Under the pieces are notes generated by a model that was given only the letters and a program-made list of their open reading frames with translations, was not told the DNA's origin and did not search any database. Positions 1 through 64,000 of a stretch of DNA of 64,000 bases are shown here, piece by piece. The position numbers and the translations under genes were made by a program. Numbering within the stretch: the stretch's first letter is position 1; every line of letters begins with the position of its first letter. The stretch is from Pseudomonas pergaminensis (GTDB lineage: Bacteria; Pseudomonadota; Gammaproteobacteria; Pseudomonadales; Pseudomonadaceae): contig NZ_CP078013.2 of assembly GCF_024112395.2 (NCBI RefSeq), positions 1,798,001 through 1,862,000 of the forward strand. The letters are read 5' to 3'.

Positions 1-139
1 GGATTGGGTCCGTACCGTTGGCATCCCCCACGCCCATCTGGGCAAAGGTCCAGGGCGTACCAAGGGCGGCGGCGTTGGCCTGCTTGGCTTCACCCACGGC
101 GGTGAGAATCGCGAAGAACTGGCTGTTTTGGTCGGTCAT
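1..139 (-). CDS. H: Phage tail fibre/collar protein, N-terminal part (cut by window edge)
   Basis: Only the first 46 codons are inside the window; the gene runs off the left edge. The visible N-terminus starts MTDQNSQFFAILTAVGEAKQ and continues through GTPWTFAQMGVGDANGTDP, the usual start of P2 gpH-type tail fibre proteins, which recognise the host surface from the baseplate. The start codon overlaps the stop of gene I by an ATGA junction, as expected for the I-H gene pair in P2-like phages. The receptor-binding C-terminal part and the chaperone G cannot be assessed. Confidence 0.8.
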   Translation of the reverse strand, partial: MTDQNSQFFAILTAVGEAKQANAAALGTPWTFAQMGVGDANGTDPI

Positions 140-753
140 GAGTAGATGTCCATCGTGTCGATATGATGTTCGCGGCCACCGATGCGGTACACGCCGCTGA
201 TGTCGATATCGCGCTGGGTCGGTGGGTAAACGCTGAGTTCGTCGCCTTCGTACACGCAGCCCCCGATGAATACGGTGCCGGTGCTTTCCAGGCTGATCGC
301 CAAGCCGGTCAGGTGGCGGGTGAGGGGCTTGGCGTCATCGATCAGCCAGGTCAGCTCCTGGTACATTTCTTCGGTAATACCGGTGTCCAGCACGCCAACC
401 TTCAAGGCAAAGGTGGCGGGCACGCCTTCCGGCACAGTCTCCCACCATTCCATCACCTCGATCAGGTAGCCCAATGGTTCGACCACGCGGCGCAGAGCGC
501 CGATGGTGCCTTTGTGGGCGTGGATGTAGCGGGATGAACGAATGGCCGCGCGCTTCGTGGCTTCGGTCCAGTTGCTGTCCCACCGGTCGACGGAGAAGGC
601 CCAGGCCAGGTAAGGCAGCACATTCACTGGGCAGTCGTTCGGGTTGCACAGTTGACGCAGCGGGATCGGCACTCGCTGAATCTGCGCCAGTGCTTGCGCT
701 GCTTGTCGCTCAAGCGGTGTGGAGTTTCCCGGCAGCAGCTGCTGGGCGCCCAT
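136..753 (-). CDS. I: Phage tail protein I (baseplate)
   Basis: 205 residues, the normal size for P2 gpI, a baseplate wedge component. The early segment with LPYLAWAFSVDRWD and the following WTEATKRAAIRSS are typical of the family. The gene sits between J and the tail fibre gene, with start and stop overlapping both neighbours, so the baseplate genes form one translationally coupled block read on the minus strand. No frameshift or internal stop is seen, so the tail module looks intact here. Confidence 0.9.
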   Translation of the reverse strand: MGAQQLLPGNSTPLERQAAQALAQIQRVPIPLRQLCNPNDCPVNVLPYLAWAFSVDRWDSNWTEATKRAAIRSSRYIHAHKGTIGALRRVVEPLGYLIEVMEWWETVPEGVPATFALKVGVLDTGITEEMYQELTWLIDDAKPLTRHLTGLAISLESTGTVFIGGCVYEGDELSVYPPTQRDIDISGVYRIGGREHHIDTMDIYS

Positions 754-1664
754 TACTCGGCACCCCGCGTGACAGTCACACCGGTGCAGTAGGGCGCCTG
801 GGCTTTGGTGGCGACGATATCGACCCAGTTTTCCAGTACGACCTTGCGGACACCTTCGACAAACAGCGCGGCGTGCAAGGCCGATTCCGACACCTCCATC
901 GCCAGGCGCCGACGTCGGTTGACGTATGCCAGCAAGCGCTGTTCGGCGGCGGCAATAATCGGTTCCGACTCGGGGCCGCTGGTCAGCAGATAAAGCTTGG
1001 CTTTGACCTGGTAGCGGATGATCTGCGCGCCTTGCACCGTCAGGCGATCACCCACCGGCCGGCGGTCATCGTCGCTCAGGTAGTTTTTGACGGCAGTGAT
1101 CAGGTCCGGCGGTGCCGTCCCATCGCCAAGCAGCGATTGCACGGTGACTACTGCCACCGCAGGTGATGGGCTTTCAGCCGTGGCATCGGCCACCCGACCG
1201 TCAGCGCCTCGGGCATGGAAGATGTAGCTGTTACGCGGGCCGGCGGTGCTCAGCCCTTCCCAGGACATTTGCGCACGCTCGCGCAAGCTGTCGTCGCTCT
1301 CCATGATTCTTGCGACAGGTGGGACCGCCAGGAGCTTGGCTTCCTGAACCACCAGACGCTGGACATTGAAGTTGCCCGCCAGTTGGTCCAGGTCGGGGCC
1401 TTTGGCCAGGGCCAGCAGGTTTGCCATCGACGCTTCATTGACCCGCTGACGCCAGATGGTTTCGCGGTAGGCGTTCTCTTGCAGCAGCTTGGTCAGGGGC
1501 TCGGCTTCCATTTCGAGGCGAGCGGCAATCTGCGGCTGTTCCTCAATCGGCCACAGGCTGATCATGTAGGCCTTGCGCTCGGCCAGGATCACTTCGAAGT
1601 CGATCTGCTCGACGATCTGCGGCGCCGGGAGTTGGCTGAGGTCAATCGCGGCAAAGGAGTTCAT
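753..1664 (-). CDS. J: Baseplate assembly protein J
   Basis: 303 residues. It begins MNSFAAIDLSQLPAPQIVEQ and continues with DFEVILAERKAYMISLWP, a very characteristic gpJ N-terminus. The protein forms the periphery of the P2-type baseplate wedge. The length matches the family, the start overlaps the stop of W, and the last base is shared with the first base of I. Context (W upstream, I downstream) leaves little doubt. Confidence 0.95.
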   Translation of the reverse strand: MNSFAAIDLSQLPAPQIVEQIDFEVILAERKAYMISLWPIEEQPQIAARLEMEAEPLTKLLQENAYRETIWRQRVNEASMANLLALAKGPDLDQLAGNFNVQRLVVQEAKLLAVPPVARIMESDDSLRERAQMSWEGLSTAGPRNSYIFHARGADGRVADATAESPSPAVAVVTVQSLLGDGTAPPDLITAVKNYLSDDDRRPVGDRLTVQGAQIIRYQVKAKLYLLTSGPESEPIIAAAEQRLLAYVNRRRRLAMEVSESALHAALFVEGVRKVVLENWVDIVATKAQAPYCTGVTVTRGAE

Positions 1665-2005
1665 ACACTGCCCCCCAGTTGCAGCGGCAGGCTCATGCTC
1701 AACGGCTCGTTGGTGTCGACGATGGTGCCTTCCAGCTCCAGCACGGACTGACCTTGAAGGTTCGCGCCGAGAAACTGCACACGGCTGAGGCTGATGCGGG
1801 TTTCCCAGCGCATCAACGCCATGACGGTGCCCGCGTAGACACGCAGACGTGTAGCGTCGTTGAAGGGATGGTCTACCAGCTCGGGCAGCAGGCTGCCGTA
1901 TTCGCGGCGCATCACTCGGGTGCCGATGCGGGTGGTGAGGATGTCCGTAATGCTCTGGCCGATGTGAGCCAGGTCGCCGATGGCGCCGCCGGTTTCTCGG
2001 TTCAT
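1661..2005 (-). CDS. W: Baseplate assembly protein W (gp25-like)
   Basis: 114 residues, the standard size for gpW, which belongs to the T4 gp25-like family of baseplate wedge proteins with a lysozyme-like fold. Visible family features are the ILTTRIGTRVMRREYGS segment and the DPF-type loop region DHPFNDATRLRVYAG. The gene overlaps V upstream and J downstream by four bases each, so all three are likely translated as one unit. Confidence 0.92.
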   Translation of the reverse strand: MNRETGGAIGDLAHIGQSITDILTTRIGTRVMRREYGSLLPELVDHPFNDATRLRVYAGTVMALMRWETRISLSRVQFLGANLQGQSVLELEGTIVDTNEPLSMSLPLQLGGSV

Positions 2006-2574
2006 GTTGGCTTACCTGATAGATCGTCGCCTTGCTTGACGCCCTTGGTCAGGTGATTGACCAGGCTGATGCCCGCTGCGACTACGTCTTCCGAAACGTC
2101 TACACGGCCGACCACGTTCTGATTGCCCGTTTGGTTGTAATCGCCCAGATGATTAATCGGCCCGATGATGTTGATCCCGCCCTTACTCACCAAGCTGGTG
2201 GTGCCACTGTCGGGTAGGGTGGCGCTCAGGTGATGTTGGACGCTGTCGTACTCGATTACCGCGCCATCGGCGTAGGTGCGACGGTGCAGGCCGGCGCGGT
2301 TGCCGTTGGCGGGTATGTGGTCGCTGGGCAGGCCGGTGATGACGACGCCATTGGCGAGCTGGCCGGATGGGCTGAACAGGATGACCTGTTCGTCAACGGT
2401 GGGCGGATCCCACTCCCGATCGGCACCGGCGCGCAGGGCGAGCCATGGCAGCCAGGCGGTGGTCAGTGAACCAGTTTTTACCTGAACGCGCGGGGGCTCC
2501 ATCTGCACGGCGGCGATGACGCCGAAGCGGATGAGGTTTTCGAGCATGCGGGAGAGGGCGGCGAAGTCGTTCAT
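2002..2574 (-). CDS. V: Baseplate assembly protein V (spike)
   Basis: 190 residues from MNDFAALSRMLENLIRFGVI. The frame is open 20 codons further upstream, but the extension is basic and unlike the family, so the internal ATG is preferred. gpV forms the trimeric central spike: an N-terminal OB fold followed by a C-terminal beta-helix. The sequence shows the OB-like part, with WLPWLALRAGADREWDPP, and a repetitive glycine/asparagine-rich tail. It is the first gene of the V-W-J-I-H block. About 140 bp upstream the strand switches to the cargo gene. Confidence 0.92.
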   Translation of the reverse strand: MNDFAALSRMLENLIRFGVIAAVQMEPPRVQVKTGSLTTAWLPWLALRAGADREWDPPTVDEQVILFSPSGQLANGVVITGLPSDHIPANGNRAGLHRRTYADGAVIEYDSVQHHLSATLPDSGTTSLVSKGGINIIGPINHLGDYNQTGNQNVVGRVDVSEDVVAAGISLVNHLTKGVKQGDDLSGKPT

Positions 2575-2700
2575 GGCGCCGATGGTGGCGTTGCGCGTGC
2601 GAGAGCGCAGCAGCTTCGCGTTGTAAGGGCGCACGTTACAAGAGGCGGTTTCTAGGCTAGTGTCAGCCTTGCCAAAATGAGTGCTCGAATAAAAACCTTC

Positions 2701-2707
2701 AAAGGAG
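2701..2707 (+). promoter_or_regulatory. Strong ribosome binding site deciding the cargo gene start
   Basis: AAAGGAG lies eight bases before ATG 2716 and supports that codon over the in-frame ATG at 2677. Confidence 0.7.
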
Positions 2708-2715
2708 TGAGCTTA

Positions 2716-3939
2716 ATGCTATCAATACTTCATCCGAGCGTTATGCGAAAGGTATACGAACTTTCGGTTGGTCTATTACCCGTATTAGTCAGGGGTGATT
2801 CAATTCCTAAGTTGATTGTTAAAATATCAAAGGAAGCTATTTTGACCGCGAAAATGCGGCAGTCCTTCAAGATTCATCTTATTCCTTATGAAATTCCCGG
2901 CGTTAAGTCTGTAGGCTTCTTAGCGGCATTTTTTGATGATGAGCGACACCCGTACACTACAGGTGGGGCACTAATTAAGGAGTTGGCGGGGAGGGAGTTG
3001 TCTAAGCTGTTTTTGTCCCCTCAAGTTGATGTTCATTTTTTTGATGAGCTTGGTAGGGAAATGCTTGCTTATAGAGCTGAGTTTAAATCCACAAAAAAAC
3101 ATAGAGATATGCTGCGTGGTGCAGTTATCCCGAGCGTTCATGGTTTGAATCAGAGCGCAATACTGAGTGAGATGTCAGATTGGCATATGATAAGTGGCCC
3201 GGCAGATGATGAAGCCGCGATCAGCGTAAAATTTCTAGAACCGCTGATGCCCGAAGATATTGTATATTTTGATATGCGTCCAGAGAACCACCGCTATCAT
3301 GGTAGTGAGGGATTCAGTTCATTTACTCTCGAAAGAGAAATGCCAGGCCCTCCGCAGGAAAAAGAAATTATTGCTTTACTTGAAAGAACGTTTGACTCGA
3401 ATAGTATCTATCTTGCCCCCAAAAAAACTTATGATAAAGAAGAGGTGGTAGATATTCTTGTGGTTAGCGATGAGAGCGTTATCTTGATTCAGGCGAAAGA
3501 CAATCAAAATCTTGAGGGGATTCTGAATAAAACAATTGAGAAAAAAAGAACGGCTACAAATAAAGCTTTGAAAAAAGCTATTGCTCAGGTCAAGGGAGCA
3601 ATAGGTTATCTAAAGCGGTCGGATGATTTTGTTGTGCTTATGGATGGAAAAGAGGTTGAGATAGTTCTGCAAGGGAAAAGGGTTTATTCAGTTATAGTGG
3701 TAAAGGAGCTTTTTGACGATGATTACGATGAATACACGCCGCCAATGCTTGAGCTTTATCATCAAACTGGAATTGCTTGCATTCCTTTGTCCTACAGCGA
3801 GTTGCATCAGTACTGTCAGTATATTCATGGGGACGCAGCGTTTTTTGAAGCATTTATGAAAGTTTTCAATCACGGGCTGGAGACTGGGATGTTCCCTCGA
3901 TTGCGCGTTCTGCCCCCGGGATCTGTTGTCAATAACTAG
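2716..3939 (+). CDS. AT-rich cargo protein with a PD-(D/E)XK nuclease-like motif, inserted in the tail cluster
   Basis: 407 residues; family not recognised. Residues 210-300 look like a restriction-endonuclease-type core: an acidic helix near E215, a strand ending in D246 (VVDILVV), then the strand VILIQAKD giving Q259-x-K261, followed by a basic amphipathic helix (270-300). That D...QxK spacing resembles Mrr/NERD-like PD-(D/E)XK domains. The first 200 residues match nothing I know. The gene is clearly AT-rich and read against the tail genes on both sides, with its own strong ribosome binding site. It occupies the S-V interval, where phage P2 carries its non-essential gene orf30. A lysogenic-conversion or defence role is an inference from position, composition and motif only. 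Confidence 0.75.
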   Translation: MLSILHPSVMRKVYELSVGLLPVLVRGDSIPKLIVKISKEAILTAKMRQSFKIHLIPYEIPGVKSVGFLAAFFDDERHPYTTGGALIKELAGRELSKLFLSPQVDVHFFDELGREMLAYRAEFKSTKKHRDMLRGAVIPSVHGLNQSAILSEMSDWHMISGPADDEAAISVKFLEPLMPEDIVYFDMRPENHRYHGSEGFSSFTLEREMPGPPQEKEIIALLERTFDSNSIYLAPKKTYDKEEVVDILVVSDESVILIQAKDNQNLEGILNKTIEKKRTATNKALKKAIAQVKGAIGYLKRSDDFVVLMDGKEVEIVLQGKRVYSVIVVKELFDDDYDEYTPPMLELYHQTGIACIPLSYSELHQYCQYIHGDAAFFEAFMKVFNHGLETGMFPRLRVLPPGSVVNN

Positions 3940-4397
3940 GTCGCAGTGAGATGCGATAAAAGACTGTCGCGGATCATATCTAGATCCGCGTCAGTAAATC
4001 CTAGAGTCTCCCGCTGTTCATAACGAGTATAAGGGGCGCCACGTTCCGCACGATCCTTCAAACCATATTGGTGAACCCTGGCAATACGGGCAATCCGCCC
4101 GGTGAAGCCTACCGTCACAGTATTGCTATCCCCACGAACCTTCAGATACGACGCGGTCCGCAGCTTCTTGAACATCGCCAGCTTCCGCTTAACCCGCCCC
4201 TGCTTCCCCCGCAGGTTCCGCTGCTTACGCGGCGCAAACTTGCTCCCGTCCGGATTCTCCTGGGCCATCACCCGCTTCTGCTGACTGCGGCGCAGTTCCT
4301 GCCCAATGCTTCTGGCAAGCTTGCTGCGCTCCCCTGGCTCCAGCCGTTCCAGCAGCACCGCCGCCCAGGTCTCCAGCGCTTCCAGGTTATTCGCCAT
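3936..4397 (-). CDS. S: Phage virion morphogenesis / tail completion protein S
   Basis: 153 residues from MANNLEALETWAAVLLERLE. P2 gpS-type proteins finish the tail tube end for head joining. The sequence shows the basic segment KFAPRKQRNLRGKQGRVKRK and the conserved ARVHQYG motif. The open frame extends upstream, but this ATG sits just inside the end of R, as normal for the R-S pair. The stop overlaps the end of the convergent cargo gene by four bases, so the insertion took place immediately behind S without damaging it. Confidence 0.9.
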   Translation of the reverse strand: MANNLEALETWAAVLLERLEPGERSKLARSIGQELRRSQQKRVMAQENPDGSKFAPRKQRNLRGKQGRVKRKLAMFKKLRTASYLKVRGDSNTVTVGFTGRIARIARVHQYGLKDRAERGAPYTRYEQRETLGFTDADLDMIRDSLLSHLTAT

Positions 4398-4869
4398 CAG
4401 GCACTCGCCATTCACTGGTGTTGCCCTGGGCCCCAGGCCTCCAGTTTGGATTGAGGTAGCCAACCACGTACTGCGGTTCGTTCGGGTGCTTGACGGTGGT
4501 ATTGCCCTGGGCATCTTTGCCGACGACGACTTTTTCTGTCAGCGACAAAGTAATGCTGAGGTCCACTTTGTCCTTGTCGAGGATGTCGGCTTCGAACTGG
4601 ATGCCATTTTTGACCTTGTCCAGGTTCTCCAGCAGCTCGGACTGGTTGACGCTGAGCCAAGCCAGGATGGGCAGGAACACGCTGTCAGGGTGGCCGGCGA
4701 ATGCGGTGAGGATGATCTGCAGATCGAAGCTGTATTCAAACGACAGCGTATGTGCGGCGGTGCAACGGACCTTGCCGTTGTCGATGAATATCAACAGGCG
4801 GTCGGGGTCGTGCTTCAACTCGGCGACGGTGGCCAAGAGGTGAGCGCGCAGGCTTTCGTGCTTGTTCAT
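4387..4869 (-). CDS. R: Phage tail completion protein R
   Basis: 160 residues from MNKHESLRAHLLATVAELKH. It matches the P2 gpR family in size and in the core with LSFEYSFDLQIILTAF, and acts with S in completing the tail. The start forms an ATGA overlap with the stop of LysC upstream, and the end overlaps S by 11 bases. An upstream in-frame extension of 16 codons is ignored because it would run into lysC. Confidence 0.9.
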   Translation of the reverse strand: MNKHESLRAHLLATVAELKHDPDRLLIFIDNGKVRCTAAHTLSFEYSFDLQIILTAFAGHPDSVFLPILAWLSVNQSELLENLDKVKNGIQFEADILDKDKVDLSITLSLTEKVVVGKDAQGNTTVKHPNEPQYVVGYLNPNWRPGAQGNTSEWRVPDGE

Positions 4870-5123
4870 GGGTTCGCCTGTTGGTGTTTGTAGACCATAT
4901 CGACCTGGGCGGCGCACTCGGCCCAGGCGGCTTCGGCGCGGTCCTGGTCGGTGAGCTGGTCGCCGTTATTGAGTGGGCTGGTCGCCGGCAGCACGCACGG
5001 CGTCACGGCCGGACAGCCAGTCGCGATAAGCGTCGGCGCCGGTGAGGGCGGGGCGCTCGCGCAGCCGGCGAGCAGCGTCAGGCAAAGGCTGATCAGCCCA
5101 TTTGCGTAGTTCGTCGTTCTCAA
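4866..5123 (-). CDS. lysC: Rz1-like spanin outer-membrane lipoprotein (LysC)
   Basis: 85 residues. A short hydrophobic signal ends in the lipobox LAGC, with C21 as the lipid-attached residue, followed by a proline-rich stretch (SAPPSPAP) typical of Rz1. The gene starts inside lysB in a different frame and continues past its end, the classic overlapping spanin arrangement. Together with LysB it would bridge inner and outer membrane and fuse them in the last step of lysis. The only usable in-frame start is a TTG at 5123, so the exact start is uncertain. Confidence 0.8.
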   Translation of the reverse strand: MRTTNYANGLISLCLTLLAGCASAPPSPAPTLIATGCPAVTPCVLPATSPLNNGDQLTDQDRAEAAWAECAAQVDMVYKHQQANP

Positions 5124-5409
5124 GTTTCAGCTCCTTTATGGTTCGCTCGCGTTTCGCCAGGCCCAAGCGCAGTTGGTCCTGCTGGCTGCGCAGGAGGCTC
5201 TGTGCATCGCGCTCCTGTTTCAGGGTGGCGGTGAGGGTTTTGGCGGTTTCAAGATTGCGGTCGGCGTCGTCGCGGGCGGTCTTGGCCGCAGCCTTTGCTA
5301 GGTCGGTTTTGCCTTCGGCGACGTTGATGCGTGCCTCCTGGCCCCAGATCAACAGCGCCAGGGCGCCGAGCAGGGCAATGCCGTACAGGGCCTGGCGCAG
5401 GGGGCTCAT
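4966..5409 (-). CDS. lysB: Rz-like inner-membrane spanin (LysB)
   Basis: 147 residues. An N-terminal membrane anchor (about residues 7-24, rich in L/A) precedes a long charged coiled coil (about 30-110, with KERTIKELKLENDELRKW), as expected of the i-spanin. It pairs with the lipoprotein encoded by the overlapping lysC. The start overlaps the stop of the small gene upstream by four bases. It belongs to the lysis cassette holin, endolysin, small gene, LysB, LysC. Confidence 0.9.
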   Translation of the reverse strand: MSPLRQALYGIALLGALALLIWGQEARINVAEGKTDLAKAAAKTARDDADRNLETAKTLTATLKQERDAQSLLRSQQDQLRLGLAKRERTIKELKLENDELRKWADQPLPDAARRLRERPALTGADAYRDWLSGRDAVRAAGDQPTQ

Positions 5410-5609
5410 GCGCGATACCAGCCAAGTTTGTTCATGGCGACGGTGTCGAATTGCTTGATCGGTCCGCGCACGACCACCGCCCGGGCGCCGTTCATGATCT
5501 GGATGGATTCGGCCAACAGCTGCATATCGTCATGCTCTGTCGATTGCGGCACCACCAGCACATCGCCGTCCTGTACCCGCAGCTTTTCCAAAGCGTCGAA
5601 GTCGATCAT
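5406..5609 (-). CDS. Small conserved-type protein in the phage lysis cassette, function unknown
   Basis: 67 residues from MIDFDALEKLRVQDGDVLVV. The start forms an ATGA overlap with the endolysin stop and the end overlaps lysB, so it is a genuine translated gene. It contains no membrane segment or signal. The mixed alpha/beta pattern (DGDVLVVPQSTEHDDMQLLAESIQ then GARAVVVRGPI) suggests a small folded cytoplasmic protein. Position suggests a link to lysis timing, but nothing in the sequence proves this. I do not recognise the family. Confidence 0.75.
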   Translation of the reverse strand: MIDFDALEKLRVQDGDVLVVPQSTEHDDMQLLAESIQIMNGARAVVVRGPIKQFDTVAMNKLGWYRA

Positions 5610-6448
5610 GCCGCCACCCCTCGCCCGCACTCGCAACCCGCGTGCCGTTCGTAGGCGCGCTGGAGCTTGGTGTCGTACAGATTGCGCAGGTAATCCGGCC
5701 CGTTGTAGAGCTTGGCGAACTCGGCCCATTTGCGGGCTTTGAGTGCCTTGTGCAGCGCCGGGTCGGTTTCAATGAAGCGTGTGAACGCGTCGAACTGCTG
5801 CGATTCGCCGGCACTCATCGCCGCCACAAAGTCCTGCACGCTGGCGTAGCCAAGGCGCTGCCAGTGAAAGCCCATGATCTGGAAGGCGCCCCAGGACGCG
5901 GACTCCAGCGCAGCGGTTTCGTCGATCAGGCGGGCCATGGCCAGGCGTTGGTGTTCGGCGGTACCGCCGCTGTACCCGCCGGATTTCGGGTTGACCAGGG
6001 CAGGGTTGGCGACCGCGAGTTGGTCGGTGTGACGCTTGAGTTCGGCCGGGTCGTCGCCTGGGTGGCGGACCTTGGCGAGTTGGCGGTACATGATGTGGCG
6101 TTCGAACAGAATCACCGGCTTGCCGTTGTCGAGAAAGCCCCTGCCCTTGGATTCCACCTCGTTGACCGCGTAGATGCTCGCCAGTGGCACGCCAAGGCGA
6201 TCGGCAGCGGTCACCAGATCGACATTGCGCAGCAGCTGGGCGCAGTCGCCACCGGCAAGGCTGGCTTGCGTCTTGGTACCGGCGACACCATCGGCGACCA
6301 GGCCGACTTTGAGCTGGTAGGCGCGCACGGCGATTTCAGTGGCGTCGCCGTAGTCACCGTCCGGCACCAATTTGGCGCCGTGCTTGTTGAGGTTTTTTTG
6401 CAGGATCAGTACCGCTTGCGAGCGGTCGCCGTGGCGAAGGGTCGTCAT
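5606..6448 (-). CDS. Modular endolysin: peptidoglycan-binding domain plus N-acetylmuramidase
   Basis: 280 residues from MTTLRHGDRSQAVLILQKNL. Residues 5-60 form a PG_binding_1 three-helix repeat (GDYGDATEIAVRAYQ, VAGTKT). Residues 75-275 match the muramidase family often called DUF3380, with the catalytic region NEVESKGRGF (E99 the likely acid), FERH, and a GAFQIMG motif. It cleaves the glycan backbone after holin release. It has no signal peptide, so it depends on the holin upstream. The frame extends upstream, but the ATG overlapping the holin stop is preferred. Confidence 0.92.
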   Translation of the reverse strand: MTTLRHGDRSQAVLILQKNLNKHGAKLVPDGDYGDATEIAVRAYQLKVGLVADGVAGTKTQASLAGGDCAQLLRNVDLVTAADRLGVPLASIYAVNEVESKGRGFLDNGKPVILFERHIMYRQLAKVRHPGDDPAELKRHTDQLAVANPALVNPKSGGYSGGTAEHQRLAMARLIDETAALESASWGAFQIMGFHWQRLGYASVQDFVAAMSAGESQQFDAFTRFIETDPALHKALKARKWAEFAKLYNGPDYLRNLYDTKLQRAYERHAGCECGRGVAA

Positions 6449-6768
6449 AGCTGCTCTACCTTCCGGTTGAAAAACTTCTTCGCCGCCGCGCGGGTGCCTT
6501 CCACGCCGAGCAGCCCGATAACCCCGCCGAAGAACGGCGCGGTGGACGTCGGGATGCCGAGCAGCGCCAAGCCGTGGCTCGCGGCCAGGGCCAACGTGCC
6601 GCATAGCGGGGCTTCGACCACCATCCGGCGGAAGGTGCCACCGCCGTACATGATCCGCAGGGCGGCGATGATCAAGGCCAGGATTCCGGCGTAAAGAGTC
6701 GGCCAGTTCTGTTCGAGCCAGGCGGCGAGCCAGGCCCAGGTGTCGGGACGGTCAGGCATGCGCTTCAT
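6445..6768 (-). CDS. Phage holin
   Basis: 107 residues from MKRMPDRPDTWAWLAAWLEQ; a second possible ATG lies three codons in. Three hydrophobic segments are visible: YAGILALIIAALRIMYG, an LCGTLALAASHGLALLG-type stretch, and FFGGVIGLLGVEG, followed by a basic tail (AAAKKFFNRK). This is the usual layout of the holin beside DUF3380 endolysins in Pseudomonas P2-like phages. The stop overlaps the endolysin start. It opens the inner membrane to let the endolysin out. Confidence 0.88.
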   Translation of the reverse strand: MKRMPDRPDTWAWLAAWLEQNWPTLYAGILALIIAALRIMYGGGTFRRMVVEAPLCGTLALAASHGLALLGIPTSTAPFFGGVIGLLGVEGTRAAAKKFFNRKVEQL

Positions 6769-6813
6769 TCCGTTGTCCAGGGTTGGTGGGTTCAAGGGCT
6801 GGGTGCCGCAGGG

Positions 6814-7026
6814 TCAATTCCATAGCTGCACCATCTGCCGCTGGTGCGCGGTGGTTTGAGCTTCGGGCATGTTGACGACAAGGCCTTGCGGGAGGATCGG
6901 GCCGTGGTCGGCCAGACCGGGGTTGGCCTCAAGCACGGCCTCGGTAACACCGGCGGTGCGGCCGTAGAACCGCCAGCAGAGGGCGTCAACGGTGTCGTTT
7001 TGGTTGGTGCGGACGGCGACGGGCAT
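6814..7026 (-). CDS. X: Phage tail protein X (LysM-like)
   Basis: 70 residues. The N-terminal part NDTVDALCWRFYGRT and VLEANPGLADHGPILPQGLVV is the LysM-like fold of P2 gpX, a small protein needed for tail assembly. Its position between L and the holin is exactly that of P2. The start overlaps the last base of L. About 45 bp separate it from the holin. Confidence 0.92.
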   Translation of the reverse strand: MPVAVRTNQNDTVDALCWRFYGRTAGVTEAVLEANPGLADHGPILPQGLVVNMPEAQTTAHQRQMVQLWN

Positions 7027-7487
7027 CAGATCAACTCCACGGTGGTGCGGGTGCGGCCGAGGAAGTCACGCACGGCCCAGCGCAAGTCGCGGCGGTAGTC
7101 GTCAATGTTGGGGGTGAGTGCGTCGGCTTTGTCGCTGCCGGTGTTGGTCACGCTGTAGTCGCGGTACCGCTCGCAGACTTCGGCGCCGGTGCCGGCCTCG
7201 ATCGCGCGGCGGTAGAGGTGGACCTTGACCGACACGTCCTTGATGCGGTCGCCCGGCACGTCGGCGAGGGTGACGTAGCCTGCGGCCTGTTGCGCGGTGC
7301 GCCACTCGCTCAGCTCGTTGTTGAGGTTGATCGCGGCGGCGATCACTGCGGTTTCAAGTCGCGCAGGGGTGACGCTGGGGTCAATGCGCAGAGTGGCGCG
7401 CAAGCCGTCCAGATCAATCGACGGCCAGAATGGGTCGGTGTTGATGTGGCCGCTGTCGACTGTGCCGCTGGCTACAAATGCGCTCAT
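7026..7487 (-). CDS. L: Head completion/stabilisation protein L
   Basis: 153 residues, matching P2 gpL, which closes the filled capsid before tail joining. Typical segments are PFWPSIDLDGLRATLRID, INLNNELSEWR and the C-terminal DDYRRDLRWAVRDFLGRTRT. It sits between M upstream and X downstream. Roughly 115 bp without a gene separate its start from the end of M, a slightly larger gap than elsewhere in this compact cluster. Confidence 0.92.
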   Translation of the reverse strand: MSAFVASGTVDSGHINTDPFWPSIDLDGLRATLRIDPSVTPARLETAVIAAAINLNNELSEWRTAQQAAGYVTLADVPGDRIKDVSVKVHLYRRAIEAGTGAEVCERYRDYSVTNTGSDKADALTPNIDDYRRDLRWAVRDFLGRTRTTVELI

Positions 7488-7603
7488 GACTGCACTCGAA
7501 AATAGGTCGCCGGTGGTCGGGGCTTCACGTTCAGGAGGAGCGGCCTGGCCGATCCGCCCCGAGCCGGCGGGGTGCGTGGGGACGCTCTGTTAGCTGCATG
7601 CTT

Positions 7604-8305
7604 CTAGGTAGAAGGTGCAGCGTATTTTTTCAGGAGGCGTTCGGCGCCGTCCAAGTCCTTCTTGCCGCCGCAGCTGTCGTGCAGCTCGATGGCGCGCTTG
7701 AGCAGGTCGATACCGGCCTGAATTTGCCCCGGCTGGCCGGGTTCCTCTGCCGTGATACCATGCACCGTGGCACGGCCCGTTGCCAGGTAGAGCTTGGCGC
7801 GGGCTTGGTCGGGCATGTCTTCGTCGTCGGTCAGCTCAATGGTGCGATGCAAGATGCTCAGGTCGAACGTGCCGTTGGTTTTTTGCGCCTTCAGTGCTGC
7901 GGTGGCGATTTCTTCCGCGACCAGGCAGCCGGTGGTGCGCTCGAAACGGTCGGGCATGATCAGCTTGTGCTTGAGCACGTAGTCGGCGATGTCCAACGCA
8001 CCGGCGTATTCACCGGCGTCGATCCGCCAAACCATGATGGTGGTGAGGACGTCATCCTGAGCGCCGTTGCCGCCCGCAAGTACGCCCTCGACATAAGGCA
8101 CGTACTGAGGCAATAGCTGCGGCTTGAGCGCTTCCTTGGCAGCAGTGGACTGGATCGCCTTCAGGCGTAGCCGATCCTGTAGCAGCTGATTCAACTGGTG
8201 CTCGTAAGCGGTCGCACCGGCCATGGATTGCTGCGGTGCGGTTTTCGCTGCTTCCATGGCCGCGCGAGCGCGGCGTTGGTGGGCTTGGGCAATGCTGAGT
8301 GCCAT
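7604..8305 (-). CDS. M: Terminase small (endonuclease) subunit M
   Basis: 233 residues from MALSIAQAHQRRARAAMEAA. It belongs to the P2 gpM family, the terminase partner that cuts cos during packaging. Recognisable are QDDVLTTIMVWRIDAG, ALDIADYVLKH and the C-terminal LLKRAIELHDSCGGKKDLDGAER. It begins 4 bp after the capsid gene ends. The upstream in-frame extension lies antiparallel to capsid sequence and is rejected. Confidence 0.93.
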   Translation of the reverse strand: MALSIAQAHQRRARAAMEAAKTAPQQSMAGATAYEHQLNQLLQDRLRLKAIQSTAAKEALKPQLLPQYVPYVEGVLAGGNGAQDDVLTTIMVWRIDAGEYAGALDIADYVLKHKLIMPDRFERTTGCLVAEEIATAALKAQKTNGTFDLSILHRTIELTDDEDMPDQARAKLYLATGRATVHGITAEEPGQPGQIQAGIDLLKRAIELHDSCGGKKDLDGAERLLKKYAAPST

Positions 8306-8309
8306 GGGA

Positions 8310-9332
8310 TTAACCCTCGCCGCCGGCGTCTTCGACTGGGGTGATGTTTTCCAGCAGGCAACCCAGGCCGTATTCCTCGACCACGTACGCCTCGTTCGAC
8401 GATTCGAAGTTGCTGACTCGGTTCCACTCCGGCTCTTCCTTGAGGTAGCGGCGGCGCCCGCCGATCTGCCAGTACACGGACAGGTTGGCGAAGGTGGTGA
8501 TGAGGATCGTGCCTTCGGGGATGTACGGCACCTCGTACAGCGGCAGGCCACCGACGCGGCGTTGCGAGATGATCAGGTCGCTCGCCAGGGTGTTGGTCGC
8601 GTCCTGGTCCTTGTTGACCAGGGCCAGGAACTTGTCGTGGACCAGTTCGCGGCCGGTCAGCACGACCAGGCCAGGGTTGCGGCGAAACCAAGGGTCGAGC
8701 AACTGGATAGCGTCGTAGACTAGGGCGTCGATGTTCTTGAAGTCCCCGGTTTTGCCGATGGTGATTTTTCCGGCGACAGCACCTTCCTTCAGCACGCGGT
8801 CTGGGGCGTGGGTGCGGTACTGCTGGAGCCAGCCGATGTTGACGTCTTCCAGCAACGGGTGCGCGGTGCGGTCGGTTTGCTCTGCGGCCGAAACGCCATA
8901 GAAACCGATCTGGATGCGGTCGAGCGCCTGGCGTTGAGCAATGGCGCTGGACAGGCGGGTCTGGAAGTCCGGGAACTTTGCCCAGGCATCGAGCTGCTTG
9001 TAGCTGACGAAGGTGTCGAAGTCGGTCTGTTCGGCCTTGTACTTGTCGCTCGACAGAGTGCCAATGCTGCGCGGCTCACGCTTCTTGAGGTTGGTGTTGG
9101 TTCGGCTGGCAACGGTGCCGCCCACGCCCAGGCCGACCTTTTCGCCTTCCTGTTCATCGACGCCGATGACGTTGACCTTGGTCAGGAACTCGCTGGATTC
9201 CTGAATCTTGGTTTCCAGGCGCTGCTGGATAGTTGGATCAACGCTGAACGTGGCGGTGGCCGATTCGACGCCGTTGAGCTGCGCGACCTGGCTGAGGTAG
9301 CCGGCAAAGAGTTTTCGAGTGTCGTTACGCAT
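8310..9332 (-). CDS. N: Major capsid protein N
   Basis: 340 residues, the standard size of P2 gpN, an HK97-fold capsid protein processed at its N-terminus by the O protease. Typical segments are MRNDTRKLFAGYLSQVAQLN near the start, then KREPRSIGTLSSDKYKAEQT and HPLLEDVNIGWLQQYR. It lies directly downstream of scaffold O and upstream of terminase M. No disruption is seen, so the head structural genes appear complete. Confidence 0.95.
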   Translation of the reverse strand: MRNDTRKLFAGYLSQVAQLNGVESATATFSVDPTIQQRLETKIQESSEFLTKVNVIGVDEQEGEKVGLGVGGTVASRTNTNLKKREPRSIGTLSSDKYKAEQTDFDTFVSYKQLDAWAKFPDFQTRLSSAIAQRQALDRIQIGFYGVSAAEQTDRTAHPLLEDVNIGWLQQYRTHAPDRVLKEGAVAGKITIGKTGDFKNIDALVYDAIQLLDPWFRRNPGLVVLTGRELVHDKFLALVNKDQDATNTLASDLIISQRRVGGLPLYEVPYIPEGTILITTFANLSVYWQIGGRRRYLKEEPEWNRVSNFESSNEAYVVEEYGLGCLLENITPVEDAGGEG

Positions 9333-9372
9333 GGGTGTCTCCGATAGTGGGCTGGGCGGTGTAGGCCGCAGG

Positions 9373-10203
9373 TCAGAACTCAGCCAGGGCTTGGTTGCCG
9401 CCGCCGGTTACCGGTGGGCGCTGGGTTTGGGAGTGGTCTTGGGTTTTACCGAGGGTGGTTTTCAGGTCGGTCAGGTCTTTGCTGAGCTGCTCAACCTTGG
9501 TGTTCAAATCGCCGGAAAACTTCTTCTCGGCAGCCAGTTGCTCGGGCAGATCCTTGACGTGGTCGGCGATCGCTTCGACGGCCTGGCCGATCTGGGCGAA
9601 CTCGGCATCGTCCTTTGCCTGCTTGCCGCCCAGTAGCGCCTGTACTTTGCTGAAGAGCTGGGCGCCGAGACCGGGCTTGTCTTCGATTTCTTCAAATTGC
9701 AGCTCGGTTTCCACGGCTTCGGTGAACATCGAAGTGCTGGAGTAGTGGCGATCCTTGAACGGGCTGGATTCAGGCTTTTGCGCGGAGAACGCCAGCACGT
9801 CGGTGCCCAGGCTGGCCGGTGAATCGGTCACGGCCAGGCCGACGATGTAGGCTTCGCCGGTATCGGCGAAGCTGTCGTCGATCTCGATCGAGGTGTAGAT
9901 CTTCTGTTTGGCCTTGTTCATGGCGATCAGCTCAGGCGTCGGTTCGACCTGGGCGAACAGGGCTAGCTTTTTCAGGCCGTGGATTTCTACTTCTTCGGTC
10001 TTGACCGCGAGCACATCACCGTAGGCTTTGAACGGACTGTCCGGCATCACACTACGGAAGTGCTCCAGCCAAATACGGGCGCCGTAAGTGGATGGGTTGA
10101 AGTTCTTCGCGGACTGTTCCAGCCAGCTGCGTTTGATGGTGCGCTTGTCGGAAGTAGCGCCCTCGACGGCGACGCGGAACCAGTTGCTGCGAAATTTCTT
10201 CAT
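9373..10203 (-). CDS. O: Capsid scaffolding protein and prohead protease O
   Basis: 276 residues from MKKFRSNWFRVAVEGATSDK. The N-terminal half is a serine protease: by alignment with P2 gpO the triad corresponds to D19, H48 and S105 (in KIYTSIEIDD). The C-terminal half is helical scaffold, with coiled-coil segments around 180-250. It cleaves itself and the capsid protein during prohead maturation. The start is opposite the divergent terminase P, leaving a 155-bp interval that should hold the late promoters for both directions. Confidence 0.93.
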   Translation of the reverse strand: MKKFRSNWFRVAVEGATSDKRTIKRSWLEQSAKNFNPSTYGARIWLEHFRSVMPDSPFKAYGDVLAVKTEEVEIHGLKKLALFAQVEPTPELIAMNKAKQKIYTSIEIDDSFADTGEAYIVGLAVTDSPASLGTDVLAFSAQKPESSPFKDRHYSSTSMFTEAVETELQFEEIEDKPGLGAQLFSKVQALLGGKQAKDDAEFAQIGQAVEAIADHVKDLPEQLAAEKKFSGDLNTKVEQLSKDLTDLKTTLGKTQDHSQTQRPPVTGGGNQALAEF

Positions 10204-10358
10204 GTCGGGAATCCTCAATGCATAGGGCGCTTGATGCGTTGCAATGAGGGGCATGGTCGTGACGCGCGCGAGTTGCGGCAACGGGGCGGGATTGTAGGGA
10301 GCGGGACTACAAGGGGCAGCGCTACTGACTCGCCGGCGCGGGCGGCAGCATCGCGGCC

Positions 10359-12116
10359 ATGACTACGACTGAACTGCTCCCGATCGATCCCCGACGCCAA
10401 TCCAAGTTTCTGTATTGGATGGGTTGGCGTATCTGCGAGATTGCCGAGGCTACGGGCGAAAAGGAAAAAACGCTACACAGCTGGAAGGCCCGCGACGAGT
10501 GGGACCGGGCGGATAACGTCGAGCGCATTGGCGGGGCGTTGGAAGCACGGTTGGTGCAGTTGATCCTCAAGGAAGGCAAGAGCGGCGGCGACTTCAAAGA
10601 GATTGACCTGCTGCACCGCCAGTTGGAGCGGCAGGCGCGTATTGAGCGTTTTCAGGGCGGTGGCACGGAAACCGAACTTAATCCCAACCTTGCCAAACGC
10701 AACGAAGGCCCGAAGAAAAAGACCCCGAAAAACGACATCAGCGAAGAGCAGATCGAGCTGCTGCGCGAAGCGTTTATCGATGGCTGCTTCGACTACCAGA
10801 AAGACTGGCACCGGGCCGGCAATCAGCGCACCCGCGTCATTCTCAAGAGTCGGCAGATCGGCGCTACCTACTACTTTGCCCGCGAGGCGTTTATTGATGC
10901 GCTGGAGACTGGGCGCAATCAAATCTTTCTGTCGGCTTCGAAGAACCAGGCCTACCTGTTCCGGGGGTACATCCAGGCGTTTGCCCGCGAGGTTGTCGGT
11001 GTCGAGTTGACAGGTGATCCCATCGTGCTGCCGAACGGCGCCGAACTGTTCTTCCTCGGCACCAATGCGCGTACCGCCCAGGGCTACCACGGCAATTTCT
11101 ACTTCGACGAATTCTTTTGGACGTTCAAGTTTGAGGAGCTGAACAAGGTTGCGTCGGGTATGGCAATGCACAAGAAGTGGCGCAAAACCTACTTCTCGAC
11201 GCCTTCGACCATGGCCCACGAGGCCTACACCTTCTGGACGGGCGAGCGCTTCAATAAGGGCAAGCCGGCAGCGCAACACACCAAGGTCGATGTTTCCCAC
11301 GGTGCGCTTCAGCAGGGCCGTTTCTGCGAGGACCGGTTGTGGCGCCAGATCGTCACCATCCTCGACGCGGAGGAGGGCGGTTGCGACCTCTTCGACATTG
11401 AGGAATTGCGGCGGGAGTACAGCCCCGAGGCGTTCGCTAACCTGCTCATGTGCGAGTTCGTCGACGACGGGGCGAGCATCTTCCCGCTCACGGTGTTGCA
11501 GCCATGCATGGTTGATAGCTGGGTTGAATGGGCCGAGGACTACAAGCCGTTTGCCATGCGGCCGTTCGGCGACCGCCAAGTGTGGGTGGGTTATGACCCG
11601 GCGGAAACCGGCGACTGCTCGGGCCTGGTGGTGGTCGCACCCCCGATGGTGCCAGGGGGCAAGTTCCGGGTGTTGGAGCGTCACCAGTTCCGAGGCATGG
11701 ACTTCGCGGCCCAGGCCAGCGTGATCAAAGCCGTATGCGATCGCTACTGGGTGACGTACATCGGGATCGACGTCACCGGCCTGGGTAGCGGCGTGGCGCA
11801 GCTGGTGCGCCAATTCTTCCCCAACGTGACCACCTTCAGCTACTCGCCCGAGGTCAAGACCCGTCTGGTGCTGAAGGCTTACGACGTGATCCACCGTGGC
11901 CGGCTGGAGTTCGATGCTGGCTGGACCGACATGGCGCAGTCTCTGATGGCGATCCGCAAGACCATCACCGCAGGCGGTCGCCAATTCACCTACACCGCCG
12001 GCCGCAACGACAACACCGGCCACGCTGACCTGGCGTGGGCGCTCTTTCATGCATTGCACAACGAACCGCTGGAGGGGCAGACCACTGCCAACACCGGGCG
12101 GATGGAGATTTTTTGA
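10359..12116 (+). CDS. P: Terminase large subunit (ATPase) P
   Basis: 585 residues. The N-terminal region has a DNA-binding-like helix-turn-helix (GWRICEIAEATGEKEKTLHSW, residues 22-42). The packaging ATPase core shows Walker A around KSRQIGAT (163-170) and Walker B NFYFDEFF (246-253). The C-terminal RNase H-like nuclease begins near VWVGYDPAETGDCSGLVVV. It pumps DNA into the prohead together with M. It is read away from O, as in P2, and its stop overlaps the portal start by one base (TGATG). Confidence 0.95.
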   Translation: MTTTELLPIDPRRQSKFLYWMGWRICEIAEATGEKEKTLHSWKARDEWDRADNVERIGGALEARLVQLILKEGKSGGDFKEIDLLHRQLERQARIERFQGGGTETELNPNLAKRNEGPKKKTPKNDISEEQIELLREAFIDGCFDYQKDWHRAGNQRTRVILKSRQIGATYYFAREAFIDALETGRNQIFLSASKNQAYLFRGYIQAFAREVVGVELTGDPIVLPNGAELFFLGTNARTAQGYHGNFYFDEFFWTFKFEELNKVASGMAMHKKWRKTYFSTPSTMAHEAYTFWTGERFNKGKPAAQHTKVDVSHGALQQGRFCEDRLWRQIVTILDAEEGGCDLFDIEELRREYSPEAFANLLMCEFVDDGASIFPLTVLQPCMVDSWVEWAEDYKPFAMRPFGDRQVWVGYDPAETGDCSGLVVVAPPMVPGGKFRVLERHQFRGMDFAAQASVIKAVCDRYWVTYIGIDVTGLGSGVAQLVRQFFPNVTTFSYSPEVKTRLVLKAYDVIHRGRLEFDAGWTDMAQSLMAIRKTITAGGRQFTYTAGRNDNTGHADLAWALFHALHNEPLEGQTTANTGRMEIF

Positions 12117-13165
12117 TGTCGAACCGCCGCAGAAATACCAAGCAGTTGGCCCAGCCCGCTACGGTTTCAACGCAGGAGTTTATTCCGCGCAGTGACAGCA
12201 AGATGGAGGCGTTCAGCTTTGGTGATCCATCACCGGTGCTGAGCAGCCGGGAGGTGTTTGATTACCTGGAGTGCTGGTTTAACGGGCGGTGGTATGAGCC
12301 GCCGCTGTCGCTGGATGGGCTGGCGCGCTCGGTGGGTTCTAGCGTGCATCTGCATTCGGGGCTGATGTTCAAGCGCAACCTGTTGAGCAAGACGTTTATC
12401 CCGCACCGGCTGTTGTCGCGCGCTGCATTCGAACAGTTCGCCCTGGACTTCCTATGCCTGGGTAACGGCTATCTGGAAGGACGGCGCTCGATGCTCGGCC
12501 TGGTGCGCGAGCTGGTACCGCCGCTGGCGAAGTACATGCGTACGGGCAAGGACGGGCGGCAGTTCATGGTCCAGGGCTGGAAGGAGGAGCATGAATTTCA
12601 ACCGGGTACGGTCTTTCATCTGCGAGAGGCGGATCTACACCAGGAGGTGTACGGGCTGCCTGAGTGGATCAGCGCGTTGCAGTCGGCGTTGCTGAATGAG
12701 TCGGCCACGTTGTTTCGCCGCAAGTATTACGAGAACGGCAGTCATGCTGGCTTCATCCTCTACATGACCGATGCCGCGCAGAACGAAGCGGATGTCGATT
12801 CACTGCGTAAGGCGCTCAAGGATTCCAAGGGGCCAGGTAACTTCCGCAACCTGTTCGTGTATTCGCCGAACGGTAAAAAGGACGGGTTGCAGATCATCCC
12901 GGTCAGTGAAGTGACGGCCAAGGACGAATTCAACTCGATCAAAAACCAGACCCGCGACGACGTGCTGGCCAGCTTGCGCATTCCGCCGCAGTTGATGGGC
13001 ATCGTGCCGCAAAACGCGGGTGGTTTTGGGTCGATCAGGGAGGCGGCGCAGATCTATGCGGCCAATGAACTGGAGCCGATTCAGGCGCGTATGGCGCAGG
13101 TGAATGACTGGCTCGGGGAAGAGGTCGTGCGCTTCAAGCCCTATGAAATTCCCGTGGGGGGCTAA
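12116..13165 (+). CDS. Q: Portal protein Q
   Basis: 349 residues from MSNRRRNTKQLAQPATVSTQ. The family is phage portal, PBSX type; the dodecameric ring forms the packaging vertex. Characteristic segments are CWFNGRWYEPPLSLDGLARS, ASLRIPPQLMGIVPQNAGGFG and the end WLGEEVVRFKPYEIP. Its start overlaps the terminase stop. In P2 the Q gene is the last one before cos, and here it is followed by a highly structured non-coding block. Confidence 0.95.
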   Translation: MSNRRRNTKQLAQPATVSTQEFIPRSDSKMEAFSFGDPSPVLSSREVFDYLECWFNGRWYEPPLSLDGLARSVGSSVHLHSGLMFKRNLLSKTFIPHRLLSRAAFEQFALDFLCLGNGYLEGRRSMLGLVRELVPPLAKYMRTGKDGRQFMVQGWKEEHEFQPGTVFHLREADLHQEVYGLPEWISALQSALLNESATLFRRKYYENGSHAGFILYMTDAAQNEADVDSLRKALKDSKGPGNFRNLFVYSPNGKKDGLQIIPVSEVTAKDEFNSIKNQTRDDVLASLRIPPQLMGIVPQNAGGFGSIREAAQIYAANELEPIQARMAQVNDWLGEEVVRFKPYEIPVGG

Positions 13166-13167
13166 AA

Positions 13168-13279
13168 CCCCCTGCGCAGCAAACGAGGCGACGAACCGGT
13201 GCGTCAACGCCGGTTCGACGCTGAAACACTCGAACACGCCGAGTGCTCCAACCAAGGCCTCGCCCCACTGCGCAGGGGG
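13168..13279. other. Multi-branched inverted-repeat block after the portal gene; cos candidate
   Basis: A perfect 12-bp inverted repeat (CCCCCTGCGCAG at 13168-13179 and its complement at 13268-13279) encloses a 6-bp stem (13184-13189 with 13257-13262), a strong hairpin (13192-13217, about 10 bp, loop CGTCAA) and a second hairpin (13227-13245). Drawn together they form a cloverleaf. The minus strand reads GGCGAGGC at 13264-13257, and the P2 cohesive end as I recall it also begins GGCGAGGC. P2 layout places cos exactly here. It could instead be a structured RNA or a terminator complex. Confidence 0.5.
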
Positions 13280-13322
13280 TGCGAAGCCTAAGCGAATCCA
13301 ATTGTCGAAACAAGGATCACTT

Positions 13323-14117
13323 ATGAGCACACCGATAATCCCGTGGATGGGCGGCAAGCGTCGCCTGGCAGATCGCCTTATTCCGCTGTTCCCACCACAT
13401 GAATGTTACGTCGAGGTCTTTGCCGGCGGCGCAGCGCTTTACTTCATGCGGCCCCAGGCTGCGCCGGTTGAAGTCCTTAACGACATCAATGGCGACTTGG
13501 TGACGTTGTACCGCGTGGTGCAGAACCACCTGGAAGAGTTCGTGCGCCAGTTTAAGTGGGCACTCAGCTCCCGCCAGGTGTTCGAATGGCAGAAGATGAC
13601 CAGGCCGGAAACGCTCACCGACATCCAACGGGCTGCGCGATTTTTCTACCTGCAGCACCATGCGTTCGCGGGGAAAGTCAGCGGGCAGACCTTTGGCACG
13701 GCCACCACCGGGCCGGCGATAAACCTGCTGCGGATTGAGGAGAACCTATCCGCTGCCTGGCAGCGGCTCTCCGGGACCTATGTTGAAAACCTGGGCTGGT
13801 TGGAATGTGCTGAGCGCTACGACCGGCCACACACCTTCCACTACATGGACCCGCCTTACTGGCAGACCGCCGGTTACGGAGTGGACTTTGCCTTTGAAAA
13901 CTACGAGCGGATGGCCGAGTTCATGCGGCGCTGCAAGGGGAAGGTAATGGTCAGCATCAACGACCACCCCGATATTCGCCGTGTGTTTGATGGGTTTCAC
14001 TTTGAAACGGTGGACATCCGTTACAGCACGGCGAACCAACGGCAGGGTAAAACCGAGGTGAGCGGCGAGTTGGTGATCATGAATTGGGAGCCAGCAGCAC
14101 TGGGTGGGCTGTTCTAG
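13323..14117 (+). CDS. D12-class N6-adenine DNA methyltransferase (Dam-like)
   Basis: 264 residues from MSTPIIPWMGGKRRLADRLI. Motif I for S-adenosylmethionine is EVFAGGAALY (31-40), preceded by the PWMGGK motif, and the catalytic motif IV is DPPY (176-179). It probably methylates adenine in a short target such as GATC, but specificity cannot be read from sequence. It follows the portal gene on the same strand after the structured block. Phages often carry such orphan methylases against host restriction. The frame extends upstream through the structured block, but the ATG at 13323 gives the normal family N-terminus. Confidence 0.9.
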   Translation: MSTPIIPWMGGKRRLADRLIPLFPPHECYVEVFAGGAALYFMRPQAAPVEVLNDINGDLVTLYRVVQNHLEEFVRQFKWALSSRQVFEWQKMTRPETLTDIQRAARFFYLQHHAFAGKVSGQTFGTATTGPAINLLRIEENLSAAWQRLSGTYVENLGWLECAERYDRPHTFHYMDPPYWQTAGYGVDFAFENYERMAEFMRRCKGKVMVSINDHPDIRRVFDGFHFETVDIRYSTANQRQGKTEVSGELVIMNWEPAALGGLF

Positions 14118-14794
14118 AGCACTGGCTCGATCAAACTGGCGCCCTTGTTTCTCACGTTGCCCACGGCGGTGCTGACCTTGAACCATTCAAAGGCCTCGGC
14201 CGGCTCGCCCTGGTGCAACACCATCTGCTCGGCACGTTCTTTTGGCGTTGCCGGGTCCAGCCATTCGCGGGCAAGGTCCGGCGTCAGAACCACGGGCCTT
14301 CTGTCGTGAATGTCCACCATTCCGCCAGCGCTGTCGGCGGTGATGATCACAAAGCCGTCATGCTCGCCTGGGCCTTCATAGGGGTCTGGTAGTTGGCCGA
14401 TGGCCGCGCAGAAGATCGGCGCGCCGTCCCTCCTGCGGATCAGGTAGGGCTGTTTTTTCGGCCCACCTTCATCCACCCACTCAAACCAATTGTCGATAGG
14501 CGTGATTGCCCGGTGCGGCCAGATCGCCCGGAAGAAAGGGCCGTGGGCGACCTTTTCGACGCGTGCGTTGATCGGTGCGGCGCGGTCTTTCGCCCAATGC
14601 GGTCGCCACCCCCAGCGAACTGGATCAGCGTGCAGCATTTCACCTTGCAGGTGCAGCAATGCCACCTGGGTCGTCGGAGCAATGTTGTACCGCTCGATAG
14701 GTTGGTCGCCCACCGAGTTTGCCAGGGCGTTGGGCATGCTCAGCGCCGCAACGAAGTCATGGATTCCCCTGTACTGCGACAGCCTTCCGCACAT
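14114..14794 (-). CDS. SRAP-family SOS response-associated peptidase (YedK/HMCES-like)
   Basis: 226 residues from MCGRLSQ. C2 becomes the N-terminal catalytic cysteine that links covalently to abasic sites in single-stranded DNA. Other active-site positions are visible: N37 in YNIAPT, N76 in INARVE, E105 in NWFEW and H163 in DIHDRRP. The start is fixed by the need for Cys directly after Met. It is convergent with the methylase (stops overlap by 4 bases) and lies downstream of a coiled-coil gene behind a perfect LexA box, so it is likely SOS-induced. Confidence 0.92.
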   Translation of the reverse strand: MCGRLSQYRGIHDFVAALSMPNALANSVGDQPIERYNIAPTTQVALLHLQGEMLHADPVRWGWRPHWAKDRAAPINARVEKVAHGPFFRAIWPHRAITPIDNWFEWVDEGGPKKQPYLIRRRDGAPIFCAAIGQLPDPYEGPGEHDGFVIITADSAGGMVDIHDRRPVVLTPDLAREWLDPATPKERAEQMVLHQGEPAEAFEWFKVSTAVGNVRNKGASLIEPVL

Positions 14795-14819
14795 AGCCAA
14801 GCCCTCCTTCCGTTTGATC

Positions 14820-15158
14820 TTAGACAATCGTGGTCGGTCGAGGTCTCATCTCGTTGACGATTCGCTTCAGGCCTTCGGCTTCACGCTGACTTACGGTCAG
14901 TGACGTCGTTAGGGTGTCGATCTGCTTGCGCATCTCAGCCGCTTCACCGCCTCTCTGACGGAGGTATCCAGCGAACTCGGCGTTCTTGGCCTGGGTAGCC
15001 AGCAGCATCTGGCTGATTCCAAAGACATCCTCCCGTGCTTTGCGCAGTTGCACGTTCAGGTCCTGGATCTCGTTCTCCAGGAGGCGGCAGTGCTGCCGGT
15101 ACATTTGCAATGGGGTAGGGAGGCCAAGCCAGCCGAGGGTGTCTTCATCGTTATTCAT
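14820..15158 (-). CDS. Small coiled-coil protein in a LexA-controlled pair, function unknown
   Basis: 112 residues. After a short N-terminal part (GWLGLPTPLQMYRQHCRLLE) almost the whole protein is predicted coiled coil, in two blocks: LENEIQDLNVQLRKAREDV and AEMRKQIDTLTTSLTVSQREAEGLKRIVNEM. There is no signal or membrane segment. The gene precedes the SRAP peptidase by 25 bp on the same strand, and a perfect SOS box ends 17 bases before its start, so both are probably induced together by DNA damage. I do not recognise the family. Confidence 0.75.
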   Translation of the reverse strand: MNNDEDTLGWLGLPTPLQMYRQHCRLLENEIQDLNVQLRKAREDVFGISQMLLATQAKNAEFAGYLRQRGGEAAEMRKQIDTLTTSLTVSQREAEGLKRIVNEMRPRPTTIV

Positions 15159-15172
15159 GGGTGCGAATCCAA

Positions 15173-15192
15173 TACTGTATGCGCATACAGTA
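15173..15192. promoter_or_regulatory. LexA (SOS) box, perfect palindrome
   Basis: TACTGTATGCGCATACAGTA is a perfect 20-bp palindrome containing CTG-N10-CAG, the LexA operator pattern of gamma-proteobacteria. It lies directly upstream of the coiled-coil/SRAP pair read on the minus strand. Confidence 0.9.
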
Positions 15193-15365
15193 GTCGAGGT
15201 TAGCTCATGACGCGATTTGAGGCGACGAACTGTAGGAGTGAGGGGGGCTTGGGGTCAGAAAAAATCAGCTGGGATAGATGAAGGTTTGCCTTTCAGTAGC
15301 ATGAAAAAACCCAGCTCAATATAGCATTTGCAGGGTGTCACGGCAAGCCAAAGCGGCCGCGAGGA

Positions 15366-15756
15366 CCAATAAACACGGGGCTTCGGGGGCTGCGCTGGAG
15401 GAACCCAGCGAGCTGCCGGCTGCGTGGGGAGTTGGCGTGCCACATTTAGGGCCACAGGCGTGCTACACCGGGGGCATTGGCGTGCTTCACCACCCGGCGC
15501 GCGCCGTCGTCCCCCCACCTCGCCTGCGGGCTAAATGGGTCGTTTTTTCTGCGCACCTTCGGACCATTCGCAGCGGCCCAGCTTGGGGCTCTGATCGTCG
15601 TTGTGGGGGGGGGGAAGCCTGCGGAACCCTGCGAAGGTGGGGGGGGCGCAAAGCTCACAACCGTGTGAGAGCAGCCGGATCCAGTTGCTGCCTCGGGAAA
15701 AGGGTTAGGTTTTTTTTGAGTGGGGCGTGTTCGGCTGGAAGCCCCGTATTTATTGG
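15366..15756. repeat. Inverted repeat, 19-bp arms 353 bp apart
   Basis: The left arm CCAATAAACACGGGGCTTC (15366-15384) is the complement of the right arm at 15738-15756 with one mismatch. The interior is GC-rich with poly-G tracts and carries no gene. It may be the border of a small mobile or regulatory unit or a long structured transcript. No transposase is present. Confidence 0.6.
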
Positions 15757-15972
15757 GCTTGAGACCTAACTTTGATGGGTTAGGTTGGGTTAGATTAAAA
15801 GTTAGGAGTCTGTAACTATATGTTTTTAAAGGAAATAATGTGTTGAGTATTTAACATCAATAACGGTTAGGTAATTACCAGTGCTAACCAGAAGCTAACT
15901 TTGCCAGTCCTTCGCAAACCCGTACCAGACAAGGCTTTCATAGCATCCAGTAAAAAACTAACCCTCCTAACC
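15703..15972. repeat. Cluster of GGTTAG motifs in both orientations
   Basis: GTTAG-core motifs occur at 15703, 15765, 15777, 15787, 15801, 15865, 15884, 15895, 15958 and 15966, in direct and inverted orientation, within 270 bp of AT-rich DNA. The density is iteron-like and suggests a protein-binding region (origin or repressor sites), but the spacing is irregular and no replication gene is nearby. Confidence 0.45.
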
Positions 15973-16180
15973 TCTTTGCCGTGGGTCAACATGAAAACGC
16001 GAGATGCGCCTAGGGCGGTGGCTTTTGAAGCTGCGTATTGCATTGCGGAGTGCTCACATCCCTTACGTTCACGCACACGCGTTATCACCTACAAGCTTAG
16101 GATGTGGGTGTTTGCAGAGGGCATTGGGATTGGAGTGAGAGAGACTTGTGGTAAAGCACGTACATCATGCATAAGCAGGA

Positions 16181-16212
16181 TCGCTGCCGTCTACATTAAG
16201 TAGAGGCAGCGA
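16181..16212. terminator. Hairpin at the 3' end of the ATPase gene
   Basis: TCGCTGCC and TCTAC pair with GTAGA and GGCAGCGA around a short ATTAA loop, giving a 13-bp stem with one bulged base. It lies just beyond the stop of the minus-strand ATPase gene. It lacks a long T tract, so it is a terminator or RNA-stabilising hairpin. Confidence 0.55.
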
Positions 16213-16220
16213 CTTTATAC

Positions 16221-17660
16221 TTATGGTGCACTCAATTCCAACTCGTTGAAGATCTGCATAGGGTCTTCTGGTTGGAGAGCCCACCTATAAGCGGGATGAA
16301 CCTCCCAGTCGTAACCGAAGTCTACAAATTTATTAGAGAGATACCTATTTTCTTCGAAATACTTACGATCAATACCGGCAGCAGTTGCCTTGCGAGCGGT
16401 GATGAAATTTATTTTGAATAAAAAGGCGGCGAGTTCTTGGGTTTGTATTAATCCGCTGTTAGCCCAGCGGAATTTGCCTTGTTCTTCGATGCCCTTAAGT
16501 TTTTTCAGTAATAGGTCGGTTGTATAGATATAACCCTGTCCCAGTTTTCTTTGGGCCTTAGTAGGACGCATTCCCAAAATCAATCTCTCGATAGTCGGAA
16601 GCTCAGATCTGTATTCATTTATGGTGTCTTGAAGTCTGCCCTGAGAGTACTCTTCGAAAACAGCTTCTAGATTGCGCGTTGTAATTACTGTGGAGTTCTT
16701 TGACTTTGCTTCGCGGCCAGCTAGAGTCAAAAGCTTTACCAAGTCCCGGGGTCTTTTTCGAATAAGGGACATTAGCACTCGATACATGGGTGCATCTTGC
16801 CAATGACCTTTGCCGGAGAATTTTTCTTCGATGATCGGGCTTAAGTAGTGCATCATCTGTGACTGATGTTTTTCTAAGAATTCGGCTTCGGTAACTTTTC
16901 CACCAAAATAGCTATCAATTCTTTTTGATAGTAACGCTAGGATCTCATGATTACTCCAAGAGAACCAGATTACCGAGCCTTCGGTTTTATCGGTAGATTC
17001 ATCAGATGTCCGTGCTAGGTAATAAACATCTGAACGCAGGCTGATTCGGAAATAAATGCCGCGATTCTCAGTAGAAATATCTCGGATGGCATTCAAAAGT
17101 GCAGAAATTCGTTGGATGTCGTGTTTGCGTCCTTGCCATCCACGGTCAAGATCATCAATGTAGACCGAAATTTTTTGATGTTGAAGAAAGTCTTTCAAGA
17201 TTGCTTGTTTTGCCGGAGTAAGATCTGCTTTGTCCTGTTTGATAGTTGATGAGAGGAAGTCTAAGGCCGCACCACCGTATTGGTTTAGTTTTCCTCTCCA
17301 ACCATCGTATAACATCCCGAATGATGTTAAGGCTTTCTTAGCTATAATCTCGTTTATTCCAGTCTTCCAATCTCTAATCATTTTCAAAAAGTCGTCGCTA
17401 TCTTCTCCGATGTCGACAATATCATTGGGCCTAATTAAAAGGGTAAGGCGGTTTTTTAATGATTCTTCGTTTATAGCGACTTGAAACAGTGCTGATTTTC
17501 CTACACCCTTATGTCCGACGACTATTCTTAGTGGCAGGTCGTTAACAACTTGAGCGTAAGTTTTGCCTTTGAAGTAATATTCCCTTAGGCGTTCTGGATC
17601 TTCATCTTCGGCAGCTTCATGGCCGAACAGTTTTTGCAATTCAAATTCTTCGAAATCCAT
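16221..17660 (-). CDS. P-loop ATPase, Sll1717-like family
   Basis: 479 residues. Walker A is GHKGVGKS (49-56) and Walker B ISVYIDDLD (164-172), followed by an AAA/STAND-like sensor region with RISLRSDVYYL and a C-terminal helical part. The start MDFEEFELQKLFGHEAAEDED is typical of ATPases annotated as the Sll1717 family; their biochemical role is not established. The gene is markedly AT-rich against the flanking genome and has a GAAGG ribosome binding site. It lies on its own between a prophage and integrase debris, which fits mobile cargo, possibly defence. No effector gene is adjacent, so a defence role is speculative. Confidence 0.8.
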   Translation of the reverse strand: MDFEEFELQKLFGHEAAEDEDPERLREYYFKGKTYAQVVNDLPLRIVVGHKGVGKSALFQVAINEESLKNRLTLLIRPNDIVDIGEDSDDFLKMIRDWKTGINEIIAKKALTSFGMLYDGWRGKLNQYGGAALDFLSSTIKQDKADLTPAKQAILKDFLQHQKISVYIDDLDRGWQGRKHDIQRISALLNAIRDISTENRGIYFRISLRSDVYYLARTSDESTDKTEGSVIWFSWSNHEILALLSKRIDSYFGGKVTEAEFLEKHQSQMMHYLSPIIEEKFSGKGHWQDAPMYRVLMSLIRKRPRDLVKLLTLAGREAKSKNSTVITTRNLEAVFEEYSQGRLQDTINEYRSELPTIERLILGMRPTKAQRKLGQGYIYTTDLLLKKLKGIEEQGKFRWANSGLIQTQELAAFLFKINFITARKATAAGIDRKYFEENRYLSNKFVDFGYDWEVHPAYRWALQPEDPMQIFNELELSAP

Positions 17661-17699
17661 TTTGCGACCTTCTTTGTAGAGGGTGTTATAGAATTATTT

Positions 17700-17897
17700 T
17701 CAGTTCTGAGCACAATTTTTTCTTGAAATATCTCGCGTCTCTGCGAAAAGTCGCCAGCGTTTCAGAGGTGCCACTCCAAAATTAGTTGTACCTCTATCTT
17801 CTACAGTCGAGACAAGGCCCATCGAAGCTTCTTCGATATACGGATGTTTTTCCTGGATTCTGGAGAGTACGTCGGATTGGGGATATTCGGTGGGCAC
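17700..17897 (-). CDS. Possible small protein or gene fragment upstream of the ATPase
   Basis: 65 codons beginning with GTG (MPTEYPQSDVLSRIQEKHPY) and ending 39 bp before the ATPase start. The composition is protein-like (balanced charge, segment GVAPLKRWRLFAETRDIS), but there is no ATG and no clear ribosome binding site. It may be the tail of a decayed gene. The remaining stretch 17898-18226 shows nothing recognisable. Confidence 0.35.
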   Translation of the reverse strand: MPTEYPQSDVLSRIQEKHPYIEEASMGLVSTVEDRGTTNFGVAPLKRWRLFAETRDISRKNCAQN

Positions 17898-18226
17898 GTC
17901 ATCGACTCCATTCGTATGCTCTTAGAGGATAGCAGTCAGATCAATCAAAATGCCATCACCTCAAAGGCGAGATTTCGTTCGATGATACAGGCGGGGCTTC
18001 CAGCAAAGAGAAGCGTCCGTGGGGGACCTCGATTTTGCTTAAGTTTTCTCGCCTGCATAGGCAGGCAATATCATGGTGGTTTGATAGAAGATCTGCATGC
18101 GCCAGAAACCAAAATCTATTCATTTGTCTTTTGAATCAATAAGTTGCGATCTAATATTTTGACGATCAATGAAGAGCGTACTGCCTTTTTACTAGTCAGG
18201 TCCTTTCTGCTTTGGGCACGACCAGC

Positions 18227-18442
18227 TCAGGGGCGGCCCAACCTTTTCAACCTCGCTAGGCCCTGCTTTATGTGGCCGGCGTTATCATCGAGTGTGTGAA
18301 GTGCCCCCCGCACGTTCTCTCCTATTTCAAAATTGTTTTGCTGCTCAGCCCAAATAGTCAGCTCCATCACAGCCGCTTCGAGCGCCAGTTGATTTTGATA
18401 AAGTCTTTCCAGCACATCTGCCAATGAGTATTCGCTTGTCAT
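18227..18442 (-). CDS. Small helical protein, function unknown
   Basis: 71 residues from MTSEYSLADVLERLYQNQLA; the frame is open 17 codons further upstream without a better start. The sequence is almost wholly helical (ALEAAVMELTIWAEQQ, ENVRGALHTLDDNAGHIKQGL) with a short basic tail, and has no signal or membrane segment. Codon use is convincing. It stands alone between the ATPase region and the first copy of the direct repeat, so it is probably part of an accessory element. Not recognised. Confidence 0.6.
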   Translation of the reverse strand: MTSEYSLADVLERLYQNQLALEAAVMELTIWAEQQNNFEIGENVRGALHTLDDNAGHIKQGLARLKRLGRP

Positions 18443-18540
18443 GGTATGCGACTCGTTCTCAAAGAGCTCAAGCATAGCAGTGGCAAATCTCATAGTTGCG
18501 AAGGTCGAAAAAAAGGGCGGAGCGTCAGTGCATGGGGGTG

Positions 18541-18637
18541 GTGTTGGTACGAAAGTGGTACGGAATTTTCTGAGATGCTTGGAACATCACGTTTGATGTG
18601 GCCTGCAGAATTAGCTGTTCCAATCCATCACCGAAAA
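18541..18637. repeat. Direct repeat, copy 1 (about 97 bp)
   Basis: Begins GTGTTGGTACGAAAGTGG, containing two TGGTACG units 11 bp apart. After a diverged 35-bp middle comes a second conserved block (GTGGCCT..., TTCCAATCCATCA). Copy 2 is at 20510-20606 with the same spacing between blocks. It probably represents recombinase arm-type sites or an attachment-site duplication. Confidence 0.65.
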
Positions 18638-19001
18638 GGCTGATGTTTTTCGCTCATGACCGGCAGCAGTCGGCCAAAAGCAGTCACTGCGCGGATGCTG
18701 AATGGGAAGCGGTGAGCGTCTGGTGTGATGTGGGTTCGAACCTCCCCTTCACCGCCAAACTCAAAAAAAACAAACAACTGATTTTCCTAGAGAAAGTCGG
18801 GAATTTGTGGTTTTTTACGTCAAAAATATAGCCCCATGGGACCACCATGAGACTGGCACTTCTTTTTGGTGCGCTTTTGGGTCGCCAGATAGGGGGCAAT
18901 TGCTCTCTCTGTGAACTTAATGTTAAACCCACCACTCGTTACAGAAGGGGGCCAATTCGTGTGCCCCGTCTTCAACTGTTTGAAAGCTTGGGTAGGAAGT
19001 C
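18638..19001. other. Gene-free stretch containing a tRNA-Ser 3'-end relic
   Basis: Apart from the tRNA-like fragment at 18732-18757, open frames here have no ribosome binding site and poor composition. The DNA after the fragment is AT-rich. No promoter stands out. Confidence 0.5.
18732..18757 (+). other. tRNA-Ser 3'-end fragment, likely attachment-site relic
   Basis: GGGTTCGAACC, then CTTCACCGCCA, resembles the T-arm and acceptor end (with CCA) of Pseudomonas tRNA-Ser. No 5' half with a matching acceptor strand (GGTGAAG) lies within 100 bp upstream, and the T-stem is imperfect, so this is not a functional tRNA. Such 3' fragments are normally left by integration at a tRNA gene. Confidence 0.6.
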
Positions 19002-19235
19002 ATGTTTGGCGCCAGTAACAAGAGTCATCCCGCAGAGAGCCGTTCTGCTCATTCACTCGCCAGGATTGCGCACGCAGTCACCGGATTTGAAGCACGGGAT
19101 TGTGAGATTCTCACGCGTGAGTTGATATTGAATCTTCATGAGGAAGAGACAATTTCCGGACTCGACGCTGAAAACCTACGAATCCTGAGCAAAGTGGCGC
19201 TTGAAAAGCGTCTCTTTGAAATTGCGAATTTTTAA
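19002..19235 (+). CDS. Small helical protein, function unknown
   Basis: 77 residues (MFGASNKSHPAESRSAHSLA then FEARDCEILTRELILNLHEE). A TAGGAAG ribosome binding site precedes the ATG, and a strong terminator follows 45 bp after the stop, so it is a real single-gene transcription unit. Acidic and helical, it could be a small regulator, but no DNA-binding motif is evident. It lies between the two copies of the direct repeat with the four-gene cluster downstream. Confidence 0.65.
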   Translation: MFGASNKSHPAESRSAHSLARIAHAVTGFEARDCEILTRELILNLHEEETISGLDAENLRILSKVALEKRLFEIANF

Positions 19236-19277
19236 GATTTGCGCATTGCCTGAATCGACATAACGCCGCTTATGTTC

Positions 19278-19317
19278 AAAAGGCCCCCACACTTTAGCCA
19301 AGTACGGGGGCCTTTTT
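19278..19317 (+). terminator. Rho-independent terminator
   Basis: AAGGCCCCC pairs with GGGGGCCTT around a 16-base loop and is followed by a T tract. It closes the gene at 19002-19235. Confidence 0.85.
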
Positions 19318-19416
19318 GTGTGCTCACGCAAACCAGAACCCCCTAGACTGGTAGACCGACTCCCCCTAAAGTGCTGTCACGCAACACCTGACACCTACTC
19401 GATAAGGAATCGCGCC

Positions 19417-19530
19417 ATGCCGTTACCCGTTACGCCGTACTTTGCGGAGCGCCTGAGGTCCCTCGGCGCGTGTTCCGCAAACGTAGCGTTTCTGGATGGG
19501 CCTAAAGAGGTCGACCATGAGCGTGCTTGA
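19417..19530 (+). CDS. Very small protein opening a four-gene overlapping cluster
   Basis: 37 residues (MPLPVTPYFAERLRSLGACS). An AAGGA ribosome binding site stands 9 bases before the ATG, and the end overlaps the next gene by 14 bases, so translation looks genuine. It may work partly as a leader coupling translation of the genes behind it. The function is unknown. The cluster runs on the plus strand toward the broken integrase. Confidence 0.55.
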   Translation: MPLPVTPYFAERLRSLGACSANVAFLDGPKEVDHERA

Positions 19531-19765
19531 CGATAACGAGGGAAGCGTGACGGCTCCCTTGGAGGAATGGGCCCGTGACTGGGAACTGGGCAAGAGTTGG
19601 TTGGTATGCCGGCACTGCAAAGGCCTGCAGAGTTACCGTGGCGGTAGTTCGCAGTTGCCTTTCCGTGCGCATCTAGCCCAATGCCCAGCTTTGAATCGTA
19701 GGGAACAATTTCCATTGTTGGAGTTGCGCGCCGCCTTGGACGCGCTCCGTCCGGTGACGCCATGA
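19517..19765 (+). CDS. Small CxxC protein, possible zinc ribbon
   Basis: 82 residues from MSVLDDNEGSVTAPLEEWAR. The centre has CRHCKG and a later HLAQC, which together could bind one zinc (C-x2-C ... H-x3-C), as in small phage or plasmid zinc-finger proteins. The ATG lies inside the end of the preceding small gene, and the stop overlaps the next start (ATGA). Codon use is host-like. The function is not recognised; nucleic-acid or protein binding is the obvious guess. Confidence 0.65.
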   Translation: MSVLDDNEGSVTAPLEEWARDWELGKSWLVCRHCKGLQSYRGGSSQLPFRAHLAQCPALNRREQFPLLELRAALDALRPVTP

Positions 19766-20007
19766 GTTTGATTTTTACGCTGAACGGAATCAGCCTGCCT
19801 GACCTGATACGCACCAAGTTGGCCAACCACCTGGAGCGCTTTGCCCGAGTTGAGGATTTGCGCGCCCTGGAGCTAGCCCGGGATCGCGCGGAAGGCTTTA
19901 TAGAAGGCGTGGAGGCGGCGCGTGCGTTGACTCCGGCCACCATCGAGGCGCTGCTTATTGCGGTTGAGGAAGCGGCGTTGGCGCGCCGCCTGGAGCTGAC
20001 GCCATGA
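19762..20007 (+). CDS. Small helical protein in the overlapping cluster
   Basis: 81 residues (MSLIFTLNGISLPDLIRTKL then NHLERFARVEDLRALELARD). Start and stop both form four-base ATGA overlaps with the neighbours, a strong sign of translational coupling. The protein is mostly amphipathic helix with many Glu/Arg pairs and no membrane segment. Not recognised. Such chained small genes beside an integrase are common in integrative elements. Confidence 0.65.
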   Translation: MSLIFTLNGISLPDLIRTKLANHLERFARVEDLRALELARDRAEGFIEGVEAARALTPATIEALLIAVEEAALARRLELTP

Positions 20008-20255
20008 TCGGCGAAGCGATACAGTCAGACACCCTGATAGCATTGGTCAGCCAAAACGCGGTGCGTGAGGCCGTGGTGGGCCGCGTTGCCGGCGATAACA
20101 GCCAGTGGACTTTATCCATCCGCTTGGGTGGTCCTACGGCGCGCCTGATACCAGTGCGTTCGCGACGTGAGCCGTTACGCACCTGGGCGAGTCTCACGGC
20201 CGTAGGCCGGTTCGCCGAAGCGGTGGGTCTCAATAGGATCAGTGTTGAGCTGTGA
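20004..20255 (+). CDS. Small mixed alpha/beta protein ending the overlapping cluster
   Basis: 83 residues (MIGEAIQSDTLIALVSQNAV). After an N-terminal helix, the segment QWTLSIRLGGPTARLIPVRSRREPLRTW looks like beta strands with basic loops, followed by a helix (LTAVGRFAEAVGL) and a short strand. A small nucleic-acid-binding role is possible but unproven. The start overlaps the preceding stop; the end runs 17 bases into the minus-strand integrase relic. No terminator is seen. Confidence 0.65.
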   Translation: MIGEAIQSDTLIALVSQNAVREAVVGRVAGDNSQWTLSIRLGGPTARLIPVRSRREPLRTWASLTAVGRFAEAVGLNRISVEL

Positions 20256-20430
20256 CCGGTGATAGCTTCAACGCCAGTTGCAGCATCCCCACCATGTCTG
20301 GCCCGTCCTGGTTGATCCACGTGCCATAGTGCTGACGGATCATGTGTTGGTATGCCCCATTTGTTCGGCGATCCAATCAATTGAAGCAATGCCAGTGGTC
20401 AGAAACAGACTGGCGTGCGTATCCACGCAT
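20239..20430 (-). pseudogene. Tyrosine integrase, C-terminal relic
   Basis: Minus-strand translation gives THASLFLTTG...IDWIAEQMGHTNT, a stop, and then one frame over MIRQHYGTWINQDGPDM. This is the C-terminal core of a phage-type tyrosine recombinase, including the GH motif and the catalytic tyrosine in RQHYG. At least one frameshift separates the parts, and the N-terminal catalytic half is missing. It marks an old integration event. The small-gene cluster converges on it. Confidence 0.8.
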
Positions 20431-20509
20431 TGGAGAAGTTCTCGCGAATGGTCGCTTTTGGCCGATTGCCGCCTGTCTTGAGGCGCAGGGCGTGACTGCT
20501 TGAAAAGTA

Positions 20510-20606
20510 GTGTTGGTACGAAAGTGGTACGCGGCTTTCAGGTCGGCTCTGTAGAGCAAGGAATACGTGGCCTACAGGATTAGTAATTCCAATCCATCAT
20601 CGGAGC
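20510..20606. repeat. Direct repeat, copy 2 (about 97 bp)
   Basis: The first 22 bases are identical to copy 1 at 18541, and the second block starts at the same offset of 57 bases (GTGGCCTACAGGATTAG and TTCCAATCCATCATCG). The copies enclose about 2 kb carrying five small genes and the integrase relic. Confidence 0.65.
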
Positions 20607-20898
20607 AACGGAGAAGCGGCGGGAGAGTGGGGCGGTGTGTAGGGGCATGGGGGATCTGAGTTAGCGAGGCGAATGGGGCGCAGTTTATCAGGGATGGGTG
20701 TTGGGTGCCGGGGGGGTGCGCTGCGTTTCTCACCTCTTCGCCCGTCGTTGCCGAGCATTCCGCCCAGACGCCTTCCCCAAGCGTCAACCTGAACCAATCC
20801 TGTCACTCAGCAAAATTTCATGATTCCCAACGGCCCTGAGGCCTACGATCACTCTTAATAGGGGCCCCTCGCGCCTCCAGCCCACAGGGAATTGAACA
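20607..20898. other. Gene-free stretch before the lipoprotein
   Basis: No supportable gene. GC-rich with short G runs. The last 60 bases probably hold the promoter of the lipoprotein gene, but no clear -35/-10 pair is visible. Confidence 0.4.
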
Positions 20899-21120
20899 AT
20901 GATCTCGAATCTCGTCAAAGTCGTGATGATCGCCGGCGCGTTGCTGTTGAGTGCGTGTTCGTCGGGGTCGTCGGGTGTGAGCAGCGACCCTTGTTTCACT
21001 GGGGGATGCCAGGCGTTCGGCGACCATAGCCCTGGCAAGGCGGCCAAGATGAGTTTTGGTGGCAGTGGGTTGGGCAGCAGTTATGGGGAGTATGGGTCGG
21101 GGTTGTTGCATGATGACTGA
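20899..21120 (+). CDS. Small glycine/serine-rich lipoprotein
   Basis: 73 residues. The hydrophobic signal MISNLVKVVMIAGALLLSAC ends in a lipobox (LSAC), predicting lipidation at C20. The mature part is short and rich in Gly and Ser (SSGSSGVSS, GGSGLGSSYGEYGSG), with one CFTGGC pair that could form a disulphide. It probably sits in the outer membrane. Function unknown. This looks like core genome beyond the integrated elements. Confidence 0.75.
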   Translation: MISNLVKVVMIAGALLLSACSSGSSGVSSDPCFTGGCQAFGDHSPGKAAKMSFGGSGLGSSYGEYGSGLLHDD

Positions 21121-21256
21121 TTAAGCATGGGGCTACTGCGCAGCCCAACGCGGGGCAGCCCGCTCACCACAAAGGGGAGGGGGGTTTAGGCTTTGGCCTG
21201 GGCAAGCACAGGTAGATGCCCAAGCTCACGCCATGATGGATCTCGCCAGTGGGGGG

Positions 21257-22096
21257 TTAGCGGGCAGTGACCGTGCCTCTATGGAAGATCTCGCGTCGAG
21301 CGCGGCGGCTGATGTTTTCGTGTTTGCTCAGCGCATAGAGTTCATCAAAACGACTGCGATCAATCCCTTCATAGTTGCCCAATGCGTCCATGACCATCTG
21401 ATCGTAATCCTGCTCGATCACGAACCGGAAAATCTCCCGCCGATAGAAAAAACCAAACTGAAAGGCCAGCACCTCGCTCAAGTGTTCGGTCGGGCTGAGG
21501 AAGCAGTTTTCCAGGTCGATGGCTTTGGTGTGCTCGGGGTGCGCCAGGTTGACCATCACATTGTTGGCCCAGAAATCCATGTGCACGACACCCTTGCCGT
21601 GCAGGGCATGCAGTAATTTGAATGACACGGTGATCAGGCTGCGGATGTCGCGCTTTTGCTTGAGCCATTCCAGTCCGTTGAGGTAGCCGTCGAGCAGCTC
21701 GGTGAAGATGAAGAATTCCTGGATCAGGCCAAACACCGACTTTCTGTAGCCGAAACCATACAGGCTGGCGACAGGAGCGCCGCGTTTGTGTGCGGTGTAG
21801 GTGTTGAGAACTTCTTCGACCGGCCAGTCGAACGTGCCGTCGCGCTTGGAGCGGCCGAACGTGACGCGCAGTTTGGGCCGGAGGCTATCGAGTGGTTGGG
21901 ATTTGGCGAACAGGTCGTTCTCCATCCCTTTCAGCGGGGCGCTGACGCGGTCTGTCAGTTGGTAGCGCGTGTCGATCAGGTTCTGAATCGCTTGCTGGGT
22001 GCTGTCGTCAGCGCCTTGCGTAGTGAAGACCGTAGCGTTGCGATGGGTGAGTGTCGATGGGAAGCTCTTTAGCACGCAGCTGTCGGGAAAGCTCAA
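21257..22096 (-). CDS. Kinase-fold protein of the WaaP/RIO type, possibly envelope-related
   Basis: 279 residues with a TTG start that has AAGGA at suitable spacing. The catalytic loop HMDFWANNVMVN and the metal-binding region AIDLEN are those of lipopolysaccharide (WaaP/Kdo) and RIO-like kinases; the nucleotide-binding lysine is probably in PKLRVTFGRSKRDG. The C-terminus carries an alpha-helical extension with many aromatic residues (FQFGFFYRREIFRF). It lies downstream of a Wzz-like gene on the same strand, which suggests a sugar-phosphate role in surface polysaccharide. The substrate is not known. Confidence 0.7.
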   Translation of the reverse strand: MSFPDSCVLKSFPSTLTHRNATVFTTQGADDSTQQAIQNLIDTRYQLTDRVSAPLKGMENDLFAKSQPLDSLRPKLRVTFGRSKRDGTFDWPVEEVLNTYTAHKRGAPVASLYGFGYRKSVFGLIQEFFIFTELLDGYLNGLEWLKQKRDIRSLITVSFKLLHALHGKGVVHMDFWANNVMVNLAHPEHTKAIDLENCFLSPTEHLSEVLAFQFGFFYRREIFRFVIEQDYDQMVMDALGNYEGIDRSRFDELYALSKHENISRRARREIFHRGTVTAR

Positions 22097-22461
22097 AACA
22101 CATCCTTGTCATTCATAAATATGACAAATATGTTACAGGTTGGCGGCATTGGATCCAACCTGAACCTTTCCTGAACGGAAATTAAATAAGGGCGTCAATC
22201 GCCTTTTTTTTCTTGATTCGGCTTGAGCGTCCTGAGCCATTTCGATTGTGGGCGAATGGCGTGTGGGTCATTTTCAGCAAAAAATTACCGTGAAAGATAT
22301 CAGGCATGGTGCCCTAATGGCTTAGGGCTATTATGTTACTTTCGTAAGTACTCTTGATGAAAACAACCTTTTTCGCGAAATTGTTTATTGTTTTTATTGC
22401 TTCCCTGCTGGTCTGCGTTGTTTATTTTCTTATCTATGAGTTTCCGTAGCGTTGTTCATGC
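22097..22461. other. AT-rich intergenic stretch with a terminator-like hairpin
   Basis: Contains a short hairpin with a T8 tract (22189-22212, GGCG/CGCC stem, plus-strand orientation) and a second dyad (CCCTAA...TTAGGG near 22311-22327). It probably carries the promoter of the kinase gene. One tiny plus-strand frame is listed separately. Confidence 0.45.
22357..22449 (+). CDS. Possible 30-residue single-pass membrane microprotein
   Basis: Reads MKTTFFAKLFIVFIASLLVC and then a hydrophobic end (VVYFLIYEFP). A basic N-terminus followed by about 22 hydrophobic residues is the look of a membrane microprotein. The ribosome binding site is weak, and the frame lies against the 3' side of the Wzz-like gene, so it may be chance. 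Confidence 0.3.
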   Translation: MKTTFFAKLFIVFIASLLVCVVYFLIYEFP

Positions 22462-23142
22462 TCAGTGTGACTGTTTGTATTGTCGAATGAAGAACCTGTC
22501 GAGTACGAAGACACTGCCTAAAACCAGTCCTAAAAAGGCACCCATAAAGGCAAACTTTTTGGTGCTTTTATTCGTGGAGGTATTTCCATCATCAAGCGTG
22601 TTGAATGCTTTTAGCGTATTGCCTGCGGCCAATGCTGGCAGGTTAAGCGCTATCGCTTCGGTGTTGGCAATATCCATGGCGGATTTCAGCTGGGCAGACG
22701 CCGCCGCTGCCGTCGTTGCGGTGGTTGATGCAACATACAGGACTGGCTAATTCCCACCCGATTTAGGTGGAGCGTCTTTCAAGGTAACGGATTTGGCTGC
22801 CATCACACCCATGGCAGAGTAGAAAATATCATTCTGTATGGTGCTGTACAGCTTGGTTTCCAATGACAGTGGACTGGCTTTGGCTGGCGCATCCTTTTCA
22901 TTGATTTCTTTATATAAGCTGTAGAGCGACGGTTTGGTGATGTAAGTGCTGGCAGTCCACTGTTCAGGCGAAGTTGCAGAAAGGGCCAGAGAAGCAACAG
23001 TGCCCACTGCGGTGGTTACAATAACTGTAATCTTGCTATGCCACAGAGCTTGAACAAGTGGTATCAGATCGATTTCATCATCATCATTGGAACGGACGTT
23101 TGAATTCGTTGGACTGCTCACAAAAAATTCCTTTATTTGCAT
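22462..23142 (-). pseudogene. Wzz-like chain-length determinant interrupted by an amber codon
   Basis: The frame from MQIKEFFVSSPTNSNVRSND has the Wzz N-terminal layout: a DDEIDLIPLVQALWHSK segment, a first membrane helix (ITVIVTTAVGTVASLALSA) and the start of the periplasmic domain with WTASTYITKP. Codon 132 is TAG (22747-22749). Beyond it the same frame stays open for 95 codons, with no shift, into a second membrane helix (FAFMGAFLGLVLGSVFVL) and a short basic tail, exactly how Wzz proteins end. Even read through (about 227 codons) it is shorter than typical Wzz (300 or more). Either it is a recent nonsense mutation in a compact Wzz-like protein, or two fragments persist. Confidence 0.75.
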
Positions 23143-23218
23143 TCTCAAATTGTAGAGAAAAAACACAATGCGCCCATGTAAAAGTACGCTTTGTATTAGA
23201 TGCAAATAGTTTTTGCCT

Positions 23219-23262
23219 GGTGGGTTCGGCGGGCCTCTCTTATAGAGTTGCGCCGACCCACT
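23219..23262. terminator. Terminator-like dyad downstream of the MFS gene
   Basis: GTGGGTTCGGCG pairs with CGCCGACCCAC (one unpaired base), loop about 20 bases. On the minus strand it follows the end of the MFS gene and is trailed by an A/T-containing stretch, so it may separate that gene from the Wzz-like unit. Confidence 0.45.
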
Positions 23263-23312
23263 CCACCTGCCGTAGGATCATTCCTGCGATGCATTCATTC
23301 AGATACCGCCGC

Positions 23313-24500
23313 TCAATGCCCGCCGTGCATTCTCCGTGCGATGAGATAAATGCCGAGCCCCACCAACGCCGTCACCGCACCGATGTATCCGGTACTCGTC
23401 CATCCCAACCCAGCCGTGATCGCCATCCCGCCAAACCACGGGCCCAGCGCGTTCGCCAAGTTGAACGCGGCATGGTTGGAAGCCGCCGCCAGGCTAGGGG
23501 CTTCGTGGGCGATATCCATCAAGCGGATCTGCAACGGCGCTGCCAACGACACCATGGTGCCGACCAGCCCGATGCCAAGTAGCACGCTCCACAGCGACCC
23601 TGCGGCAAACGGGAAGAACACCAGCACCGCCATCGACCACACCAGGATCAAGCCGACTGCGCGGAATTGCATACGGTCAAACAGCTTGCCCCCGGCGATA
23701 TTGCCGATAATCCCACCGACGCCAAACGCGGCCAGGCCAAACGGAATCCACTGGGGCGACACTTTGGTCACTTCGAGCATGGTCGGCGCCAGGTAGCTGA
23801 ATACGCAGAACATGCCCGCAAAGCCGATGGCACCAATGGCCAGGGCCATCCACACCTGCGGCTTGGTAAAAGCCTGCAGTTCCTTGCGCGGGTCGCTGCG
23901 CTGTTCGTCTTGGCGGTGGGGCACGAACTGCCAGACCAAGGCGATGGTGCACAGGGCAATCAAGCTCACCAACGCGAACGCCGAGCGCCAGCCCAGGTGC
24001 TGGCCCAGGAAAGTGGCGATAGGGTTGCCGAGTAGCATGGCTAACGTCAGTCCCATCATCACCCGTGCTACGGCGCCGGCGCGTTTATCGTTGGGCACCA
24101 TGCTGGAGGCGACCACCGCAGCAATACCGAAGTAGGCACCGTGGGGCAGGCCGCTGATAAAGCGGAACGCCACCAGCGAGCCGAAGGTCGGCGTGAACGC
24201 AGTGGCCAGGTTACCCAGGGCATACAGCCCCATCAGTAACAACAGCATGTGTTTGCGCAGCAGCTTGGCGCCGAGGATCGCCAGCAGTGGCGCGCCGACC
24301 ATCACGCCCAGGGCGTAGGCGCTGATAGCGTGGCCGACCTGGGGTTCGCTTAAGCCGAGGTTTTGGGCAATGTCGGGCATCAAGCCCATGATGGCGAATT
24401 CGCCAGTGCCGATAGCGAAAGCACCCACGGCCATGGCCGCTTCCATTTTGGCGGCACTGCGCGCGGGCAGCACGTGCCCGGGAGTTTGGTGGATAGACAT
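23313..24500 (-). CDS. MFS transporter, DHA1 drug-exporter type (AraJ/YdhP-like)
   Basis: 395 residues from MSIHQTPGHVLPARSAAKME. Twelve hydrophobic segments fill the protein. The loop 2-3 region includes GVMVGAPLLAILGAKLLRKH, and the family signature FAIGTGEFAIMGLMPDIAQNLGLSEPQVGHAIS near the N-terminus identifies the DHA1/AraJ-like group. It is a proton-driven efflux pump of the inner membrane; the substrate cannot be inferred. The start faces the divergent sensor kinase. No regulator gene is next to it. Confidence 0.88.
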   Translation of the reverse strand: MSIHQTPGHVLPARSAAKMEAAMAVGAFAIGTGEFAIMGLMPDIAQNLGLSEPQVGHAISAYALGVMVGAPLLAILGAKLLRKHMLLLLMGLYALGNLATAFTPTFGSLVAFRFISGLPHGAYFGIAAVVASSMVPNDKRAGAVARVMMGLTLAMLLGNPIATFLGQHLGWRSAFALVSLIALCTIALVWQFVPHRQDEQRSDPRKELQAFTKPQVWMALAIGAIGFAGMFCVFSYLAPTMLEVTKVSPQWIPFGLAAFGVGGIIGNIAGGKLFDRMQFRAVGLILVWSMAVLVFFPFAAGSLWSVLLGIGLVGTMVSLAAPLQIRLMDIAHEAPSLAAASNHAAFNLANALGPWFGGMAITAGLGWTSTGYIGAVTALVGLGIYLIARRMHGGH

Positions 24501-24653
24501 GGATCGCTCTGTTGAGATGGATAACACGAAGGAGAGCCGCCGATGCTACGCACGCAGCGGCGAACCTGTCTAGAACAGCGATTTACGGCAGAGTTCAACG
24601 GCGCTTTGAGATCCGTCTTATTCTCCGGCTCGCATGCGCGCCGTACGCTTGCG

Positions 24654-27479
24654 ATGATGAAACTCAAACATTTCCTGCAACCTCTCGACTCGTCCTTCTC
24701 CACGCCCAAAGCGGCCCGCAAGCTGTTGCGCCTGTTCGCCCTGGCGTTGGTGCTGGGTGTGTACGCGGGCGCCTACAGCTATTTGCGCGCCGCGCTCAGC
24801 GAGGAGATTTCGTTGCGGCGCAGCTATATGAATGAGGCGGTTTCCGATGCCCAGAGTTTCTTTGTCAGCCGCCAGACGCTGCTGAAAAGCCTGGGCCTGT
24901 CGACGGTGCGGCATGTGACGGCGCCCGTGGGCAACCTCAATAACGTGCCCGCCGAAGAGGTGCATATTACGCTGGGCGAGGCGGGCAATATCTGGAGCCT
25001 GTGGCTGACCCGGCGCATGCTCGACTATCTGGAGGCCAACCAGGTCAATCTGATTTATGTGGCCCAGCGTGCCGAGCCTGGGGTGGAACGCTTGTATGCC
25101 GTCGGCCCTGCACCGCAGGCTGTGCCACAGACGGTGTTGCAGCGGCTGATGGCGGTGGATACCGGCAACGAGTCGCTCAGCGATGAGCTGTGGCTCACCG
25201 AGCAAAGCCGGCAGGATTCGCCGCTGTATATCTTTACGCGTCTGGACGAGCGCAGCCCTGCCTCGGGTTGGCTCGGCCTGGAAGTGGACGCCCCCGACCT
25301 GATCAACGCCCTGCAGCATGAAAAAGCCGGGGACTTCATGTTGCTCGACGGCACGGGCCAACTGATTTTCAGCAGTACGCCCCAGCGACCATCGGCGGCG
25401 ACGGCGCTGCACCAGTATCACGCCACGGCCTGTTTCGGCTGGGAGGGCAGTCGCTGGTTGCCGGACCGCCTGGCCATCCGCAAACACTTGGGTTTTTCCC
25501 AATGGCAGATCGTCTACAGCCTCGAGCTGGGTTCGTTGTTGCCCAGCCTGGCCGTGCCGATGCTGGTGTGCCTGCTGCTGTGCGTGCTGGTGAGCGTGTT
25601 GATGGTGCGCCTGGTACGACGTATCGATCAGCGATTGATCATCCCGGCGGCCAATCGCATTGAAGCCCTGGTGGAAAGCGAGGCATTCAGCAGCGCAGTG
25701 ATTCGTATCGCGCCTGTTGCCCTGTGCGTACTGCGCCGCAGTGACGGCGAGGTGGTGCTGGAAAACCCCCTGTCGCGCCAATGGCTGGGCAATGCTCGGG
25801 AACGCGAGCAACTGTGTCACGACTGGATTCGCCGGGCCTTTCACGCCGCCGAACAAAGCAACACCGAAGAACTGCAAATGGCCGACGGCCGCCACTTGTT
25901 CCTGAGTTTCGCACCCACCCGCTACCAGCGTGAAGAAGTGTTGATTTGCGCGTTCAGCGATATCAGCGAGCGCAAGCAGGTGGAGCTGGCCTTGCAGCAG
26001 GCACGCACCCTGGCGGATGCGGCCAATGAGGCCAAGACCTTGTTCCTGGCCACCATGAGCCATGAAATCCGCACGCCCTTGTACGGTGTATTGGGCACCC
26101 TGGAATTGCTCGCCCGCACCGACCTAAACAGCCAGCAGCGTGGCTACCTGAATGCCATCGAGGGCTCGTCGGCGAATCTGCTGCAATTGATCTGCGATGT
26201 GTTGGATGTGTCGAAAATCGAGGCGGGGCAACTGTCCCTCGAACTCAGCGTGTTTTCCCCGCTGGAGTTGGTGCAAGAGGTGATTCAAGGGTATGCGGGA
26301 GCGGCCCAGAGCAAGGGCTTGCAGTTGTTTGCCTGCCTCGACCCGCAACTGCCGGACCATGTGCGAGGCGACGTCACGCGTATCCGCCAGATTCTCAATA
26401 ACCTGCTCAACAACGCGCTGAAGTTCACCGAGAGCGGGCGCATCGTATTGCGCTTGCGCCTGGAAAGCCGCGAAGGCGAGCGCGCCCTGTTGCAGTGGCA
26501 AGTGGTCGACACCGGCAAGGGGATTGCCGCGCACGACCAGCAGTACCTGTTCGAGCCTTTTTTCCAGGCCAGTGGCAATGCCAATGTGGTCGCGGGCACC
26601 GGCCTTGGGCTGTCGATCTGCAAGCGCCTGGTGCACTTGATGAACGGCACGCTGCGCGTGGTCAGCGAGCCAGGGCTGGGCAGCAGTTTTACCTTCACCC
26701 TGCCGTTGGAACAGGTTGACGAGTACGCCGATGAGCCGTGGGCGTTGCCGTTGCTGGGCGAGCGGGTCTACGTGGTGTCGCCGGTGCGCGAGTTGGCCGA
26801 GAGCATGGGCGGCTGGTTGCGACGCTGGGGCGCACGGGCGCAATTGGGTGTACCACACTCGGCCGAGGCCGATCCCGGCGCGGTGCTGGTTGAGCTCTAT
26901 CCCGGCCCGGTCGATTCGGGCCAACGGCTGCATTGGGGTGGCCCGCGGGTGATAGTGGGCACCGATGAGCATGGCGTCTACCCAGGGCTCGTGGCCTGCT
27001 GGCAGATCGGCTTGAACAACCTGCAGGCCCTCAATCGCGCGGTCAGCCGGGCGCAGGGCATCGAGGAAAACCGTTCGCCCATCCCCTGCGAGGCACCGGC
27101 CGAGATCAACCTCAACCTGCGCCTGCTGGTGGCCGAAGACAACCTGATCAACCAGTTGATCCTGCGTGATCAACTCGAAGAACTCGGCTGCACGGTGGTG
27201 CTCGCCGGCGACGGCATTGAAGCCCTCTCGCTGTGGGGCGAAACCGCGTTCGACATGATCCTCACCGACGTCAACATGCCGCGCATGAATGGCTACGAAC
27301 TCACCGAGCAACTGCGCCGCCTGGGATGCTCGCTGCCGATCATCGGCGCTACCGCCAATGCCATGCTCGATGAAGCCGAGCGCTGTCTCAATGCGGGCAT
27401 GGACCACTGCCTGGTCAAGCCCTTCACCCTGCGCGCGCTCTACCAGTGCCTGCAGCCTTACCAGAGGAGCGTGGTTTGA
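24654..27479 (+). CDS. pvrS: Hybrid sensor histidine kinase (PvrS/RocS-like)
   Basis: 941 residues from the ATG pair at 24654/24657. An in-frame ATG at 24543 with a good GGAG site would add 37 residues and cannot be excluded. Layout: membrane helix (about 25-45), a periplasmic domain, a second helix (VPMLVCLLLCVLVSVLMVRL), a PAS-like part, a HisKA domain with phospho-acceptor H470 in MSHEIRTP, an HATPase domain with GTGLGLSI, and a receiver with D872 in LTDVNMP. No HPt follows. It begins a four-gene plus-strand operon resembling pvrS-pvrR-rcsC-rcsB of P. aeruginosa PA14, where this signalling set controls CupD fimbriae and biofilm. The signal is unknown. Confidence 0.8.
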   Translation: MMKLKHFLQPLDSSFSTPKAARKLLRLFALALVLGVYAGAYSYLRAALSEEISLRRSYMNEAVSDAQSFFVSRQTLLKSLGLSTVRHVTAPVGNLNNVPAEEVHITLGEAGNIWSLWLTRRMLDYLEANQVNLIYVAQRAEPGVERLYAVGPAPQAVPQTVLQRLMAVDTGNESLSDELWLTEQSRQDSPLYIFTRLDERSPASGWLGLEVDAPDLINALQHEKAGDFMLLDGTGQLIFSSTPQRPSAATALHQYHATACFGWEGSRWLPDRLAIRKHLGFSQWQIVYSLELGSLLPSLAVPMLVCLLLCVLVSVLMVRLVRRIDQRLIIPAANRIEALVESEAFSSAVIRIAPVALCVLRRSDGEVVLENPLSRQWLGNAREREQLCHDWIRRAFHAAEQSNTEELQMADGRHLFLSFAPTRYQREEVLICAFSDISERKQVELALQQARTLADAANEAKTLFLATMSHEIRTPLYGVLGTLELLARTDLNSQQRGYLNAIEGSSANLLQLICDVLDVSKIEAGQLSLELSVFSPLELVQEVIQGYAGAAQSKGLQLFACLDPQLPDHVRGDVTRIRQILNNLLNNALKFTESGRIVLRLRLESREGERALLQWQVVDTGKGIAAHDQQYLFEPFFQASGNANVVAGTGLGLSICKRLVHLMNGTLRVVSEPGLGSSFTFTLPLEQVDEYADEPWALPLLGERVYVVSPVRELAESMGGWLRRWGARAQLGVPHSAEADPGAVLVELYPGPVDSGQRLHWGGPRVIVGTDEHGVYPGLVACWQIGLNNLQALNRAVSRAQGIEENRSPIPCEAPAEINLNLRLLVAEDNLINQLILRDQLEELGCTVVLAGDGIEALSLWGETAFDMILTDVNMPRMNGYELTEQLRRLGCSLPIIGATANAMLDEAERCLNAGMDHCLVKPFTLRALYQCLQPYQRSVV

Positions 27480-28675
27480 GTGCCTATCGCGTGCTCATCG
27501 TGGAGGACCATCCCTTTCAACATGAGTACCTGATCAACGTGTTCCAGGCCATCGGCGGCTTTGACGTCGACGTGGTGTGGGACGGCGCGAGCGCGTTGCA
27601 GCGCCTGGCCCGCCAGCGCTACGACCTGCTGCTCAGCGACTTGATGATGCCGGGGATGGACGGCGTGCAATTGATCCAGCAACTGGCGCACCTTAAAGCC
27701 CCACCGGCCCTGGCGCTGATGAGCGTGGCCTCGCGACGCATGCTCGTTGGTGCCGGCCAGGTCGCGGGGAACCTGGGCCTGACCGTCGCCGGGTTGATCT
27801 CCAAACCGGTGCGCGAGCCCCAGGTGCGCACCCTGCGCGATTGCCTCGACAAACTCGCCGAACAGGCGCGCGCGCCGTGCTGTCATCGCGGCGTCAACCT
27901 GCCACGGGAGAACCTGGTGCGCGCCTTGGCCAACGGAGAGATCCAGGCCTGGTTCCAGCCAAAAAAGTCGTTGCAGGACGGGCGCATCGTCGGCGCCGAA
28001 GCCCTGGCGCGTTGGGTCCACCCGGTGGAGGGGCTGTTGATGCCGGGTGAGTTCCTGGGCGAAATCGAACGCCTGGGCCTGGAAACCCAACTGCTGACCT
28101 GCATCCTCGCCCAGACCCTGACGGCCCAGGCCCAGTGGGCGCAACTCGGCTACCGGCTGCCGGTATCGATCAACCTGCCTACCCATCTGCTCGACCAGTG
28201 CGACCTGGTCGACCGTCTGCTGGCCCAGGTTCAGCACCGGGATGCCGAGCCCCGGCAAATCACCTTCGAATTGATGGAAAGCTCCACCACACAGTTGTCC
28301 AGTAACTACTACGCTGGAGCATGCCGCTTGCGCATGATGGGTTTCGGCTTGGCGCAGGACGATTTTGGCAAGGGTTTCAGTTCCTACTTCAACCTGGTCT
28401 CCACGCCGTTCAATGAAGTGAAGATCGACCGCTCGCTGGTGCATGGCTGTGCAGAAAATGAAAGCCTGGCCTCCGCCTTGCAAAGCATCGTCGAACTGGG
28501 CCGCAAGCTGGGGCTGACCACCATTGCCGAAGGCGCCGAAACCCAGGCGGAACTGGCGGTATTGCGGCGAATTCGCTGCGACCAGGTGCAAGGCTTCCTG
28601 ATTTCTCAAGGGGTTGCCGCGGATAAATTCAGTGCGTTGCTGATAGAAGATGGCCCTGCGCCAGCACTTATCTGA
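27476..28675 (+). CDS. pvrR: Response regulator with EAL c-di-GMP phosphodiesterase domain (PvrR/RocR-like)
   Basis: 399 residues starting with TTG, which overlaps the stop of the kinase and follows an AGAGGAG site; no in-frame ATG is available near the receiver start. The receiver (2-125) has phospho-acceptor D55 in LLLSDLMMPGMDG. The EAL domain (about 145-395) keeps the catalytic set: E175-A-L, the INLP asparagine, the glutamate in FELMESS, DDFGKG, KIDRSL, AEGAET and QVQGF. It should therefore degrade c-di-GMP when activated. In PA14 the matching PvrR lowers biofilm and fimbrial expression, so this gene probably opposes the RcsB-like activator downstream. Confidence 0.85.
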   Translation: MSAYRVLIVEDHPFQHEYLINVFQAIGGFDVDVVWDGASALQRLARQRYDLLLSDLMMPGMDGVQLIQQLAHLKAPPALALMSVASRRMLVGAGQVAGNLGLTVAGLISKPVREPQVRTLRDCLDKLAEQARAPCCHRGVNLPRENLVRALANGEIQAWFQPKKSLQDGRIVGAEALARWVHPVEGLLMPGEFLGEIERLGLETQLLTCILAQTLTAQAQWAQLGYRLPVSINLPTHLLDQCDLVDRLLAQVQHRDAEPRQITFELMESSTTQLSSNYYAGACRLRMMGFGLAQDDFGKGFSSYFNLVSTPFNEVKIDRSLVHGCAENESLASALQSIVELGRKLGLTTIAEGAETQAELAVLRRIRCDQVQGFLISQGVAADKFSALLIEDGPAPALI

Positions 28676-28799
28676 GCGGCCAGGGTCACACACTCAAGAA
28701 GCCCGAAGGAAGGGTCGCCCGGTCAGCCGGGCGTTATTGGCCAATGCCGGGATCATGCATAGGCTCCACGTCCTGATTCAGGCTTCTGCGGTACTGACG

Positions 28800-31715
28800 A
28801 TGAAACATGCAAGCCTGCGCCTGGATAAGCTGGCACAGAGTTCCCAGCGCTTGAACACCGCCCTGTTGCTGCTCACCGGGCTCGTCCTGTTGCTGTCCAG
28901 CAGTTGCTACTGGGCGGTCTCGCGGTTGCTCGATGCCGAGCAGGAAAAGGTCGAGTTTCACTTCGCCCGCGTGGTGGAGATCATTCACGAGCACGAGGCG
29001 TTCCTGCGCAACGTCGCGGTTGGCTACAGCCGCAGCAATGCGCCGCCGCTGCCGTCGGTGCAATCCACCCAGGTGGTGGAGCTGCAGCGCGACGCCGGGC
29101 ACGTGGTGGTGCAAGCCAAGGGCTTTGCCTTGTCGTTGCCATTTACCTTGTCCCACGCGGTGGGGTTCTCGGCGGATGACACGCGCCGCGCGCTGGCGTT
29201 TGGCGTGCAATTGACCGACTACTACGGCGGCTACTGGGCCAGTTCCTTTTATGCCTCGCCGCAGGTGTTCGTGTTTACGCCCAATGACGTCGCCAGCCTG
29301 GCCGTACCGGGCATTGGCGGCCTGCGCCAGCATCAGCCGTTGTTGCGCGAACACTACCGCGAGGTGGTGAGCCGCCTGCACCAGTTACAACAAAGCCAAA
29401 GCCTGTTGCTCACCGACAGCCGCGTACGCTGGATGCGTGCGCCCTTGCAGCTGTATCCACGCAGCCGCAGCGTGGTCGCGATGATCGGCCTCGATGCGCC
29501 CGCCGCCGTGCTCCCGGCCAATCAACCCCAGGGCCTGCTGACTTTGGCGGCCGTGGTGGATACCTCCCAGGTCGATGAGTTCGAGCGGGTGCTCCAGCGC
29601 TCGGTCTACAACCAGTTCACCCTGATCTCACCCCAAGGCGATGTCTTGCTCGGCAGCCTGGGTGATGAACACATGGCGCCCCTGGGCCTGAGCTTCAACA
29701 GCCAGGGGTTGCGCTTCAAGATGCTCAGCGAGGGCGGCGAGCACTGGACTGGCCTGTACGCCATCAGCTATCAGGATTTCCTGCGCTACGCCAAGTGGCC
29801 GCTGTTGGGCCTGGGCCTGACGTTTCTGGCGGCCGTGCTGCTGGGCTGGTGGATCAACCATTGGTACAAGACCCGCATTGTCAGCCCGGCCCAACGTGCC
29901 CAGGAGCGTCTGTTCGATAGCGAGGCGTTCAACCGCATCATGCTGCACAACGCCCCGGCGGGCCTGTGTGTGGTGCGGCGCAGCGACTGCCAGTTGTTGC
30001 TGGAAAACCAGCGTGCCTTGCTCCTGGGGGGCACCGCACCGCTGGTGGCCGTGCTCAAGGCCAACGACGGCCCGGAAACCCCCGGCGAGATGTGCCTGGC
30101 CGTGCAGGGCCGCTACCTGCAAATTGTGGTGGTGGCCGCGCGCTACGAAGGCGAAGACGTGTTTCTGTGCGGCTGCAACGACATCACCCGCCATGTGGAC
30201 GAAACCTTGCAGTTGAACCAGGCCCGCCAGGAAGCCACGGCCGCCAATGAAGCCAAGACCGTGTTCCTGGCCACCATGAGCCATGAGATCCGCACGCCCC
30301 TGTACGGCGTGCTGGGCAACCTGGAACTGATGGCCCTGACCGCCATGAGCGAGCGCCAGCGCCAGTACCTGGAAATTATCCAAGGCTCGTCCACCGTGCT
30401 GTTTCAACTGATCAGCAACATACTCGACGTGTCGAAGATCGAGTCCGGGCAAATGGCCGTGGAAGCGGCGCCGTTCAATCCGCGGCAACTGGTGGAGGAG
30501 GCCGTGCTGGGCTTTACCGCCACGGCACGCAACAAGGGTTTGCAGATCGATGCGGAAATCGACCCGCAAGTGCCCCACCAACTGCTGGGCGATGCGGGGC
30601 GTATCCGCCAGATCCTGCATAACCTGCTGGGCAATGCGATCAAGTTCACCGAGTCGGGGCGCGTGCGTTTGCGGCTGACCGTGCAGGCACTGCTCGCCAA
30701 TGAAGTCGCCCTGCAATGGCAAGTCACCGATACCGGCGTGGGCATTCCGGAAAAGGCCCTGGATCAATTGTTCAAGCCGTTCTACCAAGTGGCGGGCGGC
30801 CAGGATGGCAACGGGGCAGGGCTGGGACTGTCGATCTGCTCGCGCTTGAGTGAGTTGATGGGCGGCAGCATGCGCGTGGTCAGTGAGCCAGGGTTGGGCA
30901 GCAGCTTTTCGCTGTTCATCACCTTGCCAATCGTTGACGGTGCCCCCTTGGTGGCCAGCCCCGAACTGGTGCCGCCGTGCCTGGATGCGCCTTGCCTGAA
31001 CGTGCGGGTGCTGGTGGCCGAAGACAACCCGGTCAGCCAGGCCGTGCTGCAAGAGCAGCTTGAAGCCCTCGGCGCCCAGGCCACCGTAGCGCGGGACGGC
31101 GAGCACGCCTTGCAAATCTGGGGCTCGCAGCCGTTCGACCTGGTGATCACCGATATCAACATGCCGCGCCTCAACGGCTATGACCTGGCCCGCGCACTGC
31201 GTGAGCAGGGGGTGCAGGTGCCGATTATTGGCGTGACCGCCAACGCCCTGCGCGAGGAAGGCGAGCGTTGCCTGGCGGTCGGCATGAACGCCTGGGTGGT
31301 CAAGCCGCTGAGCATGAGCACGCTGCGTCAGGCCTTGATGGCGCACTGTCGCCGCGCCAGCGCCCTGGCGGTGCCTCCGGCGGAGCGTGACCGCGACGGC
31401 TGGATCGAGTTGTCCCCGTCCATGCGCCAATTGATGGGCGATACCTTGCTGGAGGATGTGCAGCACATCGAACAGGGCCTGGCCGCCGGCGATGCCGACC
31501 GGGTGCGCCAGCGCCTGCATAGCCTCAACGGTGCGCTGGCCAGTGTACGTGCCGGGTTGCTCTCCAATGCGTGTCAGACCTGGGAAAACACGCTGTACGA
31601 AGGCCCCCTGGATCACTACGCGACCACGCAGATCAGGGCGTTGTGTGCGCGGCTGACGGCGGTGGCGCACTGCTTGCTGGCAGAGTCGAAAGCTCACTAC
31701 AAGGAAGATAAATAA
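28800..31715 (+). CDS. rcsC: Unorthodox hybrid sensor kinase with HPt domain (RcsC/RocS-like)
   Basis: 971 residues from MKHASLRLDKLAQSSQRLNT; an earlier ATG at 28755 is possible. Domains in order: membrane helix (about 21-43), a large periplasmic sensor, a second helix (WPLLGLGLTFLAAVLLGWWI), HisKA with H495 in MSHEIRTP, HATPase with GAGLGLSICSRL, receiver with D785 in ITDINMP, and a C-terminal HPt with likely phospho-histidine H907 in LHSLNGALASV. It can run a full His-Asp-His-Asp relay to the RcsB-like protein next door. It is clearly a paralogue of the first kinase in the operon, which lacks the HPt, so the two may share this HPt. Confidence 0.83.
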   Translation: MKHASLRLDKLAQSSQRLNTALLLLTGLVLLLSSSCYWAVSRLLDAEQEKVEFHFARVVEIIHEHEAFLRNVAVGYSRSNAPPLPSVQSTQVVELQRDAGHVVVQAKGFALSLPFTLSHAVGFSADDTRRALAFGVQLTDYYGGYWASSFYASPQVFVFTPNDVASLAVPGIGGLRQHQPLLREHYREVVSRLHQLQQSQSLLLTDSRVRWMRAPLQLYPRSRSVVAMIGLDAPAAVLPANQPQGLLTLAAVVDTSQVDEFERVLQRSVYNQFTLISPQGDVLLGSLGDEHMAPLGLSFNSQGLRFKMLSEGGEHWTGLYAISYQDFLRYAKWPLLGLGLTFLAAVLLGWWINHWYKTRIVSPAQRAQERLFDSEAFNRIMLHNAPAGLCVVRRSDCQLLLENQRALLLGGTAPLVAVLKANDGPETPGEMCLAVQGRYLQIVVVAARYEGEDVFLCGCNDITRHVDETLQLNQARQEATAANEAKTVFLATMSHEIRTPLYGVLGNLELMALTAMSERQRQYLEIIQGSSTVLFQLISNILDVSKIESGQMAVEAAPFNPRQLVEEAVLGFTATARNKGLQIDAEIDPQVPHQLLGDAGRIRQILHNLLGNAIKFTESGRVRLRLTVQALLANEVALQWQVTDTGVGIPEKALDQLFKPFYQVAGGQDGNGAGLGLSICSRLSELMGGSMRVVSEPGLGSSFSLFITLPIVDGAPLVASPELVPPCLDAPCLNVRVLVAEDNPVSQAVLQEQLEALGAQATVARDGEHALQIWGSQPFDLVITDINMPRLNGYDLARALREQGVQVPIIGVTANALREEGERCLAVGMNAWVVKPLSMSTLRQALMAHCRRASALAVPPAERDRDGWIELSPSMRQLMGDTLLEDVQHIEQGLAAGDADRVRQRLHSLNGALASVRAGLLSNACQTWENTLYEGPLDHYATTQIRALCARLTAVAHCLLAESKAHYKEDK

Positions 31716-32362
31716 TGCGAGAAATGAATGTCGTCATTGCCGACGACCACCCGATCGTACTGGTGGGCGTGCGCGAGATTGTGCAACGTGATTCACGTTA
31801 TCGCCTGGTGGGCGAGGCCGTCAGTTCCAGCCAGTTGATCGAACTGTTACGCGCGCACCGGCCGCAAGTGCTGATCACTGATTTCAACATGCCGGGCGAC
31901 GACACCTACGGCGATGGCTTGAAACTGATCGAGTACATCCTGCGGCACTTCGCCGACACCCAGGTGCTGGTGCTGACCATGATCTCCAACAGCCTGATCC
32001 TCACCCGTCTACAGGAACTGGGGGTGGCAGGCGTGATCCAGAAAAACCACCTGCACGGCGAAATCGAAAAAGCCCTGGGCGCCATCAGTGCCCAGCGCAA
32101 TTACCAGGCGCCTGCGCCTGCGGCAACGTCGGTGTTGGGCAGCGCGTACCAGGTGCAGGAGCGTTTCCAGAGCCTGTCGCCGCGGGAAATGGAAGTGTTG
32201 CGTTTATTCGTGACGGGCATGAGCGTCAGTGACATCGCGCGGCAGTTGAGCCGTAGCAACAAGACCGTCAGCGCGCAGAAAATCTCGGCCATGCGCAAGC
32301 TGGAAGTCGACAGCGACCAGGCATTGCTGACCTATTGCATCGAGGCCCGGCAGTTCCAGTAG
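31715..32362 (+). CDS. rcsB: LuxR/NarL-type response regulator (RcsB/RocA-like)
   Basis: 215 residues. The receiver (4-125) has acidic pocket D10-D11 and phospho-acceptor D56 in LITDFNMPGDD. The C-terminal helix-turn-helix (about 148-208) reads LSPREMEVLRLFVTGMSVSD and then ARQLSRSNKTVSAQK, the NarL/RcsB type. The start overlaps the kinase stop (TAATG) and has AAGGAAG. By analogy with RcsB of PA14 and RocA1 of PAO1 it should activate chaperone-usher fimbrial genes, and such an operon lies immediately beyond, on the opposite strand. Confidence 0.88.
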   Translation: MREMNVVIADDHPIVLVGVREIVQRDSRYRLVGEAVSSSQLIELLRAHRPQVLITDFNMPGDDTYGDGLKLIEYILRHFADTQVLVLTMISNSLILTRLQELGVAGVIQKNHLHGEIEKALGAISAQRNYQAPAPAATSVLGSAYQVQERFQSLSPREMEVLRLFVTGMSVSDIARQLSRSNKTVSAQKISAMRKLEVDSDQALLTYCIEARQFQ

Positions 32363-32851
32363 TCAGCGGTAGGTGACCTGCATCAACAACAGCGCGCTGT
32401 AGCTGCCCGCGTCGGGCAGTTCACCCAGGGACACGGGCTTGACCCGCAGGGTCAGTTCCAAGGGTTCGTCGATTATCGGCCAGGTGCCGGTTTTACCCAG
32501 GCTGAAATCAGCCTTCGCGCCTTTATTCAGCAAACCAAGCTGCAACCCCAGCGCCGGGCGGCTGGTGAGCAGGGTGTGGCTGTCGACGCTTCCCAGCCCG
32601 GCAGAGAGCGTAAGGCTGACGTGGCTGTTGGCTTGGCAATCGAACACCAGCGGCACGTCGGTGGCGCCGGCGCTGTCGTCGGCTAACTGGTTGAGGTTGA
32701 CCTTGCCCAGCTCCACCTGTTGCGTGCTTGGAAAGCGCGCCGTACAGGGTGGGGTGATCAGCTTGCCGGTGACGTCGATCTGCGCTTGCTCCGCCGGTTG
32801 CGCGAGGGCGGTGCCGGCCACGATCAGCAGAATCCAGGTGAGCGCCTTCAT
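32363..32851 (-). CDS. Minor fimbrial subunit (pilin fold)
   Basis: 162 residues from MKALTWILLIVAGTALAQPA, with a clear Sec signal. The mature part has the paired cysteines of type 1-like pilins (C in LITPPCTAR and C in LVFDCQANS) and ends in the donor-strand-complemented pattern SYSALLLMQVTYR. It is the last gene of the fimbrial operon, and its start overlaps the preceding pilin gene. It probably sits within or at the base of the fimbria. The stop is one base from the convergent rcsB stop, so no terminator fits between them. Confidence 0.85.
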   Translation of the reverse strand: MKALTWILLIVAGTALAQPAEQAQIDVTGKLITPPCTARFPSTQQVELGKVNLNQLADDSAGATDVPLVFDCQANSHVSLTLSAGLGSVDSHTLLTSRPALGLQLGLLNKGAKADFSLGKTGTWPIIDEPLELTLRVKPVSLGELPDAGSYSALLLMQVTYR

Positions 32852-33315
32852 AGGTAATTGAGGGTCATGACCATGGACGACGTAAATGCGCCAGGCGCCA
32901 GCGTGCCACGCTCGACCAGCTTTGCCTTGAGGCTGATGTCCACGGTGCCGCTGAGGTTGCTGTACGTCTTGGTGGTGCCGGTGAGGTTCGCTGCAGTGTC
33001 GTCCGCCCAGAGTAACGACACACCGAGATTGTCGGCGGTGGTCTTGGCCACGGTGGCGGTGTAGGTGCCGTTGTTGGCGGTGAAGCTGACGTTCAGCGAT
33101 GAGCCCGCCGGGCACGTCATGCGTACCGGCAACGCTACGGTTTCGGTGGTTGCCACCTGGTCGGTGCGCACATTGCCGAACGCAGCCGTGAGGGTGGTGC
33201 CGGTGTTCAGCGCACAGGGTGGGCGGGTGAGGGTGCCGCTGACGGTGATATTCACCGTGTCGGCGGCCTGGGCGGTGGCGCTGAACAACGCCAGGGCGAA
33301 CAGCGAAGTTTTCAT
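32848..33315 (-). CDS. Minor fimbrial subunit (pilin fold)
   Basis: 155 residues with the signal MKTSLFALALFSATAQAADT. Pilin hallmarks are present: cysteines in TRPPCALN and RMTCPAGS, beta-rich sequence (VNITVSGTLTRPP, LNVSFTANNGTYTATVAK) and the terminal aromatic-strand motif SMVMTLNYL. It is encoded 10 bp after the adhesin gene and overlaps the next pilin gene. It should be exported and added by the chaperone and usher upstream. Confidence 0.87.
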   Translation of the reverse strand: MKTSLFALALFSATAQAADTVNITVSGTLTRPPCALNTGTTLTAAFGNVRTDQVATTETVALPVRMTCPAGSSLNVSFTANNGTYTATVAKTTADNLGVSLLWADDTAANLTGTTKTYSNLSGTVDISLKAKLVERGTLAPGAFTSSMVMTLNYL

Positions 33316-33325
33316 GACGAGGGCC

Positions 33326-34225
33326 TCAGCGGTAATCGATGGTCAGGGTGTATTGGCTTTGGAATGCACCGGTGGGCGACTGGCCGGCGACCAGTTGCGG
33401 TTTGAAACTGAGATTGACGTTGTTGCTGCCAGTCTTCAGTTGCAGGTTGCGCACGCCGCTGAAGTCCACCGGGTTGTAGGAGTCGGTCCAGATCGCCTGC
33501 ATGTTCAAGCCGGCCAGCGTGGTGCGTGATACCCCGGTTGTGGCGTTGACCACGGCCTGGCTCGGCCTCAGGGTGGCCGTGGCTTGCACGGCGGTCGCAC
33601 ACTTGACCGACACCGTGGTGGATTGCACCTGGCTGCTGAGGTCGGCGTTGCTGATGTTGCCGAAGCGCAGGTTGACGGCACTGGGCGAGCTCAGCGTGCA
33701 TGCCGGTGTGTAGACGGTGTACACAAAAGGCATATCCAGGAACCATTCGGCCCATGCCAGGTAGTTAAGTGAGGTCACGCCAATACGTACTTGCACGTTG
33801 CGCGTGCCGGTGGTTCTGGGCGCGGTGCCCACCAGGTTGTAGCGATAGCGCACCACTGTGTTGAGGGGCAATCGCTGGCACGTACCACCCAGGCAGATTC
33901 CACTGAATTTACCAATATCAAGTTGCGGCAGAACGGTCCAGCTGGAGGGGTCTACAAACTGCAGTGCGGCATGGTTGTAGCCCGTCCCGTAGGTAATGCT
34001 GGTGTTCACGCCTGCCGCGTAGGGAAAGGCACGGCGAATCGTGCACGTGGCGCTGTACTCGACATTGATCGCTTCACCCGGCTGGAAACGGTAGCCATAG
34101 GTCGGGTAGCCCGGCGTTCCGCATTCGACGTTGCCGCCGATCAGTGCCTGCGCCTGAAATGACAGGCAGCAAAGCACGCCGGCCCACAGCGCCAGTGTCA
34201 CGCGGTTGCGTATATTCACGATCAT
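33326..34225 (-). CDS. Two-domain fimbrial tip adhesin
   Basis: 299 residues from the ATG at 34225, with AAGGA nine bases upstream; a GTG at 34231 overlapping the usher stop is an alternative. A signal peptide (about 1-28) precedes an N-terminal domain with several cysteines (NVECGTPG, SATCTIRR, GICLGGTCQRL) and a C-terminal pilin domain (TPACTLSSP, VSVKCATAVQ) ending in SQYTLTIDYR. Size and place directly after the usher fit a tip adhesin whose first domain binds a receptor. The ligand is not predictable. Confidence 0.82.
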   Translation of the reverse strand: MIVNIRNRVTLALWAGVLCCLSFQAQALIGGNVECGTPGYPTYGYRFQPGEAINVEYSATCTIRRAFPYAAGVNTSITYGTGYNHAALQFVDPSSWTVLPQLDIGKFSGICLGGTCQRLPLNTVVRYRYNLVGTAPRTTGTRNVQVRIGVTSLNYLAWAEWFLDMPFVYTVYTPACTLSSPSAVNLRFGNISNADLSSQVQSTTVSVKCATAVQATATLRPSQAVVNATTGVSRTTLAGLNMQAIWTDSYNPVDFSGVRNLQLKTGSNNVNLSFKPQLVAGQSPTGAFQSQYTLTIDYR

Positions 34226-34227
34226 GG

Positions 34228-36804
34228 TCACGAATCCTTGGCGCCCGACCCACCGGCCGCGCGCTCACATTGAAGGTTGATCTGCGTAATCCCGCCCTCG
34301 GCGGGCCCGTCGTCGTTCAGTTTCAAGTCGCGGCTGCACCACGGTTGCCCGTCCACGCTGATCATCAGTCGCGCCTCTGGCGGCACGCCGGTCAGGAACA
34401 GGCGACCTTTGTCCGCCACCAGGGTGTTGCCCAGCGAACGCCCGTCTATCGCAAAGAGCTCGGCGCGGGCGGCAAAGGGCGCGGCTTCGCCCTGGGTGTC
34501 GCTGATGCGGAACAGAATGCGTTTGCCGCGCCGAGTGTCGAAGTCCGCCAGCACAAAGGCGCCGCGATTGGGCGTGACTTCCTGCACCGGCTCGGCGATG
34601 TCGATGTCAGCGGACATCGACTGGGTGTCCAGGGACACGCGGTTCTTACGATAGGGCAGGGCGGACGGCACCACCGTGTAGCCATTGGCGTTGGTGCGCA
34701 CCCCACGCTTGTTGGTGATCGCCACATCGGCGGCTCCTGGCGTGGCCACGATCACGTTGGTTTCGCCCAGCGGCTGGCTGAACATCAGGTTGCTGCCGTA
34801 CGCCACCACTGAGCCTTCTACGCCCAGGTCCAATTGGCGGTTGCCGGTGGACTCGTTGTAAGCGCCGCGCACAATCGCACTCGGCGCGTCGTACTGGGCG
34901 GCGAACGTGCCGCCCGTCTGGCGTTGGGCGCCGTTGACTTGCTGCGCCACGCCCGCGCTGTAAGCCAGGGTGTCATCGTCAAAAGCGTTACCACTGAGGG
35001 TCGCGGTGCGTGACGCCGCGCCGCGCGCGCTCTGGTTCATGCTCGCGGTGACACGTTGGTTGCGCGGGCTGCCCAGGGGCATGCTGACACTCAGGGACAG
35101 GCTGCGATCGTTGCTGTCAGCACCTTTGTTCAGGCCCAACCCGAGGGAGTAGGAAACACTCCCGGCGCTCACGCTATAACCCAATTGGATCGAGGTGTCG
35201 GCATGGCCCCTGTCCCAATACGCGGTTTTCGACACGTTGGCGTACACCCCGCCGTAGCCGCCCAGTTGCTGGGACACGTTGGCGGTGAAGTTGCTTTTCA
35301 TATGGCCGCGGCGGTAGGTGTCCAGGGTTTGCCCGGCATTGCGGCTGTTGAGCGCTTCGTTGAACGAGTAGTAGCTGCCAGTGGAATAGCGGTAGCCGAT
35401 CAGGCTGAAATTGGTGTCGGTGGCCGCCAGGGATTTTGAATAGCGAAAGCGGAACGACTGGCCGCTGGCGCTGGTTTTTTCATGGCCCATGGCGTCGCTG
35501 CGGGCGTGGGTCACATCCACTGAAATCGCGCCGAAGCCGGCGAAGTCGTGGGCGAAACCCAGCAGGCCGGCGTTGTATTGGTCGCTGAGCAGGCTGGCGC
35601 CGAATAGCGTGGTACTGCCACTCAAACCTCGGCGCAGGGAGGCCTGGAGGAAGGCCGGGGTTTCTTGTGCAAAGGCCGACTGCGCCGGGCGGTACTGGCC
35701 GGCGAACAACGAATAGCTTTGCTGCCCCTCGCGCAGCATGTAGGGCACCGACGAGAACGACTGGGTGTAGACCTGGCGCTGGCCGTCCGGGCCTTCCACG
35801 GTGACCTCGATGTCACCATTGCTGGCGGTGGGATACAGATCCGTCAAGGCAAACGGCCCCGATGGCACCCATTGCTCATGGATCACGTAGCCACGCTGGC
35901 GGATGATCACCCGCGAGCGGCCATTGGCGATGCCGCGCACCACCGGTGCGAATTCACGGGACTGGTCGGGCAGCATGTCCAGGTCCGAAGCGATGCCCAC
36001 GCCGCGATAGGGAATCGCGTCGAACAGGTCGCCCTCAGTGGTAGCGTCGCCCAGGGTAGCAATCGCCATCATGTTGCCCATGTCCCGTTGGGCATAGGTT
36101 TCCATCGACTCCCAGCGCCCGGTGTCGCCCGTGCCTTTCTGCCAGGTCGAGAAATTGCGCAGGCGCCAGGCCCCGGCATTGATGCCACTGCGAAGGCTAC
36201 CGAACTGGTTCTGGCGACGGCCGCTGTCGGACTCTGTTGTGCTGCCGCTGAAGCTGTAGTTGGTGAACGCCACGTTCTCACCGGTGCTCCACTGCCGACG
36301 GCGCACCTCAAACGCAATACTGCCCAGGTACGCCTGGGGAATGTCGATCGACAGCAACTGGCGGTTGAAGTCGTAGTCGTAGACCACTCCGGCCAGGCCT
36401 TGGTCGAAGGCCACGCAGGTCGGGTCCGCATCGCTTCGGTTTTGCAGGGCCGTTTCGGCCACGCCCTGGGCGCGCAAAAAATCCGCATCCAGGCACGGGA
36501 ACAGCCCCGTGGCCGAGCGATCCGCCGTGCCGGTGGCGCGCACGAAGCGCACGTCGCGCTGGTCGACAGCGTGTTGGTTGACTAGCACATCGACCCGGTA
36601 GATTCCCGGCAACTGGCCTTCGCTCATGGCGCTGACCTGTTGTTTCACCGCCGCCGAACTCTGCCCACCGCCGATCTCGAGGAACGAGGCATCGAACTCG
36701 TAGCCGGCTTGTGCGGGGGCCAGGTGCAAGGCAACGGCAGCCACGAGCGGACAGCCGAAAGCCTTCACGGCGCGACGGCGCGTGAATGGGAATGAACGGT
36801 GCAT
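34228..36804 (-). CDS. Fimbrial outer-membrane usher
   Basis: 858 residues with a basic signal (MHRSFPFTRRRAVKAFGCPL). The sequence shows the usher plan: an N-terminal chaperone-binding domain (YEFDASFLEIGG, then VDVLVNQH), a 24-strand pore with a plug region around GDIEVTVEGPDGQRQVYTQS, and two C-terminal domains with RGAFVLADFDTRRGKRILFR. It assembles and secretes the pilins folded by the chaperone encoded just upstream. It starts 30 bp after the chaperone stop and overlaps the adhesin gene. Complete, with no frameshift. Confidence 0.93.
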   Translation of the reverse strand: MHRSFPFTRRRAVKAFGCPLVAAVALHLAPAQAGYEFDASFLEIGGGQSSAAVKQQVSAMSEGQLPGIYRVDVLVNQHAVDQRDVRFVRATGTADRSATGLFPCLDADFLRAQGVAETALQNRSDADPTCVAFDQGLAGVVYDYDFNRQLLSIDIPQAYLGSIAFEVRRRQWSTGENVAFTNYSFSGSTTESDSGRRQNQFGSLRSGINAGAWRLRNFSTWQKGTGDTGRWESMETYAQRDMGNMMAIATLGDATTEGDLFDAIPYRGVGIASDLDMLPDQSREFAPVVRGIANGRSRVIIRQRGYVIHEQWVPSGPFALTDLYPTASNGDIEVTVEGPDGQRQVYTQSFSSVPYMLREGQQSYSLFAGQYRPAQSAFAQETPAFLQASLRRGLSGSTTLFGASLLSDQYNAGLLGFAHDFAGFGAISVDVTHARSDAMGHEKTSASGQSFRFRYSKSLAATDTNFSLIGYRYSTGSYYSFNEALNSRNAGQTLDTYRRGHMKSNFTANVSQQLGGYGGVYANVSKTAYWDRGHADTSIQLGYSVSAGSVSYSLGLGLNKGADSNDRSLSLSVSMPLGSPRNQRVTASMNQSARGAASRTATLSGNAFDDDTLAYSAGVAQQVNGAQRQTGGTFAAQYDAPSAIVRGAYNESTGNRQLDLGVEGSVVAYGSNLMFSQPLGETNVIVATPGAADVAITNKRGVRTNANGYTVVPSALPYRKNRVSLDTQSMSADIDIAEPVQEVTPNRGAFVLADFDTRRGKRILFRISDTQGEAAPFAARAELFAIDGRSLGNTLVADKGRLFLTGVPPEARLMISVDGQPWCSRDLKLNDDGPAEGGITQINLQCERAAGGSGAKDS

Positions 36805-36834
36805 GGGCGTTCCTGATGGGGGCGTGCGCGTGTA

Positions 36835-37533
36835 TCAATGAATGCGGATAAGGGGGGCGGTCACGATGCTGCCGTAGTCGTCGATGTAGCTGAGCGACAC
36901 GTCATCGCCCGCCTTGGCCTGGATCGGTAGTTCGCGCTGTTCCCCAGGGCGTAGCACATCCGGCGCCTGGGTGATCGGCAGGCCGTTGAGTGTGAGTTCG
37001 CTGACCACGACGTGCAGCTTGGAGGCGTTATTAAATTGCAATGCCCCCGCGGTTGACGTCCAGCCCACCTGTGCCACTGCGTCCTTGAGCGAGCCTTTGA
37101 CGCCTGCGGGACGGTAGAACAGCTTGATGGTGGTCTTGAGAGCAATCTGCAGCACGTTCTTGCCTTTCTGGTCGTCGCTCATGGCCGGAATCGCCTTGAC
37201 GTTCATCAGGAACAGGCTTTCGCGGTCCTGGGGTACATCGGCGCCCCCGGTAAAGATGACGCGCAGGATGTTTTCCTTGTTCGCATCGAGTCGGAACAGC
37301 GGCGGGGTGACGATAAAGCTGTCGACACTTTCGTCATTGCCCGTGCCAAAGCGGCTGACCCAGGATTGCACCAGGTAGGGCGAGGTGTCTTCGCGATTGC
37401 TGACGGTGAGGTTGGCTTCACTGGAAGCCCCGTCGTAGATCAGCCGCGTGGCGCCGACCGTGACGGCGGCATTGGCTGCCGCGCTGTGCCAGAGCGGCAA
37501 CAGGGCGAGCAAAAAACACAGGTTCAAACGCAT
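36835..37533 (-). CDS. Periplasmic fimbrial chaperone (PapD-like)
   Basis: 232 residues with signal MRLNLCFLLALLPLWHSAAA. Two immunoglobulin-like domains follow. The first has TRLIYDGASSEANLTVSNRE and the G1-strand region ENILRVIFTGG; the second carries KTTIKLFYRPAG, the classic chaperone signature. It binds pilins through donor-strand complementation and delivers them to the usher. It is the second gene of the operon, about 60 bp after the major pilin gene. Confidence 0.94.
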   Translation of the reverse strand: MRLNLCFLLALLPLWHSAAANAAVTVGATRLIYDGASSEANLTVSNREDTSPYLVQSWVSRFGTGNDESVDSFIVTPPLFRLDANKENILRVIFTGGADVPQDRESLFLMNVKAIPAMSDDQKGKNVLQIALKTTIKLFYRPAGVKGSLKDAVAQVGWTSTAGALQFNNASKLHVVVSELTLNGLPITQAPDVLRPGEQRELPIQAKAGDDVSLSYIDDYGSIVTAPLIRIH

Positions 37534-37591
37534 GATGAGAGACCTTTGAAAGTCCGTGGGCCGGCGAGCGGCCCACGGTATTGACGAGCAA

Positions 37592-38164
37592 TTACTTGTA
37601 GGTAACGTCGAAGCTGGCCAGCGCGTGCACCTGACCGGTGCCGATACCGGACGTGGTCACGGCATCGTCGCCTTCGCCGGTAGTCGTGTCGGCGACGGTA
37701 CGCACGTAGGCGGCGGTGAAGTCGAAGGTGTTGGACTGCGTACGCAGGTCGTAATCGGCGGTCGCCGTGTTCAGTGGCAGCTTTTTGCCGGTACGCGAGT
37801 CGGCGATCTGAATCGCGATGCCGCGCACTTGATTTTCCCCGGTCAGACCGAGCAGGGTCGAATCGGTGGCGTCCTGCTGACCACTGAAGGTAATGGCGGC
37901 GTTCTTGCGGGTCGCGGTGCTGCAGTTGTCCAGGCTGATGGAGAACGCTTTGGGCTTGGCGGTGGAACCCACGGTGGGTGCGAAGTCGGCAATACGTACC
38001 GCGTCCAGGGTCACGGATTTATTCACGTCGCCGGTGGTGATGGTGCACGCGTTGTCGGTGACCGAACCGGTGAATTCGATCTGCCCGTCCGCAGCCTGTG
38101 CAGTGCCAGCCAGCAGCCAGCAAGCGCCGCAGGCAAGGGTGAGTTGGCTCAGTTTGTTCAGCAT
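37592..38164 (-). CDS. Major fimbrial subunit (pilin)
   Basis: 190 residues from MLNKLSQLTLACGACWLLAG; the frame extends 20 codons upstream, but this ATG gives a proper signal ending at AQAADG. Type 1-like pilin features: IEFTGSVTDNACTITTGD, a second cysteine in LDNCSTATRK, and a C-terminal beta strand ending ALASFDVTYK. As first and best-expressed gene of the operon it is likely the shaft subunit. The operon order (pilin, chaperone, usher, adhesin, two minor pilins) resembles Pseudomonas cup clusters, but it has only one chaperone, whereas cupD has two. Confidence 0.9.
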   Translation of the reverse strand: MLNKLSQLTLACGACWLLAGTAQAADGQIEFTGSVTDNACTITTGDVNKSVTLDAVRIADFAPTVGSTAKPKAFSISLDNCSTATRKNAAITFSGQQDATDSTLLGLTGENQVRGIAIQIADSRTGKKLPLNTATADYDLRTQSNTFDFTAAYVRTVADTTTGEGDDAVTTSGIGTGQVHALASFDVTYK

Positions 38165-38599
38165 TGCAATGCCTCTTTTAAAGGATGGAAGGTTGTCTGC
38201 TACCCGTTGGGTGAGCCAATCCATAGTGCAATGCTGCGATTTATAGGCCCATGAGACAGATCTTAAAACTGGCGAACTGATGGCCTTGCGACTGGCAAGT
38301 CCATATCCGACGCCGGGCGTGATATTCTGCGCGCCATCTTGGTCTAGTCTCTCTCTGGTACGTACATCCGTATACGTCCCGGCAGTTGGCTGTCGCCCAG
38401 GTAGCTGAAGCCAATAATGATAAGAAGTCAGCGCAGAAGGGACATAAAAGTGAGGTCGATACGTCGGCCTTGTGTGCCCACCCTGCGGTCCTTGAGTGAA
38501 TGTGCGAACCCCGCGGTGCGTTGCCTGGCGCAGCGTGATTGAGGGTTGCCCATGATCAGGGGCGGTAGGGCGGATGGCGTTTTATCATAGGTGCTACTG
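38165..38599. promoter_or_regulatory. Divergent promoter region between the fimbrial operon and mqo
   Basis: No gene is supportable in this 435-bp interval. It should hold the fimbrial promoter (with the RcsB-like site) and the mqo promoter. A dyad ACGTA-N8-TACGT at 38360-38377 is the most operator-like feature. No confident -35/-10 assignment was possible by eye. Confidence 0.5.
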
Positions 38600-40246
38600 A
38601 TGTTTAAAAAAGTAAACACTGCCCTGCTGGGGCTGGCTTTGTCGCTGGGGATCACGTCCGTTCAAGCGGAAGAGGCAAAGAAAGTCGATGTGCTGCTGAT
38701 CGGCGGCGGCATCATGAGTGCGACCCTGGGTGTATGGCTCAATGAGCTGGAGCCGGGCTGGTCGATGGAAATGGTCGAGCGCCTCGATGGCGTGGCCGAA
38801 GAAAGCTCCAACGGCTGGAACAACGCCGGTACCGGTCACTCGGCCCTGGCTGAGCTGAACTACACCCCGGAAGACAAGAACGGCAACGTTGAGATCCCGA
38901 AAGCGGTCGAGATCAACGAAGCGTTCCAGATCTCCCGTCAGTTCTGGTCCTGGCAGGTCCAGCAGGGCGTGCTGAAGAACCCGCGTTCGTTCATCAACTC
39001 CACGCCGCACATGAGCTTCGTGTGGGGCGATGACAACATCAAGTTCCTGAAAAAACGCTACGAAGCGCTGCAAGCGAGCCCGCTGTTCGCCGGCATGCAG
39101 TACTCCGAAGACCCGGCGCAGATCGCCAAGTGGGTTCCGCTGATGATGGAAGGGCGTGACCCGAACCAGAAAATCGCGGCCACCTGGACCCCGATCGGCA
39201 CCGACGTGAACTTCGGCGAGATCACCCGCCAGTTCGTCGCTCACCTGCAAACCACGCCTAAGTTCGACCTGAAACTGTCGAGCGAAGTGCAGGACATCAC
39301 CAAGAACGCCGACGGTTCGTGGCGCGTGAGCTACAAAAACCTGAAAGACGGCACCAAGACTGAAACCGACGCCAAGTTCGTGTTCATCGGTGCCGGCGGC
39401 GGTGCACTGCACCTGCTGCAAAAGTCGGGCATTCCTGAAGCCAAGGAATACGCTGGCTTCCCGGTTGGCGGCTCGTTCCTGGTGACCGATAACCCAACCA
39501 TCGCCGAGCAGCACTTGGCCAAGGCCTACGGTAAAGCTTCGGTTGGCGCGCCACCGATGTCGGTTCCGCACCTGGACACCCGTGTGCTGGATGGCAAGCG
39601 CGTAATCCTGTTTGGCCCATTCGCCACCTTCTCGACCAAGTTCCTGAAAGAAGGCTCGTACCTGGACCTGCTGACCAGCACCACCACCCACAACATCTGG
39701 CCAATGACCAAAGTCGGTATTCGTGAATACCCACTGGTCGAGTACCTCGCCGGCCAACTGATGCTGTCGGATGACGACCGCTTCAAGGCGCTGCAAGAGT
39801 ACTTCCCGAACGCCAAGCAATCCGACTGGCGCCTGTGGCAAGCCGGTCAGCGCGTGCAGATCATCAAGCGTGACGAAGAGCAGGGCGGCGTCCTGAAACT
39901 CGGTACCGAAGTGGTCAGCTCCGCCGACAACACGATTGCAGGCCTGTTGGGTGCATCGCCAGGCGCGTCCACTGCGGCTCCGATTATGCTGACCGTGCTG
40001 CAGAAAGTGTTCAAGGACAAGGTGGCGACCCCTGAGTGGCAGTCCAAGCTGCACCAGATCGTACCGAGCTACGGCACCAAGCTGAACGACAGCCCTGAAG
40101 CTGTTGCCAAGGAATGGGCCTACACCGCCGGTATCCTGCAACTGACGCCACCACCTGCGATCCCGCAAGTGACTGCGCCAAAGGCTACCGAGGCGGCCAA
40201 GCCTGCGGCTGAGCCGAGCAAGCCGGCCTCTGACCTGGCGCTGTAA
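38600..40246 (+). CDS. mqo: Malate:quinone oxidoreductase with N-terminal signal sequence
   Basis: 548 residues from [20 protein letters not shown]. An N-terminal signal-like stretch ending VQAEE precedes the FAD-binding motif [16 protein letters not shown]. Further Mqo signatures are [39 protein letters not shown] and [20 protein letters not shown]. The enzyme oxidises malate to oxaloacetate and passes electrons to quinone, replacing NAD malate dehydrogenase. The signal and the low-complexity Ala/Pro/Lys tail (about 515-548) mark the secreted or peripheral form found in fluorescent pseudomonads. A terminator follows. Confidence 0.95.
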
Positions 40247-40267
40247 GCCAAGTACCCAGCCGATGTG

Positions 40268-40307
40268 AAAAGCCCGCTGAACCGGTGACGGTCAGCGGGC
40301 TTTTTTG
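40268..40307 (+). terminator. Rho-independent terminator of mqo
   Basis: AAAAGCCCGCTGA and TCAGCGGGCTTTTTT form a 10-bp GC-rich stem ending in a T tract, 22 bp after the mqo stop. It probably also serves the convergent LysR gene. Confidence 0.9.
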
Positions 40308-40317
40308 TGGCTGGTCT

Positions 40318-41154
40318 TCAAACCCTGAAGTGCCTGATTTGCTCATTCAGGTGCAAGGCTAGCGCGTTGCCGGAATCGCACAACAAGTACAGGTGTTGTG
40401 CAGGCAGCGGTGGCAGTTCTGTCATGTGCACAAGCCCTTCGCCCATGCGGCTCTCTTCCATCAGGCCCACCGCAACGCCACTGCGAACACAGGCTTCAAC
40501 CGCGGATGAGTTGGGGCTTTCCAGCAGCAAGCGGTGGTAAAGCCCGTAATCCTGTAATGCTCGCAACGCGGCTGCGCGATACGGGCAACCCGCGATAGGT
40601 ACGGTGATGGGCAGCGGCGCATGGGGTGGGCAATTGAAGCGCTCGCTCGCGACCCACAGCGGCTGCACGGGCCCCAAGCGTTCGCCCTGTGCCAGCGGCT
40701 GGGCGCTGACGGTGATCGCCAGGTCCAGTTGGTCGGCCATGAACAGGTTCAGCAATTCGCCACTGGTGCGCGCTTCGATTTCCAATTCCAGCAGCGGATT
40801 GTCAGCGATCAGTCGAGGCAGAAACTCCTGTATGAACGCCGGCGCATAGGTGTCCGGAACGCCCAGGCGGATCTTGCCCTCCATACGCTGTGGCATCAGC
40901 GAGATCAGCAGGCGGTCATGGCTCTTGAGAAACTCGGTGGTTTCACCCAGCAGTTTCTTGCCGTAAAGCGTCAACTCCACGCCTTGGTTGCTGCGGCTGA
41001 ACAGGCGCTGGCCGACCTGATCTTCCAGCTTCTGTATCTGTGTCGTCACGGTGGAGGCGCTGCGATGCACATGCTCGGCCGCTTCGTTGAAGCGCCCGAA
41101 ACGCGCCACCGCGTGGAAGGTGCGCAGCAGGTCGATATTCAGTTGTTTGGCCAT
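40318..41154 (-). CDS. LysR-family regulator next to an EamA exporter
   Basis: 278 residues. The N-terminal winged helix-turn-helix is LLRTFHAVARFGRFNEAAEH with the recognition part RSASTVTTQIQKLEDQVGQR, followed by the type 2 periplasmic-binding-like effector domain (about 88-270, starting GKIRLGVPDTYAPAF). It is divergent from the EamA transporter gene, 99 bp apart, the normal layout for a LysR protein that controls its neighbour. The inducer is unknown. It is slightly shorter than most LysR proteins, but the C-terminus looks complete. Confidence 0.92.
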   Translation of the reverse strand: MAKQLNIDLLRTFHAVARFGRFNEAAEHVHRSASTVTTQIQKLEDQVGQRLFSRSNQGVELTLYGKKLLGETTEFLKSHDRLLISLMPQRMEGKIRLGVPDTYAPAFIQEFLPRLIADNPLLELEIEARTSGELLNLFMADQLDLAITVSAQPLAQGERLGPVQPLWVASERFNCPPHAPLPITVPIAGCPYRAAALRALQDYGLYHRLLLESPNSSAVEACVRSGVAVGLMEESRMGEGLVHMTELPPLPAQHLYLLCDSGNALALHLNEQIRHFRV

Positions 41155-41253
41155 GATTCCACTATTTCGAATTGATGGTGCGGCTTATTCAAATATACAG
41201 AAGCATGCGCGGCCCTTAGCCTTTCGGTCAACGTGAACTGACGGGCAGGCTTT

Positions 41254-42153
41254 ATGACGCGATCAACCTTAAAGCGGCTGCTGTTGCAGGTGGCATTTGT
41301 ACTCTCATGGAGCTCTGGCTACATCGGCGCCAAACTGGGTACGCAAGGCGGCGGCGCCTTTAATCTGCTGTTCTGGCGCTTCCTGCTGGTCTCGGTGTGC
41401 CTGGGGCTGTTCCTGAATGTCAGGTTGCTGAAGGTTACTTGGGCGCAGGTTCGCCATTACGCCGTCATCGGATTTCTCTCGCAGTTCCTGTACCTGAGCT
41501 GCCTCTATGTGGCGATCCAGAATGGTTTGTCTCCCGGCATAGCTGCGATCATCGCGGCGCTGCAGCCCTTGATGACGGCAGCGCTATCGACCGGCAGCGC
41601 GACTGAACGCAGTGGTGGCTGGCAGTGGAGCGGGCTGATGATCAGCTTCGTGGGCGTTTCCATCGTGATCGCCGGGCAGTACGGCAGTGGCGGGAAGGGT
41701 GTCGGCCTGGTTATGTACCTGTTGCCACTGGCCGCAGCGCTGGGGCTGACGCTGGCGACCCTCTATGAGCGCCGCACTAAGCAGCGCCAGGACGCAGGCT
41801 TGGTGCTGCCGTTGTTCATCCAATCGCTGCTGACCTTGATCGGCTTTACCGGCGCGGTGCTCTACACCGACACGCTGAGTATTCCCCACGACCCTGACGT
41901 ATTGATCTCAATTGTCTGGCTCACCTTGTTCTCGACCTTCGTCGCCTATTTGAGCCTGTGGATGTTGCTGCGCGTGATGACCGCGACCCAGGTGGCGGCG
42001 CTGGTCTACCTCGAACCACCGGTCACCCTGGTATGGGCGGCGTTGATGTTTGGCGATGTGATCCAGGCCTCGACCTACGCCGGCATCGCCGTGGTCGTCG
42101 GCGGGCTGCTGTTGATACGCCTGAAGCGACCGACCGTCGCGTGCGCCTCTTGA
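41254..42153 (+). CDS. EamA/DMT-family transporter
   Basis: 299 residues with about ten hydrophobic helices arranged as two EamA repeats. The first begins LLQVAFVLSWSSGYIGAKLG and contains GLSPGIAAIIAALQPLMTA; the second includes MLLRVMTATQVAALVYLEPP followed by TLVWAALMFGD. Such drug/metabolite transporters mostly export amino acids or related metabolites. Probably regulated by the divergent LysR gene. No ribosome binding site of note; the ATG at 41254 is in the usual place. Confidence 0.9.
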   Translation: MTRSTLKRLLLQVAFVLSWSSGYIGAKLGTQGGGAFNLLFWRFLLVSVCLGLFLNVRLLKVTWAQVRHYAVIGFLSQFLYLSCLYVAIQNGLSPGIAAIIAALQPLMTAALSTGSATERSGGWQWSGLMISFVGVSIVIAGQYGSGGKGVGLVMYLLPLAAALGLTLATLYERRTKQRQDAGLVLPLFIQSLLTLIGFTGAVLYTDTLSIPHDPDVLISIVWLTLFSTFVAYLSLWMLLRVMTATQVAALVYLEPPVTLVWAALMFGDVIQASTYAGIAVVVGGLLLIRLKRPTVACAS

Positions 42154-42283
42154 GGGCTTTGGGTTCAGCAAGCCGACAGACATCACCTGTTAAAAATACC
42201 CAAGGCCAAGCAGGAGCGAGGCTGTAACAAGGGGGCATTTTTTAGCCGTGCAGGTTGTGGGCGTCAGCGCCCGAGGGTTTTTT

Positions 42284-42613
42284 ATGTTGCTACGTTATGC
42301 GGCATTGGCGGCCATGGTGGTCGCGGCATCCGGGTGTGTGCAAGAACGCGTTGTGCATGAGCGCAGGCCGGTGCAACGTGAGTATGTCGAAGTCGTCGCC
42401 CCGCAGCCGCCGCCGGTGCAGGTGATCGAAGTCGAGCCGCCGGTGCGCTATGGCTATATTTGGTCACGCGGTTACTGGCGTTGGGAAGGTGGGCGCTATG
42501 TCGCGGTGCACGGCCACTGGGAGCCGGTGCGGGAGGGGTACCGCTACGTGCATCCGCATTGGGTGCAGCGTAATGATGGGTACCACTGGCAGGGTGGTGG
42601 CTGGGTTCGCTGA
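42284..42613 (+). CDS. YXWGXW-repeat type lipoprotein
   Basis: 109 residues from MLLRYAALAAMVVAASGCVQ. The signal ends in a lipobox (ASGC), then comes a Val/Pro-rich linker (VVAPQPPPVQVIEVEPP). The mature C-terminus carries aromatic repeats of the Y-x-W-x-x-G-Y-W type (YIWSRGYWRWEGGRYVAVHG, HWEPVREGYRYVHPHWVQ), as in small outer-membrane lipoproteins of pseudomonads. The cellular role is unknown. The frame is open 12 codons upstream, but the lipoprotein signal fixes this start. Confidence 0.85.
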   Translation: MLLRYAALAAMVVAASGCVQERVVHERRPVQREYVEVVAPQPPPVQVIEVEPPVRYGYIWSRGYWRWEGGRYVAVHGHWEPVREGYRYVHPHWVQRNDGYHWQGGGWVR

Positions 42614-42620
42614 GCCCCGG

Positions 42621-42995
42621 CTAAATCGGCTTCTGGGTGCCCAGGAGCCGAACTTCCCGCAGCAGCGCGGCACCGAGTTGATCGGAGCCCAGCTCCCTGT
42701 AACCCACCGCCTTGACCTCGCCATTCTCCTCCGCCTGGATGAGGATCACCGGGGTTTCCTTGCCGGTGGCTTCGTCGATGTGCATGGCGTACTGGGGAAT
42801 ATCCAGCTTGATCGGCGTACCCGCCGCCTGGCCTTTCACATTGATCAGGAAAGCGGCGCAACCGGTCTCAAGATCCGCACTGGTGGCGGAACGGCCGCTG
42901 ACGAAGCAGGTTTTTGGCAGGTCGGGCCAGGTGATGGCGTCAGCCAGTGCGGTGGTGGAGGCCATGGCAAGGGCTGCGAGTAGAAACGTGCGCAC
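42621..42995 (-). CDS. Small exported protein, function unknown
   Basis: 124 residues from a GTG preceded by GAGAAG. The signal VRTFLLAALAMASTTALADA suggests secretion to the periplasm. The mature domain has three cysteines (KTCFVSG, ETGCAAFL) and a beta-rich region (IKLDIPQYAMHIDEATGKET, VILIQAEENGEVKAVGYREL). The frame extends 20 codons further upstream, but that would bury the signal. It is convergent with the lipoprotein gene, 7 bp apart. Not recognised beyond this. Confidence 0.75.
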   Translation of the reverse strand: MRTFLLAALAMASTTALADAITWPDLPKTCFVSGRSATSADLETGCAAFLINVKGQAAGTPIKLDIPQYAMHIDEATGKETPVILIQAEENGEVKAVGYRELGSDQLGAALLREVRLLGTQKPI

Positions 42996-43064
42996 GTCAG
43001 TCTTCTCTCGATCAAGGTAAAAGCGGTTTGTACCAAAGCCCGCCCGCAGTCGCAACGCTGCGGT

Positions 43065-43380
43065 TCAGGCCAGGCGCTTCATGCCCGTTGTCTTGATCGC
43101 GTTGAGGTCGAAGGTCGCTGTGTACGTGCAACCGGCGGCATGGGCGCAGCGTTCGACCAGGCAGTCTGCAAAGTCGGCCTTGTTCGCCATAAACTTGCGC
43201 AGTGCCTGCCAGATGATCTCACCATGCTCCACGGTCAATTCGCGGGTCCGTAACAGGGTTTCCAGTACCGTCACCACATCGGTCTTACTCGACCCGGTCG
43301 CCTGCTTCCAGGCCAAGGGCGGTCCTGACTTGGACAGGAATGGTGATTTGACCTTTCGAGGTCAGTGTGGCGGTCGCCAT
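43065..43380 (-). pseudogene. vapBC toxin-antitoxin deletion relic
   Basis: Two gene remnants are fused by a deletion. From ATG 43380 the frame reads MATATLTSKGQITIPVQVRT and then ALGLEAGDRVE before a stop at 43285: the N-terminal swapped-hairpin half of an AbrB/VapB antitoxin. Overlapping in another frame, residues from about 43280 to 43065 read VVTVLETLLRTRELTVEHGE...NKADFADCLVERCAHAAGC and end TTGMKRLA, the C-terminal half of a PIN-domain VapC toxin. The toxin N-terminus with its first catalytic aspartate and the antitoxin C-terminus are lost, so neither part should work. Confidence 0.85.
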
Positions 43381-43540
43381 AGTGAAGATCTGCATCGTTA
43401 TATTCCTTACCCTGGGGTAAGGAGTGACCGAGGACAATATCCGTTGGTCCATAGGTCGCTCATCTGGCGTGGGTCAGGCGGAACAGGTAAAACACTAGCC
43501 CGAACTGTCCCCGCCCACAGGGTTTAAAGAGATACGAACC

Positions 43541-43933
43541 ATGACCGACCGCCACCTCATCATTCCCCCTTCCATGCACCCCATCGTCGAGCGCGCCGGC
43601 TACGTGCCCGGGGTAAAGGTCGGCAAGACGTTGTACTGCGCAGGCCAGGTCGGGCGGACGGCTGCATTGGCGGTGATCGAGGACCCCGAGGCGCAATTCG
43701 TCGCGGCCTGGGAAAATCTGCGGGAGGTTCTGGAGGAGGGCGACTGCACCTTCGACGACGTGGTGGACATGACCACCTATCACGTCGACATGAGCCAGCA
43801 CATGGCGGTATTTCGCGAGGTGAAAAACCGCTTGTTCCCACGCGGGCATTGCGCCTGGACCACGATCGGGGTGTCCGAACTGGCGCACCCCGGTCTACTG
43901 GTGGAAATCAAATGCGTGGCGGTACAGCGCTAA
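43541..43933 (+). CDS. RidA/YjgF-family protein
   Basis: 130 residues of the RidA (YjgF/UK114) trimeric fold: YCAGQVGR, EAQFVAAWENLREVLEEGDC, MTTYHVDMSQHMAVFREVKN and the end HPGLLVEIKCVAVQR. The arginine that RidA proteins use for imine/enamine hydrolysis is normally near the position of R101 (FPRGHCAWTTIGV), so activity is possible, but this belongs to a divergent subgroup. It stands alone, and AAAGAGA before the ATG gives a weak ribosome binding site. Its stop is one base from the convergent ppnN stop. Confidence 0.9.
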   Translation: MTDRHLIIPPSMHPIVERAGYVPGVKVGKTLYCAGQVGRTAALAVIEDPEAQFVAAWENLREVLEEGDCTFDDVVDMTTYHVDMSQHMAVFREVKNRLFPRGHCAWTTIGVSELAHPGLLVEIKCVAVQR

Positions 43934-43934
43934 G

Positions 43935-45308
43935 TCATTGCACCACGCGGTAGCACGGCACATACGCCGCGCCGCCTGGCAATTTCATGCGGTGCTGGGC
44001 GACGAAGGCCTGTAGCAGTTCGTCCAGCGGTTTCATGATGGCCGGGTCGCCGTGGATTTCATACGGGCCGTTCTGCTCGATCAGGCGGATGCCTTTGTCC
44101 TTGACGTTACCCGCCACGATCCCCGAGAACGCACGGCGCAGGTTGGCCGCGAGTTCGTGAGGCGCCAGCGCGTGGTTCAACTGCAGGCTGGCCATGTTCT
44201 CGTGGGTCGGGTCGAACGGGCGCTGGAAGCCCTCGTCGATCTTCAACAGCCAGTTGAAGTGGAACGCGTCGTTGCGTTCGCGGCGGAACTGCTTCACCGC
44301 CTTGAGGCCAGCAGTCATCTGGCGGGCTACTTCGGCCGGGTCATCAATGATGATCTGGTAGTGCGCCTGGGCCGCTTCGCCCAATGTGGCGCCGACGAAG
44401 GCGTGCAGTTGTTGCAGGTACGGCGCGGCATGTTTCGGCCCGGTGAGAATGACCGGGAACGGCAAGTCGCGGTTGTCCGGGTGCATCAAGATACCCAGCA
44501 GGTACAGGAACTCCTCTGCCGTACCGGCACCGCCTGGGAAGATGATGATGCCATGGCCGACGCGGACGAAGGCTTCCAGGCGTTTTTCGATGTCCGGCAA
44601 GATCACCAGCTCGTTGACGATCGGGTTCGGCGCTTCGGCCGCAATGATGCCCGGCTCGGTCAGGCCCAGGTAACGCCCGCCGGTGATCCGTTGTTTGGCG
44701 TGGGAAATGGTCGCGCCTTTCATCGGACCTTTCATCACGCCAGGGCCGCAGCCGGTGCATACGTCGAGGCTGCGCAGGCCCAGTTCATGGCCGACTTTCT
44801 TGGTGTATTTGTATTCTTCGGTGTTGATCGAGTGCCCGCCCCAGCACACCACGATCTTCGGCTCGACACCGGGGCGCAGCGTCCGGGCGTTGCGTAGCAG
44901 GTGGAACACGTAGTCGGTGATGCCCTGGGAATTGCTCAGGTCGATGCGCTGGCTGTCCAACTCGTTTTCGGTGTAGACGATGTCACGCAAGGCGCTGAAC
45001 AGCATTTCGCGGGTGCTGGCGATCATTTCGCCATCGACGAAGGCATCGGCCGGGGCGTTCAGCAATTCCAGGCGCACACCGCGGTCCTGCTGGTGGATGC
45101 GCACTTCAAAGTCTTTGTAGGCGTCGAGGATGGTCTTGGCGTTGTCGATGTGCGCGCCGGTGTTGAGGATCGCCAGGGCGCATTGGCGGAACAGGGTGTA
45201 GATGCTGCCGGAACCGGCTTCGCTCAGTTGCTGGACTTCACGTTGTGACAGGGTTTCGAGGCTGCCCTTGGGGCTGACGGAGGCATTGATGACTTGACGT
45301 TGGGGCAT
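43935..45308 (-). CDS. ppnN: Pyrimidine/purine nucleotide 5'-monophosphate nucleosidase
   Basis: 457 residues from MPQRQVINASVSPKGSLETL. The LOG-family catalytic core carries the nucleotide-binding signature PGGAGTAEEF (in IIFPGGAGTAEEFLYLLGIL), with the N- and C-terminal extensions that separate PpnN (YgdH) from small LOG proteins. It hydrolyses nucleoside monophosphates to base and ribose 5-phosphate; E. coli PpnN is controlled by (p)ppGpp. The ten-codon upstream extension is unlike the family and is rejected. Confidence 0.93.
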   Translation of the reverse strand: MPQRQVINASVSPKGSLETLSQREVQQLSEAGSGSIYTLFRQCALAILNTGAHIDNAKTILDAYKDFEVRIHQQDRGVRLELLNAPADAFVDGEMIASTREMLFSALRDIVYTENELDSQRIDLSNSQGITDYVFHLLRNARTLRPGVEPKIVVCWGGHSINTEEYKYTKKVGHELGLRSLDVCTGCGPGVMKGPMKGATISHAKQRITGGRYLGLTEPGIIAAEAPNPIVNELVILPDIEKRLEAFVRVGHGIIIFPGGAGTAEEFLYLLGILMHPDNRDLPFPVILTGPKHAAPYLQQLHAFVGATLGEAAQAHYQIIIDDPAEVARQMTAGLKAVKQFRRERNDAFHFNWLLKIDEGFQRPFDPTHENMASLQLNHALAPHELAANLRRAFSGIVAGNVKDKGIRLIEQNGPYEIHGDPAIMKPLDELLQAFVAQHRMKLPGGAAYVPCYRVVQ

Positions 45309-45458
45309 TCTGATTCCTTGAAAGCGCAGCCACCGCACCCCTAAGGGGCCGCGATGGCTTGAGAATGATGGGCGCCGATTTCGGTCGCACGAGACAGTTA
45401 TTTACCTCAGGCGCAAGGCCGAGCGCAAACACCGTCCAGTACCATCATGCCGCAGAAC

Positions 45459-46283
45459 TTACTGAATCAGCTTCCAGTTTTTGTAGAAAACCCGACGCAG
45501 GGTAAAGGCCATGCCGGCAAACCCAGCGATCACGGCGTTGAGAACCAGGGGCACCGGGGTCGGCCGCACGATATCGATGAACAGGCAGTAACGCTTGGCA
45601 TCGTTTTTGTTGAAAGACGCATGCATCAAGGTGTCATCGAAAATAAACAACGGGTCGTCGTGCCAGTAATGCTTGTGCTTACCCACCTGGATGTAGACGC
45701 CCTCGTGATGGGGCGCCGGAGCCATGTTGTAGAGCACGCGGAACATCATGCGCAGCGGGCCGAAGTGGAAGGACGTCGAGCGGTTTTCATTGAACACCGA
45801 CACGCCAATGGTCTTCACGAACGGCAGTTTTTCGCGCAGTTGCGGAATATCCAGGGTGGTTTCGATGGCTTGGCCGTACCACTGGAAAAACAGCATGCCG
45901 CGCTTCTTCTCGGCCATGCGTTCGTCCAGGTAACCGATGATTTCGTCCTTGTGGGCCATGGCGTTATCGATCACCTGTTGCAGGTCCTCGCGCCAGGCCG
46001 GTGGCAGGTCGGCCATCGTGTAGACGTGACGGTTACGCGAGCTCATCAGGTCGAACAGGGTGTTGAACGGCGCCAGCAGCCAGGTGTTGCGACCGCTGCC
46101 GATGAAGTATTTCTTGAGGGTGGGCGCGTCATACAGGCCATTACGCAGGAAGTCGTAGACGCCGCACACCACGACCAGGCCGAGAAACACCAGCGTGGTT
46201 TCGGGGAACACATCAATGATCAGCAGCACGCCGAGTACCCAGGCGATCGATACCGCTTTTTTACGCAAAGCAGGCTTATTCAT
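45459..46283 (-). CDS. lpxO: LpxO-like aspartyl/asparaginyl beta-hydroxylase (lipid A)
   Basis: 274 residues from MNKPALRKKAVSIAWVLGVL. A hydrophobic N-terminal segment (about 13-43, AWVLGVLLIIDVFPETTLVF) anchors the protein to the inner membrane. The catalytic domain has the iron/2-oxoglutarate histidines (YWHDDPLFIFDDTLMH) and FNENRSTSFHFGPL. It is the LpxO family, which adds a 2-hydroxyl to lipid A secondary acyl chains. The longer frame upstream has no matching start. It is divergent from fabV, with an interval of about 310 bp. Confidence 0.9.
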   Translation of the reverse strand: MNKPALRKKAVSIAWVLGVLLIIDVFPETTLVFLGLVVVCGVYDFLRNGLYDAPTLKKYFIGSGRNTWLLAPFNTLFDLMSSRNRHVYTMADLPPAWREDLQQVIDNAMAHKDEIIGYLDERMAEKKRGMLFFQWYGQAIETTLDIPQLREKLPFVKTIGVSVFNENRSTSFHFGPLRMMFRVLYNMAPAPHHEGVYIQVGKHKHYWHDDPLFIFDDTLMHASFNKNDAKRYCLFIDIVRPTPVPLVLNAVIAGFAGMAFTLRRVFYKNWKLIQ

Positions 46284-46593
46284 GTAACTCAGCTCCAGCA
46301 GGACGCCATTCGACAAGTCCGGATCCCTGGCTGCGAGTGGTGGGGTTTTTGAAACATGTTGAAACAACTGCGTCATGATAAGGCGTTCGAGGCTGGATAG
46401 GCGTTTTAAATATTGCGAAATTGTGAAGGCTTTACACAGTTTTTAACCCTTGTAGCACTGAGTGGATTGGATTTTGTAAACGGAAGATTTGCGACTATCG
46501 TGACGCTTCGGTTTTTTGGACGTCATAGACCGGTACGATTGAAGTTGAATGGCCACCACTGGCCTTCGGCACCTTGGAAGAGGCAGAAATTTT
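46284..46593. promoter_or_regulatory. Divergent interval between lpxO and fabV
   Basis: A 310-bp AT-richer interval without a supportable gene. It should contain the promoters of both genes. TTTACA (46430) and a later TTGGATTTTGTAAAC segment are possible promoter elements, but no pair is convincing. Confidence 0.4.
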
Positions 46594-47787
46594 ATGATCA
46601 TCAAACCGCGGGTTCGTGGCTTCATCTGTGTGACCGCTCACCCTGTTGGCTGTGAAGCGAACGTCAAAGAGCAGATCGACTACGTCACTCAGCACGGCGT
46701 TATCGAAGGCGGCCCGAAAAAGGTCCTGGTCCTCGGTGCATCCACCGGTTACGGCCTGGCCGCGCGCATCAGTGCTGCCTTTGGCTGCGGCGCCGACACC
46801 CTGGGCGTGTTTTTTGAGAAAGAAGGCGAAGAAGGCAAGCTGAGCTCCGCCGGCTGGTACAACAGCGCCGCGTTCGAGAAGTTTGCCGTCGAGAAAGGCC
46901 TATACGCCAAGAGCATCAACGGCGACGCGTTCTCCGACGAGATCAAGCGCCTGACCATCGAAACCATCAAGAAAGACCTGGGCAAGATCGACCTGGTTGT
47001 CTACAGCCTGGCCGCGCCACGCCGTACCGACCCGCAAGGCGTGGTGCACAACTCCACCCTCAAGCCGATCGGCAAGGCCGTGACCCTGCGCGGCATCAAC
47101 ACCGACAAAGGCGTTGTGGTCGACACCACCCTTGAGCCCGCCACCCAGGAAGAAATCGACGGCACCGTGAAAGTCATGGGCGGCGAAGACTGGCAGCTGT
47201 GGATCGACGCCCTGCGTGACGCCGACGTCCTGGCCGAAGGCGCCAAGACCACCGCGTTCACCTACCTCGGTGAAAAGCTGACCCAGGACATCTACTGGAA
47301 CGGCTCCATCGGCGAAGCCAAGAAAGACCTCGACAAGAAAGTCCTGACCCTGCGCGACAACCTCGCGGCACTCAAGGGCGACGCCCGTGTGTCGGTACTC
47401 AAGGCCGTGGTCACCCAGGCCAGCTCGGCGATCCCGATCATGCCGCTGTACCTGTCGCTGCTGTTCAAGGTGATGAAAGAGCAGGGCACCCACGAAGGTT
47501 GCATCGAGCAAGTCTACGGCCTGTTCAAGGACAGCCTGTACGGCAAAGAGCCTAAGCTCGACGCCGACGGCCGCCTGCGTGCCGACCTGGCCGAGCTGGA
47601 ACCCAAAGTCCAGGACGCCGTGGCAGCACTGTGGAACCAGGTCACCGACGACAACGTCAACGAGATCAGCGATTTTGCCGGCTACAAGGCGGAATTCCTG
47701 CGTTTGTTCGGTTTTGAAGTCGCTGGCGTCGATTACGAAGCGGATGTAAACCCGACCGTCAAGATCAATGGCCTGATCCAGGCCTGA
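46594..47787 (+). CDS. fabV: Trans-2-enoyl-ACP reductase, FabV type
   Basis: 397 residues from [20 protein letters not shown], the classic FabV N-terminus. The short-chain dehydrogenase-like fold has a nucleotide-binding region [20 protein letters not shown] and the FabV active-site spacing Y-x8-K in [15 protein letters not shown]. It carries out the last step of each fatty-acid elongation cycle using NAD(P)H. FabV enzymes resist triclosan and give pseudomonads their intrinsic resistance. The upstream 15-codon extension lacks family similarity. A REP-like element follows the stop. Confidence 0.96.
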
Positions 47788-47802
47788 ACACGGCCGAACC
47801 TG

Positions 47803-47908
47803 TAGCAACTGGCTTGCTGCGAGAGCCGGGCTTGCCCGCGATGCAGGCACCGAGGTGTAGCTGATACACCTCGGTGATGTCATCGCAGGCAAGCCAGCTC
47901 CCACACCC
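47803..47908. repeat. REP-type intergenic palindromes
   Basis: Contains AACTGGCTTGC, then CGGGCTTGCCCGCGAT, an internal hairpin CCGAGGTGTA...TACACCTCGG and finally ATCGCAGGCAAGCCAG: opposed REP units forming a larger hairpin. These are common between genes of fluorescent pseudomonads. Confidence 0.8.
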
Positions 47909-48028
47909 ACCCTTTCCGCCAGTTGATCTGTTTGTTATTCAGAGCCCTCCTACGCGTCAACGCGTGACCCCTGCCGACCAGAATCTGCCAGACTTCATCC
48001 GCTATCACTCACGCTAACGGAGGATCTG

Positions 48029-48652
48029 ATGACGATTCGTGCAGTAGTTTTTGATTTCGGCGGTGTCCTGTTCGATTGGAACCCGCATCACCTGTATCGC
48101 AAGCTGATTGCCGACGACCGTGAGCGGCAATGGTTTCTCGACAACATCTGCACCCAGGCCTGGAACACCGAGCAGGACGCTGGCCGCACCCTGGCAGATG
48201 GCACCCGCAGCCTGATCGAGCAACATCCCCATCATGAGCGCCTGATCCAGGCCTATTACGACCGTTGGCACGAAATGCTGCGTGGCCCGTTGCCAGACGG
48301 CGTGGCGATCCTCAACGCGTTGCACCAGGCCGACATGCCGCTGTTCGGGCTTACCAACTGGTCTGCCGAGACGTTCCCCTATGCGCGGGCCAATTACCCG
48401 TTCCTGCAGTACTTTCGCGACATCCTGGTGTCCGGCGAGCTGAAGCTGATCAAGCCGGATGCGTCGATCTATCACGCCAGCCTCAGCCAGGTACGCGCCC
48501 ACTTGCCGGATATCCAGCCGGCTGAAGTGGTGTTTATCGACGATGTTGCCGGCAATATCGAAGCGGCGGTTGCCTTGGGTTGGCAGGGGATTCACCACGT
48601 ATCGGCCGAGCGTACGGCGGCGCGCCTGCGCGAATTAGGCGTGGACTACTAG
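48029..48652 (+). CDS. HAD-superfamily hydrolase (subclass IA, YihX-like)
   Basis: 207 residues. HAD motif I is VVFDFGGVLFDW (D9 nucleophile, although the second Asp of DxD is replaced by Gly, as in YihX-like and some dehalogenase-like members), motif II FGLTNWS, motif III lysine in KLIKPDASIY, and motif IV VVFIDDVAGNIEAA. The family includes alpha-D-glucose 1-phosphate phosphatase and epoxide-hydrolase-like enzymes; the substrate here is uncertain. GGAGG precedes the ATG. Its stop overlaps the convergent LysR stop by four bases. Confidence 0.9.
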   Translation: MTIRAVVFDFGGVLFDWNPHHLYRKLIADDRERQWFLDNICTQAWNTEQDAGRTLADGTRSLIEQHPHHERLIQAYYDRWHEMLRGPLPDGVAILNALHQADMPLFGLTNWSAETFPYARANYPFLQYFRDILVSGELKLIKPDASIYHASLSQVRAHLPDIQPAEVVFIDDVAGNIEAAVALGWQGIHHVSAERTAARLRELGVDY

Positions 48653-49554
48653 CGCGCCCACTTCTCCATGGCGAAATCCACAAAGGCGCGCAGCTTGGGC
48701 AGGCGATAACGGTCCTGGCCGTAGAGCAGGTGCATCGGGCGGCTGGGCAGTCGATAGGTGGTCAGCAAGGCCACCAGCTTGCCGCTGTCCAGGTCCGGCT
48801 GCACCAGGGCATCGGCCAGCATGATGATGCCCATGCCGTTTACAGCCGCCTGGCGCAGACCTTGCGAGCTGTTGATGGTCAATGAGCCAGACACCGGAAT
48901 TTGCACCTCGCCGGCATCGTCGGTCATGCGCCAGAGCTTTTCGGAGTCGCGCCAGTTGTCACTTGCCGGGTAGGCGAACGCCAGGCAGTTGTGCCGCTGC
49001 AGGTCATCGGGGGTTTGCGGTGTGCCGTGTCGCGCCAGGTAGGCCGGTGACGCGCAGAGGGTGAGGGTGTAGTCCTGCAATGGCCTGGCGATCAGGCTGG
49101 AGGTTTCCAATTCGCCAAGACGGATCGCTACGTCGAAGCCGCTGTCGACCAAATCCATGCGCTCATTGCTCAGGACCACGTATAGGTTGATCTGCGGGTA
49201 GCGCCGGGAAAACTCGCTCAAGGCTGGTGTCAGGCGTTCGGTGCCGAACACGGGGGGCGCGGTGATACGCAGCGTGCCTTTGGGAATGTCGCTGTGGGCC
49301 TGCTCGGCCAGCTGCTCGGAGTCGGCCACCAAGCCCAGTACTTCCAGGCAACGCTGGTAATACTGCCCACCAAATTCCGTAAGGCTTTGTTTGCGCGTGG
49401 TGCGCTTGAGTAGGCTGACCCCCAGTCGCTGCTCCAGGGCGCGCAAATGGTTGCCGACCATGGTGGTGGACATCCCACAGGCCTGGGCCGCCGCCGTCAT
49501 GCTGCCGGTCTCGACCACTTTCACGTACACCGACATTGCCTGGAACAGATCCAT
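48649..49554 (-). CDS. LysR-family regulator (DNA-binding domain plus effector domain)
   Basis: 301 residues from MDLFQAMSVYVKVVETGSMT. The winged helix-turn-helix lies in residues 1-60 (MTAAAQACGMSTTMVGNHLR), followed by the effector domain from about 90 (GTLRITAPPVFGTERLTPAL). This subgroup (one-domain start MDxFxAM) often controls oxidative or aldehyde responses, but the target cannot be read. It is divergent from the ArgD-like aminotransferase, with 102 bp between the starts, so that gene is the obvious candidate target. Confidence 0.92.
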   Translation of the reverse strand: MDLFQAMSVYVKVVETGSMTAAAQACGMSTTMVGNHLRALEQRLGVSLLKRTTRKQSLTEFGGQYYQRCLEVLGLVADSEQLAEQAHSDIPKGTLRITAPPVFGTERLTPALSEFSRRYPQINLYVVLSNERMDLVDSGFDVAIRLGELETSSLIARPLQDYTLTLCASPAYLARHGTPQTPDDLQRHNCLAFAYPASDNWRDSEKLWRMTDDAGEVQIPVSGSLTINSSQGLRQAAVNGMGIIMLADALVQPDLDSGKLVALLTTYRLPSRPMHLLYGQDRYRLPKLRAFVDFAMEKWAR

Positions 49555-49656
49555 TATCAAGTCCTGGTTTAAAGTCATTGCAGAGATGTGCAGTTTATCC
49601 AGCTCAGGTGGCTAACGATACTGCAGTCATTCCTACGATGCACCGGAGCCCGCACC

Positions 49657-50826
49657 ATGACCGCCGCCTGCCTGATGACCACTTACCAACCCCTGGCCCT
49701 GAGCTTCACCCGCGGCCTCGGCACGCGCCTGTGGGACCAGCAGGGGCGCGAATACCTGGACGCCGTGGCCGGTGTGGCGGTGACCAATGTCGGCCACTCG
49801 CACCCCAGGCTGGTGACGGCGATCAGCGAGCAGGCTGGCTTGCTGTTGCATACCTCCAACCTCTACAGCATCGACTGGCAGCAACGGCTGGCCCAGCGTC
49901 TCACTCAACTGTCTGGCCTGGACCGCGCCTTTTTCAACAACTCCGGTGCCGAAGCCAACGAAACCGCGCTGAAACTTGCGCGCCTGCATGGCTGGAAAAA
50001 AGGCATCGAGGAACCCTTGGTGGTGGTGATGGAAAACGCCTTTCATGGCCGCACGCTCGGCACGATGGCGGCCAGCGATGGGCCGTCGGTGCGCTTGGGC
50101 TTCCAGCGCTTGCCGGGGGATTTTCTCAAGGTGGCCTTTGGTGATATCGCTGCGATAGAAGCCATCACACACGCATTCGGCGCGCGTATCGCAGCGGTAC
50201 TGCTGGAGCCTATCCAGGGTGAAAGCGGTGTGCTGCCGGCCCCGCCGGGCTACCTGCTGGCCCTGCGTGACCACTGCACGCGCTACGGCTGGCTGCTGAT
50301 GCTGGATGAAATCCAGACCGGCATCGGTCGCACCGGCGCCTGGTTCGCCTTCCAGCAGGAAGGCATTGTCCCGGATGTGATGACCCTGGCCAAAGGCCTC
50401 GGCAACGGCGTGCCGATCGGTGCCTGCCTGGCCCGGTCCGCCGTGGCCCAATTGTTCACACCGGGCAGCCACGGCAGCACCTTCGGCGGCAATCCCTTGG
50501 TGTGTCGGGTGGGGTGCACCGTACTGGACATCATCGAAGAACAAGGCTTGCTGCAGAACGCCGCGCAGCAGGGGGAACGCTTGCTGGCGCGGTTGCAGGT
50601 AGAGCTGAGCGAGCACCCGCATGTACTGGCGATTCGCGGGCGGGGGTTGATGATAGGTATTGAGCTGACCCACCCTTACCGGGACCTGGCCCTGCGTGCC
50701 GCTCAGGAGCATGGGTTGTTGATCAATGTGACGCGCGGCAAGGTCATACGCCTGCTGCCGCCACTGACCCTGGATGCCAAGGAAGTCGAGATGATCGTGC
50801 GAGCCATTACCCGTCTATTGGATTGA
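49657..50826 (+). CDS. Class III aminotransferase, ArgD-like
   Basis: 389 residues from [24 protein letters not shown] stands 8 bases before this ATG. PLP-binding residues: K246 in [16 protein letters not shown]217 in [14 protein letters not shown] and the [13 protein letters not shown] phosphate-binding segment. Family members transaminate acetylornithine, succinylornithine, ornithine or GABA; the substrate is not fixed by sequence alone. It is probably a paralogue of the main ArgD, because it lies away from arginine genes and under a divergent LysR regulator. Confidence 0.9.
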
Positions 50827-50838
50827 AATGACATTCAC

Positions 50839-50938
50839 CCTGTGGGAGCGGGCTTGCCCGCGATAGCGGTGTATCAGTCGAAATATTGGCAAACTGACAC
50901 GCCGCCATCGCGGGCGAGCCCGCTCCCACAGGGGATCT
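50839..50938. repeat. REP pair forming a long inverted repeat
   Basis: CCCTGTGGGAGCGGGCTTGC at the left and its complement GCAAGCCCGCTCCCACAGGG-like end at the right (CGAGCCCGCTCCCACAGGGG) enclose a short AT-rich spacer. It lies between the stops of the aminotransferase and the convergent LysR gene and may also end transcription. Confidence 0.85.
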
Positions 50939-50947
50939 CCATGGTTG

Positions 50948-51862
50948 TCAGGGATCGTTTCCGTTCAGCCACTCCTGGTTCATCGTCTCGGTATCCCCCA
51001 AATACTCCAACAACCACGCCATGGCCGGTGAAAGCTTGCTCTGCGCCCAGGCCACGCACGACGGGCTGGCCGGAAACGGTCGGCTCAGTCGCAACGCCAC
51101 CAGCTCACCGCGTTCGATCCACGGCAGCACCTGGTGCGCCGGCGCCATGCCGACACACAGGCCATCGCGCAGGCAATCGATTGCCGAGGACCAATTCGGC
51201 ACAACCAACCGGCGCTGGTTATCCAGGGTCCAGGTGTCGCGCTTGGGCAGGTTGCGCGAAGTGTCGGTCATGCACAGCGAAGCAAAGGGGCGCAGCTGAT
51301 CGTCGCTCAGCAACCCGTCGACGCTCGCCAGCGGATGCCGCGCGCTGACCACGCAGAGCCAGTTCAACAAGCCCATGTCGCGAAAGGTAAAGTGACTGGC
51401 CACCGGCACCGCGCTGGTGGCGCCGATCACAATGTCAGTGCGCTCATCCGCCAACGCATCCCACACGCCGTTGTACACCTCGTACTCCAGCAACAGCTCG
51501 ACCTCGGGAAACTGCCGGTAGAAATCCACCACCAACTGCCGGCAGCGCTGGGGTTTGACGATGGAGTCCACCGCCACCTTCAACTGGCCACTCCAGCCAT
51601 TGGCGACCTGCTGGCACAAGCGCCGTGTGCCGAGCATTTTTTTCATCACGCCACGGGCTTCGTCGATAAACAAGCGGCCCGCAGGTGTCAGCTCGACGTC
51701 GCGGTGGCGCCGCACGAACAGCGGCACCGCCAACCATTCTTCAAGCTGGCGCACCGTATAGCTGATGGCCGACGGCACCCGGTGCAGTTCCTGGGCGGCC
51801 GCGCTGAAACTGCCATGCCGCGCCACTGCATCGACCACATCCAGGGAATATTCGGACCACAT
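50948..51862 (-). CDS. punR: PunR-like LysR regulator
   Basis: 304 residues from MWSEYSLDVVDAVARHGSFS, the start typical of the YdhB/PunR group. The helix-turn-helix is SFSAAAQELHRVPSAISYTV and the effector domain runs from about 90. In E. coli PunR (YdhB) activates the divergent purine nucleoside transporter gene punC (ydhC) in response to purines. Here the divergent neighbour is also a PunC-like MFS gene, 122 bp away, so the same relation is likely. The five-codon upstream extension is ignored. Confidence 0.82.
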   Translation of the reverse strand: MWSEYSLDVVDAVARHGSFSAAAQELHRVPSAISYTVRQLEEWLAVPLFVRRHRDVELTPAGRLFIDEARGVMKKMLGTRRLCQQVANGWSGQLKVAVDSIVKPQRCRQLVVDFYRQFPEVELLLEYEVYNGVWDALADERTDIVIGATSAVPVASHFTFRDMGLLNWLCVVSARHPLASVDGLLSDDQLRPFASLCMTDTSRNLPKRDTWTLDNQRRLVVPNWSSAIDCLRDGLCVGMAPAHQVLPWIERGELVALRLSRPFPASPSCVAWAQSKLSPAMAWLLEYLGDTETMNQEWLNGNDP

Positions 51863-51984
51863 GGCGGTTGCCTTCAAAAATATTGATAAGAGTGTCCAAT
51901 TATTATCGCTTCACACATCAACTGCCAGCTTCATAATGGGCGCCAGTCAGCAAATAGTTTGATGGCAGGATTAGCAAGGCTTCG

Positions 51985-53169
51985 ATGAAAAATTCTTTTG
52001 GTTTCACTGGGTATTTGGCGGGGCTGAGCATGCTCGGTTACCTCGCCATGGACATGTACTTGCCGGCGTTCGGCGCTATGGGCGAGCAGTTGCAGATTGG
52101 CGCAGGCGCGGTAGGCGCCAGCTTGAGTATTTTCCTCGCCGGCTTTGCGGTGGGGCAGTTGTTATGGGGGCCATTGTCCGATCGCCTGGGTCGCAAGCCG
52201 ATCCTGCTCGCTGGCCTGAGCCTGTTTGTACTGGGCTGTGCGGGGATGTTCTGGGTCGAGACCGCGCCGCAATTGCTGGCGCTGCGCTTCATCCAGGCGA
52301 TCGGCGTGTGTTCCGCCGCCGTCAGTTGGCAGGCGCTGGTGATCGATCGCTACCCGGCAGATAAGGCTCATCGTGTGTTCGCCAGCATCATGCCGCTGAT
52401 GTCGTTGTCGCCTGCGTTGGCGCCGCTGTTGGGCGCTATGGTGCTGAATCACTTTGGTTGGCAGGCGATCTTCGGTGTATTGCTGGGGGTGTCGGTGCTG
52501 CTGTTGCTGCCGACATTGTTCCTGCGCACGGTGGCGAAGCGTCCGACGGAGGAACGCAAACCCATGCGCCTCGGTTACGGGCAGTTGCTCACTTCCCGCG
52601 TGTTTACCGGAAATGTGCTGATCTTCGCCGCCTGTTCGGCGAGTTTTTTTGCTTGGCTGACCGCGTCACCGTTCATCTTGGGTGGCATGGGCTACAGCCC
52701 GAATGACATCGGCCTGAGCTACGTGCTGCCGACGCTGGCATTTCTGGTGGGCGGTTACAGCTGCCGCAGTGCCTTGCAGCACTTACCGGGCAAGACGTTG
52801 CTGCCCTGGTTGCTGCTGGCGTATTGCATCAGCATGGTGGCGTTGTATCTGGTTGCCACGCTGACGGTGCCGACCCTCACCACCTTGCTGATTCCGTTCT
52901 GCCTGATGGCGCTGGTCAACGGTGCCAGTTACCCCATCGTCGTGGCGAATGCGCTGATGCCGTTTGCGGAAAATTCCGGCAAGGCGGCGGCATTGCAAAA
53001 CACCCTGCAACTGGGTCTGTGTTTCCTCAGCAGCCTGCTGGTGTCGTCGATGATCGAGCAACCGCTGCTGATTACCGTAATCGTGATGCTGGCGACCGCG
53101 CCACTGGCGGTGTTGGGTTACTGGCTGGCGAGGCCGAAAACCGATAGCTCCGAACTGGCTCGAATCTGA
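51985..53169 (+). CDS. punC: PunC-like MFS transporter (DHA1, Bcr/CflA group)
   Basis: 394 residues with twelve membrane helices. The Bcr/CflA-type start [20 protein letters not shown] and the loop 2-3 motif [20 protein letters not shown] identify the group. Bcr/CflA proteins were named as drug exporters, but E. coli PunC (YdhC) carries purine nucleosides into the cell. The PunR-like gene beside it, and a Tsx-like channel and purine permease downstream, favour nucleoside transport here. Transport direction remains an inference. Confidence 0.83.
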
Positions 53170-53189
53170 AGTGACAACGCGGTCAAAAC

Positions 53190-53280
53190 TGTGGGAGCTG
53201 GGCTGCCTGCGATAGCATCGGCTCGGTGTACCTGATGCACCGAGTCGCTCGCATCGCAGGCAAGCCAGCTCCCACAAGTT
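53190..53280. repeat. REP-type palindromes
   Basis: CTGTGGGAGCTGGGCTGCCT and CTTGCCTGCGATGC-related complement (GCAGGCAAGCCAGCTCCCAC) flank a hairpin CTCGGTG...CACCGAG. It fills the space between the stops of punC and the convergent Tsx-like gene. Confidence 0.8.
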
Positions 53281-53296
53281 GATTGGGTTTCTTCAG

Positions 53297-54130
53297 TCAG
53301 AAGGTGATTTCCATATTCACCGTCGGCGTCGATGTGCGGCTACCTCGGCCGCCGTCCACGCCGAACTTGTTATGCCAGTACTCGTAACCCACCCCAAGGT
53401 ACAGGTTTGGCTTGGCGCTTTTGCCCGGTCGCACCGCCACCATCAGCGCGGTGCGCATCAGGGCCTCCGGCGCGGTGTCGCGGCCGTGGTAGTCCTCGCC
53501 TTTTTCCCCGACGTAATTGATAAAACCCTGGAATTTCGCCGCATGGTTGGCGATCTCGAACGGGCGCATCCACGTCAGGTTGAGCATGTAGGTGTCGTCG
53601 AAGGTGTGGTTCGACTCCTGCGCGCCGGGGATGCCAGTGTGGTTCCTTTCCTTGTAGTACATCAGGCTCAGGTCCAGCACGCCGACGGTGTTGAACTTCA
53701 AGGTCGGGCCGACCACCAGGGCGCGCTTCTTGGCTGAGGCGAAGTTGTTGTTGCGGTTGGCATCGAAGCCCAGGGTCAGCGCGTAATCCTTGATCAACCC
53801 GGTGCCCAGCGGCACGTCGAACACCCGCGATGCGTACAACTGGTGGCGGTACACCGCGTACACCTCGCTCCCGCCATGATCGGTGCCCTTGCGTGGGTCA
53901 CGGCTGTCGGACAGGAACACATCAAGGTTGAGAAAATTGCTGCCGTACCGGTAGCCACTGGCGTGGGTGAAGCTGTAAATGCGCTTGCTGAACTCGTCGG
54001 GGTTGTTCGGGTTGGTGAATTGCTGGCCGTAGCGAAATCCTACGCTGTTGTTCATCCATTCCACCGCAACGGCCTCCCCACCGCCGAGGAGGGTGAGTGC
54101 AACGGTCGCTCCCTGTAATGCCTTTTTCAT
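53297..54130 (-). CDS. Tsx-like nucleoside-specific outer-membrane channel (OmpK-type)
   Basis: 277 residues from MKKALQGATVALTLLGGGEA, with a signal ending near AVAVEW. The mature protein alternates hydrophobic residues in a beta-barrel pattern (NSVGFRYGQQFTNPNNPDEF, LNLDVFLSDSRDPR, DLSLMYYKERNHTG) and ends in phenylalanine after NMEITF, as outer-membrane porins do. Similarity is to the Tsx/OmpK group of nucleoside channels. It is divergent from the NCS2 purine permease with operator-like palindromes between them, so the pair likely moves purines across both membranes. Confidence 0.82.
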   Translation of the reverse strand: MKKALQGATVALTLLGGGEAVAVEWMNNSVGFRYGQQFTNPNNPDEFSKRIYSFTHASGYRYGSNFLNLDVFLSDSRDPRKGTDHGGSEVYAVYRHQLYASRVFDVPLGTGLIKDYALTLGFDANRNNNFASAKKRALVVGPTLKFNTVGVLDLSLMYYKERNHTGIPGAQESNHTFDDTYMLNLTWMRPFEIANHAAKFQGFINYVGEKGEDYHGRDTAPEALMRTALMVAVRPGKSAKPNLYLGVGYEYWHNKFGVDGGRGSRTSTPTVNMEITF

Positions 54131-54211
54131 TGTTCTGGGTCCTTTGGCGTTCTGGCTCATCACGGCCGGATTGTTTTTGTAACGCCGATGGAGGGTATCT
54201 TGTTCGATCGA

Positions 54212-54221
54212 TTGTATACAA
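54212..54221. promoter_or_regulatory. TTGTATACAA palindrome, likely operator
   Basis: Perfect 10-bp palindrome in the 158-bp interval between the Tsx-like gene and the purine permease; a degenerate second copy (TTGCATACAG) is at 54246-54255. GntR-type regulators often use TTGTATACAA-like sites. No GntR gene is in the window. Confidence 0.55.
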
Positions 54222-54288
54222 CTCTATGGACATGCAGTCCAAACATTGCATACAGTGGCCGCACAACAAAAACAGAGAACCCCTCACC

Positions 54289-55791
54289 ATGACTATCCCG
54301 AAGGCGTCACCGCAGCGGCCCGAAGATGAGAATCTCGGCGTCGCGGCCAACATGGCTTACGGCCTGCAACATGTGCTCACCATGTACGGCGGCATTGTCG
54401 CGGTACCGTTGATCGTCGGCCAGGCGGCCGGTTTGTCACCGGCGGATATCGGCCTGTTGATCGCCGCGTCGCTGTTTGCCGGTGGCCTGGCCACGCTGCT
54501 GCAGACCCTGGGCCTGCCGTTTTTTGGCTGTCAGTTGCCGCTGGTGCAGGGCGTATCGTTTGCCGGTGTAGCAACCATGGTGGCGATTGTCGGCAGTGAT
54601 GGCGCCGGTGGTGTGCCAGCGATTCTCGGGGCGGTGATGGCCGCGTCGTTTATCGGGCTGCTGATCACCCCGGTGTTTTCGCGGATCACCAAGTTTTTCC
54701 CGCCGCTGGTGACGGGTATTGTGATCACCACCATCGGCCTTACCCTGATGCCCGTTGCGGCGCGCTGGGCCATGGGCGGCAACAGCCGCGCCGCGGATTT
54801 CGGCAGCATGTCCAACATCGGCCTGGCGGCGTTGACCCTGGTGCTGGTGTTGCTGCTGAGCAAGATCGGCAGCGCGACGATTTCGCGCTTGTCGATCCTG
54901 CTGGCGATGGTGATCGGCACCGTGATCGCGGTGTTCCTTGGCATGGCCGACTTCTCCGGTGTGGCCCAGGGTCCGATGTTCGGTTTCCCCACACCCTTCC
55001 ATTTCGGCATGCCGACCTTCCATGTCGCCGCGATCATTTCCATGTGCATCGTGGTGATGGTGACCCTGGTCGAGACCTCGGCGGACATCCTGGCGGTGGG
55101 TGAAATCATCGACACCAAGGTCGACTCCAAGCGCCTGGGCAACGGCCTGCGCGCCGACATGTTGTCGAGTATGTTTGCGCCGATCTTCGGTTCGTTCACC
55201 CAAAGCGCGTTCGCCCAGAACGTCGGCCTAGTGGCGGTCACCGGGGTCAAGAGCCGCTTTGTAGTGGCCACGGGCGGGTTGTTCCTGGTGATTCTCGGGC
55301 TGTTGCCGTTCATGGGGCGCGTGATCGCGGCGGTGCCCACCTCAGTGCTGGGCGGTGCCGGGATTGTGCTGTTTGGCACCGTGGCGGCCAGTGGTATTCG
55401 CACCTTGTCCAAGGTCGATTACCGCAACAACATGAACCTGATCATCGTTGCCACTTCCATCGGTTTTGGCATGATCCCGATTGCCGCGCCAAGCTTCTAC
55501 GATCACTTCCCGAGCTGGTTTGCGACCATCTTCCACTCGGGGATCAGTTCGTCGGCGATCATGGCGATCCTGCTGAACCTGGCGTTCAACCATTTCACCG
55601 CCGGCAATTCGGACCAGCAATCGGTGTTTGTGGCGGGGACCGAGCGCAGCCTGTGCTTTCGTGATGTGTCGGAGCTGCGTGATGGGGATTACTTCAAGGG
55701 CGGCAAGTTGTTTGATGCCGAAGGGAGGGAGATCCCGCTGGTGGCGGATGTCCCGAGGAAAACAACCAAGCCTGAGACCTCCGAAGTCTAA
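54289..55791 (+). CDS. NCS2-family purine/xanthine permease
   Basis: 500 residues from MTIPKASPQRPEDENLGVAA; the much longer upstream frame crosses the palindromes and is rejected. About 12-14 membrane segments. The NCS2 (NAT) signature is present as QNVGLVAVTGVKSR, with the conserved ET region TLVETSADILAVGEI. It is a proton symporter for a nucleobase, most like XanP/UacT xanthine or uric acid carriers rather than UraA. A soluble C-terminal tail of about 40 residues follows the last helix. Confidence 0.9.
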   Translation: MTIPKASPQRPEDENLGVAANMAYGLQHVLTMYGGIVAVPLIVGQAAGLSPADIGLLIAASLFAGGLATLLQTLGLPFFGCQLPLVQGVSFAGVATMVAIVGSDGAGGVPAILGAVMAASFIGLLITPVFSRITKFFPPLVTGIVITTIGLTLMPVAARWAMGGNSRAADFGSMSNIGLAALTLVLVLLLSKIGSATISRLSILLAMVIGTVIAVFLGMADFSGVAQGPMFGFPTPFHFGMPTFHVAAIISMCIVVMVTLVETSADILAVGEIIDTKVDSKRLGNGLRADMLSSMFAPIFGSFTQSAFAQNVGLVAVTGVKSRFVVATGGLFLVILGLLPFMGRVIAAVPTSVLGGAGIVLFGTVAASGIRTLSKVDYRNNMNLIIVATSIGFGMIPIAAPSFYDHFPSWFATIFHSGISSSAIMAILLNLAFNHFTAGNSDQQSVFVAGTERSLCFRDVSELRDGDYFKGGKLFDAEGREIPLVADVPRKTTKPETSEV

Positions 55792-55799
55792 CGCTACCC

Positions 55800-55829
55800 C
55801 TGTAGGAGCCGGCAAGCCGGCTCCTACAC
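55800..55829. terminator. REP-like hairpin between convergent genes
   Basis: TGTAGGAGCCGG pairs with CCGGCTCCTACA around a CAAG loop, a perfect 12-bp stem. It lies between the permease stop and the convergent pip stop and could end transcripts from both sides, though without a T tract. Confidence 0.7.
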
Positions 55830-55835
55830 TGGGGG

Positions 55836-56768
55836 TCAGTTGGCCTTGCGTTCCTTGTAATGCACGGAACACACCTCATCCAGAAACTTCACCACGGTGC
55901 CCATGCACGCCTGGCGTTCTTCCACGTGGGGCATGTGGCTGGAGTCTTCAAACAGCGCCCAGCGCACATCCGCGATTTCATCCAGGAACGGCTTGACCAC
56001 CAAGGGCGTGGCCTCGTCGTGCCGGCCGGAGATCACCAGCGTCGGTACATTGATCGCCGACAGGCGCCCGGTGGATTTCCAGTCCTTCAAGCTGCCAATC
56101 ACATGGAATTCAGTCGGGCCGCTCATGGCGTGGTACACGGTTGGGTCTGAATCGACCTGGGCGAAGGTGCGCGCCACTTCTTCCGGCCACGGGATGACCC
56201 GGCACACGTGATGGTCATAGAACACCCGCGACGCGGCGAGGTATTCCGGGTCCTGATAGTTGCCGACGGCTTCGTGCTTGAGCAGGGTTTCATGCACGCC
56301 TTCGGGCAACAATTTGCGTAGGCGGTTGGCTTCGCTGACCCAGGTGCGCATGCACGTCGGCGAGTTGGCGGGGATAAAGGCACGCAGGCCCTTGGGTTGC
56401 AGGATCGCGTGTTCACTGCCGAGCATGCCGCCCCAGGATTGTCCGAGGATCGCGTAGTTATCGCTGATCTCCAGATGGTCCAGCAGGTTGTTGAGTTCTT
56501 CGAGGAACAGGCCCACGGTCCAGAAGGACGGGTCTTTGTCGGGCAGGTGGGTGGAGCGGCCGTTGCCCAACTGATCGTAGTGGATCACGGCATGGCCGCT
56601 GGCCGCGACGTCCTTGAACGCGTCGACATAATCATGGGTGCATCCGGGGCCACCGTGGATAACCACCAGGGGTGTGCGGCCGCTGGAGAGGTCACCGGTG
56701 ACGCGGTACCAGGTTTGGTAGGCGCCAAACGCCGCATACCCTTCGCGGATTTTTTCGATGAATTCCAT
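55836..56768 (-). CDS. pipA: Proline iminopeptidase-like alpha/beta hydrolase (PipA)
   Basis: 310 residues. The oxyanion motif is HGGPG (38-42), the nucleophile S111 in GQSWGG, the acid probably in [10 protein letters not shown] and the histidine in [10 protein letters not shown]. This is the proline iminopeptidase/amino-acid amidase group (no signal, cytoplasmic). It lies directly downstream of a PsoR/PipR-type LuxR gene, an arrangement known from plant-associated bacteria, where the LuxR solo activates pip. A lux-box-like dyad ends 61 bases before the start. In the PipR system the enzyme is thought to process the plant-derived signal. Confidence 0.88.
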
Positions 56769-56828
56769 TTCGTACCCTGCTCTGAAAAAATGATCAGGGA
56801 CACGATAATGCGTAGGAGAAATTTAAGT

Positions 56829-56848
56829 AACTAGCAAAACAGCTAGGT
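56829..56848. promoter_or_regulatory. lux-box-like operator before pipA
   Basis: On the minus strand ACCTAGCTGTTTTGCTAGTT: ACCT-N12-AGTT, one base off a perfect ACCT-N12-AGGT dyad. It lies between the stop of the LuxR gene and the start of pipA. Flanks and half-sites (AACCTA, TGCTAG) match the second site at 57706. Confidence 0.72.
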
Positions 56849-56860
56849 TTTGCCCGGCGG

Positions 56861-57646
56861 TCAGTCGTCGAGCAAGCGGTAATGGGTGGCGCGCACCACC
56901 GCCTGGACGCGGTTCTTGGCCCCCAGCTTGTGCATCGCCGAAGCCAGGTGCAGGGTGACCACGGCCAGTGAGCGGCTCAATTGCGTGGCGATTTCGGCGG
57001 CGGTCAGGCCGTCGGCGGCCCATTTGAGGCACTCGCGTTCACGTTTGGTCAGGTGAATATGCGGGTAAGTGCGTAGCTCCTTGCTGAACAGCGGGTAGGC
57101 CGCTTCCTGCAAGGCGTGGGAAATCAGGCTGAAGTCCGACAAGGTCTGCTGCGCATCCTGCAACACACTGCGCGCCTTGCCGGTACGCAGGCCGGTCAGC
57201 GAGGCGAAGCCGCCGCGGGGCAGGTGGATCGGCACGCTGACGCCGCAGGTCAATTGCTGGTCGTGCAGGTAGGACGAAACCGGCGCATGGCAGGGATCGA
57301 TGATCTTTTGCAGGGGAGTATCGGCCTTGACGTCGTAGGACCATACGAACGGCGACACCGTGCTCAGGGCCAGATGTTGCACCGGGTCGATCTGGTAGAA
57401 CCCTTCGCTGCACCACAAGGTGTGCCAGTCGGGCGGGGTGTTGCGCAGTTCCAGCACCGAAGGAGTGATCAATGCACCATCCTGGTCGATCGGCACCGGG
57501 GTGTAGTCATACACCAGTGCATCGAAGCCCAATTGCTGGGCGAGGACAAAGGTGTTGTCCATCTGCTCGTCCAGGCTCCTGCCCGGCATCAGACGGTGAT
57601 TTAAGGCAGTCAGCTTGGCCAGCATCCGTTCTGCTCCCGAATTCAT
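56861..57646 (-). CDS. pipR: LuxR solo of the plant-responsive PsoR/PipR/OryR subfamily
   Basis: 261 residues from MNSGAERMLAKLTALNHRLM; a second ATG seven codons in has a better GGGAG site, so the start may be 57625. The N-terminal ligand-binding domain keeps W and DP (DWHTLWCSEGFYQIDPVQ), and counting back from DP places tryptophan at the position of Tyr61 of TraR, the Y61W change known in plant-signal LuxR solos. The C-terminal helix-turn-helix is LTKRERECLKWAADGLTAAE. There is no luxI gene in the window. It is flanked by two pip genes and a peptide ABC importer, as in the PipR system, which senses ethanolamine-derived plant compounds. Confidence 0.88.
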   Translation of the reverse strand: MNSGAERMLAKLTALNHRLMPGRSLDEQMDNTFVLAQQLGFDALVYDYTPVPIDQDGALITPSVLELRNTPPDWHTLWCSEGFYQIDPVQHLALSTVSPFVWSYDVKADTPLQKIIDPCHAPVSSYLHDQQLTCGVSVPIHLPRGGFASLTGLRTGKARSVLQDAQQTLSDFSLISHALQEAAYPLFSKELRTYPHIHLTKRERECLKWAADGLTAAEIATQLSRSLAVVTLHLASAMHKLGAKNRVQAVVRATHYRLLDD

Positions 57647-57705
57647 TTGAATCTCGACTTGCTGCAAGTAGAATGCCACGCCCCGGCGAAGGACTGCCAG
57701 GCCAA

Positions 57706-57725
57706 ACCTATAAGAAATGCTAGGT
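57706..57725. promoter_or_regulatory. lux-box-like operator before the second pip gene and ABC operon
   Basis: ACCTATAAGAAATGCTAGGT is a 20-bp element with perfect ACCT/AGGT ends, extended by one base pair on each side. It lies 83 bases before the hydrolase start and 59 bases before the divergent LuxR gene, so it may serve both. Confidence 0.8.
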
Positions 57726-57808
57726 TATGGACGCGCGGCATCCTCGGTAGTGTTGGCCTGATCGCGGCCCGCTACCTGCCAGGCCGACACTACACAAGGA
57801 ATGTATGC

Positions 57809-58696
57809 ATGTGGCGTGAAATTGCCCCCGACCAGCAGTACAACGTGCAAGTCGACGGCCATAACCTCGTGGTCTACAGCTTCGGCGAAGGCGATGAGGT
57901 GCTGCTGTGCCTCAACGGCGGGCCGGGCCTGCCGTGTGACTACTTGCGCGACGCCCATGGCTGGCTCAAAGACCATAACCTGCGAGTGGTTGCATTCGAC
58001 CAGCTTGGCACGGGTGCATCAGCCAGACCCACCGATATTTCCCTGTGGGAAATCCGCCGTTATGTCGAAGAAGTCGAAACCGTGCGCCAGGCCCTGGGCC
58101 TGGGCCGCGTGCATTTGCTTGGGCATTCCTGGGGCGGCTGGCTCGGCATCGAATACGCCATTCATTACCCCGACGCCCTGAAAAGCCTGATCCTCGAAAA
58201 CACCGTGGGCGACATTCCGCACCTGTCCCAGGAGCTGGAGCGCCTGCGTGGCGCCCTCGGCAGCGAAACCGTGGCCATGATGCAGCGCCACGAGGCCATG
58301 GGCACCCTCGACCACCCGCAATACCAGGCCGCGATCACCTTGCTCAACTACCGCCACGTGTGCCGCCTCGACGAATGGCCCGAGCCGGTCAAGCGGTCCC
58401 TGGGCGACTGGAACATGGGCCCCTACGAAACCATGCAGGGCCCCAACGAATTCCTCTACATCGGCAACCTCAAGGACTGGAACCGCATCCCCGAGATGGC
58501 CGAGTTCAAGATGCCGATCCTGATTACCACCGGCCAGCACGACGAACTCACGCCGGCCTGTGCCCTGCGCATGAAGCTCGCAGCCCGGCACGCCGAATTG
58601 CACGTATTCCCCAACAGCAGCCATATGCCGTTCTATGAAGAACCCCAGGCATATTTCCCGGTGCTGCTGGACTTTCTCGCTCGTCACCGAGGCTGA
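57809..58696 (+). CDS. Second proline iminopeptidase-like hydrolase
   Basis: 295 residues from MWREIAPDQQYNVQVDGHNL, with AAGGA eight bases upstream. The alpha/beta hydrolase core has NGGPG (36-40, Asn in place of the usual His), the nucleophile S107 in GHSWGG, the acid in TGQHDELTP and the histidine in NSSHMPFYEE. It is a paralogue of PipA, convergent in family but in a different transcription unit: the first gene of the ABC operon, 3 bp before the first permease gene. A role in hydrolysing an imported peptide or amide signal fits the context. Confidence 0.87.
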   Translation: MWREIAPDQQYNVQVDGHNLVVYSFGEGDEVLLCLNGGPGLPCDYLRDAHGWLKDHNLRVVAFDQLGTGASARPTDISLWEIRRYVEEVETVRQALGLGRVHLLGHSWGGWLGIEYAIHYPDALKSLILENTVGDIPHLSQELERLRGALGSETVAMMQRHEAMGTLDHPQYQAAITLLNYRHVCRLDEWPEPVKRSLGDWNMGPYETMQGPNEFLYIGNLKDWNRIPEMAEFKMPILITTGQHDELTPACALRMKLAARHAELHVFPNSSHMPFYEEPQAYFPVLLDFLARHRG

Positions 58697-58699
58697 CGG

Positions 58700-59647
58700 A
58701 TGAACCTGGCGCGCTACCGTTTTGTGCTGTCCCGGCCGCTGCAATTGCTGCCGGTGCTGTTTGGCATCAGCCTGATCACCTTTGTGCTGGTGCGCTCGAT
58801 TCCCGGCGACCCGGCGCGCGCGCTGCTGGGCTCGCGCAGCACGCCCGACGCCTTGCTGAAGATCCGCGCCCAGTACGGCCTCGACCAGCCGCTGTGGCTG
58901 CAATATTTCTACTTCCTGAAGAACCTGCTCAAGGGCGACCTCGGCCAATCGCTGCTGTACAAGGTCGACGCCCTCAAGTTGATTGTCACCCGCATCGAAC
59001 CCACGTTGGTCTTGGTGCTGGGCAGCGTGGTGCTGGCGCTGCTGATCGCGGTGCCGCTGGCGACGCTGGCCGCCCGCAACAAGGGCGGCTGGGCGGACAA
59101 CCTGATCCGCGTGTTTACCACGGTTGGCCTGGGCATGCCGGCGTTCTGGCTGGGCTTGATGCTGATCCTGTTGCTGAGCGTGCAGTGGGGCTTGTTTCCC
59201 GTGTCCGGTTACGGCCGCACCTGGCTGGACAAGGCGCATCACATGGTGCTGCCATGCCTGACGATTGCCCTGGCGTTGTCGGCGGTGCTGGTGCGCAACC
59301 TGCGGGCGAGCATGTTGATGGAGTTGCAGGCTGACCATGTCACCGCCGCTCGCGCTCGTGGGCTGTCAGAAGCGGCGGTGTTTCGTCGCCATGTGTTGCC
59401 CAACTCCCTGGTGCCGGCGGTCAACCTGCTGGCGGTGAATATTGGCTGGCTGATCAGCGGCACCGTGGTGATCGAAAGCCTGTTCGCCATTCCCGGCATC
59501 GGCCAGTTGCTGGTGCGCGGCATCTTCACCCGCGACTACATGGTGGTGCAGGGCGTGGCCATGGTGCTGGCGTGCGCGACGGTGGTGGTCAACTTCATCG
59601 CCGACGTGGTAACCGTGGCCCTCGACCCACGGGTGAAGATGCAATGA
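58700..59647 (+). CDS. Peptide ABC transporter permease (DppB/OppB type)
   Basis: 315 residues with about six membrane helices. The DppB-type N-terminus is LLPVLFGISLITFVLVRSIP followed by GDPARALLG, and the EAA loop is ARARGLSEAAVFRRHVLPNS. It forms half the inner-membrane channel of a peptide/nickel-type importer. It follows the hydrolase by 3 bp and overlaps the second permease by ATGA, so the operon is tightly coupled. Confidence 0.94.
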   Translation: MNLARYRFVLSRPLQLLPVLFGISLITFVLVRSIPGDPARALLGSRSTPDALLKIRAQYGLDQPLWLQYFYFLKNLLKGDLGQSLLYKVDALKLIVTRIEPTLVLVLGSVVLALLIAVPLATLAARNKGGWADNLIRVFTTVGLGMPAFWLGLMLILLLSVQWGLFPVSGYGRTWLDKAHHMVLPCLTIALALSAVLVRNLRASMLMELQADHVTAARARGLSEAAVFRRHVLPNSLVPAVNLLAVNIGWLISGTVVIESLFAIPGIGQLLVRGIFTRDYMVVQGVAMVLACATVVVNFIADVVTVALDPRVKMQ

Positions 59648-60501
59648 GCAGCCGCCCGTTGATTGCCCCGTGGCGCTTGCGCCTGCGTTTTGGTTTGCGC
59701 AATGGCCGGCTGACCGCTGCGTGGGGCCTGTTGATTCTGCTGGTGTGGCTGGCGCTAGCGCTGTTTGCGCCGTGGGTCGCGCCCTATGACCCGATCGCAC
59801 AGAACACTGATTTCAGTTTGCTCGGCCCCAGCCTTGCACATCCGTTTGGCACGGATAACTACGGCAGGGATATCCTTTCGAGGGTGATTTGGGGCGCGCG
59901 CATCGACCTGCAGTTGGCCATCATTGGGGTGATCTTCCCGTTCATGATTGGCACCTTCGTCGGTGCGGTCTCCGGCTACATCGGCGGGCGGTTTGACGGC
60001 GTCTGCATGCGCGTGATCGATGTGATCCTGGCCTTCCCGTTCCTGGTGCTGATGCTGGCGATCATGGCCATCCTCGGGCCGGGCCTGAAGAGCTTCTACA
60101 TCGCCATGGCACTGGTGGGCTGGGTGTCATATGCGCGGCTGATCCGCTCGCAGATCCTGGTGCTCAAGGAAAGCGACTTTGCCCTGGCCGCCAAGAGCCT
60201 GGGCTTTGGCCACGGGCGCATTCTGTTCCGGCATCTGCTGCCCAATGCGATGTTTGGTTCGATTGTGTTTTCCATGTCTGACGCCGTGCTGGTCCTGCTC
60301 AATGGCGCCGCCGTCAGCTACCTGGGCCTGGGCGTGCAACCGCCAACTGCTGAGTGGGGCACCATGGTCGCCGAGGGGCAAGCCTTTATCACTACGGCCT
60401 GGTGGATTTGCACCTTTCCGGGCTTGGCCATCGTGACCCTGGCCATGGGCTTCAGCCTGCTGGCCGATGGTGTGGCACAAGTGCTGGGGGATCGCTCATG
60501 A
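59644..60501 (+). CDS. Peptide ABC transporter permease (DppC/OppC type)
   Basis: 285 residues from MSSRPLIAPWRLRLRFGLRN. Features of DppC: an N-terminal helix (WGLLILLVWLALALFAPWV), HPFGTDNYGRDILSRVIWG before the channel domain, and the EAA loop AAKSLGFGHGRILFRHLLPN. It pairs with the DppB-like permease. The start overlaps the preceding stop (ATGA), and the stop overlaps the next ATPase start in the same way. Confidence 0.94.
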   Translation: MSSRPLIAPWRLRLRFGLRNGRLTAAWGLLILLVWLALALFAPWVAPYDPIAQNTDFSLLGPSLAHPFGTDNYGRDILSRVIWGARIDLQLAIIGVIFPFMIGTFVGAVSGYIGGRFDGVCMRVIDVILAFPFLVLMLAIMAILGPGLKSFYIAMALVGWVSYARLIRSQILVLKESDFALAAKSLGFGHGRILFRHLLPNAMFGSIVFSMSDAVLVLLNGAAVSYLGLGVQPPTAEWGTMVAEGQAFITTAWWICTFPGLAIVTLAMGFSLLADGVAQVLGDRS

Positions 60502-61454
60502 GCCTGTTGCAAGTGCGCGACCTCAGTGTGATCGCCAACAACACCGGGCGCGATGTGACCCTGGTGGACCGCGTGTCCTTCGACTTGGCCGAAGGCGAGA
60601 TCCTCGGCCTGGTGGGGGAAAGCGGCTCGGGCAAGACCATGGCCTGTCGCGGCTTGATGCGCCTGCTGCCATCGCCCAGCCTGCGCGTGCAAGGCGGTGC
60701 GGTGCGGCTGGCCGGCCAGGAGCTGCTGTCATTGGATGACGCCGGCATGCGTGCCGTGCGCGGTGGTCAGTTGGGCATGATCTTCCAGAACCCCAGCAGC
60801 CACCTCGACCCGTTGATGCGCATCGGCGAGCAGATTGCCGAGGGCATCCGACTGCATCAAGGTGCGTCGAAAAAAGACGCGCGCCTGCAGGCCATCGAGG
60901 TGCTGCGCCAAGTGGGCATCCCCGATCCCCAGGCGCGGGTCGACAACTACCCCCACGAGTTTTCGGGTGGCATGCGCCAGCGCGCGATGATCGCCGTCGC
61001 CCTCGGCTGCAACCCCAAAGTGCTGATCGCCGACGAACCGACCACGGCCCTGGATGTGACGGTGCAGGCGCAGATCCTGCGGTTGCTGCTGGACCTGCGT
61101 GATCAGCGCGGGCTGTCGATCATCATGATTACCCACGACCTCGGCGTGGTCGCGCAAACCTGCGATTCCATCGCCGTGATGTACGCCGGGCGCCTGTGCG
61201 AGCACGGCAGCAAATACGACCTGCTGGCTCGCCCGCAGCACCCGTACACTGCCGGGCTGATTGACTGCCAGCCTGCCCACAGCAGCGGCCATGCCTTGCT
61301 GCGCACCATTCCCGGTCAGCCGCCGTTGCTGGACGCGTTGCCCACTGGCTGCCGGTTCAACCCGCGCTGCCCGCAGGTCGGCACCTTGTGCACCGAGGTG
61401 CTGCCGGAAGGCGCGCGAGTCGCCTGTCATTACCCGTTGGGAGCGCAGCCATGA
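60498..61454 (+). CDS. Peptide ABC transporter ATPase (DppD/OppD type)
   Basis: 318 residues from [20 protein letters not shown]. Walker A is GESGSGKT (40-47), the ABC signature is [10 protein letters not shown], Walker B is [11 protein letters not shown], and the H-loop is MITHDLGVV. The C-terminal oligopeptide/dipeptide extension with cysteines ([19 protein letters not shown]) marks the Opp/Dpp group. It energises import with the DppF-like partner encoded next. The start overlaps the permease stop. Confidence 0.95.
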
Positions 61455-62422
61455 GCCTATTGCAGATCAAGGACCTTGAGGTGAAGTTTGCCGCGTCCGG
61501 CACTGGCCTGTTCGGCTTGAACAAACAGTGGGTGAGGGCGGTGAACGGCGTGTCGCTGAACCTGGCGGCTGGCGAAACCCTTGGGCTGGTAGGTGAGTCC
61601 GGCAGCGGCAAAAGCACCCTGGGGCGGGCCATTTTGCACCTCAACCCGATCAGTGCCGGACAGGTGTTGTTCGATGGCGTCGACATGGCCCATGGCAGCG
61701 CCATCGACATTGCTCGCCTGCGGCATGAAACCGCAATGATCTTCCAGGACCCGTACGCCGCGCTGAACCCGCGCCACACCATCGGCGAAACCCTCGCCGA
61801 AGTGCTGCGCGTGCAGCGCAAGGTTGCGCCCGCGCATATTCCCGAACGCGTGAATGAACTGCTCGACCTGGTCGGCCTGCGCCCCGAACTGGCCAGCCGC
61901 AAACCCGGGTCCCTCAGCGGCGGCCAATCCCAGCGCATCGGCATTGCCCGGGCGCTGGCGGTCGAGCCGCGCCTGATCATCGCCGATGAGTGCGTGGCGG
62001 CGCTGGACGTGTCGATCCAGGGCCAGATCATCAACCTGTTGCTGGAACTGCAACAGCGCATGAACCTGGCGATCCTGTTTATTGCCCATGACCTGGCCAT
62101 CGTGCGCCGCTTGTGCGACCGCGTGGCGGTGATGTACCTGGGCAAAATCGTCGAAGAAGGCCCGGTGGAGGCGGTCTTCACGGCGCCACGCCACCCGTAC
62201 ACGGCGGCGTTGATCCAGGCGATTCCCGAGATTGACCCGCATCGACCATTGCCTACCGAACCCTTGCCGGGTGAACCACCGAGCCCGCTGAATTTGCCTA
62301 CAGGCTGCGCCTTTCACCCGCGCTGCCGGCATGCCCGCTCACTGTGTTCCGTGGTGTTGCCGCCAACGCATTTCCTGCACGAGCATCGGTACAGTTGCGT
62401 GCTTGAAGAACCTTTGCTTTAA
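61451..62422 (+). CDS. Peptide ABC transporter ATPase (DppF/OppF type)
   Basis: 323 residues from [20 protein letters not shown]. Walker A GESGSGKS (48-55), signature LSGGQSQRIGIARAL, Walker B LIIADECVAALD (note Cys-Val in place of the usual Pro-Val), H-loop FIAHDLAIV and a C-terminal cysteine cluster (CAFHPRCRHARSLC). Partner of the DppD-like ATPase, with a four-base overlap. It completes the pair of ATPases, so all membrane and energy parts of the importer are present. Confidence 0.95.
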   Translation: MSLLQIKDLEVKFAASGTGLFGLNKQWVRAVNGVSLNLAAGETLGLVGESGSGKSTLGRAILHLNPISAGQVLFDGVDMAHGSAIDIARLRHETAMIFQDPYAALNPRHTIGETLAEVLRVQRKVAPAHIPERVNELLDLVGLRPELASRKPGSLSGGQSQRIGIARALAVEPRLIIADECVAALDVSIQGQIINLLLELQQRMNLAILFIAHDLAIVRRLCDRVAVMYLGKIVEEGPVEAVFTAPRHPYTAALIQAIPEIDPHRPLPTEPLPGEPPSPLNLPTGCAFHPRCRHARSLCSVVLPPTHFLHEHRYSCVLEEPLL

Positions 62423-62454
62423 CCCTCTGCCATTCATTAACAAGGAGTTGTGAT

Positions 62455-63969
62455 ATGCAATCGCGCCACTTGAAGTTGCTCGCCGCCGCAACGTTGACCG
62501 CCTGGTCGCTGACCGCCGGTTTCGCCCAGGCCGCTGGTGTCCTGACCATCGGCTGCCGTGAAGACAGCACCACGTTCGACCCGATCAAAAGCGCGCAAAA
62601 CCGCGATACCTGGGTTTTCGCCAACGTCTACGACACCCTGGTGCGCGTCGACAACCTGGGCACCAAGATGGAACCGGGCCTGGCCGAAAGCTGGGACATT
62701 TCCAAGGACGGCCTGACCTACACCTTCAAGCTGCGTGATGCGAAGTTCTCCGACGGTTCGGCGATCACCGCCGACGATGCAGCGTTCAGCCTGCTGCGCA
62801 TCCGTGACAACAAGGCTTCGCTGTGGGCTGATCCCTTCAACCTGATCAACACCGCCAAGGCATCGGACCCGAAAACCCTGGTGGTCACCTTGAAGACCCC
62901 GGCTGTGGCCTTCCTCTCGCAATTGGCGTCGCCGACGGTGTCGATCCTGTCGGAAAAAGCCATGACCAAGATGGGCGAAGACGCCTACTCGGAAAACCCG
63001 GTGACCTCCGGTGCCTTTACCGTGGACGAGTGGCGCAAGGGCGACCGCGTCATCCTGAAGAAAAACCCGAACTTCTGGCAGGCCAAGAACGTGAGCCTGG
63101 ATGGCGTGGAGTGGGTGTCCGTCACCGACGACAACACGCGCATGCGCATGGTGCAGAACAACGAGCTGGACACGGCGATCTTCGTACCGTTCTCGCGGGT
63201 TGAAGAGTTGAAGAAAGACAAGAACGTGGTGATCCACGCCGACCCGTCCACCCGTGAAGATCATTTGCTGATCAACCACGACCACGGGCTGCTGGCCAAG
63301 CCGGAAGTGCGTCAGGCGCTGGACATGGCCATCGACAAACAATCACTGGTGAAGACCGCCACTTACGGCCAAGGCACCGTGGCCTATTCCTACATTCCAA
63401 AAGGCTCGCTGTACCACTACGCCAACAACCTGCAACGCCCGTATGACCCGACCGCCGCCAAGAAGCTGCTGGAGCAGGCCGGAGCCAAGGACTTGAAGCT
63501 CAACTACGTGGTCAACGCCGGCAACGAGGCCGACGAGCAGATTGCGGTCATCATCAAGGATCAACTGGCCAAGGTCGGCGTAACCGCCAACCTGCAAAAG
63601 GTCGACCCGACCCAGAGCTGGCAGATGCTGGTGGACGGTGAGTACGATATTTCGGTGATGTACTGGACCAACGACATCCTCGACCCAGACCAGAAGACCA
63701 CCTTCGTGCTGGGCCACGACACCAACCAGAACTACATGACCCGTTACAAGAACGACAAGGTCAAGGCATTGGTGGCCGCTGCGCGGATCGAAGCAGACCC
63801 GGTCAAGCGTGAGCAGATGTACGTGGAACTGCAGAAGCTGGCGAAACAGGATGTGAACTGGATCGACTTGTACTACAGCCCCTACATCAACATCTCACGT
63901 AAGAATGTGAGCAACTTCCTGCAGAACCCGCTGGGCCGCTTCACCCTTGAAGAAGTGGTGAAAAACTAA
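62455..63969 (+). CDS. Periplasmic peptide-binding protein of the ABC importer (DppA/OppA type)
   Basis: 504 residues from MQSRHLKLLAAATLTAWSLT, with a Sec signal ending near AQAAGV. The SBP family 5 signature region is VYDTLVRVDNLGTKMEPGLA followed by AESWDISKDGLTYTFKLR. Complete, ending VVKN. An AAGGAG site lies before the ATG. As the last gene of the lux-box-preceded operon it would capture the ligand in the periplasm. In the PipR system the linked peptide importer is needed for the response to the plant compound, so this protein probably determines what signal enters. Confidence 0.93.
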   Translation: MQSRHLKLLAAATLTAWSLTAGFAQAAGVLTIGCREDSTTFDPIKSAQNRDTWVFANVYDTLVRVDNLGTKMEPGLAESWDISKDGLTYTFKLRDAKFSDGSAITADDAAFSLLRIRDNKASLWADPFNLINTAKASDPKTLVVTLKTPAVAFLSQLASPTVSILSEKAMTKMGEDAYSENPVTSGAFTVDEWRKGDRVILKKNPNFWQAKNVSLDGVEWVSVTDDNTRMRMVQNNELDTAIFVPFSRVEELKKDKNVVIHADPSTREDHLLINHDHGLLAKPEVRQALDMAIDKQSLVKTATYGQGTVAYSYIPKGSLYHYANNLQRPYDPTAAKKLLEQAGAKDLKLNYVVNAGNEADEQIAVIIKDQLAKVGVTANLQKVDPTQSWQMLVDGEYDISVMYWTNDILDPDQKTTFVLGHDTNQNYMTRYKNDKVKALVAAARIEADPVKREQMYVELQKLAKQDVNWIDLYYSPYINISRKNVSNFLQNPLGRFTLEEVVKN

Positions 63970-64000
63970 ACCACACTGCTGAAAAATGTGGGAGGGGGCT
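63970..64000. other. Start of an intergenic REP-like element at the window edge
   Basis: GTGGGAGGGGGCT resembles the first half of the REP palindromes seen elsewhere in the window; the rest is outside. Confidence 0.4.

Follow-up and report, generated by a model that had tools for sequence, protein, structure and literature searches.

In our reading, a gene of 407 codons in a P2-like prophage of Pseudomonas pergaminensis is lysogenic-conversion cargo whose product, a stand-alone DNA nuclease, most likely shields the lysogen from other phages, an interpretation to which we assign a probability of roughly 0.7. The comparisons described here support the fold, active site, dispensability, cargo slot and horizontal movement of the gene, which occupies the gap between the tail genes S and V; this gap is a general cargo slot. 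The window, the whole stretch of DNA that we analysed, comprises 64,000 nt (assembly GCF_024112395.2, contig NZ_CP078013.2, positions 1,798,001–1,862,000, forward strand), and its start falls within the prophage, in which Pfam recognises genes R, S, V, W, J and I (for R, W, J and I through P2_Phage_GpR, GPW_gp25, Baseplate_J and Tail_P2_I). The principal features are collected in Table 1.

Table 1. Features of the nuclease gene and of the slot that holds it (window coordinates).
Feature	Position	Strand	Basis or remark
Gene V, baseplate assembly (Phage_base_V)	2002..2580	-	Pfam; one edge of the cargo slot
Ogr-type activator box of the V late operon, TTGTA-N11-TACAA (TGT-N13-ACA)	2621..2641	-	Interval comparison, P2 layout
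Ribosome binding site of the nuclease gene, AAAGGAG	2701..2707	+	Read directly
Nuclease gene, 407 codons	2716..3939	+	N-terminal domain of unassigned fold and predicted FokI-type PD-(D/E)XK C-terminal nuclease domain
N-terminal domain, about residues 1-195	2716..3300	+	Structure comparison of the isolated domain; no clear fold match
C-terminal nuclease domain, residues 205-397	3328..3906	+	Aligned to the FokI cleavage domain
E215 codon, invariant	3358..3360	+	Putative helix glutamate of the active site
D246 codon, invariant	3451..3453	+	Putative catalytic aspartate
Q259-A260-K261 codons, Q and K invariant	3490..3498	+	Putative QxK form of (D/E)xK
Gene S, tail completion (Phage_tail_S)	3936..4400	-	Pfam; opposite edge of the cargo slot
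Second copy of the activator box, between divergent genes O and P	10292..10312		O and P named by reading and position

The open reading frame extends from 2677 to 3939 on the plus strand (420 codons counted from its first ATG, at 2677), and the ATG at 2716, which gives 407 residues, matches the starts of the homologues. The gene converges on S, the tetranucleotide CTAG at 3936–3939 being common to both stop codons, and it is the single ORF of at least 50 codons in an S–V interval of 1358 bp. Its GC content is 0.39–0.44 (about 0.42) compared with about 0.60–0.65 on either side, and that of the interval as a whole is 0.43 compared with 0.61 for S and V. The original prediction, which had described an AT-rich gene with its own ribosome binding site, inserted against the tail genes at the position of P2 orf30 between S and V, is confirmed at each of these points; in the P2 record, too, a reversed orf30 takes the same place. 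A search for a sigma-70-like promoter upstream of the gene found none. Because close homologues exist (60–97% identity) and dN/dS against the nearest of them is 0.106 (the remaining pairs being saturated at synonymous sites), we regard it as a real gene under selection.

The C-terminal half of the protein is predicted with high confidence to be a FokI-type PD-(D/E)XK nuclease. The predicted structure contains the restriction-endonuclease core fold, as expected from the PD-(D/E)XK-like arrangement of D246, Q259 and K261 that had been proposed from the sequence, and the conserved acidic residues and the lysine of a (D/E/Q)xK motif are in place. E215, D246, Q259 and K261 are unchanged in 121/121 aligned sequences (the window protein and the 120 listed of 250 matches). 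Since only the C-terminal domain finds a counterpart, Foldseek gives low TM-scores for the whole model (about 0.2 by query length). When the N-terminal domain was compared in isolation, the best-ranked structures included DUF984 (which we take to be ASCH), many YTH domains, which are readers of m6A, and PF0455/PH0355, with the N-terminal domains of Eco15I and NhoI, and AspBHI, ranked lower. Sequence searches of the PDB with the single protein and with a profile returned nothing meaningful, the best profile rows (E ≥0.07) being isomerases and ABC transporters.

To place the gene in context we compared S–V intervals across the genus, pairing them by hand from tables of gpS and gpV matches; gpS matches occurred in 74 of 398 genomes and gpV matches, mostly distant, in at least 229, pairing being done among the matches listed. 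Sixty fetched intervals and that of the window make up the 61 analysed. The count leaves out one genome with S and V on separate contigs (G106), a degraded pair (G237:C11), two genomes with no V among the matches listed (G037, G124), V matches that lacked a usable S partner (G027, G119 and G173 among them) and every S match scoring below the one in G358 (E 1.6e-16); G358 itself and G175 (L135, 204 bp, probably decayed) were retained despite a partial S. Taking intervals of at least 150 bp as filled, we found 26 of the 61 empty (61–84 bp) and 35 filled (204–3549 bp). Every one of the 35 filled intervals is AT-richer than its S and V genes (median GC 0.45 versus 0.62), and the empty intervals are not (0.67 versus 0.63). 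The nuclease is present in 2/61 intervals and is therefore not a structural gene; the comparison across prophages that the original prediction had called for thus speaks against a fixed component of the phage.

The cargo of the 35 filled sites falls by BLASTP into about 20 unrelated kinds, many of them without a named function. We kept 52 cargo ORFs and scanned 39 with PADLOC, the others being the window protein (scanned separately), both ORFs of locus L179, the complete set of five from L190 and a further five that are small. PADLOC models match nine of the 39 proteins, namely PD-T7-4 (2), PDC-S31 (3), PDC-S15 (2), PDC-S64 (1) and PDC-M36A (1, E 1e-10); six of these matches were mapped protein by protein and the other three were deduced from the tally and the BLASTP clusters. 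Among 20 cargo proteins searched with Pfam, eight have no match above the cut-off, and the domains found in the rest include DUF4145 (2), FRG, DUF2971 (2), Mrr_cat, CBS, NYN with OST-HTH, P22_AR_N and RHH, as well as a HEPN/Toprim protein adjoined by a RiboL-PSP HEPN. The cargo is not uniformly defence-like, as L189 encodes the P22_AR_N antirepressor domain by Pfam, and L190, by reading alone, carries hydrolase-like and LysR-like genes. Families lacking a Pfam match include those of L137/L156/L157/L163 and of L158/L159, and L167 and L179 hold two-gene cassettes resembling RHH/ParE toxin–antitoxin pairs (RHH by Pfam in L167, the toxin by reading). The same interval is empty in the named phage D14A, holds an HTH gene and a small ORF in Sirocco and a 242-residue unknown protein in Dobby, and in Burkholderia phage KL3 contains a reversed methyltransferase.

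The slot has a defined border on the V side. The motif TGT-N13-ACA is kept 40–50 bases ahead of the aligned V start in 58/61 intervals, compared with 1.8% of shuffles; it is missing from three (L163, L181 and L190), and the other spacings from 6 to 20 each occur in at most 3/61 intervals, N12 in none. According to the accessible text of PMC3931495, P2 late promoters are Ogr-dependent and carry TGT-N12-ACA, and a 13-base form is described for the Ralstonia P2-like phage RSY1 in the accessible text of PMC5694545. The order in the P2 record is S, a terminator, reversed orf30, the pV activator site and V, and this order together with the kept box places the cargo after one late operon has ended and ahead of the activator box that serves the following one. 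The locus accordingly has the marks of a P2-type S–V accessory locus: its position, an activator box kept beside V, and content that is variable or absent.

All 15 fetched loci at 63% identity or more lie at the S–V position of P2-like prophages (the window included; several are one record met through two collections, and the right side of one, L096, runs off its contig). In the tree, the S–V copies form one clade (11 rows, support 99/97) nested in Pseudomonas members located elsewhere, which are themselves nested in a wider bacterial family from several phyla; family loci come from Pseudomonadota, Acidobacteriota, Bacteroidota and Thermodesulfobacteriota. Any match to the nuclease at all occurs in 27 of the 398 genomes of the genus, and in six of these it reaches 55% identity or more. 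The nucleases of L032 and L093 are 92% identical and their J and V proteins 81%, whereas those of the window and L095 are 68% identical and their J, V and S proteins 86–89%. To judge from such sequence comparisons, the S–V clade has moved between phages. No match was found by tblastn in 50,697 phage records, and plasmid records yielded four in 72,556, at 30–32% identity. The protein had originally been assigned to no recognised family, which holds at the cut-offs of Pfam, NCBIfam and PADLOC, but the family is widespread outside phages.

Around 63 other family loci, no neighbour cluster (ORFs of at least 80 codons) recurs in more than three, and the nuclease therefore works by itself or together with host factors, in keeping with the single-gene character first ascribed to it. 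A comparison of defence neighbours took 128 of 193 near ORFs (within 2.5 kb) and 128 of 175 far ORFs (5.5–8.5 kb) from 42 of these loci. At E 1e-10, PADLOC families numbered 240 near and 71 far; the near count is inflated by GajB models matching a few helicases and the far controls also held AbiE, PD-Lambda-5, UzuA and reverse transcriptase matches, so we draw no conclusion on enrichment. At L099 and L100, distant family members directly adjoin helicase-like and OLD-like ATPase genes, a Gabija-like pair by reading.

We infer a defence role for the nuclease and can outline how it might operate. The protein would be made in the lysogen from a promoter of its own, independently of the late genes; its N-terminal domain would detect an infection, through a phage structure, a modified base or a DNA end, and sensing would release the nuclease, which would then cut the invading DNA or, if self-destructive, all DNA. 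In the former case the prophage's own DNA would have to be spared. Against a defence role stand the lack of any PADLOC model matching the protein, the negative promoter search upstream of the gene, the low whole-model TM-scores and the slot cargo that does not look defensive, and a search of the open-licence literature met no anti-phage assay of the family. The original interpretation, a single-gene defence or exclusion system, is partly supported overall, through the position, the predicted fold and the non-structural status of the gene.

Several other explanations would also account for a nuclease in this position. The enzyme could be a modification-dependent restriction enzyme, in which an N-terminal domain of the PUA superfamily (YTH/ASCH/SRA-like) reads modified bases and the C-terminal domain cuts. 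Such enzymes have a known layout of reader plus nuclease, and the matches of the modelled N-terminal domain to DUF984, YTH and PF0455/PH0355 and, at lower rank, to Eco15I, NhoI and AspBHI would point the same way; we nevertheless consider this unlikely. Equally doubtful is a more specific version of the defence reading, an undescribed single-gene defence whose PUA-superfamily-like sensor (YTH/ASCH type), fused to a FokI-type nuclease, would read base modification or the DNA state of the invader. Such a system would have been disseminated through a third P2 defence slot, bounded by a promoter and largely unexplored in Pseudomonas, as part of its cargo.

That the nuclease serves the lytic cycle of its own prophage, for instance in breakdown of host DNA or in DNA processing, is suggested by its location inside a phage and by the degradation of host DNA by some phage nucleases (accessible text of PMC3091744), but the gene is missing from 59/61 S–V intervals of related prophages, its orientation opposes the late operons and the family extends past these phages, the 63 other loci having no match to the I, J, W, V, S or R proteins of the prophage (some with short flanks), which together make this explanation improbable. 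A toxin of a toxin–antitoxin or abortive-infection pair, silenced by its antitoxin, would have precedent in the two-gene cassettes that occupy the slot elsewhere (L167, L179); yet the interval offers no second ORF of at least 50 codons and no partner recurs in more than 3/63 other loci (a count in which an antitoxin of under 80 codons would escape), and we judge this very improbable. Protection of the lysogen is, in our view, the likeliest explanation.

AT-rich DNA also occurs away from the S–V slot. A second such stretch of the window lies beyond a portal-like gene at about 15500–19000 (GC 0.40–0.52), includes at 16221–17660 (minus strand) a gene for a 479-residue protein that reads as a P-loop ATPase with a weak ORC-CDC6-like match (0.008), and may be a cargo slot of the gpA–gpQ type or the edge of the prophage. 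Adjoining the portal-like gene, at 13104–14827, the prophage encodes an adenine methyltransferase of the D12 class and, in reversed orientation, a SRAP peptidase. Upstream of the window the prophage continues with an integrase-like ORF (named by reading) and a third AT-rich cargo pair (L217:8554-10822, GC 0.42–0.43), in which a nucleoid-associated protein recognised as NA37 (2e-54) is accompanied by one of 418 residues that has no Pfam match.

If our reading is correct, the candidate phage-defence genes gain a nuclease family that is widespread, consists of a single gene and has an active site amenable to testing, and the stretch from S to the V-operon activator box becomes a simple place to search in P2-like prophages. 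Variability of the orf30 region among P2-like phages is already in print (PMC3091744), the accessible part of which calls the region variable and does not survey it as a defence slot. P2-like prophages of P. syringae are reported to carry defences (accessible text of PMC13182921, which does not give their position). Within the accessible open-licence literature we met neither a survey of what S–V intervals carry in Pseudomonas nor an account of this nuclease family.

Among known enzymes, the cleavage domains of FokI and R.BspD6I are at most 16% identical to the window protein, which differs from both in having no methyltransferase beside it and from FokI also in its QxK, where FokI has what we take to be a DTK active-site motif, and in an N-terminal domain that gave no match to the FokI recognition part. 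A type II restriction–modification system would require a cognate methyltransferase, and none adjoins the gene (one ORF in the interval, no recurring neighbour at 63 loci); the D12 methyltransferase lies 9 kb away within the prophage. GapS1, a Gamma-Mobile-Trio defence protein, was rejected as a family name (NF047931, 8.8 bits versus a cut-off of 320; hhalign of the family with four GapS1-like sequences, E 0.29), as was NERD (PF08378, 12.9 bits versus a gathering score of 22.1), which 16 of 50 family members match at E ≤0.1 (best 0.0012) and whose profile comparison with the family gives E 0.063; both align weakly with the nuclease across the active-site stretch, D...(E/Q)xK. Shedu was set aside likewise, since SduA_C fails to match the window protein at E 0.1 and matches 1/50 family members (E 0.017). 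On the predicted structure, the nearest nuclease fold seems to be that of FokI/BspD6I rather than SduA. Shedu is described in the accessible text of PMC12948488 as one nuclease that degrades phage genomes, and our best reading, by analogy, is that the window nuclease may be Shedu-like in manner while standing outside Shedu by profile. PD-T7-4 and the PDC candidates have no BLASTP link to it and share its S–V slot in related prophages. The described P2 defence hotspots, gpA–gpQ (old/tin) and Z/fun (accessible text of PMC9122126 and PMC9519451), are other positions than this slot, whose order of S, reversed cargo, activator site and V is common to P2 and the window prophage.
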